This document shows positions 1-64,000 of a stretch of 64,000 nucleotides of DNA, piece by piece. The notes under the pieces were generated by a model. It was given only the letters and a program-made list of their open reading frames with translations, searched no databases and was not told where the DNA came from. Numbering within the stretch: position 1 is the stretch's first letter; each line of letters opens with the position of its first letter. Made by a program: the position numbers and the translations under genes. The DNA comes from Tsukamurella spumae. Its GTDB lineage: Bacteria; Actinomycetota; Actinomycetes; Mycobacteriales; Mycobacteriaceae. Location of the stretch: assembly GCF_012396015.1 (NCBI RefSeq), contig NZ_JAAXOQ010000003.1:124001-188000 (forward strand). Direction: 5' to 3'.

Positions 1-23
1 TCGACTTCCGTGAGGAGCGCTGA
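1..23 (+). CDS. rpmG: 50S ribosomal protein L33, C-terminal end only
   Basis: Only the last six codons lie in the window: reading from base 3 gives DFREER followed by TGA at 21-23. That is the conserved carboxyl end of actinobacterial L33 (usually ...HVDFREER). The stop shares its last base with the ATG of the following S14 gene, so the genes are translationally coupled. The rest of the protein, including whether it has the zinc-binding cysteine pairs, lies outside the window. Confidence 0.75.
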
Positions 24-328
24 TGGCGACGAAGGCGAAGATCGCCAAGAACGAGCGGCGGAAGGTTCTGGTCGCACGCTGGGCCGAGCGGCGCACGGAG
101 CTCAAGCGGGTCATCGCGCACCCGTCGACCCCGGCGGACGACCGCGCCGCGGCCGTGAGCGCGCTCGCGAAGCTGCCCCGCGACGGCTCGGCCACGCGCG
201 TGCGCAACCGCGACGCCGCCGACGGCCGGCCCCGCGGACACCTGCGCAAGTTCGGCCTGTCCCGCGTCCGGGTCCGGCAGATGGCGCACGACGGTGAGCT
301 GCCCGGCGTCCGGAAGTCGAGCTGGTGA
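23..328 (+). CDS. rpsN: 30S ribosomal protein S14, cysteine-free paralogue
   Basis: A 101-residue S14 protein of the long bacterial type, placed in the head of the small subunit near the A site. It begins [13 protein letters not shown] and ends in the family signature [27 protein letters not shown] (seen as separate motifs GLSR, R-Q-M-A and GV-KSSW). It has no cysteine at all, so it is the zinc-independent (C-) form. The ATG overlaps the upstream L33 stop by one base, and the next gene (S18) starts on its own stop. In mycobacteria the equivalent rpmB-rpmG-rpsN-rpsR operon is repressed by Zur and replaces zinc-binding paralogues under zinc starvation; similar regulation is inferred here, as the promoter lies outside the window. 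Confidence 0.95.
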
Positions 329-555
329 TGGCGCGCAGGCCCGTGCGCACCCCCGCCGCGCGCCGCGGACTCGTGCGCGTGCCCGACGGTGCCCTCGACT
401 ACAAGAACGTCACCTACCTGCGGACCTTCCTCAACGACCGCGGCAAGCTGCGCTCCCGCGCCGTGACGCGGCTCTCGCCGCAGGACCAGAAACAGCTGGC
501 CCTCGCGGTGAAGAACGCCCGGGAGATGGCGCTCCTTCCCTACTCGACGAGGTAG
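328..555 (+). CDS. rpsR: 30S ribosomal protein S18
   Basis: A 75-residue S18 protein ([14 protein letters not shown]...) carrying the family core [17 protein letters not shown] followed by [12 protein letters not shown] and ending MALLPYSTR. It binds 16S rRNA in the platform of the small subunit. It lacks cysteine, as does its S14 partner, consistent with the alternative zinc-independent set. I chose the ATG at 328, which overlaps the S14 stop by one base; a GTG one codon earlier is possible. It is the last gene of the ribosomal operon and is followed by a long inverted repeat. Confidence 0.93.
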
Positions 556-559
556 CGCC

Positions 560-630
560 TCACGATGTCGGGTTCTGGTGCGTCGCAGGTGCGGGGTGCA
601 CGTCTGAGGCACCAGAACCCGACATCGTGA
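560..630. repeat. Long perfect inverted repeat (22-bp arms)
   Basis: Bases 560-581 and 609-630 are exact reverse complements (the arm contains GATGTCGGGTTCTGGTG) around a 27-base loop. The transcript could form a very stable hairpin just after rpsR. There is no T-run after it, so a classical intrinsic terminator is not proven; it may stop transcription from rpsR or be a dispersed palindromic repeat. Confidence 0.8.
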
Positions 631-669
631 ACCGCTCCGCGATTCGTCGGTCGCGTAATCTGCTCGCTC

Positions 670-1608
670 GTGACCTCCGTGCTGGCCGGCTTCGCCGTGA
701 TCGCGATCATCATCGCGGCGGGCTGGCTGGTCGGCCGGGTCGGCGTCCTGGGCGAGGAACCCGAGAGGCAGCTCTCGCTCCTGGTGTTCTACCTGCTCAC
801 CCCGGCCCTGTTGCTGCACGCGCTGGCCACCACCGACATGTCGGTGCTGTTCAGCCCGCGATTGTGGGTGAGCGCGGGGTCGGCGCTGGTGATCGGCGCG
901 ATCTACTACGTGATCGTCCGGGTGTTCCGGCACCGGCCGATGGGCGATGCGACGATCGGCGCGCTTGCGTCCAGCTACGTGAACTCGTCGAACCTGGGTA
1001 TCCCGATCGCGGTGTTCGTGCTGCACGACACGTCGTACGTGGCCCCACTGCTGCTGTTCCAGATCCTGATCTACTCGACGATCGCGCTGACCATGCTCGA
1101 CATCGCGGAGTCGCGCGAGCGCCCCGGCAGGGCCCAGCCGATCTGGCGCACCGTCGCCACTCCCCTGCTGAACCCCATCGTGGTGGGCGCGCTGATCGGG
1201 CTCGTGATCTCGCTCGCGCGGTGGCACCCGCCGGACTGGTTGATGAGCCCCGTCAAGCTGCTCGGCGACGCTTCGGTACCGATGGCCCTGGTCGTCTTCG
1301 GGCTGTCGCTGGGCGGGGTGCGGGTGCTGCAGAAGGGCGAGGCGCCCCGTCGGGACATCGCGCTGGCGACCGCGCTCAAGATGATCGCAATGCCCGTCCT
1401 CGCGTGGGCGATGGCGCGATTCCTGTTCGGTCAGTCGGGGCACGCCCTGTTCGCGCAGACGGTGACCGCGGCCCTCCCGACCGCACAGAACGTGCTGGTC
1501 TACGGCCTGCGGTACAACCGCGGCGTGATCCTCGCGCGGGACTGCGGCCTGATCACGACGATGCTGTCGATACCGGCGATCATGCTGATCGCCGCTCTGC
1601 TCACCTGA
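670..1608 (+). CDS. AEC (auxin efflux carrier) family transporter
   Basis: A 312-residue polytopic membrane protein that matches the AEC/PIN-like family in length and in its alternating hydrophobic segments (about ten). Recognisable features are the N-terminal PALLLHALATTD region, the first-half signature SSYVNSSNLGIPIAVFVL with helix-breaking Asn and Pro, and the second-half ALPTAQNVLVYGLRYNR that mirrors it. Family members export organic acids or amino-acid derivatives by an ion-coupled mechanism; the substrate cannot be told here. The start is a GTG at 670, 40 bases after the inverted repeat. It stands alone on this strand. Confidence 0.85.
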   Translation: MTSVLAGFAVIAIIIAAGWLVGRVGVLGEEPERQLSLLVFYLLTPALLLHALATTDMSVLFSPRLWVSAGSALVIGAIYYVIVRVFRHRPMGDATIGALASSYVNSSNLGIPIAVFVLHDTSYVAPLLLFQILIYSTIALTMLDIAESRERPGRAQPIWRTVATPLLNPIVVGALIGLVISLARWHPPDWLMSPVKLLGDASVPMALVVFGLSLGGVRVLQKGEAPRRDIALATALKMIAMPVLAWAMARFLFGQSGHALFAQTVTAALPTAQNVLVYGLRYNRGVILARDCGLITTMLSIPAIMLIAALLT

Positions 1609-1746
1609 CGGACGCGCCGAACGACCAGGTCACATTACGCCTGTGACGCCCGTTTCAGCTTGGGTTCGACATGTTACTCATGGGTTAATAAGAGTACGAG
1701 CGGAGCGCTGAACGGCGCGTCGCGACCACACACTCAGGAGAGACCC

Positions 1747-2685
1747 ATGGCTCAGACCGCCGCTCAGCGCGCCGTCGAGGTGTTCGTCTCTGCCGTTCAG
1801 GCCCGCGGGGGCAAGGCAGAGGTCGCCACGAAGGGGAGCACCGTGCTCGTCACCGTGACCGCAGCCGACCGCACCGAGACGCTCCGCGTCAAGGCCACCA
1901 CCGGCGATGCCTGGCACGCCCGCAAGGGCGAGGCCGTCGTCAAGGCGCCCGTCACCGCGTGGGCGCTCGTCGACCTGTCCGACGGTGCGCCGATCGCCAT
2001 CGTCTCGGCCGCCGAGTACGCCGCGCACGTCGGCAAGCTCGCCGCCGGATACGAGGGCAAGAACCCGGGCAAGACCCTGACCGCGAACACCAACCTCGCC
2101 GTCACCGCCGACGCCGTGGCCGCGTGGGAGGACGCCTGGTCGGTCCTGGGCCTCGACGGTGGCGCCGCGAAGCCCGCCGCCGCCGCGAAGCCGGCTGCGG
2201 CTGCAAAGCCGGCCGCGACCAAGCCCGCTGCCAAGAAGGCCCCGGCGAAGAAGACCCCGGCGAAGAGCACCGCCGCCAAGAAGACCGCGCCCGCGAAGAA
2301 GGCCCCGGCCAAGACCGCTGCTGCCGAGTCCACTGCGGCCAAGACCGCGGCCGCCAAGACCGCCGCGGCGAAGCCCGCAGCGACCAAGCCCGCCGCCAAG
2401 AAGGCGCCGGTCAAGGCCTCGGAGGCCAAGATCACCCCGATCGCCGCACAGAAGGACGCCGCGTCGAAGGGCAAGGCGCCCGCCTCCATCGACGCGAAGT
2501 CGGCCAACTCGGCGGCCGCCCCCAAGGCCGACGCGAAGACCGGCGCGAAGGCCGCGCCGAAGCCGGAGACGAAGGCACCGTCGAAGGACGTCGCCAAGGC
2601 CGAGAAGCCCGCGCCGAAGAAGAACCAGCCCACCGGCATCGCGCTGCTCCTCAAGCGGCTCCCGGTGGTCGGCCGCCTGCTCTGA
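1747..2685 (+). CDS. Histone H1-like Lys/Ala-rich protein with a unique N-terminal domain
   Basis: A 312-residue protein. Residues 1-138 form a compositionally normal domain beginning MAQTAAQRAVEVFVSAV that I do not recognise. Residues about 140-290 are a repetitive Ala/Lys/Pro tract built from KPAAAA, KKAPAKK and KTAAA units, like the tails of eukaryotic H1 and bacterial Hc1/HupB-type nucleoid proteins. The last 22 residues (GIALLLKRLPVVGRLL end) look like a short amphipathic or membrane-touching helix, which is unusual for a DNA-binding tail. The ATG at 1747 has AGGAGA seven bases upstream; an in-frame start 87 bases earlier is less likely. DNA compaction is inferred from composition only; a mycolic-envelope role is possible because of the hydrophobic C-terminus. 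Confidence 0.7.
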   Translation: MAQTAAQRAVEVFVSAVQARGGKAEVATKGSTVLVTVTAADRTETLRVKATTGDAWHARKGEAVVKAPVTAWALVDLSDGAPIAIVSAAEYAAHVGKLAAGYEGKNPGKTLTANTNLAVTADAVAAWEDAWSVLGLDGGAAKPAAAAKPAAAAKPAATKPAAKKAPAKKTPAKSTAAKKTAPAKKAPAKTAAAESTAAKTAAAKTAAAKPAATKPAAKKAPVKASEAKITPIAAQKDAASKGKAPASIDAKSANSAAAPKADAKTGAKAAPKPETKAPSKDVAKAEKPAPKKNQPTGIALLLKRLPVVGRLL

Positions 2686-2707
2686 CGCAGCGCCCACCCT
2701 CGACGAT

Positions 2708-2739
2708 CCGGCCTCCCCGCCCTGCAGCGGGGAGGCCGG
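2708..2739 (+). terminator. Intrinsic terminator after the H1-like gene
   Basis: A perfect 13-bp GC-rich stem (CCGGCCTCCCCGC pairing with GCGGGGAGGCCGG) encloses a six-base loop, 22 bases after the stop codon. A short CTCCGTTTC follows, so a weak T-tract only. Confidence 0.75.
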
Positions 2740-2844
2740 CTCCGTTTCAGGTCGGTCCTCCGACCGGATGAATCCCTGCTGGAGGACCGCCACCAGCGCC
2801 CTCCGAGTGCCACAGTCAGTGAATACCGACTGATCGGAGGAACG

Positions 2845-3285
2845 ATGAACACAACAATTCGTACCGCAGCCGTCGTCGCGGTCGCCACCGGCGCGGTGCT
2901 CGCGAGTCCGGGTGCCGCCTTTGCCTTCACTCCCGCGGAGAACGGCTTCCTCAGCGCCGTCTCCGCTCGCGGCACCCACATCACCGATGCCCCCGCGATG
3001 CTCCGGGACGGCTATACCGCGTGCCGTGGCGGGTCGGCGCGCAAGGACATCGCCCAGGAGGCGCGCCACTGGCTGTGCCCCGGCGGGATCCAGTGGGATG
3101 CAGGGCGGCCGCCGCACCCCGCGTACTCGCGGTCCGAGCACGCCTTCCTGAACGCGGTCGCCGCCCGGGGTACGGAGATCACTGACGCGGCCGCCATGAT
3201 TCGCGAGGGTCGCAAGGTCTGTGGCGGCGGCAGTGCCCGCGCCGACATCGCCCAGGAGGCGCGACACTGGCTCTGCCCGCGCTGA
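2845..3285 (+). CDS. Secreted protein with two tandem DUF732 domains
   Basis: A 146-residue exported protein. Residues 1-27 are a Sec signal peptide (MNTTIRTAAVVAVATGAVLA, cleavage after AAFA). Two copies of the DUF732 fold follow, about residues 28-78 and 95-146, each with the pattern F-L-x-AV-x-ARGT-x-ITDA...C...GGSAR-DIAQEARHWLCP. The paired cysteines in each copy probably form a disulfide. DUF732 proteins are small secreted proteins of unknown function common in mycobacteria; most have one domain, so the tandem is unusual. ATG chosen with GGAGG eight bases upstream (CGGAGGAACG). It follows the terminator of the H1-like gene and is probably monocistronic. Confidence 0.85.
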   Translation: MNTTIRTAAVVAVATGAVLASPGAAFAFTPAENGFLSAVSARGTHITDAPAMLRDGYTACRGGSARKDIAQEARHWLCPGGIQWDAGRPPHPAYSRSEHAFLNAVAARGTEITDAAAMIREGRKVCGGGSARADIAQEARHWLCPR

Positions 3286-3366
3286 CGCCGAGACCTCGCG
3301 CAGAGTCCACCGCGCGTGTCGGCGCGAGGAAGCGGGGACCCACCCGCTTCGCCTAGAGTCGGGACT

Positions 3367-3969
3367 ATGCCCGACGAGCTCGAACCCCTGCGCCGCGATG
3401 TCCTGCGGGCATCGGATCACGACCGCAATCGCGTGGTGGAGATGCTCTCCGCGGCCCTCGGCCTCGGCCAGATCACGCTGCCCGAGTACGAGGAACGATC
3501 GGAACAGGCGGTGCAGGCCCGCACGTTCGCGGACCTCGACCGGTTGGTCGTCGACCTCCCGGCCGTGCAGGCACCGTCGGCCATGGCGGCCCCGGCGTAC
3601 CGCGCGCCGTCGGTCGCACCCGCGGGCGTGCCGCGCATGGGCGAGAACAAGTGGGCGATCATGTCCGGAACGCGGGTGCGCGGGCCGATCGCCGTGGGGC
3701 CCGAGCACACCGCCACCGCGTTCTGGGGCGGTGTGAACCTGGACCTGCGCGAGGCGACCTTCCTCGTGGGCGATGTGACCCTGAACGTCTACGCCGTCAT
3801 GGGCGGCGTGGAGATCATCCTGCCCAAGGGCGCCAACGTGCACGTCGAGGGTGTCGGGATCATGGGCGCCTTCGAGCACAAGAACCCGCAGACCGGCGAG
3901 CCGACCGGTCCCCGGATCACCGTGAAGGGCTTCGCCTTCTGGGGCGGGGTCGAGGTGAAGATCAAGTAG
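3367..3969 (+). CDS. DUF1707 protein with LiaF-like C-terminal domain
   Basis: A 200-residue protein. Residues about 8-62 are a DUF1707 (SHOCT-like) module: LRASDHDRNRVVEMLSAALG...ITLPEYEERSEQA...FADLDRLVVDLP. Residues about 85-200 match the beta-rich C-terminal domain of LiaF/VraT-type proteins (FWGGVNLDLREATF, VMGGVEIILPKGANV, FWGGVEVK repeats). No transmembrane segment or signal peptide is visible. Such proteins are linked to cell-envelope stress sensing; the exact role is unknown. I used the ATG at 3367, because an upstream in-frame start adds residues unlike the family. It converges on the VWA gene, whose stop codon begins at the very next base. Confidence 0.85.
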   Translation: MPDELEPLRRDVLRASDHDRNRVVEMLSAALGLGQITLPEYEERSEQAVQARTFADLDRLVVDLPAVQAPSAMAAPAYRAPSVAPAGVPRMGENKWAIMSGTRVRGPIAVGPEHTATAFWGGVNLDLREATFLVGDVTLNVYAVMGGVEIILPKGANVHVEGVGIMGAFEHKNPQTGEPTGPRITVKGFAFWGGVEVKIK

Positions 3970-5958
3970 CTATGCCCGCTTGCGACTGCCCAGGTAGTCG
4001 CTGACGACCGCGGCGCCCAGACCGTCGAGGTCCGGCGAGACGAGCCGCCCGCCCACGCGCCGCACCACCGCGGTGAGGAAGCGGGTGAGCCCGGGGTCGT
4101 CGCCCAGCTGGAAGACCGTGATCTGCGCACCCTGTGCGGCAACGGCGTCCAGGCCGCGCACCGTCATCGCGACGGTCCGCGGGTGCGGCGGGTAGTCGAA
4201 GAAGGGCTCGCCGTTCCGCTCGAGGTGGGCGGTCGGCTCACCGTCGGTGACCACGAGCAGCACCGGCTGCGCGTTCGGATGGGCGCGGAAGTGCTGTTGC
4301 GCCAACGCCAGCGCGTGGTGCAAGTTCGTGCCCTGCTCGTAGGCACCGTCGAGCCCGGTCAATTCCCCCACGCTGAGCGTGCGCGCGTACCGGCCGAATC
4401 CGATGAGCGCCAGGTCGTCTCCGCGGAAGCGGGTCGAGATCAGCTGGTGCAGAGCGAGAGCCGTGCGTTTCATCGGTAGCCAGCGCCCCTCCATGACCAT
4501 GGAGAAGCTGGTGTCCACGAGCAGCGCCACCGCCGCGTGACTGCGGGCCTCGGTCTCGGTGACCTCGATGTCGCGCGCGTCCAGCGCCACCGGACCCGAG
4601 GTGCCCGAAGCGGCCTGTCGGAGTACGCCGTTGAGCACGGTGCGGGTGGCGTCCCACGGCTCGGTATCGCCGAACCGCCACTCCCGGCTCGCGCCGGTGG
4701 CCTCGCCCGTCGCCCCGGTGCGGGCGGTGTTCCGCTCGCCGCCCCGGGAGGTCAGACGGTGCGCCACGTCCCGCAGGATCGACTGGCCCAGTTGCCGGAT
4801 CGCCTTGGGCGAGAGGCGGAGCGAGCCGTCGGGGTCGCGGGAGAAGTAGCCCTGGTCGCGGAGCGCCTTCTCCAGGTCTGCCAGGGTGCGCGCGTCGGCC
4901 ACCGCCTCGTCGCCGAGCTGCCGCTGCAGCGCCTCGAGGTCGATGTCGTCGAGCGATGCGCCGTTGTACTGCTGACTCAGCTGATCCGCCAGGGATTCCA
5001 GGTCGGCGATGTCCTGCATCGCCTGCGTCGCGTCGCCCAGGCCCATGCCCTCGGATCCCTCGAACTCCTGGCTGCCGTACCAGTCCTCGCCCGGGCGGGC
5101 GTCCATCAGCTTGCCGGTGAGGTCGCTCAGCGCCTGGGAGAGCTGCGGCGACCCGAAGGCCGCCTGCGACAGCTCCTCCAGCTCGGCCCGCTGCTCCGGG
5201 GTGAGGCTGTTGTACAGCCGCTGCGCCGCGGCCGACCGCTGCGCCAGGGCGTCGATGAGCTCGTCGATGTTCCGCGGGTTCTCGGGGAAGTACTGCCCGT
5301 GCTCGGCCATGAAGTCGTCGAAGTCGGCCTGTGTCGCCTCGCCGGCGTTGTGCTTGTCCAGCAGCGTGTTCAGGTCGTCGAGCATCTTCTGGATCGCGGC
5401 GCGGTCCTCGTCGGTCGCGCCCTCGAGGGCCTGCTTGATCCCGGCGAACTGCTGGTCGAGCAGCTCGCGCCCCAGAAGGTCGCGGATCTCCTCGTACTTC
5501 TGCGCGGCCTCGGGCGAGCGCCACCGGTAGTCCCCCAGCTCCCGCACGGCCTGCGCCGCCGACGGCGGCAGGTCCCCCAAGCGCATCTCCTGGAACCGGG
5601 CATCGTCGTCCAGCGCCCGCGCGAGCTCCTTGCGCTCGGCGAGCACGGCCTCGTCGAGCAGCTTCTGGACGTCCTCGAAGGTCTTGCCGAGGTTGTTGCG
5701 CTGCAACAGCTCCTGTTTGCGCCGGTTCGCCAGCTCCGCCAGCTTGTCCAGCCCGCGCCGGTTCTCGCTGCCGCGCCGCAGGTACTCCTGCAGCGCGCGC
5801 CGCGGCGAGACGCCGTTCATCACGTCCCGGCCGATCTCGTCGAGCGCATCCCGCAGGTCGACGGGCGGGGCCAGCGGATCCGGGCCGCCGGTGTAACGGC
5901 GGTACCGGGCGAGGCGCCCGCGCCGCACTCCCTGCCCGCGCCGGGGTCGATCAGCCAT
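3970..5958 (-). CDS. VWA-domain protein, partner of a MoxR-like ATPase (Rv0959 homologue)
   Basis: A 662-residue protein with a long helical, Glu/Gln-rich N-terminal region (about 1-400) and a C-terminal von Willebrand factor A domain (about 480-660). The MIDAS metal site is visible as ALLVDTSFSMVMEG (DxSxS), a Thr in YEQGTNLHHA, and LLVVTDGEPTA (Asp). Its start lies inside the 3' end of the AAA+ ATPase gene (8-base overlap), so both are made together. By family knowledge, MoxR/chelatase-type AAA+ and VWA pairs act as chaperone or metal-insertion machines, as in Mg-chelatase BchI/BchD and CoxD/CoxE; the client here is unknown. The order matches Rv0958-Rv0959 of M. tuberculosis. Confidence 0.88.
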   Translation of the reverse strand: MADRPRRGQGVRRGRLARYRRYTGGPDPLAPPVDLRDALDEIGRDVMNGVSPRRALQEYLRRGSENRRGLDKLAELANRRKQELLQRNNLGKTFEDVQKLLDEAVLAERKELARALDDDARFQEMRLGDLPPSAAQAVRELGDYRWRSPEAAQKYEEIRDLLGRELLDQQFAGIKQALEGATDEDRAAIQKMLDDLNTLLDKHNAGEATQADFDDFMAEHGQYFPENPRNIDELIDALAQRSAAAQRLYNSLTPEQRAELEELSQAAFGSPQLSQALSDLTGKLMDARPGEDWYGSQEFEGSEGMGLGDATQAMQDIADLESLADQLSQQYNGASLDDIDLEALQRQLGDEAVADARTLADLEKALRDQGYFSRDPDGSLRLSPKAIRQLGQSILRDVAHRLTSRGGERNTARTGATGEATGASREWRFGDTEPWDATRTVLNGVLRQAASGTSGPVALDARDIEVTETEARSHAAVALLVDTSFSMVMEGRWLPMKRTALALHQLISTRFRGDDLALIGFGRYARTLSVGELTGLDGAYEQGTNLHHALALAQQHFRAHPNAQPVLLVVTDGEPTAHLERNGEPFFDYPPHPRTVAMTVRGLDAVAAQGAQITVFQLGDDPGLTRFLTAVVRRVGGRLVSPDLDGLGAAVVSDYLGSRKRA

Positions 5959-7384
5959 AGACGGTCTGCCCCTCGTCGTCGGACTCCTTGCCGATCCGCC
6001 GGGCCAGGTACAGGCCCTCCAGTGCGAATTCGGCTGCGGCGGCGCGCTCCCCGGGCGAATCGGCCTCGAGCCGCCGGTACACCTCCGCGAGCACGGGCAC
6101 CTCGGGCAGGTTCTCGAGCAGCGCTGCCGCGGTCACATCGTCGCCGGTCACGATCGGCCCGCCGGCCTCGATGGCGTCCACGAGCGGCCCCAGGTCGACG
6201 CCGAGCAGGTACTCACCGATCGTCGCGGCGGTGGCACGACGCAGCAGGTGCACCAGGGTCGCGATCTCGCGCCCCTCCTCGCCCGCCTCGAACTCCACCT
6301 TGCCGCGCAGCACGTCGGGCACCGTCAGCAGGTCGACGGGGCGCGCCACCGGCAGTTCCTCCCCACCCACGGCTGCGCGGTGCAGCGCCGCCGCGGCGAC
6401 CGTCTCCTGCGCCGCGATGGCGAACCGGGCGGACACCCCGGAACGCTGGTCGACGGCGGGCGACTCGCGCAGCTCGCGGGTGAACCGCGCCAGCACCTCG
6501 GTGAGGTACTGCGGCACGGAGGCGACCACGTCCGCCTCCTGCTCGATGACCGCGACCTCGTCCTCGAGATCCAGCGGGTAGTGCGTGCGGATCTCGGCGC
6601 CGAAGCGGTCCTTGAGCGGCGTGATGATGCGGCCGCGGTTGGTGTAGTCCTCGGGGTTCGCGGACGCCAGGAGCAACACGTCGAGCGGCAGGCGCAGCGT
6701 GTAGCCGCGCACCTGGATGTCGCGCTCCTCCATGACATTGAGCATCGCCACCTGGATGCGCTCGGCCAGGTCCGGCAGCTCGTTGACGGCGACGATGCCG
6801 CGGTGCGCCCGCGGGATGAGGCCGAAGTGGATGGTCTCCGGGTCGCCCAGGCTGCGGCCCTGCGCCACCTTGACGGGGTCGACGTCGCCCACCAGATCCC
6901 CGACGGAGGTGTCCGGCGTGGCCAGCTTCTCCGAGTAGCGCTCCTCCCGGTGCTTCCACGCGACGGGCAGATCGTCGCCCAGTTCCTGCGCGCGGCGGAT
7001 CGACGCCGGGGTGATCGGGTGGTACGGGTGCTCGCCGAGCTCGGCACCGTCGATGACGGGCGTCCACTCGTCGAGCAGCCCGACGATGGTGCGGATCAGG
7101 CGCGTCTTGCCCTGGCCGCGCTCGCCGAGCAGCACCACGTCGTGGCCGGCCAGGAGAGCCCGCTCGAGCTGGGGGATGACGGTGTCGTCGAATCCCTGGA
7201 TGCCGTCCCACGGGTTCGTATCGGCCCGGAGCGCCGCCAGCAGATTGCCGCGGAGCTCGTCCTTGATCCCGCGGTAGACGTGGCCGGAGGCCTTGAGTTC
7301 GCCGAGCGTAGTGGGGAGCTCGCTGGGGAGCTCGGAACGGCGATCGGTGAGTGCATCGGAGCGCGCAGAAGTCACGCCGTCCAC
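5951..7384 (-). CDS. MoxR/Mg-chelatase-like AAA+ ATPase (Rv0958 homologue)
   Basis: A 477-residue cytosolic AAA+ ATPase. The Walker A loop is GERGQGKT (about 88-95), Walker B lies in RGIVAVNELPDL, and sensor 1 in VLLLASANPEDYTNRGRIITPLKDRFG. An insertion with PDTSVGDLVGDVDP follows Walker A, as in Mg-chelatase subunit I. It probably forms a ring that remodels or activates the VWA partner encoded just downstream. The listed start is a GTG at 7384; a second in-frame GTG at 7375 is equally possible. The gene opens the two-gene unit. Confidence 0.88.
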   Translation of the reverse strand: MDGVTSARSDALTDRRSELPSELPTTLGELKASGHVYRGIKDELRGNLLAALRADTNPWDGIQGFDDTVIPQLERALLAGHDVVLLGERGQGKTRLIRTIVGLLDEWTPVIDGAELGEHPYHPITPASIRRAQELGDDLPVAWKHREERYSEKLATPDTSVGDLVGDVDPVKVAQGRSLGDPETIHFGLIPRAHRGIVAVNELPDLAERIQVAMLNVMEERDIQVRGYTLRLPLDVLLLASANPEDYTNRGRIITPLKDRFGAEIRTHYPLDLEDEVAVIEQEADVVASVPQYLTEVLARFTRELRESPAVDQRSGVSARFAIAAQETVAAAALHRAAVGGEELPVARPVDLLTVPDVLRGKVEFEAGEEGREIATLVHLLRRATAATIGEYLLGVDLGPLVDAIEAGGPIVTGDDVTAAALLENLPEVPVLAEVYRRLEADSPGERAAAAEFALEGLYLARRIGKESDDEGQTVYG

Positions 7385-7451
7385 GCTACGCCGATCGGCC
7401 CGCGCCGCCCCAGCGTCTACGCCCGCAGCGAAATCGGGAATACGGAGGGGG

Positions 7452-8315
7452 TCACTTCTTCTTGGTGCCGGGGATGACGCCCGCGTCGATCACGGCCTTC
7501 GTCAGCGGCCGGATCCGGGCGATCAGGTCCTCCGATCCGGGGCCGAACGCTGCGGCGGTGATGGCGTCGGTGCCCGCCTCGATGTCGAGGTAGACGCCCA
7601 TGCCCTCGCCCGTCAGTCGGTGCTCCTCCGGCTCGCCCTCGACGAGGCCGCGCTCGGTGAGGCGGGCGACGGCGTCGCCCCACTCCTGCTCGCTGTACCC
7701 GCGGGTGATGCGGAAGAACCTGCGGCCCATGACCCGACGGCGCACCGTCGGATCCGGGACGTCCGCCTCGTGCAGGACGCCCGCCTCGAGGCCCGTGAGC
7801 CCGTGCCGGATCAGTTCGGCGAGATGGTTGTCGCCGCGCCATTCGCGCAGCACGGAGAGGTGGCGCCAGAGGGCGAGGGCCGGATCGTCCGGCACCGTCG
7901 ACGATGCCCAGGCGGAGGCGAGGGTGCGACCGGAGAGCGGCAGGCCTGCGACGAGGTCGCCGAAACCCTCGGCGAGCGCGCGGACCTCGGCGGGATCGAT
8001 CCCGGCGAGGATCTCGCGGTACTGCTCGGCGAGCATGACATAGCGGCGGTCGTCGATCTCGGCCAGTCCCGCGTCGACGGCGACCGGCCATGCGCTCTCG
8101 ATCAGCGTGGGCGCGAAGTTGTAGAACGCGGCGGTGACCACGGACGCGTGCGCCTCGCCGATCGGAGCGGCCCGGGCGCCCACGTAGAAGGCGTGCTGGT
8201 CGATGCCCAGGTCGCGGACGGCGTCCCGGATGCCCGGGTTGAAGTACGCGACCACGTGGAAGGGCTCGACGGTCTCGTAGGCGGTCCGGGCGAGGGCGAC
8301 GGCGTTGTCCGACAT
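7452..8315 (-). CDS. SCO6745-family protein (HTH_67/SalK-like)
   Basis: A 287-residue protein starting MSDNAVALARTAYETVEPFHVVAYFNP, the usual opening of actinobacterial SCO6745-type proteins. The family core is present: YFNPGIRDAVRDLG, YVGARAAPIGEA and VTAAFYNFAP near the N-terminus, then ALWRHLSVLREWRGDNHLA in the middle. Near the C-terminus FRITRGYSEQEWGDAVARL and GLVEGEPEEHRLTGEG read as a winged-helix-like segment. Biochemical function is not established; an enzyme-like or regulatory role has been suggested for relatives. It stands alone between the ATPase and the SRPBCC gene. Confidence 0.7.
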   Translation of the reverse strand: MSDNAVALARTAYETVEPFHVVAYFNPGIRDAVRDLGIDQHAFYVGARAAPIGEAHASVVTAAFYNFAPTLIESAWPVAVDAGLAEIDDRRYVMLAEQYREILAGIDPAEVRALAEGFGDLVAGLPLSGRTLASAWASSTVPDDPALALWRHLSVLREWRGDNHLAELIRHGLTGLEAGVLHEADVPDPTVRRRVMGRRFFRITRGYSEQEWGDAVARLTERGLVEGEPEEHRLTGEGMGVYLDIEAGTDAITAAAFGPGSEDLIARIRPLTKAVIDAGVIPGTKKK

Positions 8316-8357
8316 GTCCCCACACTGTCAGGGCGGGCGGGGATTGTCGACGCCGGG

Positions 8358-8822
8358 CTACTTGTAGAAGCCCTCGCGCAGGTTGATGCCGTGCTCGACC
8401 CACACCTTCATCGCGGCGAGCATCCCGGTCCAGCCCATGCAGTTGCCGAAGGCGCTCCTGGCTCCGTCGCCGGTGGCCGCGAAGGCCGACTCGGTGATCG
8501 TGACCAGGGTGCGGGAATCGTCGTCGACGGGCTCGAACTCGAAGGTCACCGTGGTGTCCGCGCCGTGGACGGCATGCTCCGCGGCCCATCGGATCACGAT
8601 CTTCGAGTACGGATCCGCCTCGACCACCTGCACCGGGAAGGCGCCGGGGAAGTCGGCGAAGTCCCAGGTGACCTCGGCGTTCGGCACCAGCCGGCCCCGG
8701 GCGCCACCGGTGGTGAAGTACTGGGACAGCTGCTGCGGATCGGCGACGGCCTCGTAGACCTGAGCGGTGGGGCGCGCCACGTAGCCGGAAACGGTGAAGG
8801 AGAGCTCTTCGAGGTCTGACAT
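8358..8822 (-). CDS. SRPBCC/AHSA1-family protein
   Basis: A 154-residue START-like (SRPBCC) protein. The fold signature is an N-terminal strand FTVSGYVARPTAQVYEAVADPQQL and a C-terminal helix GWTGMLAAMKVWVEHGINLREGFYK, with WDFADFPGAFPVQVVEADPYSKIVIRW between. Such proteins bind hydrophobic ligands in a deep cavity. It is divergent from, and only 16 bases away from, an ArsR-type regulator, a pairing seen in many actinobacteria where the regulator controls the SRPBCC gene. The ligand is unknown. Confidence 0.85.
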   Translation of the reverse strand: MSDLEELSFTVSGYVARPTAQVYEAVADPQQLSQYFTTGGARGRLVPNAEVTWDFADFPGAFPVQVVEADPYSKIVIRWAAEHAVHGADTTVTFEFEPVDDDSRTLVTITESAFAATGDGARSAFGNCMGWTGMLAAMKVWVEHGINLREGFYK

Positions 8823-8838
8823 GTGATAAAACTACAAC
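8823..8838. promoter_or_regulatory. Compact divergent promoter/operator between SRPBCC and ArsR genes
   Basis: Only 16 AT-rich bases (GTGATAAAACTACAAC) separate the two start codons, and both genes begin ATGTCTGAC or ATGTCAGAC. Neither has room for a ribosome binding site, so leaderless transcripts are likely. On the minus strand TAGTTT sits about seven bases before the ATG, as a leaderless -10 box would. ACATGT occurs at both edges and may be part of the ArsR operator. Confidence 0.4.
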
Positions 8839-9192
8839 ATGTCTGACGCCGACCGCAAGGGTGCCCGGCGCGCGGCGGAGCCCGACGACGACGCCGACGA
8901 CCAGGTCTTCAAAGCACTCGCGAACGGCACCCGCCGCCGCATGCTCGACGTGCTCAAGCAGTCGCCGCGCACCACCGGCGAGCTGTGCGCGCACTTCCCC
9001 GACCTCGACCGCACGACGGTGCTCCAACACCTGCGCGTCCTCGAGCGGGCGGAGCTGGTGATCGGGCGGAGGGTCGGACGCGAGCGGCACCTCACGCTGG
9101 CGCCGGTGCCCATCAAGCGGATCTACGACCGCTGGATCGGCGAGTACGCCCGCGCCGCCGTGTCCCTGCTCGACGACCTCAGCCGCGAATGA
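8839..9192 (+). CDS. ArsR-family transcriptional regulator
   Basis: A 117-residue winged helix-turn-helix regulator: DQVFKALANGTRRRMLDVLKQ (helix 1-2), TTGELCAHFPDLDRTTVLQHLRVLE (HTH), LVIGRRVGRERHLTL (wing). The metal-binding ELCVCDL motif of metal sensors is absent, so it belongs to the group paired with SRPBCC genes rather than to arsenic or zinc sensors. It is divergent from the SRPBCC gene with a 16-base gap and probably represses it and itself. Confidence 0.88.
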   Translation: MSDADRKGARRAAEPDDDADDQVFKALANGTRRRMLDVLKQSPRTTGELCAHFPDLDRTTVLQHLRVLERAELVIGRRVGRERHLTLAPVPIKRIYDRWIGEYARAAVSLLDDLSRE

Positions 9193-9213
9193 CCGGATCC
9201 TCGCCGACCGCAC

Positions 9214-9758
9214 TCACGCGGCGAGGCCGCCGATCATCTCGGCGACCGCCGTGATCACGACCTCCGGCTCCTCGGTCAGGTGGTGCCAGGTGTAGTTCAA
9301 CACCGACCAGCCGGCGCCGGTCAGGGCGTTCGACTTGTTCTGGTCGGTCATCCACCGCTTCTGCGAACGGTGGTACGCCCAACCATTGATCTCCACCGCG
9401 AGCTTGCACTCCGGGAACGCGAAGTCGATCGCATAGCCACGGAAGGGCAGTTGCGGGTATCGAGCGAGTAGCCCGTGGCCTGGTGGACTCGGCGGCCGGC
9501 GGGCACGGTGGCGGTCACCATCTCGGGCACGGTCTCGGTCAGGCCGTGCCAGTAGAGGGCGGTCCAGCGATCGGCGGCACCGCCGGAGATCAGCACGGGG
9601 ATCCGGACGCCCGCCCGGTCCGTGTGGGGGTGGAGGGCCGAGCGATAGATCCCACAGCTCCGGAGGTATCGAACCACTGCTCCGGTCGAACCCCGCGGGC
9701 CATGCGCGGCGCGCATGACCTGCCGCCGAAACCACAGGTCAGAGGTAATGCGCCGCAC
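9214..9758 (-). pseudogene. Decayed DUF559 (Vsr-like) endonuclease-domain protein
   Basis: Two minus-strand frames together look like one damaged gene. The 5' part (start near 9758) reads LWFRRQVMRAAHGPRGS...GGAADRWTALYWHGLTETVPEMVTATVPAGRRVHQATG, the usual N-terminal half of actinobacterial DUF559 proteins. The 3' part, in another frame, reads LPFRGYAIDFAFPECKLAVEINGWAYHRS...GWSVLNYTWHHLTEEPE, the nuclease-like C-terminal domain with the D-x(12)-E core. The junction near 9470-9490 shifts frame, and about a hundred residues expected between the halves are missing. I infer an internal deletion with frameshift. The nuclease-like core itself is intact but has no obvious start. Confidence 0.65.
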
Positions 9759-9826
9759 GCATCACTTCGCCGAGCAGACATGCCTCCGACAGGCCCCGGC
9801 CCCAGCACGCCCCAGCGAACGCGGGA

Positions 9827-11382
<1,556 letters not shown>

Positions 11383-11386
<4 letters not shown>

Positions 11387-12033
11387 GAAATGGTGACCTT
11401 TCGTCCATCGACGCGGTAGCCCTGGCGGGCGACCTTCGCGACGACCTCTGTCAGAAGTCGGCGCTCCACGACCTTGATCCGTTCGTGCAGGGTGTCCTCG
11501 GTGTCCCCCGCCTCCACCGCGACCGCCTCCTGCGCGAGGATCGGTCCGGTGTCGAGCCCCGCGTCCACGAGATGCACGGTGGAGCCGGTGAGCTTGACTC
11601 CGTGCTCGAGGGCGGCGGGAACGGCGTGGGCGCCCGGAAACGCGGGCAGCAGCGCGGGATGCGCGTTGATCACGCGCCCGCCGAACGCGGCGAGGAACGC
11701 GGGACCGAGGATCTTCATGAAGCCGGCCGCCACCACGAGGTGCGGCTCCAGCTCGGTGACGGCGGCCATCAGGGCGGCGTCCCATTCGGCGCGATCGCCG
11801 TAGGCCCGCAGCGGTACCTCGGCGCTCTCGACCCCGGCCTGCGCGGCGACCTCCAGCGCCCGGCAGCTCCGATCGGCGACGACACCCACGACGGACCCCG
11901 GGTAGTCGGGGCCGGACGACGCCGCGAGCAGTGCCTCGAGCAGCGAACCGGTGCCGGAGGCCAGCACGACGATCCGGGCGGGCGCGCACGGCGACACCAC
12001 CGTGGGGCTGGGCGTGGTCAGGATGCTCTCCAT
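11383..12033 (-). CDS. purN: Phosphoribosylglycinamide formyltransferase
   Basis: A 216-residue GART enzyme that formylates GAR with 10-formyl-tetrahydrofolate in purine synthesis. Visible motifs: [17 protein letters not shown] (phosphate loop), [13 protein letters not shown], the catalytic block [16 protein letters not shown] (Asn, His), and [17 protein letters not shown] (catalytic Asp). The first ~18 residues are a disordered extension. Its TGA overlaps the purH ATG. perM lies 82 bases upstream on the same strand. Confidence 0.96.
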
Positions 12034-12114
12034 CGCATGGGGGGGACGATTCGTGTTCAGCCTAATCGGCCGGTCCGGACCGGATCATCGGGCCTACCGA
12101 TCGTCTGGTCCGGC

Positions 12115-13575
12115 CTACTGGCCGAAGGTGTAGCTGTCGAGCTCCTCGATGTCGGCGATGGTCCGTTCCCGCTTCGACGCGGCGGGCCCGACCGCAGGCC
12201 GGGACACGGGCCGGACCTCCTCGGTCGGTTGCTCGGCGAGGGCGTCGAAATCTCCGGTGTCCGCCGGGGACTCGTCGCGTTCGGGCTGGTCCTCGTCCGC
12301 ATCGTCGGCGCGGGAGCCGCGGTCCGCGGGCTCGATCTCCACGGTGGCACCGTCGTCGATCACATCGGGCTCGTCCGCGTAGGTCGTGTAACCCGACGGT
12401 GCCTCTCCCTCGGCCCGGCGCGCGGCGCGGACGGCGCGCGACTCCCCCACCTGTTGCAGAACGAGGGCGGCGAGGACACCGACGAGGCCGACCCAGGCCA
12501 GGGTGAACAGGAACACCTGCAGCAGGTCCGCGCCCGCGTAGCCGAACCCGCCGAGCTCCCCACCTGCGACGAAGGCGGCTGCGGTGAAGCCCGTCGCGGT
12601 GAGCAACGCGGTGACGGCGACCGTGGTCACCGTCGGCCCGAGGTCGAGGGAGCGGGCGGTGCACCGTCGGCCCACCCGGACCGCGACGTAGGCGGGTACG
12701 GCGAGCAGTGGCAGCAGGTACCAGGGCGACGGTCCCTGGGGCAGGACCGCCAGGATCGGCACGCCCGGGGCGCGGCCGGGGGCCGCGGAGAACAGGCTCA
12801 TCGAGATCGGGCCCAGGTGGACGCCCGCGCCCAGGGGCAGCGCTGCGGCACCGATCACCACGTTGGGCAGGTACAGCAGCGACACCAGGACCAGGGAGAT
12901 CATGCCGACGGCGTCGTTGCCGGAGCGGACGAGGTCGAAGACCGTCTCCCAGCGGATCACCAGGCGGACCAGGACGATCGCCAGGCCGACGGCGCCGAAC
13001 GCGAGCAGCGCCCGCCCCGCGAGCCGGGCGCAGTCGTCGACCCAGGCAGGCACGTGGAGGTAGCGGGCGGCGGCGCGCCAATACGCGGGCGCGAGGCCGA
13101 GCAGGGCGGCGCCGAGGTGCACGGCGATGGTGCACAGGAACGCGGTGAGCGGAGGCGGCGTGGCGATGGTGTACCGCCCCGCGGCGTCGTTGACGACGGC
13201 CAGCGCGATGGCGGTGAACAGGGCGGGTCCGGCGATGGCGCACAGGAGCACGGCGCGGAGCTCGGCGAGCGGGCGTCCCTCGCCGCCGGCGCGGCGCGCG
13301 GCCCGGGCGACTGCGGCGACCAACGCGATCGTGGGGAGGAGCGGCAGCACGCCGAGGGTGATGTCGCTGATGGTGACCGGCACCTGGTGCACGGCCAGCC
13401 AGAGCCCGGCGACCGTGGGGACGATGGCCCCGAGGCCGGTCGACGAGGTGAGCAGAACGACCCCTCCCACCACGAACGTGATCAGGAGGGTCACGAGCGA
13501 CGGCCCGAAGGCCATCACGAACAGCGGCCGGGTCTCGCTCGGGCCCGGCCCGGCGGCGCGCGCTGAATCCATCAT
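12115..13575 (-). CDS. perM: Integral membrane cell-division protein PerM (DUF6350, Rv0955 homologue)
   Basis: A polytopic membrane protein of about 486 residues. The N-terminal ~370 residues hold about nine to ten hydrophobic helices (first FGPSLVTLLITFVVGGVVLLT); the last ~110 residues are an acidic, disordered cytosolic tail ending in IADIEELDSYTFGQ. Position beside purN matches Rv0955. By established work on the M. tuberculosis protein, PerM supports cell division, stabilises the divisome and is needed for persistence. Several starts are possible (GTG 13584 or 13581, ATG 13575 or 13572); I took the first ATG. The GYTTYADEP and SKRER elements of the tail could be interaction sites, by inference only. 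Confidence 0.85.
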   Translation of the reverse strand: MMDSARAAGPGPSETRPLFVMAFGPSLVTLLITFVVGGVVLLTSSTGLGAIVPTVAGLWLAVHQVPVTISDITLGVLPLLPTIALVAAVARAARRAGGEGRPLAELRAVLLCAIAGPALFTAIALAVVNDAAGRYTIATPPPLTAFLCTIAVHLGAALLGLAPAYWRAAARYLHVPAWVDDCARLAGRALLAFGAVGLAIVLVRLVIRWETVFDLVRSGNDAVGMISLVLVSLLYLPNVVIGAAALPLGAGVHLGPISMSLFSAAPGRAPGVPILAVLPQGPSPWYLLPLLAVPAYVAVRVGRRCTARSLDLGPTVTTVAVTALLTATGFTAAAFVAGGELGGFGYAGADLLQVFLFTLAWVGLVGVLAALVLQQVGESRAVRAARRAEGEAPSGYTTYADEPDVIDDGATVEIEPADRGSRADDADEDQPERDESPADTGDFDALAEQPTEEVRPVSRPAVGPAASKRERTIADIEELDSYTFGQ

Positions 13576-13633
13576 CCTCACCACTGTGACACCGCAGCGT
13601 CGGAGAGTGGCTCAGGCGCGCCGCAGGCGGGGA

Positions 13634-14749
13634 CTACTGTCCCTGCTTGTTCTCGCCCTCGGTGGAGTGCGAGCCGTGCTGCGGGGTGGCCGGGCTGCCG
13701 AAGGCCTGGGTGGCCGACGACGACGCGGACTGGCCGAACGCGGTGGTCACCTCGTCGGGCGACGCCGAGGCGCCGGGGTTCGACGGTGCCGCCGACGCAC
13801 CGGGGGCCTGGAAGCCCGTGGTGGCCGGGGCCGCGGGGGCGGCCGGAGCGGACGGCGTGGACGGTGCGCCCGGGGCCTGGTAGCCCGACTGGGCCGGCGC
13901 CTGGTAGCCGCCGTAGCTCGGCCACTGCGACTGCCCGGACGGTGCCTCCGCCGACGGTGCGGCCGGGAGCGAGGGCGACGAGACGGCGGGCTGCTCGGCG
14001 CCGGGCGCCTGCGCGGCGTCGGCGGACGGGGCGGCGGTCGCGGACGCGTCCGTCGATGCGCTCGCGGCGGCGGCCACGGCGGCGGGGTTCTTGATGATGC
14101 CCGCGTCGATCAGCACGAGGACCACCGCGGCGGCCGCGGTGAGCAGCGCGAAGAACAGCGCGATCCAGTAGCCGTAGGCCATGTTCTCCCAGCTGAACGA
14201 CCCGAACACGAAGCCGAGAAAGCCCGCGACGGCGAGAGCCGCAGCCGGAGTGCGACCGGTCGAGCCCTTCGAGATCAGGCTCAGACCGGCGGCGATACCG
14301 GCGGCGAGCAGCACGATGAGCAACGGCTGCGTGGGGCTCTCGAAACCCGACGCCGACGCGCTGGTCGAGTAGGGGCCCGCCGAGATGGTGCGCTCGTAGA
14401 AGTTGAGGAAGCCCAGCAGGAAGGTGATGACACCCAGCGCGGCGGTGGTGATCGACAGGATCAGCGCGAGGTCCAGCGGCTTCGACGGCGCGGCGGGCTG
14501 CTGCGGGTAGCCGCCGTACTGCTGGCCGTAGCCCTGCTGCGCGTAGTCCGGCTGCTGACCGTAACCCTGCTGACCGTAACCCTGCTGGCCGTAGCCCTGC
14601 TGCCCGTACCCGGGCTGGGCCTGCTGGCCGTACCCGGGCTGCGCCGGCTGGCCGTAACCCTGCTGGCCGTAGCCCTGCTGCGGGTAGTCCGGCTGCCCGT
14701 AGCCCCCCTGGCCCGGCTGCTGCCCGTACCCTCCACCTGAGTAGGTCAT
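13634..14749 (-). CDS. Rv0954-like 34-kDa antigen-family membrane protein
   Basis: A 371-residue protein in three parts. Residues 1-85 are a low-complexity, prion-like tract of GYGQQ and QQGYGQP repeats. Residues about 88-235 carry four transmembrane helices ([75 protein letters not shown]). The remaining ~135 residues are an Ala/Pro/Ser-rich tail. This is the DUF5336 family; Rv0954 has been reported in the mycobacterial cell-division complex. It lies just upstream of perM on the same strand, so both division-related genes are probably co-transcribed. The tyrosine-rich repeats may drive self-association at the division site, an inference. Confidence 0.85.
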
Positions 14750-14918
14750 GTTCTTCTCCCCGAAGGTTGATGTCGGCCCCTACGGGCCAGTACGCCACCA
14801 CCCTATACACGAAGTCCGACGTCACGTTGTTGCAGCACCATCAAGTTTCTCTGGCCTGGATCAAATTCGTCGGATAATCCGTTGTACTGGCGGATACGAC
14901 TCAGCGAGAGTGGAGGAC

Positions 14919-16145
14919 ATGACCACGACCCCCGTTGCGACCGCCGGCCCCGGCCTCCTCCGGCTGATGGCCGTCGCCACCGGCCTGTCGGCGGCGAGCC
15001 TGTACGTCGCGTACCCGATCCTCGACCTGCTGCGCGACCGGTTCGGCATGTCGGACACGACAGCCGGGCTGCTCGTGACGGTGGCGCAGGCCGGCTACGC
15101 GGCCGGACTGCTCCTGTTGGTGCCGATGTCGGACGTGGTGCGGCGCCGCCCGCTGGCGCTGACGCTGCTGACGCTGACGGCCGCGGCCCTCGTCGTCGCC
15201 GGCGCTGCGCAGACGGGGGCGGTGCTCCTCGTGGCGTCGGCACTGGCGGCGGTGACGGCGGTCGGCGCGCAGGTGATCGTGCCCTACGCCGCCGAGCTCG
15301 CGGGACCGCGCGAGCAGGCGCACGCGGTCGGCGTCGTGATGAGCGGCGTGATCCTGGGCGGCCTGCTGAGCCGCTTCCTATCCGGAGTACTGACCGACGC
15401 ATTCGGCTGGCGCACCCCCTATTTCGTCCTCGCGGCAGCGCTCCTCGCGGCTGCCGCCGGGCTGGCGCGCACGATGCCCCGGCACGACCCGGACCGGCCC
15501 GGGCTCACCGTCGAGCGCTACCGGGGCCTACTGGCGTCGATGATCGCGCTGGTCCGCGCGTTCCCCGCGCTCCGGCTGCGGTCCGTCCTCGCCGCGCTGT
15601 CCCTCGCCTCGTTCGTGGTGCAGGGCGCGGCGGTCACCTTCCTGCTCGCCGGCCCCCGGTTCGGGTGGACGCCGACGGCGATCGGCACGATCGGGCTGCT
15701 CGGCGCGGTGGGCGCCCTGTCGGGGCCGGTGATCGGCCGGATCGTCGACCGCGGGCACGGCGCGCTGCTCACGACGGTCGGCCTCATCGCGCAGCCGGTG
15801 GCGTGGTGCGCGATGCTCCTCGCGGACGGGGCCGGCGGCCTGTCCGCGCTGATCGTGGGCCTGGTGCTGCTCGGCATCGGGCAGCAGGCGGTGCTCAACA
15901 CGTCCCAGGCGGTGCTCTACGCGCTCGTGCCCGAGGCGCGCGGCCGCATCAACGCGGTGTTCATGGGCACCTTCTTCATCGGCGGCACACTCGGTTCCGC
16001 GGCGACGGCCGCTCTGTGGCCGGTCGCCGGCTGGACCGGCTGCTGCCTGCTCGGCGTCGGCCTGGCCACGACCGCCCTGGTCCTGTACCTCGCCTTCCGC
16101 GCCGTGGAGCGTCCCGGGCCCGACGGGGCGGCACCGTCGGCCTAG
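14919..16145 (+). CDS. Major facilitator superfamily transporter (drug/metabolite exporter type)
   Basis: A 408-residue, twelve-helix MFS protein. The loop 2-3 signature is PMSDVVRRRPLALTL and the second-half mirror is GPVIGRIVDRGHGAL. The motif C-like glycine-rich helix is VVMSGVILGGLLSRFLSGVL. It resembles the YbcL/YnfM-like exporter group often annotated as MFS transporter; the substrate is unknown. GGAGG at 14912-14916 supports the ATG at 14919. It is divergent from the Rv0954 homologue and convergent with sucD, from which it is separated by a tandem duplication and a hairpin. It interrupts the remembered Rv0952-Rv0954 gene order, so it may be an insertion. Confidence 0.87.
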   Translation: MTTTPVATAGPGLLRLMAVATGLSAASLYVAYPILDLLRDRFGMSDTTAGLLVTVAQAGYAAGLLLLVPMSDVVRRRPLALTLLTLTAAALVVAGAAQTGAVLLVASALAAVTAVGAQVIVPYAAELAGPREQAHAVGVVMSGVILGGLLSRFLSGVLTDAFGWRTPYFVLAAALLAAAAGLARTMPRHDPDRPGLTVERYRGLLASMIALVRAFPALRLRSVLAALSLASFVVQGAAVTFLLAGPRFGWTPTAIGTIGLLGAVGALSGPVIGRIVDRGHGALLTTVGLIAQPVAWCAMLLADGAGGLSALIVGLVLLGIGQQAVLNTSQAVLYALVPEARGRINAVFMGTFFIGGTLGSAATAALWPVAGWTGCCLLGVGLATTALVLYLAFRAVERPGPDGAAPSA

Positions 16146-16174
16146 GAAACGGGACCGTCGGCCTAGGAAACGGG
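16133..16174 (+). repeat. Exact 21-bp tandem duplication across the MFS stop codon
   Basis: Two head-to-tail identical 21-base units, 16133-16153 and 16154-16174, each containing CCGTCGGCCTAGGAAACGGG. The first copy supplies the last codons and the TAG stop of the MFS gene; the second lies downstream before the terminator. It looks like a recent replication-slippage duplication. Confidence 0.95.
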
Positions 16175-16208
16175 ACCGCCCCGCCTCCCGGACGGGAGAC
16201 GGGGCGGT
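16175..16208. terminator. Bidirectional terminator between MFS gene and sucD
   Basis: ACCGCCCC-GCCTCCCG pairs with CGGGAG-A-GGGGCGGT to give a long GC-rich hairpin between two convergent genes. There is no clear T-run in either direction, so termination strength is uncertain. Confidence 0.65.
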
Positions 16209-16226
16209 GGACCGAATGCGCTGCTG

Positions 16227-17129
16227 TTACAGCGACTTCAGGATCTCGCGGGCGAGCGCGGCGGTCTCGGAGGGGGTCTTGCCCACCTTGACGCCGGCGG
16301 CCTCGAGGGCCTCCTTCTTCGCGGCGGCCGTGCCCGACGAGCCGGAGACGATGGCGCCGGCGTGGCCCATGGTCTTGCCCTCGGGAGCGGTGAAGCCGGC
16401 CACGTAGCCCACGACGGGCTTGGTGACGTTCTCCTTGATGTACGCGGCGGCACGCTCCTCGGCGTCGCCGCCGATCTCGCCGATCATGACGATGATCTTG
16501 GTCTCGGGATCCTTCTCGAAGGCCTCGATGACGTCGATGTGCGTGGTGCCGATGACCGGGTCGCCGCCGATGCCGATGGCGGTGGAGAAGCCGAAGTCGC
16601 GCAGCTCGTACATCATCTGGTAGGTCAGCGTGCCCGACTTCGACACGAGGCCGACGGGGCCGGTGCCGGTGATGTTGTTCGGGGTGATGCCGACCAGGGC
16701 CTCGCCCGGCGTGATGACGCCGGGGCAGTTCGGGCCGATGATGCGGGTCTTGTTGCCCTTATCGACGTTGTAGGCCCACGCGTACGCGGAGTCCTGCACC
16801 GGGATGCCCTCGGTGATCACGACGAGCAGCGGGATCTCGGCGTCGATCGCCTCGACGATGGCGTCCTTGGAGAACGCCGGCGGCACGAATGCGATCGACG
16901 TGTCGGCGCCCGTCTTCTCCATGGCCTCGGCCACGGAACCGAAGACGGGGAGCTCGACGGCGTTGCCGTCCTTGTCGACGTGCGAGACGGTGGTGCCGGC
17001 CTTGCGGGCGTTGACGCCGCCGACGACATTGGTGCCGGCCTTGAGCATCAGGGCGGTGTGCTTGGTGCCCTCGCCGCCGGTGATGCCCTGGACGATGACC
17101 TTGTTGTCCTTGGTCAGGAAGATAGCCAT
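16227..17129 (-). CDS. sucD: Succinyl-CoA synthetase (succinate-CoA ligase), alpha subunit
   Basis: A 300-residue subunit of the TCA-cycle enzyme converting succinyl-CoA to succinate with NTP formation. Motifs: CoA-binding [50 protein letters not shown], and the phosphorylated active-site histidine in [13 protein letters not shown]. It follows sucC by 16 bases on the same strand, forming the sucCD operon that corresponds to Rv0951-Rv0952. Confidence 0.97.
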
Positions 17130-17145
17130 TTTTCTGTTGTCTCCC

Positions 17146-18309
17146 TTACTTGTTCGCCAGCTCGGCGGCCTTGTCGGCGCCTTCGTCCATGGTCTGCGCG
17201 AGCGTCACCAGCGGGTGGTTCGCCGCGGCCAGGATCGCCCGGCCCTCCTCGACCTTGTTGCCGTCGAGACGCACGACGAGCGGCTTGGAGGCCGCGTCGC
17301 CCAGGGTCTCCAGCGCACCGACGATGCCGTTGGCGACCGCGTCGCACGCGGTGATGCCGCCGAAGACGTTGACGAACACGCTCTTGACCTGTGCGTCACC
17401 GAGGATGACGTCGAGGCCGGCGGCCATCACGGCCGCCGAGGCGCCGCCGCCGATGTCGAGGAAGTTGGCCGGCTTGACGCCGCCGTGCTTCTCGCCGGCG
17501 TAGGCGACCACGTCGAGGGTCGACATGACCAGGCCCGCACCGTTGCCGATGACGCCGACCTGACCGTCGAGCTTGACGTAGTTGAGGTCGTTCTCCTTGG
17601 CCTTGAGCTCGAGCGGGTCGGTGGACCCGGCGTCGGCGAAGGCCTCGTGATCGGGGTGGCGGAAGTCGGCGTTCTCGTCCAGCGAGACCTTGCCGTCCAG
17701 CGCGAGGATCTGATCGTCCGGCGTGCGGACCAGCGGGTTGACCTCGACCAGGGTGGCGTCCTCGCCGACGAAGACCTCCCACAGCTTCTGGATGGTCACG
17801 GCCGCGGAGTCGAGCACCTCGGCGGGCAGCTTGCCGGCCTCGGCGATCGCGCGCGCGGTGGCCAGGTCGACGCCCTTGGTCGCGTCGATCGAGATCTTCG
17901 CCAGCGCGTCCGGGTTCTCCTCGGCGGTGACCTCGATCTCGACGCCGCCCTCGACCGAGCACATGGCCAGGTAGGTGCGGTTGGCGCGGTCGAGCAGGAA
18001 GGAGATGTAGTACTCCTCGGCGATGTCACTCGCCTCGGCCACCAGCAGCTTCTTGACGACGTGACCCTTGATGTCCAGGCCCAGGATCGCCTCGGCGTTG
18101 GCCTGCGCCGCATCGGCGTCGGCGGAGTACTTCACGCCGCCGGCCTTGCCGCGGCCACCCACCTTGACCTGCGCCTTGACCATCACAGGCTTGCCGATTT
18201 CCTCGGCGATCGCGCGGGCGTCGGCGACATTGTCCGTCACGCGGCCGGCCGAGGTAGGCACGCCGTGCTTGACGAACAGTTCCTTCGCTTGGTATTCGAA
18301 GAGATCCAT
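17146..18309 (-). CDS. sucC: Succinyl-CoA synthetase, beta subunit
   Basis: A 387-residue ATP-grasp subunit that binds nucleotide and succinate. It begins [18 protein letters not shown]; other marks are [26 protein letters not shown] and the phosphate-binding [12 protein letters not shown]. The ATG at 18309 is preceded by GGTGAG; longer in-frame starts run into the non-coding upstream region. The 277 bases between sucC and the divergent lipoprotein gene must hold both promoters; I see no clear hexamers there. sucC marks the left border of the accessory island. Confidence 0.97.
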
Positions 18310-18586
18310 CAGCTCACCATCTGTCTGGTTACTCGGTCCACCAGCATTCATCACGGGTCCGCAGTCGACTCTATGCCTCCGCGAATCCGCCCGGACGCCG
18401 ACCCTTGTTCCATGACCTATCTCACTTGACCTGCGGTTATCAGGCTCCACACCCTACCCGTCGGTAAGTTTTGCGATCGGCACTGCGCGCCCCGGCGATT
18501 GTGACTGAATTCAGAGGACGGCAAGCGCTGGTTAAGCGCCGTCAACGATGGTTACCGCAGTCGACAGTGAATGGAGAACACATCTC

Positions 18587-19381
18587 ATGAAGCCTTCCCG
18601 CCCTGCCCTCGTCGCAGCCTCGGCGGCGCTCGCGCTGACGGTCTCGCTCACCGGCTGCGCCGACAAGGGCAGCTCGTCGAACAGCTCGGAGACCACCGCT
18701 ACCGCCGCCGCGTCGGCAGGAGCCTCGGACATCGACGCGCCTGCTCTACTCAAGGAGACTTCCGAGGCGGCCAAGAACCTCACCAGCACCCACTTCACCG
18801 TGGCGGTGACCGGGAAGGTGCCTAACCTCCCGATCTCGAAGGTCGATGGTGACCTCCAAATCAAGCCCGCCACCCAGGCGCATGGCACCGCGCTGGTGCA
18901 GCCCGGCAATGCGGAAGGCAAGTTCACCTACATCGATGGCAAGATGTACGCCGCACTGTTCGGGGACAAGTACGTCGACTACGGCGACGGCACGTCGATC
19001 TACGATGTCTCGGCCCTCTTCGACCAGAGCAAAGGCATCCCGAACATCCTCACCAAAATCACGGGCGCGCAGGCCGTCGGCACCGAGACCATCGACGGCC
19101 AGGAGACCACCAAGATCACCGGCACGGTGCCCGCGACGGAGATCGCCACCATCTCCGGCTCGCGCGTCGATCCGCAGAAGAGCGTTCCGGTACCCACCAC
19201 CGTGTGGGTCCAGAAGTCCGGCGAAAAGCAGCTCGTCCGCATCGAGGTCAAGCCCATCACCGACGGGGCCATCACGCTCACCTTCTCCAGGTTTGGAGAA
19301 AAGGTCGCCGTGACAAAGCCGAACGTGACCCCCATCGAGACCACCGACAAGCCCGAAGCCGGCGAGGCCCTGCCCCGCTGA
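18587..19381 (+). CDS. LppX/LprAFG-family lipoprotein, copy A
   Basis: A 264-residue lipoprotein. Residues 1-24 form a lipoprotein signal with lipobox LTGC; a Ser/Thr-rich linker follows, then the LppX_LprAFG domain (about 55-250): LLKETSEAAKNLTSTHFTVAVTG, GKFTYIDGKMYA, KYVDYGDGTSIYD, and TVWVQKSGEKQLVRIEV. The family folds into a half-barrel that carries lipids (triacylglycerides, PDIM, LAM) across the periplasm in mycobacteria. GGAGAA lies eight bases before the ATG. The next gene, 59 bases on, encodes a DUF4189 protein, and the pair is repeated in inverted orientation at 20381-21568. It lacks the MFS partner that accompanies LprG. Confidence 0.88.
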   Translation: MKPSRPALVAASAALALTVSLTGCADKGSSSNSSETTATAAASAGASDIDAPALLKETSEAAKNLTSTHFTVAVTGKVPNLPISKVDGDLQIKPATQAHGTALVQPGNAEGKFTYIDGKMYAALFGDKYVDYGDGTSIYDVSALFDQSKGIPNILTKITGAQAVGTETIDGQETTKITGTVPATEIATISGSRVDPQKSVPVPTTVWVQKSGEKQLVRIEVKPITDGAITLTFSRFGEKVAVTKPNVTPIETTDKPEAGEALPR

Positions 19382-19440
19382 CTCCTCGCGATCTCCCCCG
19401 GATCGTGCCATCCCCCAGTATTTTCGAGAAAGGTACCATC

Positions 19441-19821
19441 ATGAAGACCCTGACCAAGAAGGCGTTCGTTGTCGCCGCCACAACCGCTAGCGTCGTGGGC
19501 GGCATCCAGGTCGCGGCCGCCCCCGCCGCGAACGCCGCCGTCAACTTCGGCGCCATCGCGGTCGCGTCCAATGGCGCGACGGGCCGCGCGTGGGACTATC
19601 CTTCCCGGGCCGCCGCCGAGCGCGCCGCACTCAACTCGTGCGGCTGGGGCAGCTGCAAGGTGCTCGCCTCCTTCAGCGACGGCTGCGGCGCCGTCGCCCA
19701 GACCCGCACCCGGTATCAGGGTGGCACCGGCCGTTCCCTCTACGCAGCACAGCGGAGCGCGATCTCACTTTCCGGCGGTGGGTCGATCTTCGTCTGGACC
19801 TGCACCTCCGGTCACCTCTGA
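19441..19821 (+). CDS. Secreted DUF4189 protein, copy A
   Basis: A 126-residue exported protein: signal peptide about 1-33 (cleavage near AAPAANA), then one DUF4189 domain with the pattern FGAIAVASNGATGRAWDYPS, AAERAALNSCG, C-KVLASFSDGCGAVAQT and a final W-C pair (FVWTCTSG). Four conserved cysteines suggest two disulfides. Function of the domain is unknown. It probably shares a transcript with the lipoprotein 59 bases upstream, and ends at a strong hairpin. A paralogue lies at 20381-20749. Confidence 0.85.
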   Translation: MKTLTKKAFVVAATTASVVGGIQVAAAPAANAAVNFGAIAVASNGATGRAWDYPSRAAAERAALNSCGWGSCKVLASFSDGCGAVAQTRTRYQGGTGRSLYAAQRSAISLSGGGSIFVWTCTSGHL

Positions 19822-19843
19822 TCCACCCCGCACAGCGTCGGAG

Positions 19844-19873
19844 GGGCGGCACCGTTTCTCGACGGTGCCGCCC
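19844..19873 (+). terminator. Intrinsic terminator after DUF4189 copy A
   Basis: A perfect 12-bp stem (GGGCGGCACCGT with ACGGTGCCGCCC) around a six-base loop, followed by TTCGG. It contains the octamer GACGGTGC that recurs through the window. Confidence 0.75.
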
Positions 19874-19958
19874 TTCGGCGTGTGCGGGGCTGTTCTTCTG
19901 CTACGGCGCTCGTCGCAGGATGAGGAACCCGGCGGGCGAACACGGGCCGATCGCACTG

Positions 19959-20369
19959 TCATTTCAGACCCTGCAGGACGAGATAGGCCGCGCTCGCGAG
20001 CTGCTCGGCCTGCACCTGCTGGCCACGTGTCGTCGCCACCGACAGGTACCGCCCGACTGGTCGTCGCGATCGCCGCGGGCCAGCGCGACACCGACTTTGA
20101 ACCCCGCGAAACTGAGCACCGTGACGTGGCGCCGACCGTGCTGCCGGAGAAGCTCGAGGGAGCGGCGGAATCGAACACCGGAATCGGCGACCTCCGACGG
20201 CGGCGTTGGATGAGGGGGCACCTACGTCGGGACTCCCTACCTCGCACGCGGCGAGCACGACTGCCACCGAGCCCACCGCGACGAGCCGGCGCAGCACCGC
20301 GGTAGTCCGCGCCACGGCCGGACGATGTATGCCCGTGCCCGCCGCGTGACTGCCGATCATCCCCCTCAT
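19959..20369 (-). pseudogene. Remnant of a DUF7373-type lipoprotein gene
   Basis: A 136-codon frame keeps the two ends of the DUF7373-type lipoproteins found nearby but almost nothing between. The N-terminus has a lipoprotein signal (LRRLVAVGSVAVVLAAC), and the C-terminus VGRYLSVATTRGQQVQAEQLASAAYLVLQ aligns with the ends of the intact genes (VGRYVSEFHGEQRKNVEQVSSAAYLLL). The intact relatives have about 390-400 residues, so roughly 260 residues have been lost, and traces of coding appear in other frames between. I infer a deletion-ridden pseudogene. Confidence 0.7.
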
Positions 20370-20380
20370 CCGTCCGCGTC

Positions 20381-20749
20381 CTATCCAGTGCAGGCCCAGT
20401 AGTAGACGCTGCCGCCACCCGCACTCGCGATTGCGTAGTTCTGAGCTGTGCCGAGGTCGCTTCCGGTGCCGTAGCCCCAGTAGCTCGACGACTCAGCGAT
20501 CGCACCGCACCCGTTCGCGAATTGCGCAACGGTCCGGCAGCCGTACCCACAGCTCGCCCGCGCCGCGCTCGATGCCGCACTGTAGCTCGAATAATTGACC
20601 GCGTAGGAAGCCGCGCCCGTCGAGGTGTTGAGCGCAAGGGCGCCGTAATCGCCGCTCGCGCTCGCGGTGCCAGCGGCTGCGAACGTGGACGCTCCCACGG
20701 CGGCCACCGCGACGGCGACCGCGCCAGCGCGCTTGAGACTGTGCTTCAT
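20381..20749 (-). CDS. Secreted DUF4189 protein, copy B
   Basis: A 122-residue exported protein: signal peptide about 1-32 (MKHSLKRAGAVAVAVAAVGA..., cleavage near ASAS), then a DUF4189 domain with GDYGALALNTSTGAASYAVNYSS, ASCGYGCRTVAQFANGCGAIAES and the terminal YYWACTG. The cysteine spacing matches copy A, but sequence identity looks moderate, so the duplication is not recent. It follows lipoprotein copy B by 33 bases on the same strand. Confidence 0.85.
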   Translation of the reverse strand: MKHSLKRAGAVAVAVAAVGASTFAAAGTASASGDYGALALNTSTGAASYAVNYSSYSAASSAARASCGYGCRTVAQFANGCGAIAESSSYWGYGTGSDLGTAQNYAIASAGGGSVYYWACTG

Positions 20750-20782
20750 GATTTCTCCTCCAGTGATGTCAACGAAAAATGT

Positions 20783-21568
20783 TCAGTTGCGGGGGGTTCC
20801 GGGCGTGGTGCTGGGTACAGCAGAGGGTGCGGGCACGCTCGGCTTCACGACGTCGACCTTCTCGCCCCACTTCGAGAAGTTCATCGTCAATGCCGCGTCT
20901 TTGGCGGGGACCAGCTGCAGGCGAACGAGCTGATGCTCGCCGGACGACTGGATCCAAACGGTGACCGGCACCGGCACGTCCTTGGTCTCCGGATTCACCA
21001 CGCGCGTCCCGGTCAGGGCGCTCACATCCCCGGAGCGGACCTTTCCGACGATCTTGGTGGTGGCCGCCCCTTCGATCGTCTCGGACCCTGCGGCAACGGG
21101 TTCGGAGATCGAGGACAGAACGTGGGGCAGACCCTTCGCAGGGTCGAACAGCAACGCCACGGGGAAGATCGACGCACCGTCGCCGTAGTCGACGTACCGG
21201 CCGGAGATGTTCGAGTACATCTTGCCGTCGATGAAAACGAAGTCGCCCTTGAGCTTGCCACCCATGCTGAGTTCTGCGCTGCCCTTCGCTTGGACTGCGG
21301 GCTTGACGTTGATGCCTCCGGTCGCCTTGGTGAGGGGCAAGTTCGGAACCGTACCCGTCACGTCGATGAGGAACTGGGCGTTGGTCACCGCCTTCGCGGC
21401 CTCGGACGCGGACTTCAGCAGCGACGTCGCGTCAACGGCGCTGGCCGACGCAGTCGCATCGCCGCCCCCGGAACTCGACGAACCCTTGTCTGCGCAGGCC
21501 CCCAGACCGAGGGATACGGTGATCCCGAGCGCGACGATCGCCGCAGTGGATCGACTACGGATATTCAT
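20783..21568 (-). CDS. LppX/LprAFG-family lipoprotein, copy B
   Basis: A 261-residue lipoprotein with lipobox LGAC, a Ser/Gly-rich linker and the LppX_LprAFG domain: LLKSASEAAKAVTNAQFLIDVTG, FVFIDGKMYSNISGRYVDYGDG, LLFDPAKGLPHVLSSI, TVWIQSSGEHQLVRLQL. The mature sequence begins CADKGSSS exactly as in copy A (18587-19381), and each is followed by a DUF4189 gene. It probably binds a lipid at the outer leaflet of the cell membrane and hands it outward, by family analogy. Confidence 0.88.
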   Translation of the reverse strand: MNIRSRSTAAIVALGITVSLGLGACADKGSSSSGGGDATASASAVDATSLLKSASEAAKAVTNAQFLIDVTGTVPNLPLTKATGGINVKPAVQAKGSAELSMGGKLKGDFVFIDGKMYSNISGRYVDYGDGASIFPVALLFDPAKGLPHVLSSISEPVAAGSETIEGAATTKIVGKVRSGDVSALTGTRVVNPETKDVPVPVTVWIQSSGEHQLVRLQLVPAKDAALTMNFSKWGEKVDVVKPSVPAPSAVPSTTPGTPRN

Positions 21569-21615
21569 GAATTCTTTCTCCTTCTATGGATTCGGTATCC
21601 AAACATTCCTGAACC

Positions 21616-21823
21616 GTGCGACGCCGATATCCACACCGCGGACACAATGAAGGCGTAGTACGGCTGGGTAGCGACCTCGGAAATGGCCACGTCGTCGACT
21701 TTCTCCGGTGCCGAATTCAGAATCTTAAGGTCGGCCGGCATCTGCGGAACCGTCCGCAGATCCGCAGGCCCAGATTGGTGACCGAACGAAGTACATCGGC
21801 ATCAGCATTCCCCCGAGATCCAT
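21616..21823 (-). pseudogene. Fragmented remnant of a TerY-like VWA gene
   Basis: Minus-strand sequence starting at 21823 reads MDLGGMLMPMYFV, matching the start MEPRGTLLPMYFV of the intact VWA gene at 26196-26861, then breaks. DNA near 21740 (GGCATCTGCGGAACCGTCCG) resembles the stretch encoding LRTLPHMPS in the intact gene, and 21620-21680 (GAAGGCGTAGTACGGCTGGG) resembles the part encoding QPHYAFIS. Internal deletions and stop codons make it dead. Together with 21824-22077 it fills the 509-base gap without an intact gene. Confidence 0.65.
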
Positions 21824-21971
21824 GCGTTCTGCCCCCTCAACTGGGTTCTTCAAGCTTGAGCGGGCAGTCCCTGGTCAGCGGCTCGGCGTGTCGGTGACGT
21901 GAGGAGCCCCTGGTCTCGGTGAAATCTGGATGTTGCGACACATTCCGATTTCGGTGAGGAGTGCCAGGGGC

Positions 21972-22035
21972 ATGAGCGAGCCTACTTCGTTGTTGTTGGG
22001 TCTGGAAGGTCTGCAGGTCACGAGAATTTCGGCAC
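21972..22035 (+). mobile_element. Possible fragment of an ISL3-type transposase start
   Basis: A short frame MSEPTSLLLGLEGLQVTRI resembles the opening of actinobacterial ISL3-family transposases, then loses similarity. Just upstream (21898-21972) are repeated GTGAGGAG motifs and an inverted pair GCCCCTGG/CCAGGGGC, which might be residual IS-end sequence. No complete transposase or terminal repeat pair is present. Confidence 0.35.
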
Positions 22036-22077
22036 TGCCGGACAGGACACGGCCCCGCGACCTCGCGTTGAGCGCCA

Positions 22078-23286
22078 CTACATCCTCCGCAGCAAGAGAT
22101 ACGCCGCGGAGCTGACCTGCTCGACGTTCTTGCGCTGCTCGCCGTGGAATTCGGAGACGTACCTGCCGACCGGTACGTAACACCCGAAACGCTCGGCCGA
22201 CACGGCCGATGCCTTGTATGCGACGCATCGCGCCGTCGGCAGCCCGTCGATACTGAACCTGCGCGATGCACCCCTCTCTCTACTGGCCAAGTGATCGGCC
22301 AGCTTCGCGGCGCCCGCGGGGTCCGCCGCGCGGTACACGTTGTTGCGGCCCACGCCTACCAGATCGACCCCCGCCTCCTCGAACCTCCGCGCCGCGTCGA
22401 CAGGGTCTGTCATCCAGGCGAGCGCCGCCCGGCTCTCCCTGAATCCGAAGTCGGGCTGGAAACGTCCGTCGTCGATGGGTTCAGGCGCGACGGTGTGGCT
22501 CACGATTCCGTCGTGATCCACCGGCAGACCCGCAAGATCGGCGGGACCGGGGGAGGTGAATCCCCTCAGCTGGGCCTGCTGCGCGGCAATCGCCTTCTGC
22601 GCGTAGCCCCGCACCCGGGCACCGTCGGTTCCCTTGTCGGACGCGGCGACAACGATCACGTGACTTCCCGCGGCTGCGAGTACCCGCACCGTGGTCCGTG
22701 TCGAGAAGTAGTCCTTCCCCTCGATCCTGCGCTCCATCGCGGCGGCGCCGCTGACGCCGGGGAGCGTGATCACCTCCGCACCGATCGCGCGCCGGTAGTC
22801 GTCGACGGCACCCGCAGCAGCCGCGTCATCCGGCATGCGGATCAGGCTGAGGTTCAGGTATCGAGTCGAGCCGTCGGACTCCGCGATCCGACTAGTCGCC
22901 ATGCCGTACACCATCGACCGGTCGGTGAGTGGCTTCTGCATCGCAACTCCGAGCTGTTCCTCGTTGTCGTCCCCGTCCTTGAGCTCTGTCAGGTTGCTCG
23001 CCTGCACCACGGCATGCGCGGAGGACATCCAGGTGACCGTGAACTCGGGATCCACGTCCCACGGGAACACCATCCGGTTCGTCAGGATATTGGCGGCGAG
23101 CACCTTGCGTTGCACCGCAGACGCTTTCACCACACGCGGATCGACGGAGAAGTTTCCGTGGTCCAGCCGTATCGCTTCCGCACTCGGATCGGCCACCGCG
23201 GTCCCGTCGATCGTCGTCGCGCAGCCGGCGAGCGCACCGGCCGACACCAGTACGGCTACCAGCGCCCCGACCATGGGCTTCTTCAT
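22078..23286 (-). CDS. DUF7373-type lipoprotein 1
   Basis: A 402-residue lipoprotein with signal MKKPMVGALVAVLVSAGALAGC (lipobox LAGC) and mature start CATTIDGTAVADPSAEAIRLDHGNFSVDPR, the hallmark of a lipoprotein family frequent in Gordonia, Tsukamurella and Nocardia (DUF7373, named from memory). The C-terminal third has CVAYKASAVSAERFGCYVPVGRYVSEF, where two cysteines probably pair. Function unknown. Its ATG overlaps the stop of the next DUF7373-type gene as ATGA, and the five minus-strand genes from 26861 to 22078 are tightly packed, suggesting one operon with the VWA and phosphatase genes. Confidence 0.82.
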   Translation of the reverse strand: MKKPMVGALVAVLVSAGALAGCATTIDGTAVADPSAEAIRLDHGNFSVDPRVVKASAVQRKVLAANILTNRMVFPWDVDPEFTVTWMSSAHAVVQASNLTELKDGDDNEEQLGVAMQKPLTDRSMVYGMATSRIAESDGSTRYLNLSLIRMPDDAAAAGAVDDYRRAIGAEVITLPGVSGAAAMERRIEGKDYFSTRTTVRVLAAAGSHVIVVAASDKGTDGARVRGYAQKAIAAQQAQLRGFTSPGPADLAGLPVDHDGIVSHTVAPEPIDDGRFQPDFGFRESRAALAWMTDPVDAARRFEEAGVDLVGVGRNNVYRAADPAGAAKLADHLASRERGASRRFSIDGLPTARCVAYKASAVSAERFGCYVPVGRYVSEFHGEQRKNVEQVSSAAYLLLRRM

Positions 23287-24437
23287 TTCGCCTCCTTCAG
23301 GATCAGCCACTGCGCCGCCGCACGCTGGTGCGCCGTGGTCAGGTCGTCTCCGAGCACCCGCGCGACATACCGATCCACCACGACGAAGCAGGCGAACCCA
23401 TTGAGCGAGACCGACTTGGCGCAGCTCACCGCATCCCCCAGCACCGGAACGCCCGCGGCCGGCGTGTTGCCGCTCGCAGCCGACCATGCCCGCGCGAACC
23501 CCTTCGCGGCCTCACGGTCCCGCGCCCGCGCGACCACGCTGACGTTCCAGCCCACGAGGTCGACGCCCGCGGTGCGGTAGTCGACGAGCACCGTCGGATT
23601 CAGCAGCCGCCGCTCGAGCATCGACAGCGTAAGCACCCCGATCGCTCGAATATCGCGCTTCCCCGGGTGTTCGGAACCCATCGTCCGAGCCAACATGCCG
23701 CCGCGATCCAGCGGCAGCGCTGTGATCCGCGCCTGCGCGGTGGGTACGAAAGCGCGCGCCAGCGGCAACTGCCGCGCCAGCGCCGCCTCCGCGAGCTTGA
23801 GCGCTGCTGCCGAATCGGCTGCCCGTGCGCGAACCAGTAGAATGATCGGCCCCACGCGAACGACCGACTCCACTGTGCCGGCCACTAGCTCAACCGACTT
23901 CGCGTCGTTCGCCCCCGCGACCGCCACCGAACGATGCTTCTCCCACTCGTATCCGATGGACTTCTCAGCGGACTCCACGTCCTTGTCGGATTCGAACCGG
24001 TACATGCCCGCCCGAACTTCGCGTGTCGAGCCCGTTTCCCGGTCCGCCCGTGCCACCATGACCGCGACTTTCGCCCCGTCGATGAGGACGGACCTGTCGT
24101 TCGGTCCCGTGAAGCCGGTCCAGTCGATGACCGGAACAGATTCGATCCCCTCCACGGGGAAGGTCAGCGCCGGTTCGACCTCGGCCGGGAGGACAAGCGC
24201 CTCGAGCATCCGGTTTCCCTCGGCGATCCATGCGCGATCCGGGTCCCCCTGTGGGGGCACGTACCCCGTGACCTTCTCCTCACCGATGTCCAGTCCCGCG
24301 GGGATGGCGACGCTGCTCGAGTCCCCGGGCGGCGCCATTGCGCTGCCGGGGATGGCCTGACCGCACGCCGCCACGGCGAGCCCCATCAGTGTCACGATCG
24401 TGCCCGTCATCCCACAACGAGTTCCGCCCCTCCGCAT
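23283..24437 (-). CDS. DUF7373-type lipoprotein 2
   Basis: A 384-residue paralogue of the downstream lipoprotein. Signal and lipobox are GTIVTLMGLAVAAC; the mature part begins CGQAIPGSAMAPP. Landmarks shared with the other copies are ALPLDRGGMLARTM, LVDYRTAGVDLVGWNVSVVARARDREAAKGFA and the end CFVVVDRYVARVL...AAAQWLILKEAK. It is a divergent paralogue, not a recent duplicate. GGAAGGG precedes the ATG at 24437; a shorter start ten codons on is possible. It sits 11 bases after the dispanin gene. Confidence 0.8.
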   Translation of the reverse strand: MRRGGTRCGMTGTIVTLMGLAVAACGQAIPGSAMAPPGDSSSVAIPAGLDIGEEKVTGYVPPQGDPDRAWIAEGNRMLEALVLPAEVEPALTFPVEGIESVPVIDWTGFTGPNDRSVLIDGAKVAVMVARADRETGSTREVRAGMYRFESDKDVESAEKSIGYEWEKHRSVAVAGANDAKSVELVAGTVESVVRVGPIILLVRARAADSAAALKLAEAALARQLPLARAFVPTAQARITALPLDRGGMLARTMGSEHPGKRDIRAIGVLTLSMLERRLLNPTVLVDYRTAGVDLVGWNVSVVARARDREAAKGFARAWSAASGNTPAAGVPVLGDAVSCAKSVSLNGFACFVVVDRYVARVLGDDLTTAHQRAAAQWLILKEAK

Positions 24438-24448
24438 AGCGGCCCTTC

Positions 24449-24970
24449 CTACGCTGCGACCAACGCGGACAAGATGATCCACACCAGCACCCATGCCAAT
24501 CCCGATGCCAGTGCGATGAGCGACCACGTCTTCGCGCTCTCGGCTGCGGCGCGCGCCTCGCTCTCGTGCCCGAGCTGCCACAGCTTGTTCACGTTCGCGG
24601 CTTTGACTACCGCGAAGATCCCGACGGGGTTGCCGCACAGCAGGACCGTGCAGATCGCGAACACCATGTAGTTGTGGGGTGGCATCATGTTCCGCTGCGG
24701 ATCCCCGCCAGGGTTCCCTATGTTCGGCGCGGCACCGGGGTAGCCCGGCTGCGGGTTCCCAGCGCCGTACGCCGGCGGCGCGGGCTGCTGATACGGAGGT
24801 GCCACAGGCTGCTGATACTGAGGTACCACAGGCTGCTGATACTGAGGCGCCAACCCGGGCTGCGGCATTCGCGGAGCCTCGGGCATCATCGGTCGCTCCG
24901 GAACAGGCGCCGCGGCGGGCGGTTGCGCCGCGGCGCCGTAGCTGGGCCGGTAGGGCTTGTTGTCCGTCAT
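24449..24970 (-). CDS. CD225/dispanin-family membrane protein
   Basis: A 173-residue protein. Residues 1-95 are Pro/Gln/Tyr-rich with PQYQQP repeats; then the dispanin domain: PPHNYMVFAICTVLLCGNPVGIFAVVKAANVNKLWQLGH (first helix and re-entrant loop with conserved Cys), SEARAAAESAKTWSLIALASGLAWVLVWIIL (second helix). Bacterial dispanins are two-helix membrane proteins of unclear role, related to IFITM proteins. The N-terminus contains KPYRPSY, identical to the last seven residues of the small protein at 28561-28797 in the same cluster. Only two bases separate it from the phosphatase gene. Confidence 0.85.
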   Translation of the reverse strand: MTDNKPYRPSYGAAAQPPAAAPVPERPMMPEAPRMPQPGLAPQYQQPVVPQYQQPVAPPYQQPAPPAYGAGNPQPGYPGAAPNIGNPGGDPQRNMMPPHNYMVFAICTVLLCGNPVGIFAVVKAANVNKLWQLGHESEARAAAESAKTWSLIALASGLAWVLVWIILSALVAA

Positions 24971-24972
24971 TG

Positions 24973-26193
24973 TCAGTCACCAATTCCGTTCAGGTTCTTA
25001 CGGCCCCGACCCAGAGCGGGTCGAGTGGGCCACACCGCCACAAGGGAGCGATCGTCATCGAAGGTCTCGCGGGAGAAGTCCACCGCGTTGCCGAACTCCA
25101 TCATCGACGGCACCGTCGAGCCGAGCACAGCACGCAGGAGATCGCCCACACCCCCCTGTCCCGAGCCCAGCGGATCCCCGACCCCGTCCGAGCCGAGCAG
25201 TAGGACGTCGTCCGGGTACAGCACGGCGGACACCGGCGTGATCGACGACGGGGTGCGCGGCAGGCCGACGACGGCCGAGCTCGCGAGTCCGCCCGCCCCG
25301 TCGTTCTTTCCACCGAGCAGGGGAACGAACTCGCCGTCCCGGAGGATCCAGCCGCTCGAATCCCCGACGCCGATCGCCTCGACCTCCAGAACGCCGTCCG
25401 GATTCGGGTCGATCACCGCAGCGACCATCGTGGTGGCGAAACCACGTTCCACGTCCTCGCCGTCGATCTCGCCACCGAGGACCGACCGGGCGCGCTCAGT
25501 CATCTGCCAGCTGATCGCACGGACCAGCTCCAGCCAGGCGATCCGGGCCCCTACTTCGGGCGCCTCGGACAGGAGCCATTGCACCGCAACGGTGGTCGCC
25601 GTCGACGCCCCGATATGTGCGTGGAGGGCCGCAGAGACTCCGTCGGCGACCACCGCGATGATCCGGCCCGACGGTGCCGCATGCACGGCCACATCGTCCT
25701 GCCGCGGGGCACCGTCGTACCGATGGAGGTGGCCACGAAGCGACACGGCCCGCACCGTCGCCGCGCGCGTACTCCACCCATCGAGCATGGTGTCGGGCCT
25801 GAACGGCACGGAGCGGAACCGATCCGCCGTCGGCCGGGGCTCCACGCTCGGCCCTTGATCGCCGACGACCACCTGCTCGATCCGGACGGTGCCGCGCACC
25901 GCCGGGAGCGGTCCGCCCGACGAGAGCCCGGCGAGGGGGAACGACGGGGTCGACGCGTCGTCCGTCACCCGCGGATTATCCGGTGTGGGCCCCCATGGCT
26001 GCCCGAATGCCGGTGGCGGTGCAACCGGCGGCGCGGTGGCGTACGGAACCGTCGGGTGCGGGTTGCGTGCGTCCCCGTACGTTTCCGGCCCCCACACTCC
26101 GTCGAGCACAGCGGGAAATTCGTCGGTCGGATCAGAATCATCACCGTCGCGCTTGCCGAACCAGCGACGGAGTCCCCCCTTAACCTCCGCCAT
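24973..26193 (-). CDS. PP2C-family serine/threonine phosphatase
   Basis: A 406-residue protein: a disordered Pro-rich N-terminal region (1-140) and a PPM/PP2C domain (about 145-390). Metal-binding motifs are present: RQDD (166-167), VVADGVS (Asp184), FATTMVAAV, LLLGSDGVGDPL (Asp336) and DDDRSLVAVW (Asp380-381). It should dephosphorylate Ser/Thr in an Mn/Mg-dependent way, presumably reversing the transmembrane kinase encoded divergently at 27071-28564. Two bases separate it from the VWA gene upstream. Kinase, PP2C and TerY-like VWA form the known TerY-P triad. Confidence 0.88.
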   Translation of the reverse strand: MAEVKGGLRRWFGKRDGDDSDPTDEFPAVLDGVWGPETYGDARNPHPTVPYATAPPVAPPPAFGQPWGPTPDNPRVTDDASTPSFPLAGLSSGGPLPAVRGTVRIEQVVVGDQGPSVEPRPTADRFRSVPFRPDTMLDGWSTRAATVRAVSLRGHLHRYDGAPRQDDVAVHAAPSGRIIAVVADGVSAALHAHIGASTATTVAVQWLLSEAPEVGARIAWLELVRAISWQMTERARSVLGGEIDGEDVERGFATTMVAAVIDPNPDGVLEVEAIGVGDSSGWILRDGEFVPLLGGKNDGAGGLASSAVVGLPRTPSSITPVSAVLYPDDVLLLGSDGVGDPLGSGQGGVGDLLRAVLGSTVPSMMEFGNAVDFSRETFDDDRSLVAVWPTRPALGRGRKNLNGIGD

Positions 26194-26195
26194 TG

Positions 26196-26861
26196 CTACA
26201 CGTAGTCCACGGCCAGGCTGAAGCCCTCAGGCTTCTCAAGCTGCAGAGCGCCCGCACCACCCGCGAGTGCATTGCCGGAGGCGATCACGGACTGCGTCAG
26301 CTGGGTCATGAACTCGCTGATCGCCACGCCGGTGTCCATGCCCCGCGAGCTGATGAAGGCATAGTGCGGCTGGGTGGCGATCTCGACGATAGTGGCCGCG
26401 TCCACCTCGCCGATGCCGAACGCGAGGACGTTCGGCGCAGCCGGCTGCGCGAGCATGTAGTCCCGAGCGGCACGCCAATCCTCGTTCCGGTTGGGAACGC
26501 CGTCGGTGAGGAAGAACACCGCCGGGCGATGCACCTGATAGCCCTGAGCTTTAAGATTCGGTACGTCCACCGAGATGCGGTAGCCGATCTGGTCGAAGAC
26601 CGCCTGGTAGGACGTCAGACCGCGAGCCCGGAAAGAAGGCATGTGCGGCAGCGTTCGCAGATCGGCCGGCTCCAGGTAGGTCACGGCATCGTCCGCGAAG
26701 CCGATCACCGAGAATCGGATCTTGGCCGCCGCGAACGACTCGACCTGCATCGCGTCCTGCAACGACACAAGTCCCTCATTCAGCTCGTGAATGTGCGGGC
26801 CCATCGAGCCCGACTCATCGGCGACGAAATACATCGGCAGCAGCGTGCCCCTGGGTTCCAT
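26196..26861 (-). CDS. TerY-like VWA-domain protein
   Basis: A 221-residue stand-alone von Willebrand A domain without signal peptide. The MIDAS site is complete: YFVADESGSMG (Asp15, Ser17, Ser19), the Thr in RGLTSYQAVF (Thr83) and FFLTDGVPN (Asp120). TerY proteins belong to tellurite-resistance-type stress systems and occur with a PP2C phosphatase and an atypical kinase. I prefer the ATG at 26861, because the decayed paralogue at 21823 begins at the same point; a GTG at 26879 would add six residues. It is the first gene of the minus-strand operon and divergent from the kinase. Confidence 0.88.
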   Translation of the reverse strand: MEPRGTLLPMYFVADESGSMGPHIHELNEGLVSLQDAMQVESFAAAKIRFSVIGFADDAVTYLEPADLRTLPHMPSFRARGLTSYQAVFDQIGYRISVDVPNLKAQGYQVHRPAVFFLTDGVPNRNEDWRAARDYMLAQPAAPNVLAFGIGEVDAATIVEIATQPHYAFISSRGMDTGVAISEFMTQLTQSVIASGNALAGGAGALQLEKPEGFSLAVDYV

Positions 26862-27070
26862 ATGTCGGCTTCCCCTCACTCGTTCGATACCGCCCGATCG
26901 CGGTTCGGCGCCAACCGAATTGCTTCAAGTTCAGCACAACATATTATGCAGTACACTCGGGTGGGGCGCGACGTTTCGGATCAGCGGCACAATCCGCCGT
27001 TAAGGAATCGGCAACCGATCGACGGGGATATCGGGATTTGCACCTCGCGGAACGAGGGGGAACGGGGAGC
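26862..27070. promoter_or_regulatory. Divergent promoter region between VWA/phosphatase operon and kinase operon
   Basis: A 209-base gap separates the two diverging operons. The only AT-rich patch is CATATTATGCAGTAC (26940-26954); on the minus strand it contains TAATAT, a plausible -10 box for the VWA operon. I cannot assign -35 boxes or operators. The kinase ATG is preceded by GGGGGAACGGGGAGC. Confidence 0.4.
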
Positions 27071-28564
27071 ATGAGCGAGTCTGCGAATCAGAGTGGGGCA
27101 CGAACGCTCGAACGGAACCGGCTCGGACAGCTGACGAAGCTAGCGGCGGGCGGTCAGGGCACCACCTACCAGGCCCCCCGGGTCCACCTCGGGTTCGCCG
27201 ACAATGTCGTCTACAAGGAGTACAAGCCGGACGTCCTGCGGGGGCTCAACGTCCCCCAGCTCGTTTCACTGCCCCAGTTCCTCCTCGACCAGCCCGGAGC
27301 CATCGCGCTCAGACTCGTGACCCTGTGCGCGTGGCCGTGCGCCGTCGTCGAAGACCAGGGGCGTGTCACGGGGTTCGTGATGCCACTGATCCCGGAACGC
27401 TTCTTCATAGACATGACCACGGTCCGCGGTGCGCAACGGCGGACCGCCGAATTCCAGCACCTGCTGAACAGCGCCGAATACCTGGCCCAGCGCGGGATCT
27501 CCATCACCGAGAGCGACATCTACCGCCTCATCGCCGCGGTCGCCGACGCCCTGACCTTCCTGCACTCCCTGGGCATCGCGGTAGGTGACATGTCGCCCAA
27601 GAACCTGATGTTCACGGTGCAGCCCGAGCCCGCGGTCTACTTCATCGATACCGACGCGATGCGGGTTCGCGGCAACAGCGTCGCGGACCAGGTCGAGAGC
27701 CCCGGGTGGAGCGTCCCGAACGGCGAAGAACTCGGAACAGCATTCAGCGATCGGTACAAGCTCGGGCTGCTCGCATTGCGTCTGCTGTGCGGTGACCACG
27801 ATGTCTCCGATCCCGGGCGGCTTCCGGCCGACGTCCCGGCCGACATCGCGGGTCTGATCCAGCGCTCTCTGAGCGTCACGCCGACAGCCCGCCCAGCACC
27901 GTCGGACTGGATTCCGCGAGCGAACTCGGCCGCCGAGAACGCTCGCCCCGCGAAGGCGGCCGCGCCGCCCACCGTCAAGGTCGCCACGACTGTGCGCCCC
28001 AGTGGTCTGGCCGCGGCGCAACCCGGCTCGCCACACCGAGCGCCTGCGTCCCCCGCCGCGCCGGCTCCGGCTCGTCCAACGGCGAACCCGGCCCAGGCGA
28101 AGCCGACCCGAGTCTCCAGTGGCGTGGTCTGGGGGATCATCTGCGCCGTGGCGCTGGCGGCGATCATCGTCGTGATCGTGGTGCAGTCGACAGGTTCCAG
28201 CTCGTCCTCCGCCGTCACCACCACTCGTTATCCGACTCCCACGACCGCCGACTACACGTACCCGACCACCGCGCCGACCACGGCGACAACCACCACCACC
28301 ACGCCCCGTACCGCGCGGAACGTGCCGTCATATGCCACTACATGTCCCTCCGGCAATTACGCGGTGAACTCGGTGACCACCTGTGGTTTCGCGTCGAACG
28401 TGTTCCTGGCGATGAACCGCAGTGAGTTACCTAAGTTGTACCTGGGCATCACGAGCCCGGCCCGCGCGGATCGCACCTTCGACATGCTCTGCCGGTACTA
28501 CGACACCACGTCGAACCTCGTGCTATGCAGCGGCGGCGACAATGCGGAGGTCTACATTCCATGA
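27071..28564 (+). CDS. Atypical transmembrane serine/threonine protein kinase (TerY-P triad type)
   Basis: A 497-residue membrane kinase. The kinase domain (about 15-280) has an unusual glycine loop LAAGGQGTTYQAP, a probable ATP-binding Lys49 in VVYKEYKP, catalytic loop VGDMSPKNLMF (Asp173, Asn178, replacing HRD) and metal-binding FIDTDAM (Asp193). The DMSPKN/DTD pattern is typical of kinases found with TerY-like VWA and PP2C proteins. A Pro/Ala linker leads to one transmembrane helix (about 351-371), then a Thr-rich stalk and an extracellular domain with four cysteines (CPSGNYAVNSVTTCGFASNV...MLCRYYD...LVLCSGG). It probably senses an envelope signal. Stop overlaps the next start as ATGA. Confidence 0.88.
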   Translation: MSESANQSGARTLERNRLGQLTKLAAGGQGTTYQAPRVHLGFADNVVYKEYKPDVLRGLNVPQLVSLPQFLLDQPGAIALRLVTLCAWPCAVVEDQGRVTGFVMPLIPERFFIDMTTVRGAQRRTAEFQHLLNSAEYLAQRGISITESDIYRLIAAVADALTFLHSLGIAVGDMSPKNLMFTVQPEPAVYFIDTDAMRVRGNSVADQVESPGWSVPNGEELGTAFSDRYKLGLLALRLLCGDHDVSDPGRLPADVPADIAGLIQRSLSVTPTARPAPSDWIPRANSAAENARPAKAAAPPTVKVATTVRPSGLAAAQPGSPHRAPASPAAPAPARPTANPAQAKPTRVSSGVVWGIICAVALAAIIVVIVVQSTGSSSSSAVTTTRYPTPTTADYTYPTTAPTTATTTTTTPRTARNVPSYATTCPSGNYAVNSVTTCGFASNVFLAMNRSELPKLYLGITSPARADRTFDMLCRYYDTTSNLVLCSGGDNAEVYIP

Positions 28565-28797
28565 CACCCGGTGACCGAACGAACGACACAACGGCGGCCA
28601 CGGCTCCGCCTCCCACGACCCAGCAGTTCGATCCCTACGCGGTGACTCTCCCGCGCATCGCCGTCGACCGGGGCGCGTTCATCCACGCGTCCGACGCCAC
28701 GGCTCCGGCGCCCGCGAACACCCCGGCGCCGGAGCCGCCTGCCGGTCCCCGGCGACGCCCCACCCCGCCACTCAAGCCGTACCGGCCCAGTTACTGA
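28561..28797 (+). CDS. Small proline-rich protein ending in KPYRPSY
   Basis: A 78-residue protein of unknown function, overlapping the kinase stop by four bases. It is Thr/Pro-rich with no signal peptide or membrane segment: TTAATAPPPTTQQFDPYAV, a short hydrophobic-charged middle (LPRIAVDRGAFIHAS), and a Pro-rich end. Its last seven residues are identical to residues 5-11 of the dispanin encoded 3.6 kb away in the same cluster. Threonines beside TTQQFDP would be natural kinase targets. I infer an adaptor or substrate of the kinase; nothing is proven. Confidence 0.7.
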   Translation: MTPGDRTNDTTAATAPPPTTQQFDPYAVTLPRIAVDRGAFIHASDATAPAPANTPAPEPPAGPRRRPTPPLKPYRPSY

Positions 28798-28961
28798 CGG
28801 TCGGCACCACCGTCAGCCACGGGCGATCGAACCGAGCACCGAGCAGGCACGGCCTGAAGGCTGCCCAGCGCACCACTAAATGCCCAGCTCACCACCTCTG
28901 GATCAGACGATGCACAACACATAGGGTTTTCGTATTCCAACCCGTGGAGATCGGAGAAACG

Positions 28962-29165
28962 ATGAAGAACCTCGCCCTCACCACACTGACCGCCCTGCTC
29001 ATCGCGTCCGGCAGTGTCGCGGCCAGCGGGACCGCCAATGCCGATGTCGGCTGGATCGGACCGTTCTCCTCGAGCTGGACGTGTGAGCAGAACGCGTGGT
29101 CTTGGGGATGGCAAGCGACCTGCGAGCGCGGCGACGACGGCTGGTACTGGTGGAGCCCGCGGTAA
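28962..29165 (+). CDS. Tryptophan-rich small secreted peptide
   Basis: A 67-residue precursor: signal peptide MKNLALTTLTALLIASGSVA..., cleavage after GTANA, leaving about 39 residues. The mature part has eight tryptophans and two cysteines (GWIGPFSSSW, WSWGW, GWYWWSPR), a composition seen in some antimicrobial or envelope-binding peptides. GGAGA and a second GGAGAA lie upstream of the ATG at 28962. No family recognised. It starts 164 bases after the Pro-rich gene and precedes the pseudokinase gene by five bases. Confidence 0.7.
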   Translation: MKNLALTTLTALLIASGSVAASGTANADVGWIGPFSSSWTCEQNAWSWGWQATCERGDDGWYWWSPR

Positions 29166-29170
29166 CGGCC

Positions 29171-29782
29171 ATGACCTCGATGACCGCCGCGGAACTGATC
29201 CGCACTCGAGCCCCGATCGCCCCAGCCGACGTGGCGACTATCGTGGACCGCGTCGCAGCCGAGTTGCTCTGCGAATGGGAGTGCCATCACCGCCTGCACG
29301 GTGCCGTCCAACCCGACAACATCGTCGTGACATTCATCTCCGGCAGCGTCCACACCGCACGGCTTATCGGCTTCGTCGATCCCGAGCTCGCGGGTACGGT
29401 GCTCGCGCGGTCCGGCGACGTAGAACCGACGGTGCACGTGCGCGATGTCCACCAGAAGTCCTACCCCGCGACGGAGAGCATTCTCGGCGGACGACTCGAC
29501 CACCGCACCGACGTCTATTCCCTCGCCTGCACCGCGTTCGAGCTTCTCACGGGTCTGCGGCCGCACGGAGGAGGAACCGTCCAGGACGTGATGCGATCGG
29601 TGATCGATGGCACCGCGCAGGACCTCCCCCTCGGAACGCAGGCTCAGCGCAGCGTGCTCCGGTCAGCGATGGCGCCCGATTCCGCTGCGCGGCCAATCAC
29701 CGCGCTGCGGTTCGCCGCCGACTTCCGGCGCGCCTTCCATGAAGACCCGACCGCGGCCATCACGATCGGAACTCGCCCGTGA
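29171..29782 (+). CDS. Pseudokinase (kinase C-lobe without catalytic residues)
   Basis: A 203-residue protein resembling only the C-lobe of a Ser/Thr kinase. The catalytic loop reads HGAVQPDNIVV, where HRDxKPxN would be expected: Asp is replaced by Ala and Lys by Gln. The DFG position reads LIGFVDPELAG. The APE-helix F region is kept: YPATESILGGRLDHRTDVYSLACTAFELLTGLRP. The N-lobe with glycine loop and VAIK lysine is missing. It must be catalytically dead, possibly a scaffold or regulator of the membrane kinase. Start ATG at 29171 follows the Trp-rich gene closely; its stop overlaps the next lipoprotein start as GTGA. A truncated decaying gene is the alternative. Confidence 0.7.
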   Translation: MTSMTAAELIRTRAPIAPADVATIVDRVAAELLCEWECHHRLHGAVQPDNIVVTFISGSVHTARLIGFVDPELAGTVLARSGDVEPTVHVRDVHQKSYPATESILGGRLDHRTDVYSLACTAFELLTGLRPHGGGTVQDVMRSVIDGTAQDLPLGTQAQRSVLRSAMAPDSAARPITALRFAADFRRAFHEDPTAAITIGTRP

Positions 29783-30993
29783 AGCGCACCTGCGCCGTCG
29801 TCGCGCTGTGCATGCTGCTGGCAGGATGCAGCACTGCAATCCCCGGCGAGCCGGTCGCTGATCCGTCCGCGTTGAAACTCGATACCGGAAACTACGCGAC
29901 TACGCCGCGTACCGTTGCTGCGATCGCAGCGGCCGATGCCTGGCAACAGGAGGGTTTCAACATGGCCGAGGCGGTCGTCGCACCGTTCGACATCCGTCCC
30001 ACCCTCACAGTGCAGTCCACAGCCATCGAAACCTTCAGCACATCGATCATCCACCCGGTGCAGATGGTCGACTTCCGCGACGAGCGAAAGAGCGACGGCT
30101 TCCTCACCCGCGATCAGACCTTGAAGCTTCTGGGAACCTCGTTTCAGACCGGCTTCCTCGCGGAGGCCGCTGACAACGCCACCGACCCGGCTGTCCACCT
30201 GCGTTCCGGCCTGCTCCGCTTCCAAGACTCGGATGCCGCCGCACGCGCACTGCAGATCATGCGCGACTCCGCCGCTGAGACTCCGGCCGAGATCGCCAAG
30301 GTCCGCGGCGCCGCGGTCGTAGCGAACTACCCTACGTTCGGCCGCACCCGACTCGCTGCTGCGGCCCAGGTGGGCAACCTGATCGCGGTGTCGTCGGCCA
30401 CTACCCGTGCCGCAACCGACGCTCCGGAGCTCGTCTCGAGCATCCTCGAGGCACAGGTGACGAAGGCCACCACCTACCGTCAGGGAGCTCCCCTGGGCCA
30501 GTATCGACTGATCCCGATGGACAAGGACGGCATCATGTCTCGCACACTGCCCAGCTCGGTCGAGGCAGAGCCCTCGGTCCTAGGACTGTCATCACGCGTC
30601 CACTTCGCCGATGGATACCGTTCCACTCGAACCCATTACATGATGACCCTCGACCGCGATTGGTACGACAAAGCGACCCGCAACGGGATCGACCTCGTTG
30701 CCTGGACGTCGGAGAGCGTGGTGTATCGCGTGAGAGACCGCGCGAGCGCATACGCGTTCGCCAACTCCTCTCCGGATGGCGTCACCACCACCTCTGCGCC
30801 TCCCGAGTCAGGTGACAATCGAATACCTGGGCTCCCCCGCAACGCGAACGTCTGCGTTCACACGACGACATCGACCGGTTGCACTGCCATCGTTGGCCGG
30901 TACCTGGTCAACTCGGTACACAAGACCCTCCAGCAGGCACGGCAAGCGACCGCGGCGCTGTACATGATCAACAAGGCAGCCGGCGAGAACTGA
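29779..30993 (+). CDS. DUF7373-type lipoprotein 3
   Basis: A 404-residue lipoprotein: signal MKRTCAVVALCMLLAGC, mature start CSTAIPGEPVADPSALKLDTGNYATTPR. The C-terminus repeats the family pattern with two cysteines, ANVCVHTTTSTGCTAIVGRYLVNSV, and ends AALYMINKAAGEN. It starts with GTG overlapping the pseudokinase stop, so it is coupled to that gene. The kinase-side and phosphatase-side operons thus both end in DUF7373-type lipoproteins, implying that these belong to the system. It meets the acetoacetyl-CoA synthetase gene with no gap between the two stop codons. Confidence 0.82.
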   Translation: MKRTCAVVALCMLLAGCSTAIPGEPVADPSALKLDTGNYATTPRTVAAIAAADAWQQEGFNMAEAVVAPFDIRPTLTVQSTAIETFSTSIIHPVQMVDFRDERKSDGFLTRDQTLKLLGTSFQTGFLAEAADNATDPAVHLRSGLLRFQDSDAAARALQIMRDSAAETPAEIAKVRGAAVVANYPTFGRTRLAAAAQVGNLIAVSSATTRAATDAPELVSSILEAQVTKATTYRQGAPLGQYRLIPMDKDGIMSRTLPSSVEAEPSVLGLSSRVHFADGYRSTRTHYMMTLDRDWYDKATRNGIDLVAWTSESVVYRVRDRASAYAFANSSPDGVTTTSAPPESGDNRIPGLPRNANVCVHTTTSTGCTAIVGRYLVNSVHKTLQQARQATAALYMINKAAGEN

Positions 30994-32856
30994 TCACCAG
31001 GCGTGTCGGCGGCCCTGCTCCTCGTACCAGCCGAGCAGGTCCGGATCGTCCACGGACTTGGGGTCGACACCGACCTCGCGCCCGGCGAGTATGCCGGTCA
31101 CCGGAATCTCCAGCTTCTTGCCGGTCTTGGTGTGCGGGATGCCGGGGGCTTCGATCACCTCGTCGGGCACGTGCCGCGGCGAGAGTCGCGTCCTGACGTC
31201 CGTGCGGATGCGCCCGACCAGCTCGTCCGTCAGTTCGGCGCCGGGCACGAGGGTGAGGAACAGCGGCATCCAGTACCGCGCATCGGGGCCGTCCACGCCG
31301 ACCACCATGGCCTCCGCGACCTCCGGGATGGCCTCGACCACCTCGTAGATGTCGGCGGAGCCCATGCGGATCCCGTTGCGGTTCAGGGTCGCATCGCTGC
31401 GGCCGTGGATCGTGACCGATCCGCGGTCCGTCAGCTCCACCCAGTCGCCGTGGCGCCAGACGTTCGGCGCGATGCCGTCGGTCCACTCGTGCTCGAAGTA
31501 GGCGGCGCGGTACTTCGCATCGCCCGGGTCGTTCCAGAAGTGCGTCGGCATCGAGGGCATGGGCAGCGTGATCACCATCTCGCCCACCTCGCCGACGAGC
31601 GGCGTACGGTCGGGCGCCCACGAGTCCATCGCGCAGCCGAGGTACCGCACCGTCAGCTCCCCGGGGACGTGCGGTACCGACGCGGTGCCGCCGCAGAAGG
31701 CGCTGCACACATCGGTGCCGCCGGAGACGGAACTCACCGGGAGGCCCTGCGCGACATGCTCATCGACCCACGTGAAGAGGTCCGGCGCGAGCGGCGAGCC
31801 GGTGCTGCCGATGGTGCGCAGCACCAGCGAGTGCTCGGTGCCGGGGTTCAGGCCGGCCTTGCGCGAGGCCTGCAGCTGCCCGGGGCTGGTACCGAAGAAG
31901 GTGACCTTCTCGTCCTCGCAGACCTGCCACAGCCGATCGGCGGTGGGCGCCAACGGGTTCCCGGAGAAGGTCACGATGGTGGCACCCACGAGCAGGCCCG
32001 CCATCTGGTAGTTCCACATCATCCAGGACAGCGCGGTGTGCCAGAAGAAGACATCCCCGGGACCGATCTCGTTGTGCAGCCCCAGCACCTTCACGTGCTC
32101 GACGAGGATGCCACCGTGCCCTTGCACGATCCCCTTCGGTTTGCCGGTGGTCCCGGAGCTGAACAGCACCCACAGCGGGTGGTCGAAGGGCACCTGCACG
32201 GGCTTCAGGTCCGGGGTGTCCGCCGCCGGCTCGGGCAGCTCGGTGATCACATGCGTCGCGGGGACGCCGAGCAGCGCAGCGAGTTCGACGGTGTCGGCGC
32301 GCTTGTCCACCCGCTTCTCGCCGAACACGTAGCCGTCGCGCGCGAACAGCACCTTCGGCTCCAGCTGCGCCATGCGGCCCGCCGCGCCCTCGGGCGCGTA
32401 GTCCTGGCCGCAGCCCGACCAGATCGCCCCGATGGACGCCGTCGCCAGGAAGGCGAGGACCGCGAAGGGCTCGTCGGGAAGGTAGGCCGCGACGGTGTCG
32501 CCGACCCCGACCCCGAGGGAGCGCAGCAGCTCCGCGATCGCGGAGACCCGGGCGGGCAGCTCCGACCACGGGACCTCCACCCGCGCACCGTCGTCCGAGA
32601 TGCCGACGATCGCGTTGCCGGGTAGGTCCGCGAATCGCAACACGCGGTCCACGTAGTTCAGTTCCACCTCGGGGAACCAGCGGGCCCCGGGCATCTCGCG
32701 CGCCTCGAGCACCGCTCCCGTGCGGTCACCGAGCTCGAAGAAGTCCCATACCGCGCCCCAGAACTTCTCGGGCTCCTCGATGGAGTACCGGAAGACCGTG
32801 TCGTAGTCGCCCGTGGGCACGCCAGCGAATTCGGCGAACCGATCGATCGAATGCAT
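30994..32856 (-). CDS. Acetoacetate-CoA ligase
   Basis: A 620-residue ANL-superfamily enzyme activating acetoacetate with ATP and CoA. The N-terminal ACAS_N-type region (FAEFAGVPTGDYDTVFRYSIEEPEKFWGAVWDFF) and length fit AACS. Motifs: phosphate loop LFSSGTTGKPKGI, SGGTDVCSAF, HGDWVELTDRGSVTIHGRSDATLNRNGIRMG, and the acylated lysine near TKTGKKLEIPV. It sits four bases downstream of the fadD-like gene and completes leucine degradation by recovering acetoacetate as acetoacetyl-CoA. Confidence 0.9.
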   Translation of the reverse strand: MHSIDRFAEFAGVPTGDYDTVFRYSIEEPEKFWGAVWDFFELGDRTGAVLEAREMPGARWFPEVELNYVDRVLRFADLPGNAIVGISDDGARVEVPWSELPARVSAIAELLRSLGVGVGDTVAAYLPDEPFAVLAFLATASIGAIWSGCGQDYAPEGAAGRMAQLEPKVLFARDGYVFGEKRVDKRADTVELAALLGVPATHVITELPEPAADTPDLKPVQVPFDHPLWVLFSSGTTGKPKGIVQGHGGILVEHVKVLGLHNEIGPGDVFFWHTALSWMMWNYQMAGLLVGATIVTFSGNPLAPTADRLWQVCEDEKVTFFGTSPGQLQASRKAGLNPGTEHSLVLRTIGSTGSPLAPDLFTWVDEHVAQGLPVSSVSGGTDVCSAFCGGTASVPHVPGELTVRYLGCAMDSWAPDRTPLVGEVGEMVITLPMPSMPTHFWNDPGDAKYRAAYFEHEWTDGIAPNVWRHGDWVELTDRGSVTIHGRSDATLNRNGIRMGSADIYEVVEAIPEVAEAMVVGVDGPDARYWMPLFLTLVPGAELTDELVGRIRTDVRTRLSPRHVPDEVIEAPGIPHTKTGKKLEIPVTGILAGREVGVDPKSVDDPDLLGWYEEQGRRHAW

Positions 32857-32860
32857 CTGC

Positions 32861-34486
32861 CTATTCTCCCAGACCGAGGAGGCCGATGGACTCCTCTCGC
32901 ATCTGCACCTTGCGGATCTTCCCCGATACCGTCATGGGGAAGGCCGATACCACGTGCACGTAGCGCGGGATCTTGTGCCGCGCGATCTTGCCGTCGGCGA
33001 AGACCTTCAGGTCCTCGACGGTGAACGTGGCGACGCCCTCGCGGAGCTGGATCCACGCCATCAGCTCCTCCCCGTACCTCTCGTCCGGCACGCCGATCAC
33101 CTGCGCATCGAGGATGTCCGGGTGGGTGTAGAGGAACTCCTCGATCTCCCGCGGGTAGATGTTCTCCCCGCCGCGGATCACCATGTCCTTGATGCGGCCG
33201 GTCACGCGCACGTAGCCGGCGTCGTCCATGGTTGCGAGGTCGCCGGTGTGCATCCACCCGTCGGCGTCGATCGCCTCGGCGGTCTTCTCCTCGTTGTTCC
33301 AGTAGCCCTTCATCACGGAATAGCCACGGGTGCACAGCTCCCCGACCTCGCCGCGCGGCATGACCGTGCCGTCGATCGGGTCGATCACCTGGATCTCCAG
33401 GTGCGGGCCCACCCGCCCGACGGTGCTCACGCGCAGCTCGAGCGCATCGTCGACCCGCGTCTGGGTGGACACGGGCGAGGTCTCGGTCATGCCGTAGCAG
33501 ATCGACACCTCCGTCATGCCCATCCTGTCGACCACCTTGCGCATGATCTCCTCCGGGCACGGTGAACCGGCCATGACGCCGGTGCGCAGGCTCGAGAGGT
33601 CGTAGGAGTCGAAGTTCGCGAGGGCGAGCTCGGCGATGAACATGGTGGGAACGCCTAGAGGCTGGTGCACTTCTCGGCGACGACGGCGGCCAGCGCCTCG
33701 TCCGGCACGAAGGCGGGTCCGGGAATCACCATGGCCGCACCGTGGGTGATGGCCGCGAGGTTGCCCATCACCATGCCGAAGCAGTGGTAGAAGGGGCACG
33801 GGGATGCAGATCGAGTCCTGCTCCGAGTAGTTCAGCAACTCGCCCACGAGGTATCCGTTGTTGAGGATGTTGGAGTGGGTGAGCGTGGCGCCCTTGGGGA
33901 ATCCCGTGGTCCCCGAGGTGTACTGGATGTTGATCGGGTCGTCGGCGGTCAGTTCGTCGCCGAGGTCCGCGAGGACGCCCAGCTCGTCGTCCGTCGCCGG
34001 AACCAGGTACGCGTCCCACTCGGCGGAGCCGAAGGTCACCACATCGCGCAACTCCGGTGCCTCGGAGCGGGCGGCCTGCAGCATCGCCGCGTACTCCGAG
34101 GTCTTGAAGCTGGTCATGGTGTACACCGCGACGATGCCGGACTGATTGAGCGCGTATTCCAACTCGCGCTGCCGGTAGGACGGGTTGAGGTTGACCAGGA
34201 TCACGCCGGCGAGCGCGGTACCGAACTGGACGATCACCCACTCCGGGGTGTTCGGCGCCCAGACGCCCACCCGGTCGCCGCGCCGGATCCCGTTCCGCAA
34301 CAGGCCCGCCGCGAACGCGCGCGAGTCCGCGAGGAGCTCGGCGTAGGTCCAGCGCCGGCCGGAGGGCACGTCGACGAGAGCGGTGCGCTCGCCGAACCGG
34401 TCGGCCGTCATCTCGAGCTGGGCGCCGATCGTCGCGGTGAGCAGCGCGGGCTCGGCCTCGCCGCGATCGTAGGACAGGGTGGTCAT
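32861..34486 (-). CDS. Acyl-CoA ligase (FadD35-like) with a compensated double frameshift
   Basis: A 541-residue ANL ligase: ATP loop [66 protein letters not shown] and catalytic lysine in [13 protein letters not shown]. Between ICIPVP and VPTMFIAEL the translation turns into an Arg/Gly-rich stretch ([14 protein letters not shown]). Reading the other frame restores the expected [22 protein letters not shown]...EKCTSL. An extra base in the G-run at 33793-33796 shifts the frame, and one missing base near 33655 restores it. Either the assembly has two errors or the enzyme has a scrambled segment over a conserved motif and is likely inactive. It heads the catabolic genes below a 25-base gap from citE. 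Confidence 0.85.
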
Positions 34487-34511
34487 CTCTACTTCACTCC
34501 TACCGATTTCT

Positions 34512-35354
34512 TCAGTCGGCCCGGGCGACGATCGCGCGGGCCTGGGCGAGCAGCGGTGCGTCGATCATCTGACCCCGCACCTGGTAGACACCGTTGTTTC
34601 CGGCCTCCGCCTCGAGCACCTCCCGGGCCCAGTCGATCTCGTCGTCCGTGGGCCGGTAGGCGGCGCGGATCACGGCCGCCTGCGAGGGGTGGATGCAGAC
34701 GGTGGCGGCGAAGCCGAGCGCCACGGCGTCCTCGGCCTCGGCGGCGAGCCCCTGGGTATCGGCGATGTCGATGTGCACCGCGTCGAGGGCGAACTTGCCG
34801 TGCGCGGCGGCCGCGAGGCGGGTCGCCGAGCGGACGTGCCGGGGGACGTCGCGGTAGGTCGCGTCGGCGAACCGGCTGGAGCGCCCGCCCATCGCGGCCA
34901 CCAGGTCCTCCGCGCCCCACATGAGGCCGATGCAGCGCGGGTGCGCGGCGATCTCGTTCACGTTCACCGCACCCAGGGGCGTCTCGATGAGCGCGATCAC
35001 CTGCAGCCCGTCGACCTGCGCCAGCTTGTCCAGCTGGTGGGCCGACTCGGTCTTGGCGAGCATGACCACACGATAGGCGGTGCGGCGCAGCGCCTCGATG
35101 TCTTCGGTGAAGTCGTAGGTGCCGAAGGCGTTCACCCGCACGATGGTCCGATCCGGATCGAGATCGTTGTCGATGAGCGCCTCCCGTGCAGCCGGACGGG
35201 CGTCGGCAGTCACCGCGTCCTCGAGGTCGAGGATCACCGCGTCCGCGCGCTCGGCCGCCTTCGCGTACCGTTCCGGCCGGTCGGCGGGGCAGAAGAGGAT
35301 CGCGGGGCCGGGCGGCTGCCAGGCGGGGGCGTCGCGCCCGTCGTGGTGGAACAT
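34512..35354 (-). CDS. citE: HpcH/HpaI aldolase-family (CitE-like) CoA-ester lyase
   Basis: A 280-residue TIM-barrel lyase. Conserved elements: [28 protein letters not shown] (metal site Asp), [33 protein letters not shown] (Glu), [15 protein letters not shown], and [14 protein letters not shown]. The M. tuberculosis homologue Rv2498c is reported to cleave (R)-HMG-CoA and (S)-citramalyl-CoA, serving leucine and itaconate breakdown; the same role is inferred from the identical neighbours. Its ATG directly abuts the maoC stop. Confidence 0.88.
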
Positions 35355-35861
35355 CTACTCCCCCTCCGACGGTGCCCGGCGCACCAGGGTCGAGCGCTCG
35401 GCCACCGCGACGACGGTGCCGTCCTGGTTCCGCGCGACGTGCCGCAGGTTGACGATGCCCTCGCCCGGCCGGGACTTGGACTCCCGCTTGCCCGTGCACA
35501 GCGTCTCCGCGTACAGGGTGTCGCCGGCGAACACCGGCGCGGGGAAGGCGATCTCGGAGAAGCCGAGGTTCGCGACCAGCGTGCCCTGGGTCAGCTGCGC
35601 CACGGACAGGCCCACCAGGGTGGAGAGCGTGTACATCGAGTTCACCAGTCGCTGCCCACCGAAGCCGGGCTGCTGCGCCGACCAGTGCGCGTCCAGGTGC
35701 AGCGCCTGGGTGTTCATGGTCAGCTTGGTGAAGAGCATGTTGTCGGCCTCGGTCACGGTGACACCGGGGCGGTGCTCGTAGAGCACGCCGTCCTCGAACT
35801 CGTCGAACCACAGGCCGCGCTGCGTGACCCGGCGCACCGGCTCCTGCTCGGCGGCGCTCAT
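35355..35861 (-). CDS. MaoC-family enoyl-CoA hydratase
   Basis: A 168-residue hot-dog-fold hydratase: MLFTKLTMNTQALHLDAHWSA carries the catalytic Asp/His of the MaoC signature, followed by LVNSMYTLSTLVGLSV and FPAPVFAGDTLYAET. The equivalent Rv2499c acts on itaconyl- or methylglutaconyl-type CoA esters before the CitE lyase. It overlaps the acyl-CoA dehydrogenase by four bases and touches citE, so these three are translationally linked. Confidence 0.87.
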   Translation of the reverse strand: MSAAEQEPVRRVTQRGLWFDEFEDGVLYEHRPGVTVTEADNMLFTKLTMNTQALHLDAHWSAQQPGFGGQRLVNSMYTLSTLVGLSVAQLTQGTLVANLGFSEIAFPAPVFAGDTLYAETLCTGKRESKSRPGEGIVNLRHVARNQDGTVVAVAERSTLVRRAPSEGE

Positions 35862-37006
35862 GCGTGCAGCCCCAGCGACCGGGCGATCAGCATGAGCTGC
35901 ACCTCGGTGGTGCCCTCACCGATCTCGAGGATCTTCGAGTCGCGGTAGTGCCGCGCCACGGGGTACTCGTTCATGAAGCCGTAGCCGCCGTGGATCTGGG
36001 TGGCCATGCGGGCGTTGTCCATCGCCGCCTCGGAGGAGATCATCTTGGCGATGGCCGCCTCCTTCTTGAAGGGCTTGCCGGCCAACATGAGCCGGGCGGC
36101 CTCGTAGTAGGCCACGCGGGAGGTGTGCGCGCGGGCCTCCATCCGCGCGATCGCGAAGGCGATCGACTGGAACTCACCGATCGGCTTGCCGAAGGCGTCG
36201 CGCTCCTTGGCGTACTTCACCGACTCGTCCACACAGCCCTGCGCGGCGCCGGTGGCGACCGCGGCGATGGCGATGCGGCCCTCGTCGAGGATGGACAGGA
36301 AGTTCGCGTAGCCCCGCCCCTCCTCGCCCAGCAGGTTCTCCTTCGGCACGCGCACGTCGGAGAAGCTGAGCGGGTGCGTGTCCGAGGCGTTCCAGCCGAC
36401 CTTGTTGTAGGCGGGCTCGACGGTGAAGCCGGGCGTGCCGCTGGGCACGATGATGGTGGAGATCTGCTTGCGCCCGTCCGGCTTGGTGCCGGTCACCGCG
36501 GTCACCGTCACCAGGCTGGTGATGTCGGTGCCGGAGTTGGTGATGAACTGCTTGGAGCCGTTGATCACCCACTCGCCGCCGTCGAGCACGGCGGTGGTCT
36601 GCGTACCCGAGGCGTCCGAGCCGCAGCCCGGCTCCGTGAGACCGAAGCCCGCCAGGTTCTCGCCCGCGGCCAACGACGGGAGGTACCGCTGCTTCTGCTC
36701 CTCGGTGCCGAACTTGTAGATCGGCATGGCACCGAGGCCGACACCGGCCTCGACCGTCATCGCGACCGACTGATCGACACGGCCCAGCTCCTCCAGCGCG
36801 AGGGCGAGCGCGAAGTAGTCGCCGCCCATGCCGCCGTACTCCTCGGGGAAGGGCAGGCCGAACAGGCCCATCTGCCCCATCTGCCGCACGACCGCGTACG
36901 GGAAGGAGTGCTCCTCGTCGTGCTTGGCCGAGACCGGCGCGACGACCTGATTCGCGAAGTCGCGCACCGTGTCCCGCAGGTCCGCGTAGTCCTGGCTGAG
37001 CTCCAT
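35858..37006 (-). CDS. Acyl-CoA dehydrogenase (isovaleryl-CoA-type, FadE19-like)
   Basis: About 382 residues, a flavoenzyme oxidising an acyl-CoA to the 2-enoyl-CoA. Motifs: GLPFPEEYGGMGGD, GFGLTEPGCGSDASGTQT (FAD/substrate), KVGWNASDTHPLSFSDVRVP, QIHGGYGFMNEYPVARHYRDSKILEIGEGTTEVQ with the usual C-terminal glutamate region. Its place beside accA1/accD1 points to isovaleryl-CoA or a related branched substrate. I prefer the ATG at 37006, which has AAGGTGA upstream; an ATG at 37021 would overlap accA1 by 14 bases. Confidence 0.9.
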   Translation of the reverse strand: MELSQDYADLRDTVRDFANQVVAPVSAKHDEEHSFPYAVVRQMGQMGLFGLPFPEEYGGMGGDYFALALALEELGRVDQSVAMTVEAGVGLGAMPIYKFGTEEQKQRYLPSLAAGENLAGFGLTEPGCGSDASGTQTTAVLDGGEWVINGSKQFITNSGTDITSLVTVTAVTGTKPDGRKQISTIIVPSGTPGFTVEPAYNKVGWNASDTHPLSFSDVRVPKENLLGEEGRGYANFLSILDEGRIAIAAVATGAAQGCVDESVKYAKERDAFGKPIGEFQSIAFAIARMEARAHTSRVAYYEAARLMLAGKPFKKEAAIAKMISSEAAMDNARMATQIHGGYGFMNEYPVARHYRDSKILEIGEGTTEVQLMLIARSLGLHA

Positions 37007-37007
37007 G

Positions 37008-38996
37008 TCATTCACCTTCATTCGTGTTCGCCGTGACCGTCGCGAGCACCTGTGCCGCCGTCACCTTGTCTCCCGCGCGCACCGCGATCGACACCACACC
37101 GTCGTGCGGCGCGGCCAGCGGCTGCTCCATCTTCATCGCCTCGATGATCACCAGGGTCTCGCCCTTGGCGACCGCCTGGCCGTCCTCGACCGGCACCGCC
37201 ACGACGGCACCCGGCATGGGGCTCACGACATCGCCGCCGTGGGCGCCGTCGCGGTTCTTCGACGTGGACCGCGCGAACGGCAGCTCGTGCGTACCGTCCT
37301 CGCTACTGACCCAGTACGTCCCGCCCTGCAGGTCGACGGTGACCGGCGTCGAGTAGCCGTCCAGCACGAGGCGCTCACCAGCGATCCGGGCGGTGCCGGC
37401 CCCGTCGAGCGTCGAGCCCTCCGCCGTGGCGCGTACCGTCACCGCGTCGCCGAGCACCGAGACCTGGACCTCGCCGGTCTCCTCCGTACCGGCGAACCGG
37501 ACGACGGTGGGCTGTGCGCCCCCGATCCGCCATCCGGTCTCGGTGCCCCAGGCGCCATCGCCCGTCGCCGCCGAGACGGCCGTGATCGCGGCGGCGGCGT
37601 AGGCGCGCACCGTCGGATCCGGTCGGGTGTAGGTGGGCGCCAGGCGATCCAGCAGCTCGGTGTCGAGCCTGCCGGCGACGACGTCGTCGTCGGCGAGGAC
37701 GAACCGGCAGAAGTCGATGTTGGTGCGCAGGCCCGTCAACTGGGTACCGGCGAGGGCCTCGTCGAGCCGGCGCAGCGCCTGCTCGCGGCCCTCGGCGTGC
37801 ACGATCACCTTGGCCAGCATGGGGTCGTAGTCGCTGCCGACGACGCTGCCGGCCTCGATGCCGGTGTCCACGCGGACGGGGCCGCGGCGGTCGTTGCGCG
37901 GGTAGCGCAGCGCGGTCACAGTGCCGCCGGTGGGCAGGAAGCCGGCGGCCGGGTCCTCCGCGTACACGCGGGCCTCGACGGCGTGCCCGGTGAGCACGAT
38001 GTCGTCCTGCGACAGCGCCAGCACCTCGCCGTTCGCGACGCGGATCTGCTGCTCCACCAGGTCGACTCCGGTCACCAGCTCGGTGACGGGGTGCTCGACC
38101 TGCAGGCGGGTGTTCATCTCCATGAAGAAGAACTTGTCGGGGCGCTTGGCCGAGACGATGAACTCGACGGTGCCCACGCCGGTGTATCCGACGGACCGCG
38201 CGGCATCGCAGGCCGCACGGCCGATCTCGGCGCGGGTGGCCTCGTCGAGCAGGGCCGACGGGGCCTCCTCGATCACCTTCTGGTGGCGGCGCTGCAGCGA
38301 GCACTCGCGCTCGCCGAGGTGGATGACGTTGCCGTGCTTGTCGGCCAGCACCTGCACCTCGATGTGGCGCGGCGTGTCCACGAAGTGCTCCAGGAACAGC
38401 GCGTCGTCGCCGAAGGCTGCTGCGGCCTCGCGGCGTGCGGCGGCGACCGCGGCGGGCAGGTCCGCCGGGTTCTCCACCCGGTGCATGCCCTTGCCGCCGC
38501 CGCCCGCGCTGGGCTTGATCAGCACGGGGAAACCGATGCCCTCGGCCGCGCCGATGAGGTCGGCGTCCGTCAGGCCCGGGCGGCTGATACCGGGGACGAC
38601 GGGCACGTCGCGCTCGACGACCGCCGCGCGCGCGGTGATCTTGTCGCCCATCGTCTCGATGGATTCGACCGGCGGCCCGAGGAATTCGATGCCGGCCTCC
38701 GACAGCGCCCGCGCGAACGCGGCGTTCTCGGACAGGAATCCGTAGCCGGGGTGCACGGCATCGGCGCCGGTGACGCGCGCGGCCTCCACGACGGCGTCGA
38801 TGCGCAGGTAGCTCTCGGTGGCGGCCGCCGGGCCGAGGCGCACGGCCTCGTCGGCGAGCCGCACGTGCCGGGCGTCGGCGTCCGCATCGGAGTACACCGC
38901 CACACTGCCGATGCCCAACGCGCGCAGGGTATCGATGACGCGGCAGGCGATCTCGCCGCGGTTGGCGATGAGGACCTTCTCGATCTTCTTACTCAT
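37008..38996 (-). CDS. accA1: Acyl-CoA carboxylase alpha subunit (biotin carboxylase + biotin carrier), AccA1-like
   Basis: A 662-residue fusion. The biotin carboxylase part (1-450) shows [28 protein letters not shown], the ATP-grasp loop [30 protein letters not shown] and [16 protein letters not shown]. The BCCP domain ends with the biotinylation site EAMKMEQP (Lys622). With AccD1 it carboxylates 3-methylcrotonyl-CoA in leucine degradation, the role of M. tuberculosis AccA1/AccD1. It follows accD1 by six bases. Confidence 0.93.
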
Positions 38997-39002
38997 GTCA
39001 GC

Positions 39003-40535
<1,533 letters not shown>

Positions 40536-40549
40536 AGCCGCTCCTTGTG

Positions 40550-40567
40550 AGTTAGTCACCGTTAACT
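40550..40567. promoter_or_regulatory. Candidate operator before accD1
   Basis: AGTTA and TAACT form an inverted pair separated by eight bases, 15-32 bases before the accD1 start, and GTTAAC within it is itself palindromic. A TetR-type regulator is encoded 93 bases further upstream on the same strand, so this may be its site. Only position and symmetry support it. Confidence 0.4.
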
Positions 40568-40659
40568 GAAACCAGGATAGCTGTGACCCGGACCACTTGT
40601 CCAGCATCGACCACCAGCCGGGCAGAGGCAGGACCGGCCGGTGCGGAGCGGGAGGCGCG

Positions 40660-41274
40660 TCAGACGCCGAGCGCGGCGAGGGCCTTGTCGCGGAGGAGGG
40701 CGCGCAGGCGCGGCTGCGGCAGGGCCGGCAGGCTCGGGGCGGCGTTGAGGAGGCCGAAGACGGCGTGCACCGTCGCGCGGTTCTCCACCGGGTCGCCACC
40801 GAGGCGGGTCAGCTCGCCGGCCCAGAGCTCCACGTACTGCCGCTGCAGCCGCCGCACGCGGCGCGCCGACTCCGGGGCCAGCGACCACAGGTCGCGGTAC
40901 TGCACCCGGATCAGGTCCGGTTCGGAGGCGGCGAAGTCGACGTGGAAGTCGACGAGCTCGTGCAGCGCCCGCCGCGGATCGTCGGCGTGCTGCTCGGCCA
41001 CCCGACGGCCACCGTCGTACAGGTACTCGGAGATCTCCTCGAGGAGTGCGGCGAGCACGTCCTGTTTGCCCGAGAAGTGCCGGTACATGGCGGGCCCCGA
41101 GACGCCCGCGGCCGCTCCGATGTCCTCCAGCCGCACGCCCGCGAAGCCCCGTTCCGCCATGAGTGCGGCGGCCGCGGCGAGCAATTCGCGGCGACGGGCC
41201 GCTTTGGCGCGCTCGCGCGCCGTGCCCGCCGCGGGGGCCGAACCGACACCGCGCCTCGTCGTGGGTACCTCCAT
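40660..41274 (-). CDS. TetR-family regulator of the catabolic operon
   Basis: A 204-residue TetR protein. The N-terminal HTH reads [54 protein letters not shown]; the rest is a helical ligand domain (TetR_C-type). M. tuberculosis Rv2506, beside the same genes, is a TetR regulator of branched-chain catabolism; here the gene is transcribed in the same direction as accD1 rather than divergently. I chose the ATG at 41274; a start 12 bases further upstream is possible. Confidence 0.87.
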
Positions 41275-41329
41275 GGCGCGCCACACTACTCGGCTTGCCC
41301 CGTCCCGGACCCCGTGTCATGCTTGTTGC

Positions 41330-41510
41330 GCAAGGCGCCAATCGTTCGCTGAGGCTCCTTCGCGGAAACAGGCCAGCGACCCCGAACGTCGAGAGACGCC
41401 CCGGGTCAGGACAGGCGCATCCGGATTAAGGGTGCGCCCCGATTGGCTCCCGTTCACGGGTTCACGCCGCGAAGTGCTGAAGGTCTGACGTGGAGGGGCG
41501 ATTTCTTCAC
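41330..41510 (+). promoter_or_regulatory. M-box (ykoK-type) magnesium riboswitch
   Basis: The leader carries the conserved M-box elements in order: GCTGAGGCTCC (41348-41358), AACAGGCCA (41367-41375), CGAACGTCGAGAGACGCC (41383-41400; the GTCGAGAGAC stem-loop is the strongest hallmark), GGGTCAGGACAGG, GGATTAAGGGTGCGCC and GTGCTGAAGGTCTGACG. It lies 230-400 bases before mgtC on the same strand. M-boxes bind Mg2+ and switch off downstream expression when Mg2+ is plentiful. Edges are approximate. Confidence 0.85.
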
Positions 41511-41553
41511 TTTCCTCCTGCGGCGCGCGGTTCGACCGATGGAGGTGATGCTC

Positions 41554-41616
41554 ATGACCGACGACAGTCACCATCTCTCGCTCGGCATTTCCCGCATCAC
41601 CGCGGGAACCCGCTGA
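41554..41616 (+). CDS. Twenty-residue leader peptide upstream of mgtC
   Basis: A short frame, MTDDSHHLSLGISRITAGTR, has an unusually good ribosome binding site (GGAGGTGATGCTC before the ATG) between the M-box and mgtC. A perfect hairpin follows 14 bases after its stop. The layout resembles translated attenuators of Mg2+-stress genes. Being so short, it could be fortuitous, but the Shine-Dalgarno is better than those of most genes in this window. Confidence 0.55.
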   Translation: MTDDSHHLSLGISRITAGTR

Positions 41617-41630
41617 GCGCACCGTGATCC

Positions 41631-41660
41631 GGGTCGAGGACCCACCCCGGTCCTCGACCC
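41631..41660 (+). terminator. Hairpin in the mgtC leader (attenuator candidate)
   Basis: GGGTCGAGGAC (41631-41641) pairs perfectly with GTCCTCGACCC (41650-41660) around an eight-base loop, 80 bases before the mgtC ATG. No T-run follows, so a Rho-dependent or pausing role is as likely as intrinsic termination. Confidence 0.6.
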
Positions 41661-41739
41661 ACTGATATCTCCCACCCCCTGCTCCGCCGCGGCCATCGGG
41701 CCCGCGGCGCGGTAGCGCGTGCCCGGACGAGGGAACACC

Positions 41740-42465
41740 ATGCACACCTCCACCACGAACATCGACCTGCTCGACATGCTGCTGCGCATCGCCGCCGGCG
41801 TCGGGCTCGGCACCCTGATCGGACTCGAACGCCAGTACCGCGCCCGGATGGCGGGCCTGCGCACCAATGCCCTCGTCTCCGTCGGCTCGGCACTCTTCGT
41901 CGTGTTGTCCGCCTACGGATTCGGCGGCGGCGACCCCACCCGCGTCGCGGCACAGATCGTGTCCGGAATCGGCTTCCTCGGCGGCGGCGTGATCCTGCGC
42001 GACGGCCTCACCGTGCGCGGCCTGAACACCGCCGCCACGCTGTGGTGCTCGGCCGCGGTCGGCGCACTCGCCGGTTCGGGGATGTACGTGCCGGCCGCGC
42101 TCGGTACCGCCGTCGTGATCGGCGTGAACACCGCACTGCGGTCGGTCGGGCACGCCGTCGACAGGGCGCCGGACACCGGCAAGGAGGCTCCCAGCCGGTA
42201 CGAGTTCGTCGCCGTGACACGCGACGAGAACGAGGCGCACGTCCGGGTCATGCTCGTACAGGCGCTGAGCCGCACCGCCTTCCATCTGCAATCCATCAGC
42301 AGTACCAACGCGACGGAGGGCCGGGTCGAGGTGCGCGCCACACTCGCCGCCGACGGCCGCGACGACCGCGCCCTCGAATCCGCCATCAGCCAGCTCAGCA
42401 TGGAGCCGTCGGTCACGGCGGTCCGCTGGGACGTTCTCACCGACCACGAGGAGGTCGACCTGTGA
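41740..42465 (+). CDS. mgtC: MgtC/SapB-family membrane protein
   Basis: A 241-residue protein with four to five N-terminal transmembrane helices and a soluble C-terminal ACT-like domain. Family motifs: LLRIAAGVGLGTLIGLERQYRARMAGLRTNALVSVGSALFVVLS, ARVAAQIVSGIGFLGGGVILRDG-type sequence (here TRVAAQI...), and VRGLNTAATLWCSAAVGALAGSGMY. MgtC supports growth at low Mg2+ and survival in macrophages. An M-box, leader peptide and hairpin precede it, consistent with Mg2+ control. Its stop overlaps a GTG that may once have started the permease gene. Confidence 0.92.
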   Translation: MHTSTTNIDLLDMLLRIAAGVGLGTLIGLERQYRARMAGLRTNALVSVGSALFVVLSAYGFGGGDPTRVAAQIVSGIGFLGGGVILRDGLTVRGLNTAATLWCSAAVGALAGSGMYVPAALGTAVVIGVNTALRSVGHAVDRAPDTGKEAPSRYEFVAVTRDENEAHVRVMLVQALSRTAFHLQSISSTNATEGRVEVRATLAADGRDDRALESAISQLSMEPSVTAVRWDVLTDHEEVDL

Positions 42466-42592
42466 CCACAATGCCCCTCGGCAGCGCACTGCTGCCCGCC
42501 CGGGACCGCGACCGGGCCCGACGGCGGTTCGGATCCTCGGCTTCCTCTCGATCACGGTCACGCTCTTCATCGCCCTGTTCCCCGGCTCCACG

Positions 42593-43939
42593 ATGGGGCT
42601 CGAATGCGCCGCGATCTTCGCGATCTTCACCTCGCAGGCGTGGAACATGACCTTCGCCTTCTACCAGAGCCTCATCGGCCAGCCGCGCGACCTCGGCGAG
42701 GCGGCCCAGAACCTGGGACTGTCCCGCTGGCAACGGTTCTGGCGTCTCGACGTGCCCAGCGGGATGATCCCGCTGGTCTGGAACGCGATGATGAGCTTCG
42801 GCGGCGGCTGGTTCTTCCTCACCGCCTCCGAGGCCGTCTCCGTCGCGGGCCACTCGTACGCGCTCCCCGGCATCGGCGCCTACGTCGCGACCGCCTCGTC
42901 CGACGGTGACCTCGGCCGCGTCGGGTGGGCGATCGTCGCGATGATCGTGGTGATCGTCGGCGTGAACCTGCTGTTCTGGAGCCCGCTCACCGCGTGGGCC
43001 GAACGGTTCCGGCTCGAGGACTCGGCCTCCGGTCGCGAGCCGAAATCACTGGTCCTCGGCGTCCTGCGCCGCTCGCACGCCGGTTCCGCCGTCCGCCGCC
43101 TGACGAACCCCGTCGTCACCGCCCTCGACGCGACCTTCGGCGCGCTCGGCCGGAGCGCGCCGGCCACCGTCGGGCATCCGGCCCGCAGGCGACTGGGCGA
43201 CGCGATGTTCGCGCTCGTCGTGGGTGCGATCGTGGCCTACGGGCTGTGGCGCGCAGTCGAGCTGATCCTGCGCGATGCGGGCATCGGCGAGGTCGGCCAC
43301 GTCCTGCTCCTCGGGCTCGCGACGATGGGACGCGTCGCCGTGGTGATGGCCGTCGCCACCGTGATCTGGGTCCCGATCGGCGTGATCATCGGCCTGAACC
43401 CCGCGCTGAGCCGCGCTCTGCAGCCGATCATCCAGATCTGCGCCAGCTTCCCGGCGAACTTCCTGTTCCCACTGGTCACAGCGGTGTTCGTGGCCTGGCA
43501 CATCCCGCTGAACCTGGGCGGCATCGTGCTCATGGCACTCGGCACGCAGTGGTACATCCTGTTCAACGTCATCGCGGCGGCCAGCGCGATCCCCGGCGAC
43601 CTGCTCGAGGCCGCCGCCGACATGCGGCTGCCCCGAACGATGAGGTGGCGCCACGTACTCCTGCCCGGGGTCTTCGCCGGCTACGTGACGGGCGGCATCA
43701 CCGCGGCGGGCGGCGCCTGGAACGCCTCGATCGTGGCCGAGATCGTGTCGTACGACGGCGACACGCAGCACGCCTTCGGTCTCGGCGACTACATCGCCCG
43801 CGCCACGGCGGCCACCGGCGCGGAGCACGTCTCGCACCTGCTGCTCGGCATCGTCGTCATGTGCCTGTTCGTCGTCGGCACCAACGCGGCGCTCTGGCGC
43901 CGCCTCTACCGCGTCGCCGAACGCCGCTACTCCCTCTAG
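42593..43939 (+). CDS. NitT/TauT-type ABC transporter permease, N-terminally truncated
   Basis: The frame covers two fused BPD_transp_1 modules. The first keeps only its later part (ECAAIFAIFTSQAWNM, EAAQNLGLSRWQRFWRLDVP EAA loop); the second is complete (ATVIWVPIGVIIGLNPALSRALQPIIQICASFPANFLFPL, EAAADMRLPRTMRWRHVLLPG). Full-length relatives have about 580 residues; here about 130 N-terminal residues are lacking. In the same frame upstream of the ATG one can read ILGFLSITVTLFIALFPGST, normal family sequence with no start codon, while a GTG at 42462 opens a different frame (TTMPLGSALLPARDRDRARR). I infer a deletion plus frameshift near 42520, leaving a probably inactive permease. Confidence 0.75.
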   Translation: MGLECAAIFAIFTSQAWNMTFAFYQSLIGQPRDLGEAAQNLGLSRWQRFWRLDVPSGMIPLVWNAMMSFGGGWFFLTASEAVSVAGHSYALPGIGAYVATASSDGDLGRVGWAIVAMIVVIVGVNLLFWSPLTAWAERFRLEDSASGREPKSLVLGVLRRSHAGSAVRRLTNPVVTALDATFGALGRSAPATVGHPARRRLGDAMFALVVGAIVAYGLWRAVELILRDAGIGEVGHVLLLGLATMGRVAVVMAVATVIWVPIGVIIGLNPALSRALQPIIQICASFPANFLFPLVTAVFVAWHIPLNLGGIVLMALGTQWYILFNVIAAASAIPGDLLEAAADMRLPRTMRWRHVLLPGVFAGYVTGGITAAGGAWNASIVAEIVSYDGDTQHAFGLGDYIARATAATGAEHVSHLLLGIVVMCLFVVGTNAALWRRLYRVAERRYSL

Positions 43940-43966
43940 CCACCCCGTATAACAAGGAGCCCTCCC

Positions 43967-45277
43967 ATGACCGTCACCACCGCCACCGCGCTGATCCGTC
44001 TCGCCGGCCTCACCACGAGCTTCGAGGGCGCCCGCGGCGACACCCTGACCGTCCTCGACGACATCGACCTCACCATCGAGCCGGGCGAGATCGTCGCCCT
44101 CCTCGGCCGATCGGGTTCGGGCAAGTCGACCCTGCTCCGGATCATCGCCGGGCTCATCCCCGCCACGTCCGGCACCGTCGAGGCCGACGGTGCCGCCCTC
44201 TCCGGCCCCAACCCGGGCACGGCCATGATCTTCCAGTCCTTCGCCCTGATGCCCTGGCTGACGGTCCAGGACAACGTCGAGCTCGGGCTCGCCGCCCGGA
44301 ACGTGCCCCGCGCGGAGCGCCGCGCCCGGGCGCTCGCCGCGATCGACACCATCGGCCTCGACGGTTTCGAGTCGGCGTACCCGCGGGAGCTGTCCGGCGG
44401 CATGCGGCAGCGCGTCGGCTTCGCCCGAGCCCTGGTCCTCGAGCCGGACCTACTGCTGATGGACGAGCCCTTCTCCGCCCTGGACGTGCTCACCGCCGAG
44501 AACCTGCGGGGCGAGCTCGTCGAACTGTGGGCGCAGGACGACTTCCCAACCCGGAGCGTGTGCATCGTCACCCACAACATCGAGGAGGCCGTGCTGCTCG
44601 CCGATCGCGTCGTCGTGCTCGGTTCCAAGCCCGGGCGGATCGTCCACGAGACCCGGATCGATCTACCCCGGCCGCGCACGCGCACCGCGGCCGAGTTCGA
44701 GGCGATCGTCGACGAACTGTACGGCGCCCTCACCGGACGCAGCGTCGAGATCGAGCACGCACCCGACCCCGGCGAGGCGACCCCCGTCAGCCGCCCGCTG
44801 CCCGACGCCACCGTCGGCGGGATGGCGGGCCTCGTCGAGCTCGTGCACGCGCGCCACGACCACGCCGACCTGCCCGACCTGGCCGCGGACCTCAACTTCG
44901 AACTGGACGACATCATGCCGCTCGTCGACGCGGCCGCGATGCTGGGTCTCGTCGAGGTGACCGGCAACGACATCAGCATCACCGAGGAGGGCCGCACCTT
45001 CGTGACGGTGCCGCTCATCGAGGCGAAGGAGGTGTTCGCGCAGCAGGCCGCGGCGCGAGCACCCCTGGTCCGGACGATCCTGCGCACCCTGCGCTCCTCG
45101 AACGACGGTGCGGTCCGGCTCGGTCTGTTCGTCGACCTCTTGCGGCGCGGGTTCGGCCCGGAGGACGCGGACCGGCAGATGCGGCTGGCCGTCGACTGGG
45201 GCAGGTACGCGGAGCTCTACGATTACGACGCGGACGCCGACCGGATCCGGCTCGACCCGGGGGCAACACTGTCGTGA
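43967..45277 (+). CDS. NitT/TauT-type ABC transporter ATPase with AAA-associated C-terminal domain
   Basis: A 436-residue protein. ATPase domain (about 8-265): Walker A LLGRSGSGKSTLL, Q-loop IFQSFALMPWLTV, signature LSGGMRQRVGFARALVLEPDLLLMDEPFSALD, switch VTHNIEEAV. The C-terminal ~150 residues (GGMAGLVELVHARHDHADLPDLAADLNFELDDIMPLVDAA...) match the AAA-associated domain that follows some nitrate/sulfonate/bicarbonate-type ATPases. AAGGAG lies upstream of the ATG and the gene is 27 bases after the permease. No substrate-binding protein is nearby, so the substrate is unknown. Confidence 0.9.
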   Translation: MTVTTATALIRLAGLTTSFEGARGDTLTVLDDIDLTIEPGEIVALLGRSGSGKSTLLRIIAGLIPATSGTVEADGAALSGPNPGTAMIFQSFALMPWLTVQDNVELGLAARNVPRAERRARALAAIDTIGLDGFESAYPRELSGGMRQRVGFARALVLEPDLLLMDEPFSALDVLTAENLRGELVELWAQDDFPTRSVCIVTHNIEEAVLLADRVVVLGSKPGRIVHETRIDLPRPRTRTAAEFEAIVDELYGALTGRSVEIEHAPDPGEATPVSRPLPDATVGGMAGLVELVHARHDHADLPDLAADLNFELDDIMPLVDAAAMLGLVEVTGNDISITEEGRTFVTVPLIEAKEVFAQQAAARAPLVRTILRTLRSSNDGAVRLGLFVDLLRRGFGPEDADRQMRLAVDWGRYAELYDYDADADRIRLDPGATLS

Positions 45278-45462
45278 TCCGGTACTTTGTTATCGCACTG
45301 TGACCAAGCGCACATTCGCGTCGGGCACACCCCTAGAGGTTGTCTCATCGCAATCATTTCGTTATCGTCGACGGGACGCGGGTCACAGAGCGGTCACGGC
45401 GAGGACATCGTCAGATCACCGAGTGGCCCGAAGTGCGGTTATACGGTTGGAGTAGGCGAGAT

Positions 45463-46470
45463 ATGACACGGAGTCGCGAGGACCACGTGAGCTTCAAGAG
45501 CTCCACGCAGGTACTGGACGATGAGTCGATCACCGCGATCATCCCGTTGGACGAGCTCGAGGCCCGCCTCGAAGCCGCCTACGCCGAGACCTGGACCGAT
45601 GCGTCCGACGGCGAATCGGCGCTGCTCTACCGCCCCTCCCGCTCGGAGGTCACGCAGGACCTCATGATCCCCGAGGTGCTGTTCACCGGCACCCCGCGGT
45701 TCGACGGTCCGGCCCTGGACGAGGACGAGGACACCGCACTCCTCGCCGAGCCCGAGCTCGCCCCCGAGCCCCTCGCCGACCCCGTCCGCCGTGGCGGCAA
45801 GCACCGCGTTCCCGCTCCCCCGCACGCACTCCGGGGCCGCGCCGCACTGCTGGCCCTGGCCGCCGGCGCGACCGTCGCCGGTGCCGCCGTCGCGACCGCG
45901 CCCGACGAGGGCCCGTCGACCTCGCAGCAGCCCATCGCGCCCGCACCGGGCCCCGAGGCCAACGCCGCCCGCCAGGCGCCGCTGCCGCCCGCCCAGGACA
46001 TGGACCAGTTCACCGCCGGTCTCGCGGGCGGTAAGGCCCGCAAGGACGCCGATGACAAGCGCATCATCGACTCCATGCGCCCCAAGGTGATCGCACCGGT
46101 CAACGGCGCCACGCTCACCTCGAACTTCGGCACCCGTTGGGGCGCCATGCACGGCGGCCTCGATCTGGCCGCGCCGCTCGGCACCCCGCTGTTCGCCGCG
46201 GCCGACGGCGTCGTGACCGACGCGGGTCCCGCGTCCGGCTTCGGCATCTGGATCAAGATCCGGCTCTCGGACGGCACCGTCCTGGTCTACGGCCACATGT
46301 ACAACGTGAACGTGCACGCCGGCCAGACCGTCAAGGCGGGCGACCTGATCAGCTGGGTCGGCAGCAACGGCTACTCCACCGGCCCGCACCTGCACTTCGA
46401 GGTGCACAGCCCCGCCGGCGCGAAGATGGACCCGCAGGCCTGGCTGGCCGAGCGCGGCGTCAACGTCTAG
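45463..46470 (+). CDS. M23-family (LytM) metallopeptidase, Rv0950c homologue
   Basis: A 335-residue protein: disordered acidic N-terminal region, one transmembrane helix (about 120-140, GRAALLALAAGATVAGAAVATA), a linker and an extracellular M23 domain (about 205-335). Zinc ligands are visible in MHGGLDLAAPLG (His, Asp) and GPHLHFEVHSP (HxH). M23 proteins cut peptidoglycan cross-bridges or, as degenerate forms, activate amidases. I used the ATG at 45463, which gives a length near that of Rv0950c. The preceding 185 bases show no recognised element. It converges on uvrD1 across a shared terminator. Confidence 0.9.
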   Translation: MTRSREDHVSFKSSTQVLDDESITAIIPLDELEARLEAAYAETWTDASDGESALLYRPSRSEVTQDLMIPEVLFTGTPRFDGPALDEDEDTALLAEPELAPEPLADPVRRGGKHRVPAPPHALRGRAALLALAAGATVAGAAVATAPDEGPSTSQQPIAPAPGPEANAARQAPLPPAQDMDQFTAGLAGGKARKDADDKRIIDSMRPKVIAPVNGATLTSNFGTRWGAMHGGLDLAAPLGTPLFAAADGVVTDAGPASGFGIWIKIRLSDGTVLVYGHMYNVNVHAGQTVKAGDLISWVGSNGYSTGPHLHFEVHSPAGAKMDPQAWLAERGVNV

Positions 46471-46488
46471 CAGCTCCTGAACACGCAG

Positions 46489-46520
46489 AAGGCGCCCCGG
46501 AAGGAATCCGAGGCGCCTTT
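46489..46520. terminator. Bidirectional terminator between M23 gene and uvrD1
   Basis: AAGGCGCC (46489-46496) pairs with GGCGCCTT (46512-46519), with an inner CGG/CCG extension. A-rich bases on one side and T-rich on the other (CAGAAGG...CCTTTCG) allow use from both directions. Confidence 0.75.
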
Positions 46521-46557
46521 CGCGTTGCGGTGAGGCGGGTGGACCGCTACCGCCCCG

Positions 46558-48981
46558 TCAGAGCTTCTCCATCGGCAGGCCGAAGTGCGACATCAGCGTC
46601 ATCGTGCCGGCCGAGCCGAAATCGAAGGTCGTCTGCTCCATCGTGCTGCCCTGCGCGGTGATCCGGGTGACGGTGCCCATGCCGAACGAGTCGTGCAGCA
46701 CCCTGTCGCCCACGGTGAGCTTGAGCTTGTTCGAGCGCCGCGCCGGTTTGGGCTCCCGCTTGGACTTCCAGCCACCGTCGGCGCCCTGCGACCCGCCCCG
46801 ACCGCCGTACGTACTCCCGCCCCAGGACTGACGGTCCTGCCCGAACACGCCGCGCGAACCGCCGAACCGAGCGCCCTTGGGCTCGGTGCGGCGCCAGTCG
46901 ATGAGGTGCTGCGGGATCTCCGCGAGGAACCGCGACTCCGGGTTCTGCATGGGATCGCCCCACGTGGAGCGGATCATCGCGCGGCTGACGTACAGCCGCT
47001 CGCGTGCGCGGGTGATGCCGACGTAGGCCAGGCGGCGTTCCTCCGCGAGCTCGGCCTCGTCACCGAGAGCCCGCATGTGCGGGAACTGGCCGTCCTCCCA
47101 GCCGGTCACGAAGACGACCGGGAACTCGAGCCCCTTGGCGGTGTGCAGCGTCATCATCGTGACGACGCCCGCCTCGTCGTCCGGGACCTGATCGGCGTCG
47201 GCCACCAGCGAGACCCGCTCCAGGAACGCGGCCAGCGAGCCGGGCTCCGGAGCGCCCTCGTCGACCACCACATCGGTGAAGTCCTGCGCGGAGAACTCCC
47301 GCGCGACGCTGATCAGCTCCTCGATGTTCTCCAGACGCGCACCGTCCTGCGGGTCGGAGGAGCCCTCGAGCTCGGCCCGGTACCCCGTCTTCTCGACGAC
47401 GGCGTCGAGCAGGTCGCCGAGGTCCTGATCGTCGTCCGCGGCGGTCCGGCGCAGGTCGGCCATCAGTCCCGAGAACGACGCGATGGCGTTGCGCGAGCGG
47501 GGGTTCAGCATGGCGACGGTGCCCTCGACGGCGTCGTCGATGGCGCTGCTGAAGGTGCCCCCGTGGTTCTCCGCGTGCACCGTGAGGCAGGCCTGGGCGC
47601 GGTCGCCGATGCCGCGGCGCGGGGTGTTGACGATGCGCTGCAGGCTGACGGTGTCGTTCGGATTGTCGATCGCGCGCAGGTAGGCGACGAGGTCGCGGAC
47701 CTCCTTGCGCTCGTAGAAGCGGACGCCGCCGACCACCTTGTAGGGCACGCCGTGCCGGATGAACACCTCTTCCAGCACGCGGGCGGCGGTGTTGGTGCGG
47801 TAGAAGATCGCCACATCGCTGTACTTGACGCCCTGGTCCGCCAGCGCGTCGACCTCCGAGACCACGAAGCTCGCCTCATCGTGCTCGTTGTCGGCGACAT
47901 AGCCCGTGATGAGCGTGCCATCGCCCTGATCCGTCCACAGCTTCTTGTCGCGCCGGCCCGCGTTGCGGGAGATCACGGCGTTCGCCGCGGACAGGATGGT
48001 CTGAGTGGATCGGTAGTTCTGTTCCAGCAGAATGGTTTCGGCGTTCGGGAAGTCGCGCTCGAACTCCTCGATGTTGCGGATCGTGGCACCGCGGAAGGCG
48101 TAGATCGACTGGTCGGCATCACCCACGACGCACAGCTCGCTGGGCTCCACGCCGTCCGCGTCGGTCTCCAGCCCCACGAGCTCACGCACCAGCACGTACT
48201 GCGCGTGGTTGGTGTCCTGGTACTCGTCGACCATCACGTGCCGGAACCGGCGGCGGTAGTACTGCGCGACATTCGGGTGCGACTGGAGCAGCGCCACCGT
48301 CTCCCCGATGAGATCGTCGAAGTCGAAGGCGTTCGCGCCGCGCAGGCGGGATTGGTAGGTGCCGTACACCTCGGCGACGGTGACCGCGAAGGGCTCCCCC
48401 GTCTTCGCCGCGTCCACCGACGCCCGTTCCGGGTCGATCAGCTCGTTCTTGAGGTTACTGATGTGCGTTGCCAACGCGCGCGGCGCGAACTTCTTCGCGT
48501 CCAGCCCCATGTCCTTGACGATCATGGTGAGCAGCCGGCGCGAATCGTCCGCGTCGTAGATGGAGAAATTGGAGTTCATCCCCGCCAGCAGCCCGGCCTG
48601 GGCGCGCAGGATCCGCACGCAGGTGGAGTGGAACGTGGAGACCCACATGATCTTCGCGCGAGGACCGATGAGCCCGGCGACGCGCTCCCGCATCTCCGCG
48701 GCGGCCTTGTTCGTGAACGTGATCGCCAGGACCTGCCCCGGGTGCGTGTTGCGCGCCGCCAGCAGGTAGGCGATGCGACGGGTGAGCACCGCCGTCTTCC
48801 CCGAGCCCGCGCCCGCGACGATGAGCAGCGGCGAGCCCTCGTGGAGGACCGCCGCCCGCTGCTGCGGGTTGAGCCCCTCCAGTAGTTCCTGCCCGCGCTC
48901 CTGCCGCTCCACCTGCGCATTCGAGCGCGAGAAGGGCTGACGTTGGCGGAGTCCGGACTGCTGCGGTGCTGGGTTACTCAT
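46558..48981 (-). CDS. uvrD1: ATP-dependent DNA helicase UvrD1/PcrA
   Basis: An 807-residue superfamily 1A 3'-5' helicase for nucleotide-excision repair and replication-fork clearing. Motifs: Q-motif LNPQQRAAV, Walker A AGAGSGKT (56-63), Ia ITFTNKAAAEMRERV, motif II VDEYQDTNHAQY, III VVGDADQSIYAFRGA, IV LEQNYRST, V MTLHTAKGLEFPVVFVTGWEDGQFPH, VI EERRLAYVGITRARERLYVSRA. The C-terminal VGDRVLHDSFGMGTVTRI is the Tudor-like domain which, in PcrA/UvrD, contacts RNA polymerase. It matches Rv0949. Confidence 0.96.
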   Translation of the reverse strand: MSNPAPQQSGLRQRQPFSRSNAQVERQERGQELLEGLNPQQRAAVLHEGSPLLIVAGAGSGKTAVLTRRIAYLLAARNTHPGQVLAITFTNKAAAEMRERVAGLIGPRAKIMWVSTFHSTCVRILRAQAGLLAGMNSNFSIYDADDSRRLLTMIVKDMGLDAKKFAPRALATHISNLKNELIDPERASVDAAKTGEPFAVTVAEVYGTYQSRLRGANAFDFDDLIGETVALLQSHPNVAQYYRRRFRHVMVDEYQDTNHAQYVLVRELVGLETDADGVEPSELCVVGDADQSIYAFRGATIRNIEEFERDFPNAETILLEQNYRSTQTILSAANAVISRNAGRRDKKLWTDQGDGTLITGYVADNEHDEASFVVSEVDALADQGVKYSDVAIFYRTNTAARVLEEVFIRHGVPYKVVGGVRFYERKEVRDLVAYLRAIDNPNDTVSLQRIVNTPRRGIGDRAQACLTVHAENHGGTFSSAIDDAVEGTVAMLNPRSRNAIASFSGLMADLRRTAADDDQDLGDLLDAVVEKTGYRAELEGSSDPQDGARLENIEELISVAREFSAQDFTDVVVDEGAPEPGSLAAFLERVSLVADADQVPDDEAGVVTMMTLHTAKGLEFPVVFVTGWEDGQFPHMRALGDEAELAEERRLAYVGITRARERLYVSRAMIRSTWGDPMQNPESRFLAEIPQHLIDWRRTEPKGARFGGSRGVFGQDRQSWGGSTYGGRGGSQGADGGWKSKREPKPARRSNKLKLTVGDRVLHDSFGMGTVTRITAQGSTMEQTTFDFGSAGTMTLMSHFGLPMEKL

Positions 48982-48993
48982 CTCCCGTCCAGC

Positions 48994-49584
48994 CTAGCCG
49001 GGGCGGGTGACAAGTTTCGGATCCGGCTCGGGCCACAGCGGGGTCGAGTACGTCCACGCCGCGACAACCTCCCCGCCGTATCGCCAGCTGAACACCGCAG
49101 CCGATCGCACGGTGTTCACGGGCACCGCGAAGTTCACCGCGGTCGAGTAGGTCTGCCCGCGGTCGAGAGTCTTGGGCCCGACCGGAACGGCCATCTTGGT
49201 CGCGTCGGCGGCGGGCCCACCGGACTTCACCTCGGCGCCCCCGACCTCGAGCACGAATTCGTCGGGGCGGAAGTCGAAGGCGACTACAGAGGCACCTTCG
49301 ACCTCGATGTTCATGCCGACGCAGACGAATGCATGATCCGTTTCGCAGGGCGTGATGGCCGACCACCCCGATGACGACACCGTCGCCGCGGAGTAACCGC
49401 GAACCGTCCGTAGCGTCTGGCCGGCCACCCCGGTCGTGGGGTAGGTCTTGCCGACGAACAGGTAAACACCCTTGGGAGCACCGAAGATCTCGTTCGTGAG
49501 CAGGCCGTTGGCGAGTGCGATGAGCGCCATCCCGAGCATAGTGACCAGCACACGACGCAATACTGCGAACTGGGCGTTCATCAT
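48994..49584 (-). CDS. Membrane-anchored extracytoplasmic protein of unknown function
   Basis: A 196-residue protein with one N-terminal hydrophobic segment (LRRVLVTMLGMALIALANGLLT) and a beta-rich extracellular part. Visible features are GKTYPTTGVAGQTLRTVRGY, two cysteines (TPCETDHAFVCVGMN) that may form a disulfide, a strand-rich middle (ASVVAFDFRPDEFVLEVGG) and a Trp-containing end (WRYGGEVVAAWTYSTPLWPEP). No domain is recognised. It lies 12 bases upstream of uvrD1 on the same strand, so may share its transcript, but no functional link is implied. Confidence 0.65.
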   Translation of the reverse strand: MMNAQFAVLRRVLVTMLGMALIALANGLLTNEIFGAPKGVYLFVGKTYPTTGVAGQTLRTVRGYSAATVSSSGWSAITPCETDHAFVCVGMNIEVEGASVVAFDFRPDEFVLEVGGAEVKSGGPAADATKMAVPVGPKTLDRGQTYSTAVNFAVPVNTVRSAAVFSWRYGGEVVAAWTYSTPLWPEPDPKLVTRPG

Positions 49585-49714
49585 GCGAAAGTAGCACGGC
49601 GCGAGTGGTCCGTTGCGATCACGACGTGACGCACTTGGGCCCGTGAACGACGGTGTGTGTCATACGGATGAAGCCCTTGGTGTGAAGTATTCGCAGTTCA
49701 GTGCATCATGCAGG

Positions 49715-51559
49715 TCAGCGCGGTGCAGCAACGGGTGCCACGGCCGGCGCGGACGCCGGGACCAGCAGTCCGACCGGCCCGCTGCCCACGCAGACGACCA
49801 GCCCCGGCGTCTCCGCGCGCGCGACGAGACCGTCGCCCGTCCCCGTGACCCGGGCGTAGACGGTGTGCGCGCCCCTGCGGAGCGGCACGCGGACCGGCGT
49901 GGCCCCGCGCTGCTGCTGCAGGACGACGACACCGTCGGCCGAGGCGAGGTAGTTGAGCTCCACGACCCAGTCCCAGAACGCCAGCGGTCCCTCGAAGGCG
50001 AGGGCGGCGGGGGCACCGTCGTCGACCCGGGTACCGCAGGGGAAGGGCCCGAGCGGCAGGCTGCGGACCCGGGTGACGCGGCCGGGCTGGAATCGTCCCG
50101 ACCGGTCGATGACGGTGGCCTCCCCCGCGTACTCCGCGAACCGCGGATGCGAGGGCTGGGTCGCGAGGATCCGCGAGAGGCGATTGTTCGGGCCGGACAG
50201 CCGGCTCAGGACATCGCCGTAGACCTCCTGATCGAGCACCTCACGCCCGGCGTACTCGACGGAGCCCGCACGCAGTTCGCGCAGGTAGGACCCCGTGGGG
50301 TTGTCGGCCCAGACCGGGGCGAAGCGAACGGCGGAGACGGTACCGCTGAGCGCGAACACGATCACGACGGCGATCCACAGGCGGCGATCCCTGGTGAAAC
50401 CGGCGGATTTCGACAACACGAGGCCGAATCCGGCCTCCCGGGACCGGAATCGGCCGGATTCACGACGCAGTACCAGCGCGCCGGCCAGCGTGAGCACCCA
50501 GGCGAAGTCAGCGAAGTAGCGCAGCGACAGCGGCAGCAGTGGCGAGGTGTACTCGGAGCTGCGCAGGAAGAACACCGTCGAGGACACGCCCAGGAAGTAC
50601 AGCACCGCCGCGCCCCAGGCGGCGAGCCCGCGCGGCGCGCGGAGCCCCGTGGCCAGCACGATCAACGCCGTGACCAGCAGGCCCACCACGGTCAGGGCGA
50701 TGCCCGTCACCACCAGCGGCGGCCCGGGATTGGTGCGCGTCCACGTCCACGGCCCGCCGACCGCGGCCGGCGCGATCACGGCGTTCACCGACCGCCACAG
50801 CGTCCGGGCCGTGAACCCGACGGTGTGCGTGCCCGGCCGCGACGCCGTGACGGTCAGCCACAGCACGATCCACGCCGCGACGACCATCGCGAACGCGCCC
50901 CACAGCCACCGGCCGCGCCGCAACACCGTCCGCACGGGCCGACGGTGCCCCCGCAGGTAGGGCAGCAGGCAGGCCGTCGCCAGCGCGACGAACGGGATGA
51001 CCAGCGCCTTCTCGAAGAACAGCAGCGAGAGCAGTAGCGCGAGCACGGCGTAGCAGCCCGAACGACGGCGGCCGCGCAGGTAGCGCACCGTCTCGGCGAC
51101 CACGACCGCCGACCCGATCTGCAGCGGCAGCGCGTTGAGACCGGACGCCCACCACGCCATCGCCGTCAGCGTGAGCGGGCTGAACAGGAAGAACACGAAC
51201 GGGACCAGCACCACCGGCCGCCGCCCGGCGACCACGACCAGGGCCCGCAGCGTGGCCAGCGATGCCAGCAACTGCAGGACCAGGATCGATGCCGCGGCCG
51301 CCGGCCAGCTCAGCGGCGCGACCTTGGTCAGGGCCGCGGCGGCGAACAGGGTACCGGGCATGAAGTGTCCGTCGTAGTCGACGAACCAGGCGCTCAGGTC
51401 GGTCAGCGGCCGCGACGCCCGCCCGATGAAGGCCACGTCGTCCCAGTAGAAGTTCCCCCGCGCGAGGACGTACGCCCGGACCGCGAGCGACACCGCGATG
51501 AGCGCCGCCGCGCCGACCCACAGGAGGCGCTGCGGAGCGGGGAACGAGGACGGACGCAC
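49715..51559 (-). CDS. Polytopic membrane protein, GT-C glycosyltransferase-like
   Basis: A 614-residue protein with about eleven transmembrane helices in the first 450 residues and a ~200-residue C-terminal extracellular region with cysteines. An early extracytoplasmic loop reads ARGNFYWDDVAFIGRA, with the acidic pair after the first helix that marks GT-C-type enzymes using polyprenyl-phosphate sugars. The donor and acceptor are unknown; arabinose or mannose transfer would be usual in this group. I placed the start at the GTG at 51559; the longer open frame runs antisense over chorismate mutase. It is divergent from that gene with a 43-base gap. Confidence 0.65.
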   Translation of the reverse strand: MRPSSFPAPQRLLWVGAAALIAVSLAVRAYVLARGNFYWDDVAFIGRASRPLTDLSAWFVDYDGHFMPGTLFAAAALTKVAPLSWPAAAASILVLQLLASLATLRALVVVAGRRPVVLVPFVFFLFSPLTLTAMAWWASGLNALPLQIGSAVVVAETVRYLRGRRRSGCYAVLALLLSLLFFEKALVIPFVALATACLLPYLRGHRRPVRTVLRRGRWLWGAFAMVVAAWIVLWLTVTASRPGTHTVGFTARTLWRSVNAVIAPAAVGGPWTWTRTNPGPPLVVTGIALTVVGLLVTALIVLATGLRAPRGLAAWGAAVLYFLGVSSTVFFLRSSEYTSPLLPLSLRYFADFAWVLTLAGALVLRRESGRFRSREAGFGLVLSKSAGFTRDRRLWIAVVIVFALSGTVSAVRFAPVWADNPTGSYLRELRAGSVEYAGREVLDQEVYGDVLSRLSGPNNRLSRILATQPSHPRFAEYAGEATVIDRSGRFQPGRVTRVRSLPLGPFPCGTRVDDGAPAALAFEGPLAFWDWVVELNYLASADGVVVLQQQRGATPVRVPLRRGAHTVYARVTGTGDGLVARAETPGLVVCVGSGPVGLLVPASAPAVAPVAAPR

Positions 51560-51602
51560 GGTGCTCGATGGTAGATCCCGCGCCTGTGGAAAACTTGAAC
51601 CC

Positions 51603-51887
51603 ATGAGCACACCGGACGACACCGGCGCCGAGACGCCGCTCGCCGAAGAGGAGATCCAGGCCCTGCGCGAGGAGATCGATCGCCTCGACGCGGAGATCCT
51701 GGCCGCGATCAAGCGCCGCAGTGAGGTCTCGCAGATCATCGGCCGCACGCGCATGGCCTCGGGCGGCACGCGCCTGGTGCACTCGCGGGAGATGAAGGTG
51801 CTCGAGCGCTTCTCCGAGCTCGGCCGCGAGGGGCACACCCTGGCGATGCTGTTGCTGCGCCTCGGGCGCGGCCCGCTCGGCAGGTAG
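51603..51887 (+). CDS. Chorismate mutase (AroQ, intracellular type)
   Basis: A 94-residue all-helical AroQ enzyme converting chorismate to prephenate for Phe/Tyr synthesis. Conserved LREEIDRLDAEILAAIKRRSEVSQIIGRTRMASGGTRLVHSREMKVLERFSELG carries the active-site Arg, Lys, Arg and Glu of the M. tuberculosis enzyme Rv0948c (MtCM), and the C-terminal LLRLGRGPLGR is the segment that contacts DAHP synthase and boosts activity. Start ATG at 51603 fits the known length. Confidence 0.93.
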   Translation: MSTPDDTGAETPLAEEEIQALREEIDRLDAEILAAIKRRSEVSQIIGRTRMASGGTRLVHSREMKVLERFSELGREGHTLAMLLLRLGRGPLGR

Positions 51888-51893
51888 GGCCCG

Positions 51894-53021
51894 TCAGGCC
51901 CGGCCGACGCCCGCGAAGAATTCCAGCAGGCTGTTCGGGGCGTCCTCGCCGAGCATCATCGTCGCCACCTCGCCCGCGGACACCGCGGACGCCTCCGCGC
52001 GGTCGAACATCCCGCTCTCGTAGGCGGTGAGTGCGGCGTCGAGGTCGCCGGGATTCTCGACGATGTGCCGGGCCAGCTCGGCACCGTCGAACAGCGCGAT
52101 GTTGGCGCCCTCCCCGGCCGGCGGGCTGACGTGCGCGGCATCGCCGACCAGCGTGACGCCGGGGACGTGCTCCCAGCGCAGCCCGACCGGCAGGGTGTAG
52201 AGCCGTCGTGGCACGAGCGGCGTGTCCGATTCGCCGATGAGGCGGGTCAGTTCCCCCGACCAGCCCGGGTACTCGGCCAGCACGCGGTCCGCCGCCGCGG
52301 CGTCCGCCCAGTCGATCCCGTCGGCCCACTCCTCGGGGACGTGCAGCTGCGCGTACGTGTGGACGATGTCGCCCGCCTCCGCGTGCGTGCTGATCCCCCG
52401 GCCCGGCGCGAGCGCGAACATGGCACCCTCCCCCACCAGCTCCGCGATGCCGGGGTGGCGGCTCCGGACGTCGTGCAGGTAGGTCTCGACGTAGGTGGTG
52501 CCGTAGTACGACGGTGCCGCATCCGTCACCAGCGCGCGCACCTTCGACCAGACCCCGTCGGCCCCGACCAGCAGTCCGGTCGGGACGACGGTCCCGTCGG
52601 CGAGGGTCAGCTCGTGCCGGCCGCCGCCGAGCGCGCGCACGGCGACCACCTTCGCGCCCCAGCGGATGGCGTCGGCCGGTAGGGAATCGATGAGGAGCTG
52701 CCGCAGCTCGCCGCGGAGCACCTCGGGCCGGCCGCCGTCGCCGTCGTCCGGGAGGTCGAGGAGGACGGTGCCGTCGCGACCGAGGGCCCGGGTCGCCTCG
52801 CCGCCGGTGTGGATCAGCTCGCGGAACTGCGCGGTGAGGCCGGCCGCCTCGATCGCGGCCTGGCCGTCGGCCTCGTGGATGTCGAGCTGGCCGCCCTGCG
52901 TGCGCGACATGGGCGTCGGCTCGGCCTCGTAGATCACCGCCTCGATGCCGTGGACGTGCAGGACGCGGGCCAGGGCGAGGCCGCCGAGTCCGGCGCCGAT
53001 GATCGTGATGGGTGTGTGCAT
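51894..53021 (-). CDS. TetX-like FAD-dependent monooxygenase
   Basis: A 375-residue class A flavin monooxygenase. FAD motifs: ITIIGAGLGGLALARVLHVHGIEAVIYEAE (Rossmann), LVGADGVWSKVR (DG motif) and GVTLVGDAAHVSPPAGEGANIALFDGAELA (GD motif). The segment TQGGQLDIHEADGQAAIEAAGL resembles TetX more than phenol hydroxylases. Relatives inactivate tetracyclines or hydroxylate aromatics; substrate here unknown. It is divergent from a TetR gene, with two operators in the 73-base gap, so it is probably ligand-induced. Confidence 0.88.
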   Translation of the reverse strand: MHTPITIIGAGLGGLALARVLHVHGIEAVIYEAEPTPMSRTQGGQLDIHEADGQAAIEAAGLTAQFRELIHTGGEATRALGRDGTVLLDLPDDGDGGRPEVLRGELRQLLIDSLPADAIRWGAKVVAVRALGGGRHELTLADGTVVPTGLLVGADGVWSKVRALVTDAAPSYYGTTYVETYLHDVRSRHPGIAELVGEGAMFALAPGRGISTHAEAGDIVHTYAQLHVPEEWADGIDWADAAAADRVLAEYPGWSGELTRLIGESDTPLVPRRLYTLPVGLRWEHVPGVTLVGDAAHVSPPAGEGANIALFDGAELARHIVENPGDLDAALTAYESGMFDRAEASAVSAGEVATMMLGEDAPNSLLEFFAGVGRA

Positions 53022-53037
53022 GGCGCTTCCCTTTCAT

Positions 53038-53075
53038 TGGAACAACGTTCCATACGAGTTTGGAACAGCGTTCCA
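53038..53075. promoter_or_regulatory. Two TetR operators between the monooxygenase and its regulator
   Basis: Two nearly identical palindromes, TGGAACAACGTTCCA (53038-53052) and TGGAACAGCGTTCCA (53061-53075), lie 23 bases apart centre to centre. A further half-site TGGAAC occurs at 53088-53093, two bases before the regulator GTG. Symmetry, repetition and position in a divergent gap identify them as operators of the adjacent TetR protein. Confidence 0.85.
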
Positions 53076-53094
53076 TTCGTGTCAAGATGGAACC

Positions 53095-53757
53095 GTGCCA
53101 CCCCACAGCCGCCGCACCGACGCCCTGTCCCGCGACCGCATCGTCGACGCCGCGATCGCCCTGCTCGACGTGAGCGGGGCCGACGCCCTGACCTTCCGCG
53201 CCCTGGGCAGCGCTCTGAACACGGGCAGCGGGGCGATCTACCACCACGTCGCCGGCAAGGACGAGCTCCTCGCCGCCGCGACCGACGCCGTCCTGCGGCC
53301 GATCCTCGCCGTGCCCGCGGGCGACCGCGACCCCCGAGAGGCGATCCGCGAGCTCGCGCTCACCCTGTTCGACACGATCGACGATCACCCGTGGCTGGCA
53401 GCCCAGGTGATGGCCGATCCGGGTCGGCCGGCGAACCTGCTGTTCAGCGAACGGATCGGCAGCGCAGTGCTGGCGATGGACCCGCCGGACGCGGCGCTGT
53501 TCGACGCCGCCACCGCGATCGTCGGCTATGTCCTGGGCGCGGCGGCCCAGAACGCCGCCAACGCGCGCTCGGAACTCGCCCGCAGCGGCCCCGGCCGCGA
53601 GGAGCTGCTGGGCGACGTCGCGGCCCGCATCGAGCAGCTGGACCCGGCCGAATTCCCGTACCTGCGCCGCATCGCCGGGACCATGGCCCGCCACGACGAC
53701 CGCGCCCAGTTCCTCGCCGGGCTCGACCTGCTCCTGGCCGGCATCGACGCGCTCTAG
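53095..53757 (+). CDS. TetR-family regulator of the monooxygenase
   Basis: A 220-residue regulator: HTH in SRDRIVDAAIALLDVSGADALTFRALGSALNTGSGAIYHHVAGKDELLAAATDAVL, then a helical ligand domain (TetR_C-like). It resembles TetR(A)-class regulators more than FadR types. The only start fitting the frame and the operator layout is the GTG at 53095; a nearby ATG at 53087 is out of frame. It likely represses itself and the divergent gene via the paired palindromes. Confidence 0.87.
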   Translation: MPPHSRRTDALSRDRIVDAAIALLDVSGADALTFRALGSALNTGSGAIYHHVAGKDELLAAATDAVLRPILAVPAGDRDPREAIRELALTLFDTIDDHPWLAAQVMADPGRPANLLFSERIGSAVLAMDPPDAALFDAATAIVGYVLGAAAQNAANARSELARSGPGREELLGDVAARIEQLDPAEFPYLRRIAGTMARHDDRAQFLAGLDLLLAGIDAL

Positions 53758-53850
53758 CGCAGCACCACACCGGCGGTGATCCGTCAAGGATCACGTTCAC
53801 GGTGCCGTCGAACCCCTGGTCGGAGGGCCCTTCTGCGCCAGACTGTCCGC

Positions 53851-54648
53851 ATGCCCAGCCCTGACGACTACCTCGTGTGCGCCAGCCAGCGCAGCGGGAG
53901 CACCCTCCTCGTGGAGTCACTGGCCGCCACCGGCGTCGCCGGGCGGCCCGAGGAGTTCTTCCAGTACTACCCGTCCTCGTCGCTGTCGCCGCAGCCGCGC
54001 GAATGGTTCGCCGGCGTCGACGATCCGCCGCTGCTCGACCTGCTCGACCCGATCGACCCCGGCACCGTCGACCCGCGCGGCCCCGCGCAGTGGCGCGACG
54101 ACGTGCGGCGCGCGGGCCGGACGCCCAACGGCGTCTGGGGCGGCAAGCTCATGTGGAACCAGACACCCGTCCTCGTGGCCCGCACCCGCACCGCGTCGGG
54201 CTCGGTCCGGACGGCCATCCGCTCCCTGTTCGACGGTGCCGACCCCCTGTACGTGCACGTCCACCGACCCGACGTGGTCTCCCAGGCGGTCTCGATGTGG
54301 CGCGCCGTGCAGACCCGCGTGTGGCGCGACGATCCCGATCACGACCGGGAGCGCGACGAGCGCGCGGTGTACCGCGCCGAGGGGATCGCCCACCTTGCCG
54401 GGATCCTGCGCGAACAGGAGCGGTCGTGGCGGGCGTGGTTCGCGTTCGAGGGCATCACGCCGCTCGAGATCGACTTCCACGAGCTCACCGCCGACCCGCA
54501 GAAGACGACGGCGCGCGTGCTGGACGCGATCGGGCAGGACCCGCAGCTCGCTCCCCCGCCGCCGCTCAAACCCCAGTCCAACGACCGCTCCAAGGAGTGG
54601 GCGGAGCGCTACCGCGCCGATGCCGCCGAGAACGGATACCCCGTATGA
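53851..54648 (+). CDS. stf0: Stf0-family sulfotransferase (trehalose 2-sulfotransferase)
   Basis: A 265-residue PAPS-dependent sulfotransferase. The 5'-phosphosulfate loop is [11 protein letters not shown] at residues 10-20, followed by [13 protein letters not shown]; the 3'-phosphate region includes [20 protein letters not shown]. Other Stf0 marks are [11 protein letters not shown] and the C-terminal [16 protein letters not shown]. Length and motifs match M. tuberculosis Stf0, which makes trehalose-2-sulfate, the sulfolipid-1 precursor. Its stop overlaps the cysD ATG (ATGA), so donor synthesis and use are co-expressed. Confidence 0.9.
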
Positions 54649-55583
54649 GCACTGTGACCGAACCGATCTCCGCCGTCGACGAGCTGCGCGTCCTCGAGGC
54701 CGAGGCGGTCCACATCATCCGCGAGGTGGTCGCGGAACTCGAGCGCCCGGTGCTGCTGTTCTCGGGCGGCAAGGACTCCATCGTGCTCCTGCGCCTGGCG
54801 GAGAAGGCATTCCGGCCCTCGCCGCTGCCCTTCCCGATCCTGCACGTGGACACGGGCCACAACTTCGCCGAGGTGATCGACTTCCGCGACCGCCGCGTGG
54901 CCCCGACCGCCGAGAACCCCGACGGGATCGAGCTCATCGTCGCCTCGGTGCAGGAGTCGATCGACGCCGGCCGGGTGGCCGAGTCCACCGAGTCCTCCGG
55001 CTCGCGGAACCGGCTGCAGACGCGCACGCTGCTGGACGCGCTGGAGGCCGGGAGGTTCGACGCGGCGTTCGGCGGCGCCCGCCGCGACGAGGAGCGGGCC
55101 CGCGCCAAGGAGCGGGTGTTCAGCTTCCGCAACGAGTTCGGCCAGTGGGACCCGCGGGCGCAGCGTCCCGAGCCCTGGTCGCTGTACAACGGCCGGATCC
55201 GCCGCGGCGAGTCCGTCCGCGTCTTCCCGCTGTCGAACTGGACCGAGCTCGACATCTGGCGCTACATCGAGCTCGAGGGCCTGGAACTGCCGCCGATCTA
55301 CTACGCGAGCGAGCGCGAGGTCTTCGAGCGCGACGGGATCCTGCTGGCCGTCTCGGAGTTCACGCAGCCGCGCGCCGGCGAGACCGTGACCCGGGAGTGG
55401 GTCCGGTACCGCACCGTCGGCGACCTGACCATCACCGGCGCGGTCCGCAGCCGCGCCACCGAGATCGGCGATGTGATCGCGGAGATCTCCGCCGCCACCG
55501 TCTCGGAGCGGGGCGAGACCCGCGCCGACGACCGCACGTCGGCCGCCGCCATGGAGGACCGGAAGAAAGAGGGCTATTTCTGA
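54645..55583 (+). CDS. cysD: Sulfate adenylyltransferase small subunit
   Basis: A 312-residue ATP sulfurylase subunit making APS from sulfate and ATP. Motifs: PP-loop [68 protein letters not shown] and the C-terminal [10 protein letters not shown]. It overlaps both neighbours by a few bases (stf0 upstream, cysNC downstream), in a four-gene unit. Confidence 0.96.
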
Positions 55584-57472
55584 TGACGGACGTGCTGGCA
55601 CCACCGACCACGCGGCAGCTGCTGCGCCTGGCGACCGCGGGATCCGTCGACGACGGCAAGTCCACGCTGATCGGCCGCCTGCTGCACGACACCGGCAGCC
55701 TGCCCACCGACCACCTCGACGCGGTCACCGACGGCGACGAGGTGGACCTCGCGGCCCTGTCCGACGGCCTGCGCGCCGAGCGTGAGCAGGGCATCACCAT
55801 CGACGTCGCGTACCGCTTCTTCTCCACCGAGTCGCGCAGCTACGTGCTCGCCGACACCCCGGGCCACGAGCGGTACACCCGCAACATGTTCACCGGCGCG
55901 TCGAACGCGCACGTCGCGATCCTGCTGGTGGACGCCCGCAAGGGCGTGCTGCGGCAGACCCGCCGGCACGCCCGCATCGCGACGCTCCTCGGCGTGCCGC
56001 ACGTCATCGCCGCGGTGAACAAGATCGACCTCGTCGACTTCTCCGCGGACCGGTTCGCGGAGGTCGAGGCGGAGCTCGCCGAGCTCGCGGTGCGGCTCGG
56101 CCTGGACGCGATCCCCGCGATCCCGCTGGCCGCCAAGCTCGGTGACAACGTGGTGCACCGCTCGGCGCGCACCCCCTGGTACGACGGGCCCACGCTGCTC
56201 GAGCACCTCGAGGGCGTGCCGCTGCGCGCACCGTCGGCCGTGGCCACGGAGCTGCGCCTGCCGGTCCAGTGGGTCTCCCGGCCCACCGCCGAGCGGCGCC
56301 GACGGTACGCCGGACGCGTCGCCGCCGGCACGCTGACCGTGGGCGACGAGGTGCTGGTCCTGCCGTCGGGCAGCAGGTCGACGGTGACGGCGCTCGACAC
56401 CCTCGACGCAGACCGGGCGGTGGCGGTCGCGCCGCTGTCGGTGTCCGTCGAGCTGGCCGACGACATCGACGTGGGCCGCGGCGACGTCCTCGTCTCCGGC
56501 GCCGAGGGTGCGCACCTGCCGGTGAACGCCCGCGAGCTCGAGGTCACCGTCTGCTGGCTGGCGGAGAAGCCGCTGCGCGCCGGGGACCGCGTCGCGCTCA
56601 AGCACGCCACGGCGACGGTCCGCGCGACCGTCCAGTCGTTGGAACGGCGCCTGGACCCGGAGACGCTGATCGAGCAGGTCGGGCCGAGTGAGCTGGCGCT
56701 CAACGACATCGGCACCGTGACGCTGCGGACGTCGTCGGTGGTGGTGGCCGACCCGTACGCGCAGAACCGGGACACCGGCGCGCTGATCCTCATCGACGAG
56801 GCGAGCAACGACACCGTCGGCGCCGGCACCATCGCCGTGGCGCGCGAGGTGGTTCCCGGGCAGGCGACCCGCAACGACATCCGCTGGCACCCCAGCTCAC
56901 TGGGCCGCGCGGAGCGGTGGGCACGGACCGGGCAGCGCGGCGCCACCGTCTGGTTCACTGGCCTACCCGCGTCCGGCAAGTCGACGGTGGCGGTCGCCCT
57001 CGAGCGGGCGCTGGTCTCGCGGGGCCGCGTCGCCTACCTCATCGACGGCGACAACATCCGCCACGGCATCTCCGACGACCTGGGCTTCTCCCCCGGCGAC
57101 CGGGCCGAGAACGTCCGCCGCGTGGGGCACCTGACGCGCCTGTTCGCGGACGCCGGCGTCATCTCGATCGCCTCGCTCGTCTCGCCGCTGCGGTCCGATC
57201 GCGACATCGCCCGGGAGTTGAATCTCGCCGCCGAGATCGACTTCCTCGAGGTGCACGTCTCGACGCCGGTCTCCGAGTGCCGCCGGCGCGACCCGAAGGG
57301 CCTCTACGCCCGCGCGGACCGCGGCGAGCTGCGGGGCCTCACCGGTGTCGACGGGCCGTACGAGAAGCCGGAGGCGCCGGACCTCACGTTCGACACCACC
57401 GGTGCCGACACCGACGAGCTCGCGCAGCGGGTGATCGCGCTGCTCGTTCAGCGGGGAATACTGCAGGAGTGA
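55583..57472 (+). CDS. cysNC: Bifunctional sulfate adenylyltransferase large subunit/APS kinase
   Basis: A 629-residue fusion. The CysN GTPase (1-440): GSVDDGKSTLIGRLLHD, DTPGHERYTRN, AVNKIDLVD. The CysC APS kinase (about 450-629): FTGLPASGKSTVA, LIDGDNIRHGISDDLGF, ASLVSPLRSDRDIAR (phospho-serine motif) and LTGVDGPYEKPEAPDL. The product is PAPS, the donor for Stf0. The fusion is usual in mycobacteria. The stop overlaps the formylglycine-generating enzyme start as GTGA. Confidence 0.96.
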   Translation: MTDVLAPPTTRQLLRLATAGSVDDGKSTLIGRLLHDTGSLPTDHLDAVTDGDEVDLAALSDGLRAEREQGITIDVAYRFFSTESRSYVLADTPGHERYTRNMFTGASNAHVAILLVDARKGVLRQTRRHARIATLLGVPHVIAAVNKIDLVDFSADRFAEVEAELAELAVRLGLDAIPAIPLAAKLGDNVVHRSARTPWYDGPTLLEHLEGVPLRAPSAVATELRLPVQWVSRPTAERRRRYAGRVAAGTLTVGDEVLVLPSGSRSTVTALDTLDADRAVAVAPLSVSVELADDIDVGRGDVLVSGAEGAHLPVNARELEVTVCWLAEKPLRAGDRVALKHATATVRATVQSLERRLDPETLIEQVGPSELALNDIGTVTLRTSSVVVADPYAQNRDTGALILIDEASNDTVGAGTIAVAREVVPGQATRNDIRWHPSSLGRAERWARTGQRGATVWFTGLPASGKSTVAVALERALVSRGRVAYLIDGDNIRHGISDDLGFSPGDRAENVRRVGHLTRLFADAGVISIASLVSPLRSDRDIARELNLAAEIDFLEVHVSTPVSECRRRDPKGLYARADRGELRGLTGVDGPYEKPEAPDLTFDTTGADTDELAQRVIALLVQRGILQE

Positions 57473-58380
57473 GCTGCTGCACGCCCGAGGGCCCGGACCT
57501 ACCGCCGCAGGCCGGCGCGGTGCCGGGCGGCGGCGCGCACCCGATCGAGCAGGCCCGGGTGCCCGCGGGCGCCTTCGCGATGGGCGACGCGCACGGCGAG
57601 GGCTACCGCGCCGACGGCGAGCTCCCGGTGCACCGGGTCGTGCTGCCGGGCTTCGCGATCGACGCGACGACGGTGACCGTCGCCGCGTTCGCGGCCTTCG
57701 CCGACGCGACGGGGTACGTCACCGACGCCGAGCGGTTCGGTGCCTCCGCGGTCTTCCGGGCCACTGCGGCCGACCCGTCGGCGGGGGTGCCGGTCCCCGG
57801 TACGCCCTGGTGGCTGACGGTGCCGGGCGCGACCTTCCGCGCGCCGGGCGGGCCGGGCAGCGTCGGACTGGACGAGCATCCGGTCGTGCACGTCTCGCAC
57901 GCGGACGCGCTGGCCTACTGCGCCTGGGCCGGGCGGGCCCTGCCGACGGAGGCGCAGTGGGAGTACGCGGCGCGCGGCGGTCTCGACGGCACGCGTTATC
58001 CGTGGGGCGACGAGCACCCCGTGCCGGGCCGGGACTGCAATGTCTTCGTCGGCGCCTTTCCGGAGCCCGACGGTGCCGTCGGCACCGTTCCGGCGAGGTC
58101 CTACGCGCCCAACGGCTACGGCCTGTATCAGGCGGTGGGGAACGTGTGGGAGTGGTGCGTGGACCGCTATTCGGCTCGCTACTACCGGGTTTCACCGGAG
58201 CACTCGCCCGCGGGCCCCGACCGCGGCACCGCCCGGGTGCTGCGCGGCGGCAGCCACCTGTGCCACGACTCCTACTGCTACCGCTACCGCACGGCGGCCC
58301 GCAGCCACAACACTCCGACCTCGACGGCGAGCAACATCGGATTCCGCACCGTGTCCGATTCTGATATCGTGATTCCATAG
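57469..58380 (+). CDS. Formylglycine-generating enzyme (SUMF1-type)
   Basis: A 303-residue copper-dependent oxidase that converts the Cys of CxPxR motifs in sulfatases to formylglycine. The active-site Cys pair is visible at 265 and 270 in RGGSHLCHDSYCYRYRTAARSHNTP, with NIGFR at the end; the rest of the FGE-sulfatase domain includes LPTEAQWEYAARGGLDGTRYPWGDE and GNVWEWCVDRY. The N-terminal MSCCTPEGP is also found in other actinobacterial FGEs. GTG start overlaps cysNC. The probable substrate is the sulfatase at 59084-60520, which has CSPAR. Confidence 0.93.
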   Translation: MSCCTPEGPDLPPQAGAVPGGGAHPIEQARVPAGAFAMGDAHGEGYRADGELPVHRVVLPGFAIDATTVTVAAFAAFADATGYVTDAERFGASAVFRATAADPSAGVPVPGTPWWLTVPGATFRAPGGPGSVGLDEHPVVHVSHADALAYCAWAGRALPTEAQWEYAARGGLDGTRYPWGDEHPVPGRDCNVFVGAFPEPDGAVGTVPARSYAPNGYGLYQAVGNVWEWCVDRYSARYYRVSPEHSPAGPDRGTARVLRGGSHLCHDSYCYRYRTAARSHNTPTSTASNIGFRTVSDSDIVIP

Positions 58381-58391
58381 ATCCGATATAC
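58362..58391. promoter_or_regulatory. Dyad before the vapBC pair, likely antitoxin operator
   Basis: ATATCG (58364-58369) and CGATAT (58384-58389) form an inverted pair with a 14-base centre, spanning the stop of the FGE gene and ending just before the Shine-Dalgarno GGAGG (58394-58398) of vapB. VapB proteins usually bind such sites to repress their own operon. Confidence 0.5.
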
Positions 58392-58405
58392 ACCGGAGGT
58401 GCGAC

Positions 58406-58657
58406 ATGTCCGTATCGCTGCCTGAATTCCGCGACGCTCCACTCAAGTTGACCTCCCTGCGCGCGCCCGAAGGGCTCTTCGACCGGGCGCGGGAAGAGCT
58501 GGGCTACGCATCCAATCAAGACATGGTGGTCAGCCTCGTAGAGCTGGCGCTCAAGCAGAAGCTCCAGCGGGACATGATCAAGCGGATCGCTTCGAACCCG
58601 GACGGCCCCTACGCCGCGCTGGCGGATCCTGAGTTCCTCAAGGAGGCGCGGCGGTGA
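58406..58657 (+). CDS. vapB: VapB-like antitoxin
   Basis: An 83-residue antitoxin. The N-terminal part LKLTSLRAPEGLFDRAREELGYASNQDMVVSLVELALKQKL looks like a ribbon-helix-helix DNA-binding domain of the type that pairs with PIN toxins; the tail (ALADPEFLKEARR) should wrap the toxin. Its stop overlaps the toxin GTG as GTGA. The pair separates the FGE gene from the sulfatase. Confidence 0.75.
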   Translation: MSVSLPEFRDAPLKLTSLRAPEGLFDRAREELGYASNQDMVVSLVELALKQKLQRDMIKRIASNPDGPYAALADPEFLKEARR

Positions 58658-59082
58658 CACTCCCCTTCGACGAGCGACCGGTTCCCCACATCGTCGACAA
58701 CTCCGTGTGGTCGAGGATCCAGATCGGCCAGATCCGCGGCACCGCCCTGGAATCGTTCACGGTCGGCGGGAACTTCCTCGCGGCATGCGCGCCGCAGCTC
58801 CTCGAAGCGCTCTACTCCACACGTTCTCCTCGCGAGTGGGAGTCCGAATACGCCACGAACTGGGAGTTCCTCGATGTGCTGCACCCCGGCGTCGAAACTC
58901 ACGCCGTCTCCGTCGAGCTGCAGCGCCGACTCTGGCACTCCGGCAACGTACGCGCGGCCGGCCCCGTCGACACGATGATCGCGGCGATCGCGATCCGCCA
59001 CGACGCTGTGGTGGTGCATCGCGACAGCGACTACGAGCGGATCGCGGAGGTGGCGCCGGAGTTCCGGCAGGTGCGGGTGTAG
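58654..59082 (+). CDS. vapC: VapC-like PIN-domain toxin
   Basis: A 142-residue PIN-domain ribonuclease. The acidic active-site residues are all present: Asp in HIVDNSVWSRI, Glu in APQLLEALYS, Asp in AGPVDTMIAAIAIRH and Asp in VVHRDSDYERI. VapC toxins cleave tRNA or rRNA and are held inactive by VapB. The gene starts with GTG overlapping vapB and converges on the sulfatase gene with one base between stops. Confidence 0.85.
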   Translation: MTLPFDERPVPHIVDNSVWSRIQIGQIRGTALESFTVGGNFLAACAPQLLEALYSTRSPREWESEYATNWEFLDVLHPGVETHAVSVELQRRLWHSGNVRAAGPVDTMIAAIAIRHDAVVVHRDSDYERIAEVAPEFRQVRV

Positions 59083-59083
59083 G

Positions 59084-60520
59084 TCAGGCGTTCGCGGCGT
59101 CGGTGCGAGCCCGCTCGGCCGACTCGCGGGCGGCCGACTCGCGCGGGACCAGTTCGCGGCGCTCGCCCTGCGGGCGACGCGAGGGCAGCGGCGTCTCGTC
59201 GGCGTCGGGCTCCGCCCGGCCGGCGAAGAACGCGGCCATGAAGGCCTCGGCGATCGCGGTGCCCTCGGCCTCGGTCGGCAGCACGTCACCGGTCTCCTCG
59301 CGCCAGTCGGCGAGGATGCCGGCGAGGCGCCGCGCCACCCACCGGTAGGACGGCTCATCGACCACGTTGTGCCGCTCGTACGGGTCCACGACCAGGTCGT
59401 AGAGCTCACGACGGGGCCGCGGCGCGGCCGTCTCGTACGGGTCGAGCGAGGCGGCGGACGAGCTGTCCGCGATGTCGAGCGGCAGCAGCAGCGCGGGCCG
59501 GTCGGCGTAGTTCTCGATGTAGCTGAACTGCTTGGTGCGCACGGCGCGGATCGGGTCGTAGGCGTCGTGGTAGGTCTTCTGCGTGAACAGCCCGGCGCGC
59601 ACCTGCTCACCGGTGGGCTCGAGGAGCTCCGCGGCGTGGGTCTCGCCGTCCAGGTCCTCGGGCAGGGGCAGGCCGAGGAGGTCGAGGACCGTCGGGGTCA
59701 GGTCGACGCCCGAGAACAGGTCGTCGTAGACGCGCGGCGCGAGGCCGAGGGCACGAGGCGGGCGGGCGATGAAGGCGACGCCGGTGCCCTCGCCGTACAG
59801 CGTCGACTTGGCGCGCGGGAAGGCGAGGCCGTGGTCGGTGATGAACAGGACCCAGGTGTTCTCAGCCAGGCCCAGCTCGTCGACGGTGTCGAGCAGCCGC
59901 CCGACCGCGGCGTCGGCGGCCGTGATACTGCCGTGCAGCCCGGCGAGGTCCTCGCGGACCTGCGCGGTGTCCGGGAGGAAGCCGGGGACGCCGATCGCGT
60001 CGGGGTCGGCCGGCGGGTACTCGTCCGCCGGGTACGGCCGATGCGTCTCGAAGAAGCCGGCGGTCAGGAAGAAGGGCTCCTCGTGCGCGGCGGCGTCGGC
60101 GAGCCACTCCTGCGAGCGCGCGACCACGTAGTCGCACAGCGAGTCCGAGACGTCGGCGGTGTCGAACCCGAGGCGCGTGGGGTCCGCGCTCTCGTGCTGC
60201 ATGCCGAACAGCGCGCTGCGGTACCCCGCCTCGCCGAGCAACGACGGCAGCGTGCGCACGTGGTCGCGGTACTCGAAGCCGTGGTGCGCCAGCCCGACGA
60301 GGCCGTTGCGGTGCGGGTGCAGGCCCGTGAAGAGCGAGCCGCGCGCGGGTGAGCAGAGTGGCGCCGTCGCGTGCGCGTCGGTGAACCGGATGCCCTCGGC
60401 CGCGAGGCGGTCCAGGTTCGGACTGACCACGCCCTGCGCGCCGTAACAGGTGAGGTGCCGGCCCAGGTCGTGCCAGTGCACCAGGATCACGTTCTTCCGA
60501 GATCCGTCGCCCGCCGCCAT
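59084..60520 (-). CDS. Sulfatase with formylglycine motif
   Basis: A 478-residue arylsulfatase-family hydrolase. The formylglycine site is CSPAR (Cys56-Arg60) in ATAPLCSPARGSLFTGLHPHRNGL, a true CxPxR motif, so it needs the FGE encoded at 57469-58380. Metal residues are in ILVHWHDLGRH and VLFITDHGLAFPRAKSTLYGEG. No signal peptide is visible, so it is cytosolic. The order and family resemble heparan N-sulfatase-like enzymes, but the substrate is unknown; a sulfated trehalose or its derivative would fit the cassette. ATG at 60520 preferred over GTG at 60529 because of GAGGTG upstream. Confidence 0.9.
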   Translation of the reverse strand: MAAGDGSRKNVILVHWHDLGRHLTCYGAQGVVSPNLDRLAAEGIRFTDAHATAPLCSPARGSLFTGLHPHRNGLVGLAHHGFEYRDHVRTLPSLLGEAGYRSALFGMQHESADPTRLGFDTADVSDSLCDYVVARSQEWLADAAAHEEPFFLTAGFFETHRPYPADEYPPADPDAIGVPGFLPDTAQVREDLAGLHGSITAADAAVGRLLDTVDELGLAENTWVLFITDHGLAFPRAKSTLYGEGTGVAFIARPPRALGLAPRVYDDLFSGVDLTPTVLDLLGLPLPEDLDGETHAAELLEPTGEQVRAGLFTQKTYHDAYDPIRAVRTKQFSYIENYADRPALLLPLDIADSSSAASLDPYETAAPRPRRELYDLVVDPYERHNVVDEPSYRWVARRLAGILADWREETGDVLPTEAEGTAIAEAFMAAFFAGRAEPDADETPLPSRRPQGERRELVPRESAARESAERARTDAANA

Positions 60521-60608
60521 GTCCACCACACCTCGACATTGCCACAGTGCACCGGTGCGCGGCGAGGTTTGCGCTCACAGTGAGCCGAGCCCGCACGTGC
60601 CCCGGGGG

Positions 60609-62072
60609 CTACTGCAGGGCGATGTAGCGCGTCTCCAGGTACTCCTCGATGCCCTCACTGCCGCCCTCGCGACCGAACCCGGAGGCCTTCACGCCGCCGA
60701 ACGGGCCGGCGGGATCGGAGATGACGCCGCGATTCACGCCGACCATCCCGCTGTCGAGACGGTCCGAGAGCCGGAGCGCGCGGTCGAGGTCGCGGGTGAA
60801 GACGTACGAGACCAGGCCGTATTCGGTGGCGTTCGCGGCGGTCACGGCCTCGTCCTCGTCGGAGAACGGGACGATCGGGGCGACCGGCCCGAACACCTCC
60901 TCGGAGAGGATCCGCGCGTCGGCCGGGACGTCGGCCAGCACCGTCGGCGGGAAGAAGTGCCCCGGCCCCTCGGGCGCGACCCCGCCGAGCCGCAGCGTCG
61001 CACCCTTCGCGACCGCGTCCTGCACCAGCTCGGAGACGATGTTCTGCTGGTCCGCCGAGATGAGCGGGCCGATCGTGACGCCGTCCTGCACGCCGGGGCC
61101 GAGGACGTACGCGCCCATCGCCTCGACCAGCTTGTCCGTGAACTCCCCGATCACGGACTCGTGCACGTGGAACCGGTTCGCCGCGGTGCAGGCCTCGCCA
61201 CCGTTGCGCAGCTTCGCGAGCACGGCCTGCGCGACCGCGTGATCCACATCGGCGTCGTCGAACACGACGAAGGGCGCGTTGCCGCCCAGTTCCATGGAGG
61301 TGCGCAGCACGCCGGGCGCGGACTGCTCGATGAGCGTGCGGCCCACCTCCGTGGACCCGGTGAAGGTGAGCTTGCGCAGGCGGGGGTCGCGCAGCAGCGG
61401 CCCGGTCAACGCCGAGGACTTCGACGTGGGCAACACCGAGACCACGCCGTCGGGCACGCCCGCGTCCTTGAGCACCTCTGCGAGCAACAGCATCGTGAGC
61501 GGGGTGAGCCCGGCGGGCTTGACCAGCATGGTGGCACCCGCGGCGAGCGCGGGGCCGAGCTTGCGCGTACCCATCGCGAGGGGGAAGTTCCAGGGGGTGA
61601 TCGCCAGGCACGGCCCGACGGGGGCCTTGCTCACCAGGATCCGGCCCGTGCCGGCCGGCGCGGGGGTGTAGCGGCCGGCGATCCGCACGGCCTCCTCGGA
61701 GAACCAACGGAAGAACTCCGCGCCGTAGCGCACCTCGTTGGCCGACTCCGGCAGGGCCTTGCCCATTTCGAGGGTCATCAGCAGCGCGAAGTCGTCCGTC
61801 CGGGCGACGAGCCCCGCGTAGGCGGCGCGCAGGATCTCGGCACGCTCGCGCGCGGGCGCCGCCGCCCACGCCGGCCCCGCAGCGACCGCGGCGTCCAGTG
61901 CGGCCGCACCGTCCTCCGCGGTCGCGTCCGCGACCTCGATCAGCACCTCCTCCGTGGCGGGGTCGTGCACGGGAAAGGTTGCGCCCGAACTCGAATCGCG
62001 GAACGCGCCGTTGACGAAGATCCCCGTGGGGACGCTGTCGAGGAGGTCACGGATGCGCTGCTCGGTTGCCAT
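60609..62072 (-). CDS. gabD: NAD(P)-dependent succinate-semialdehyde dehydrogenase
   Basis: A 487-residue aldehyde dehydrogenase. Motifs: [32 protein letters not shown], the catalytic Glu in [17 protein letters not shown], catalytic Cys in [15 protein letters not shown] and [10 protein letters not shown]. The [11 protein letters not shown] and [12 protein letters not shown] variants match GabD-type enzymes oxidising succinate semialdehyde from GABA; other aldehydes cannot be excluded. ATG at 62072 chosen. It is divergent from pgi across a 112-base gap that must hold both promoters. Confidence 0.88.
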
Positions 62073-62184
62073 GACAACCACACTAGTCCCGACGGACGGG
62101 TCGCGTGTCCGGGTCTGTGCCGCCTCCCACGAGGTCCGCTCGGAACCGCGCGCGGATCCCCTCCCGGACACTAGGCTGGCGCCC

Positions 62185-63843
62185 ATGAGCGACAGCGACA
62201 TCACCGCGTCCCCCGCTTGGAGCAGCCTCGCCGACCACTTCTCCGAGCTGTCCGGCGTCCACCTGCGCGAGCTCTTCGCCGCCGATCCGGAGCGCGGCGC
62301 CGAGTTCGTCTTCCGGGTGGGCGATCTGTACATCGACTACTCCAAGCACCGTGTCACCCGCGAGACGCTGGAGCTCCTGGCCGCGCTCGCGGAGGCCGCG
62401 GGGGTCACCGCCCGGCGTGACGCGATGTTCGCGGGTGAGCACATCAACTCCACCGAGGACCGCGCGGTCCTGCACACGGCCCTGCGCGCACCGTCGAGCC
62501 TGGACCTGCACGTCGACGGGCAGGACGTGACCGGCGACGTGCACGACGTGCTCGAGAAGATGGGCGCCTTCAGCGACGCGGTCCGGGCCAAGCGCTGGCG
62601 CGGCGCGACCGGCGAGCCCATCACCGACGTGGTCAACATCGGCATCGGCGGCAGCGATCTCGGGCCCGCGATGGTCTACGGCGCGCTGCGGGCCTACGTG
62701 CAGCGCGGCATCACGTGCCACTTCGTCTCGAACGTGGACCCCGCGGACGTCTCCGCCACCCTCGCGCAGCTCAACCCCGCGACCACGCTCTTCATCGTCG
62801 CCTCGAAGACCTTCTCCACCCAGGAGACGCTGACCAACGCGCACGCGGCGAAGGCCTGGCTGCTGGACCGGCTCGGCGTCGGCGAGGAGGCAGTCGCGAA
62901 GCACTTCGTCGCCGTCTCGACGAACGCCGAGCGGGTTTCGGCCTTCGGCATCGACACCGCGAACATGTTCGGCTTCTGGGACTGGGTCGGCGGCCGCTAC
63001 TCCGTGGACTCCGCGATCGGGCTGTCGGTGATGATCGCGGTGGGCCGGGAGCGGTTCGCCGAATTCCTCGCGGGCTTCCACGCCGTGGACGAGCACTTCC
63101 GCACGGCGCCGATCGCGCAGAACGCGCCGATCATGTTGGGGCTCATCGGACTCTGGTACTCCGATTTCTTCGGCGCGCAATCGCGCGCGGTGCTCCCCTA
63201 CGCGCAGGACCTCGCGCGCTTCCCCGCCTACCTGCAGCAGCTGACCATGGAGTCGAACGGCAAGTCGGTGCGCATCGACGGCACGCCCGTGCCCGTGGAC
63301 ACCGGCGAGATCTTCTGGGGCGAACCGGGAACCAACGGCCAGCACGCCTTCTTCCAGCTCCTGCACCAGGGCACCCGGCTGGTGCCGGCGGACTTCGTCG
63401 GCTTCGCCGAGTCGACCGACGACCTGCCCAGCATCGACGGCGTCGGCACCATGCAGGACCTGCTCATGAGCAATCTGTTCGCCCAGACCAAGGTGCTGGC
63501 GTTCGGCAAGACCGCCGCCGAGATCAGTGCGGAGGGAACGTATCCCGCCGTCGTGCCGCACAAGGTGATGCCCGGGAACCGGCCCACCACCACGATCCTG
63601 GCGCCGAAGCTCACCCCGTCCGTCGTGGGCCAGCTCATCGCCCTCTACGAGCACCAGGTGTTCACCGAGGCCGCCGTCTGGGGCATCAACGCCTTCGACC
63701 AGTGGGGCGTCGAGCTCGGGAAGGTCCAGGCCAACGCCCTCCTCCCCGTCATCGCGTCCGACGGTGCCCCCACCGCCGAGCTCGACTCGTCGACCGACGC
63801 CGAGGTGCGCTGGTACCGCGAGGCGCGGGGCCGGAAGGTCTAG
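62185..63843 (+). CDS. pgi: Glucose-6-phosphate isomerase
   Basis: A 552-residue glycolytic enzyme interconverting glucose 6-phosphate and fructose 6-phosphate. Signatures: [51 protein letters not shown], the catalytic MESNGKSVR region, and the PGI signature [21 protein letters not shown]. It matches Rv0946c and marks the right edge of the conserved backbone. Its stop overlaps the next, convergent gene by four bases. Confidence 0.97.
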
Positions 63844-64000
63844 GAGTACTTCGGGATCTGCCAGGCGCCGGAATCCGTGCAGGTGAGGACGATGCCGCTG
63901 TACCGGTCGAGGGCGAGCTTGCCCCAGGACTGCCCCGCACAGGACTCGCCGACCGCGCCGGACGCGTAGTCGTAGTCGTCCGACGGCGCGGCGTTCGCCG
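63840..64000 (-). CDS. C-terminal part of a small secreted protein
   Basis: The last 52 codons of a minus-strand gene are in the window: [20 protein letters not shown], then [20 protein letters not shown] and [18 protein letters not shown] looks like the end of a signal peptide, so nearly the whole mature protein may be seen. Two cysteines probably pair. The short exported form with a W-K-L-x-YSGI-CT pattern resembles small secreted proteins of unknown function in mycolic-acid bacteria. The start lies outside. Confidence 0.6.

Follow-up and report, generated by a model that had tools for sequence, protein, structure and literature searches.

The locus described here lies in a 64,000-nucleotide stretch of the Tsukamurella spumae genome (the window; contig NZ_JAAXOQ010000003.1, positions 124,001 to 188,000). 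It raises two questions: on which proteins does a TerY-P-type triad act when its kinase spans the membrane, and do the dispanin, lipoproteins, Trp-rich peptide and pseudokinase encoded beside it belong to the same system? The original prediction coupled them all in one island. The ten genes, in the order first given, all have intact open reading frames. The family calls for three DUF7373 lipoproteins, the dispanin, the PP2C and the VWA protein hold in Pfam, where nine island proteins were scanned and scored against curated cut-offs. Start codons in the coordinates below are our own choices.

22078–23286, minus strand: DUF7373 lipoprotein A; Pfam N and C domains; apparently a separable resident by slot comparison
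23283–24410, minus strand: DUF7373 lipoprotein B; Pfam N and C domains; apparently a separable resident by slot comparison
24449–24970, minus strand: CD225/dispanin membrane protein with KPYRPSY at residues 5–11; CD225 E 3.6e-17, hydrophobic segments 104–122 and 151–169
24973–26193, minus strand: PP2C-family phosphatase, 406 aa; two Tsukamurella relatives at 60–75% identity, PP2C_2 E 1.3e-14
26196–26861, minus strand: TerY-like VWA protein, 221 aa, with intact MIDAS (DxSxS, T, D) by Pfam VWA and residue alignment
26862–27070, no strand: divergent intergenic region between the arms, 209 nt by ORF map and gap measurement
27071–28564, plus strand: transmembrane Ser/Thr kinase; kinase domain ~1–290, TM 352–370, Cys-containing ectodomain ~421–497
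28561–28797, plus strand: protein G, small and Pro-rich, ending in KPYRPSY; ATGA overlap of its start with the kinase stop
28962–29165, plus strand: Trp-rich peptide of 67 aa, secreted, resembling a triad-kinase ectodomain of another genus
29171–29782, plus strand: C-lobe-only pseudokinase (HRD to HGA, DFG to GFV)
29779–30993, plus strand: DUF7373 lipoprotein C, next to AACS; Pfam N and C domains; apparently a separable resident by slot comparison

Minus-arm genes are spaced by gaps of 2, 2 and 38 nt and one 4-nt overlap. In the plus arm, the first and last gene pairs overlap by 4 nt, and the gaps between are 164 and then 5 nt. As a consensus scan of 26700–29100 recognised no sigma-70-like promoter, the claim of co-transcription rests on this spacing, from which the DUF7373 genes are probably now co-transcribed with the triad cassette.

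The triad core

Judged by its sequences, the core does form a genuine TerY-P-type triad of VWA, PP2C and transmembrane kinase, as first proposed. The published triad comprises a TerY-like VWA, a PP2C and a Ser/Thr kinase that bears a zinc ribbon (excerpts of PMC11090510), and the same three gene families are adjacent here. Enterobacterial plasmids encode TerY-type VWAs similar to that of the island, including one from Klebsiella michiganensis (31.6% identity, E 6e-10) whose gene shares a stretch with TerD-family, TerY-C, PP2C and kinase genes; no TerD relative was found within the window. The triad families also recur jointly elsewhere: an alignment search with the VWA gave 65 named loci, and VWA, PP2C and kinase are complete in 54 of these. 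The kinase as a query against genome contigs gave no match, and a GC3-based gene caller performed poorly on loci of lower GC. Distribution of the VWA is patchy (3/16 genomes of the genus, 14/201 of the family).

The island VWA scored 26.9 bits in Pfam (cut-off 23.8) and is 45–89% identical to seven relatives, with the MIDAS residues D15, S17, S19, T83 and D120 invariant in all eight sequences. A solved-structure search returned weak VWA matches to six sequences, all of them anthrax toxin receptor (host) VWA domains, and no kinase match at 1e-6. The PP2C adjoins the VWA with a 2-nt gap. The kinase scored under its Pfam cut-off (22.5 vs 31.7 bits), and its catalytic residues K49, D173, N178 and D195 are invariant in 33/33 aligned sequences. 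We assign it to the triad as a Ser/Thr kinase with catalytic residues and predicted enzyme activity.

Unlike the published kinase, this one ends in a transmembrane helix and ectodomain, not a zinc ribbon or OB-fold: at its C-terminus there was no Pfam match to a zinc ribbon, and a linker, the TM segment and the ectodomain are found there instead. The kinase domain is 63% identical to that of G010 and 64% to that of G007, and the ectodomain 64% and 32%, respectively. On these features the triad is an envelope-type variant of the known TerY-P module, in which TM segment and ectodomain replace the zinc ribbon. This topology supports the envelope role first suggested, as do genes for envelope-type enzymes that lie next to some of the Mycobacterium and Nocardia relatives in a neighbour scan made without a background set. 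A kinase–PP2C–standalone vWA module described in the GAP1-N2 section of PMC7159879 likewise has a TM-fused kinase beside the other two proteins; unlike that module, the island has no GTPase or tubulin among its Pfam matches.

The KPYxP[S/T]Y tag on protein G and the dispanin

The same seven residues, KPYRPSY, are present at the N-terminus of the dispanin and the C-terminus of protein G. Protein G lies directly behind the kinase in 3/3 Tsukamurella triads, and its tail, KPY[RKI]P[ST]Y, is kept in all three, while the protein is otherwise divergent (39% identity to G007 across 61 aa; for G010, BLAST gave no match at 1e-3). At a Mycobacterium triad locus (L085), a membrane protein encoded directly upstream of the VWA ends in the same 7-mer; it differs from that of protein G in three codons, all synonymously. 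The motif never arose when each tail was shuffled 400,000 times.

Across 401 family genomes, the degenerate DNA pattern for the tag was not enriched overall, with 23 matches compared to about 30 for a reversed control. KPYxP[S/T]Y is encoded by six of the 23; four of these lie at a protein terminus, each of them in a triad island. In the remaining 17, the S/T position reads as stop, R, C or W. Among them, seven from one genus give an ORF ending KPYRP-stop with no island homologue within 3 kb; an ORF of G292 ends KPYRPCY in a frame with GC3 of 0.57 that is probably not coding. The two KPYxPSY matches of G272 were rejected as blind confirmation, as both are internal, one to a 669-aa membrane-protein ORF and one to an ORF of 91 aa, and the 17- and 20-kb stretches around them contain no triad homologue. 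The tag is present at four triad loci only, three from Tsukamurella and one from a Mycobacterium MAG; in the stretches examined, some of which stop at a contig end, none of the remaining 63 named loci (out of 65) carries it at an ORF end.

The dispanin has a CD225 domain over the Pfam cut-off and two hydrophobic segments, as do the bacterial dispanins, or mycobacterial IFITMs, described in excerpts of PMC4488726. It is related to the IFITM proteins that act against viruses in humans. Unlike the proteins described there, it carries an N-terminal KPYRPSY and is encoded in a kinase–phosphatase cluster. Among the 16 genus genomes a dispanin lies beside the triad in one only, and no dispanin match was found in the stretches examined around the 65 named loci.

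The tag occurs on three scaffolds: a soluble Pro-rich protein, a CD225 dispanin and a multi-segment membrane protein. We suggest, at somewhat less than even odds, that KPYxP[S/T]Y serves as a portable tag, placed terminally for docking or phosphorylation, which the envelope-type TerY-P system would read on these unrelated scaffolds. Putative clients tagged in this way are a feature of the island, and are absent from the excerpts of PMC7159879.

The chromosomal slot and competing explanations

All three lipoproteins score over the Pfam cut-offs for the DUF7373 N and C domains and have lipoboxes by eye (LAGC, VAAC and LAGC). We compared the same chromosomal slot in 16 Tsukamurella genomes, 15 of which were assessable. 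DUF7373 genes occur without the triad in 4/15, the triad without DUF7373 in 1/15 and both in 2/15, and the slot carries many module combinations. Because lipoproteins and triad vary independently, we rejected a single integrated island. The original prediction had itself named confinement to one genome as evidence against coupling, and dispanin, triad and DUF7373 do occur jointly in T. spumae only (1/16 genus genomes). Support was found for the triad core, the envelope role and the link of the Trp-rich peptide to triads; the lipoproteins appear separable, and a link between dispanin and triad is seen here only. The window resembles a triad cassette set between two divergent resident lipoprotein genes, and the surface lipoproteins appear to be dissociable neighbours, not members of the core.

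This variability also fits a plainer explanation, in which a TerY-P triad shares a variable slot with unrelated accessories (dispanin, protein G, Trp-rich peptide, pseudokinase and lipoproteins) and the tag is copied or coincidental. The GC3 of island genes (0.78–0.85) is under that of sucC, AACS and the next gene (0.91–0.94), although the left-hand LppX/DUF4189 genes are likewise low (0.80–0.88), and among the remaining named loci only L085 has any of these partners. However, the tag is kept in every protein G and recurs on a third, membrane-type scaffold with synonymous codon changes; the shuffled tails never yielded it; and the Trp-rich module recurs at the triads of L085 and G023. We consider it rather doubtful that these proteins are mere passengers.

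The Trp-rich peptide has no Pfam match. A relative is encoded behind the PP2C in L085, and in G023, from another genus, the domain is fused to the triad kinase as its ectodomain. By these matches the secreted peptide is independently linked to triads, at two loci. Neither it nor the dispanin had a match at the other two Tsukamurella triad loci. That it is a ubiquitous secreted family was rejected, as relatives are present in 7/151 genomes only. The neighbouring pseudokinase is as originally described: HRD reads HGA, DFG reads GFV and the N-lobe is missing.

Could the DUF7373 lipoproteins and Trp-rich peptides be the real unit, a contact or ligand-binding surface with the triad merely its regulator? 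All four Trp-peptide matches of the T. spumae genome are near a DUF7373 gene, at ~45, 95 or 140 nt (distances that depend on the chosen start codons) or one gene away, and its 12 DUF7373 genes occupy only eight places. Two of the four copies are near-identical duplicates, however, and DUF7373 is present in 0/6 stretches (8.6–16.5 kb) around Trp-domain matches elsewhere, two of those matches being weak. We therefore rejected the linkage as a general rule, and a surface cassette of this kind is unlikely.

Phage defence, with the triad as a stand-alone module and the membrane parts as effectors, is improbable: TerY-P-like modules do defend against phage (excerpts of PMC7699616 and PMC11090510), the VWA is patchy, PADLOC kinase models match the kinase and pseudokinase (MkoA 2e-7; PD-T4-6 1e-17) and the DrmD and PycTM models each match two of the 97 proteins encoded near relatives, but the VWA and PP2C had no PADLOC match at E<=1, the kinase matches are possibly generic to kinases, with STK_OB at just 14 bits scoring below MkoA and PD-T4-6, and the kinase carries a TM segment and ectodomain, not the OB-fold of the anti-phage system.

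Proposed mechanism and its implications

Our preferred reading, to which we give a probability of about 0.5, is a TerY-P-type phospho-switch that faces the cell envelope and whose clients are marked by the KPYxP[S/T]Y tag. With its Cys-containing ectodomain the transmembrane kinase would sense a cue outside the cell, and it would phosphorylate client proteins in the cytosol; the PP2C would undo this phosphorylation. VWA MIDAS sites bind extended peptides (excerpts of PMC7159879); the soluble VWA could capture such a peptide at its metal site and so couple clients to the kinase–PP2C pair. Putative clients are recognised by KPYxP[S/T]Y at one terminus. They comprise protein G of each of the three Tsukamurella triads and, in T. 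spumae, the dispanin, through which the switch would deliver its output to the membrane. The input would be tuned by the Trp-rich peptide and the pseudokinase. The cassette sits between two divergent DUF7373 genes, and such genes fill the slot without the cassette in other genomes.

For how such a switch might work, the T6SS threonine phosphorylation pathway (PpkA–PppA–Fha1 with TagQRST) offers a comparison of operation only: there, on envelope injury, a membrane kinase and a phosphatase together control how far a cytosolic client is phosphorylated, and envelope proteins act upstream (excerpts of PMC12133291). No FHA domain was matched by Pfam in the nine island proteins scanned.

The slot comparison shows that a signalling cassette and a locus for surface lipoproteins have been combined module by module. 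The function of bacterial IFITMs was described as unstudied in 2015 (excerpts of PMC4488726), and the excerpts of PMC11090510, PMC7159879 and PMC7699616 name no clients of TerY-P triads. Because a seven-residue tag is common to the dispanin and protein G, both questions can be approached with short peptides. If our reading is correct, the tag would provide a first handle, at the molecular level, on the function of a bacterial dispanin and on the clients of TerY-P.

The island genes and their chromosomal slot

All ten genes of the original prediction were present in the window, whose genome comprises 4.46 Mb in 79 contigs. The three DUF7373 lipoproteins (lipoA, lipoB and lipoC), the CD225 dispanin, the PP2C phosphatase and the TerY-like VWA protein matched Pfam above the curated cut-offs. 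The Ser/Thr kinase scored below its cut-off, yet K49, D173, N178 and D195 were invariant across 33 sequences. The predicted pseudokinase was borne out: it has no N-lobe, and compared with an active-looking kinase of G007, another Tsukamurella genome, HGA replaces HRD and GFV replaces DFG. GC3 was 0.78–0.85 for the island genes, compared to 0.91–0.94 for sucC, AACS and the next gene, which fits an accessory origin. However, GC3 does not delimit the island edge, since the left-hand LppX and DUF4189 genes also have values of 0.80–0.88. At 18584–21568 of the window, a pair of LppX/LprAFG lipoprotein and DUF4189 secreted-protein genes occurs in two copies, tail-to-tail; G010 and G007 have one pair.

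Across 16 Tsukamurella genomes, we examined the slot bounded by AACS on one side and the DUF4189/LppX/sucC genes on the other, scoring the triad (VWA, PP2C and kinase) alongside; G012, in which the slot reaches a contig edge, was left out of the judgement. Triad and DUF7373 genes occurred together in the window genome (G000) and G010, the triad without DUF7373 in G007, DUF7373 without the triad in G005, G008, G009 and G015, and neither in G001, G002, G003, G004, G006, G011, G013 and G014. G005 and G015 carry lipoA, lipoB and a divergent lipoC in the same order as the window, G008 carries lipoA and lipoB, and G009 has two DUF7373 matches. With the start codons chosen, lipoB and lipoC of G005 start 157 nt apart and diverge; in the window they are separated by 5.4 kb containing the dispanin-PP2C-VWA genes and those for the kinase, G (a small Pro-rich protein), the Trp-rich peptide and the pseudokinase. 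Judged from these sequences, the simplest history would be that a triad cassette was set between resident divergent lipoprotein genes. Alternatively, an ancestor may have had both triad and lipoproteins, with loss later.

Among 65 named loci, DUF7373 was found in the covered stretch of L075 only (Tsukamurella sp. PLM1, NZ_AP025688.1). CD225 was found in two of the 16 Tsukamurella genomes, the window genome and G010; in the latter the gene is at a different place, by eye beside a glgC-like gene, and its protein lacks the KPYxP[S/T]Y tag. Lipoproteins and triad vary separately in the slot, and the proposal that all ten genes make up a single system was not supported. In our reading, VWA, PP2C, kinase and G form the core, the dispanin and Trp-rich peptide are likely partners, and the lipoproteins are neighbours. 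A search of the available literature for DUF7373 gave no publication, nor did combined-term searches on TerY-P and TerY.

Lipoprotein A of Tsukamurella sp. PLM1 (L030, 13454–14654) is split over two overlapping frames and looks broken. The G007 slot also contains a complete Ser/Thr kinase whose extracellular domain is PknH-like (L031, 12220–13878).

The triad and genes beside its relatives

The VWA protein matched 2236 plasmid records by tblastn, enterobacterial for the most part, and neighbourhoods were inspected for three. A Streptomyces plasmid has VWA, PP2C and a third gene matching the kinase, and a Rhodococcus plasmid has VWA and kinase. The match on a Klebsiella michiganensis plasmid (31.6% identity) lies among TerD-family, TerY-C, PP2C and kinase-like genes, which links the VWA to the TerY family by sequence, as predicted.

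On genome contigs, VWA, PP2C and kinase lay within 6 kb in 54 of the 65 named loci; by this test the other 11, some at contig ends, were without one part. The kinase was on the same strand as VWA in 51 of the 54 complete loci and on the opposite strand in 3, and it was divergent in 3/3 Tsukamurella triads. In TerY-P, according to the available text of PMC11090510, the kinase is fused to a zinc ribbon. In contrast, the window kinase has a linker, a TM helix (352–370) and a Cys-containing ectodomain in its place. This architecture is itself not new, since the available text of PMC7159879 mentions a TM-fused kinase next to PP2C and a standalone vWA. Identity to G010 and G007 was 63% and 64% for the kinase domain, and 64% and 32% for the ectodomain. 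In two triad-free Tsukamurella genomes, the ectodomain also occurs on a protein that has a hydrophobic stretch but no kinase (L032, 9655–10524; L033, 2897–3628).

Near triads of 22 loci from L077–L102 we scanned 97 called proteins, leaving out three near-duplicate loci and two giving no protein. Among the best-populated 25 of 113 Pfam families, raw counts were highest for Acyl_transf_3 (5), GH3 (4), GDSL (4) and beta-lactamase-fold (3), with kinase, helicase, ResIII and PycTM at 2 each; the best-populated 25 of 106 PADLOC families included kinase models, DrmD (2) and PycTM (2). Three Nocardia loci have a beta-lactamase-fold hydrolase gene no more than about 4 nt behind that of the kinase, and GH3 precedes VWA in two Mycobacterium loci that were tested one at a time. 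The neighbours lean toward the envelope, though not firmly. A serine hydrolase of the beta-lactamase fold comes immediately after the kinase in the Nocardia triads at L091 (13718–14977), L092 (13783–15039) and L096 (13742–14974).

The KPYxP[S/T]Y tag

G, encoded behind the kinase, was present in all three Tsukamurella triads, ending in KPYRPSY, KPYKPSY or KPYIPTY, and the dispanin begins with MTDNKPYRPSY. At the DNA level, a KPYxP[S/T]Y pattern gave five matches in the 16 Tsukamurella genomes, four in islands and one (G004) reading KPYIPWY. In 401 family genomes it gave 23 matches (21 genomes) compared to about 30 for a reversed control; as the raw pattern is not enriched, the claim for the tag rests on the decoded, terminal reading. 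Six of the 23 decode to KPYxP[S/T]Y: the four island matches, every one at a protein end, and two in G272 that are internal and away from any triad.

An independent case is L085, a triad locus of a Mycobacterium MAG, where KPYRPSY ends a protein that has two to three hydrophobic stretches and is encoded directly upstream of VWA-kinase-PP2C. Three synonymous changes separate its tag codons from those of G, and the tail contains a VDR[GS]A stretch common to G of the window genome and G007. The motif was never obtained in 400,000 shufflings per tail. Four loci have the tag, and none was seen at ORF ends in the stretches covered of the other 63 named loci, some of which are cut short by contig ends. 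We favour reading it as a recognition or phosphorylation tag, given its conserved S/T, the presence of the kinase, and the tendency of VWA MIDAS sites to bind peptides (PMC7159879, available text). A putative ORF ending KPYRP-stop occurs in seven genomes of one genus (L148–L153, L155), with no island homologue next to it in 3 kb.

The Trp-rich module and a proposed mechanism

The Trp-rich peptide aligned with an L085 peptide and a kinase ectodomain of G023 as W-I-GP[YF]SS[ST]WTC[ED]Q...W...C...Y. The L085 relative is secreted and encoded behind PP2C, and in G023, from a different genus, the relative forms the ectodomain at the C-terminus of the triad kinase. Matches to the peptide are rare, with 12 found across 7 of 151 family genomes. 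All four matches in the window genome lie by a DUF7373 gene; DUF7373 was not found in six stretches around Trp-domain matches elsewhere, and some copies elsewhere end proteins with a membrane-anchor-like stretch. The module may act outside the cell as a small sensor or ligand and have moved among kinases, lipoprotein loci and free peptides.

Two of the four window-genome peptides are near-identical, in DUF7373 pairs near contig ends (L038, 5378–7133, contig C78; L039, 6017–7722, contig C11). By eye, transposase-looking ORFs adjoin them; the one tested had no Pfam match. Elsewhere, kinase-less proteins at L173 (6168–7871) and L172 (7517–8128) have a hydrophobic stretch, long Thr/Pro linkers and a Trp-rich domain at the end.

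Families, residues, topology, tag identity and the slot comparison were established at the level of sequence. In the mechanism we propose, the kinase ectodomain would sense the envelope, kinase and PP2C would set the phosphorylation of KPYxP[S/T]Y proteins, and VWA would tether these proteins; in the window strain the dispanin would take the output to the membrane. The PpkA-PppA pathway answers envelope injury (PMC12133291, available text), and the triad switch would work like it, a likeness in working only.
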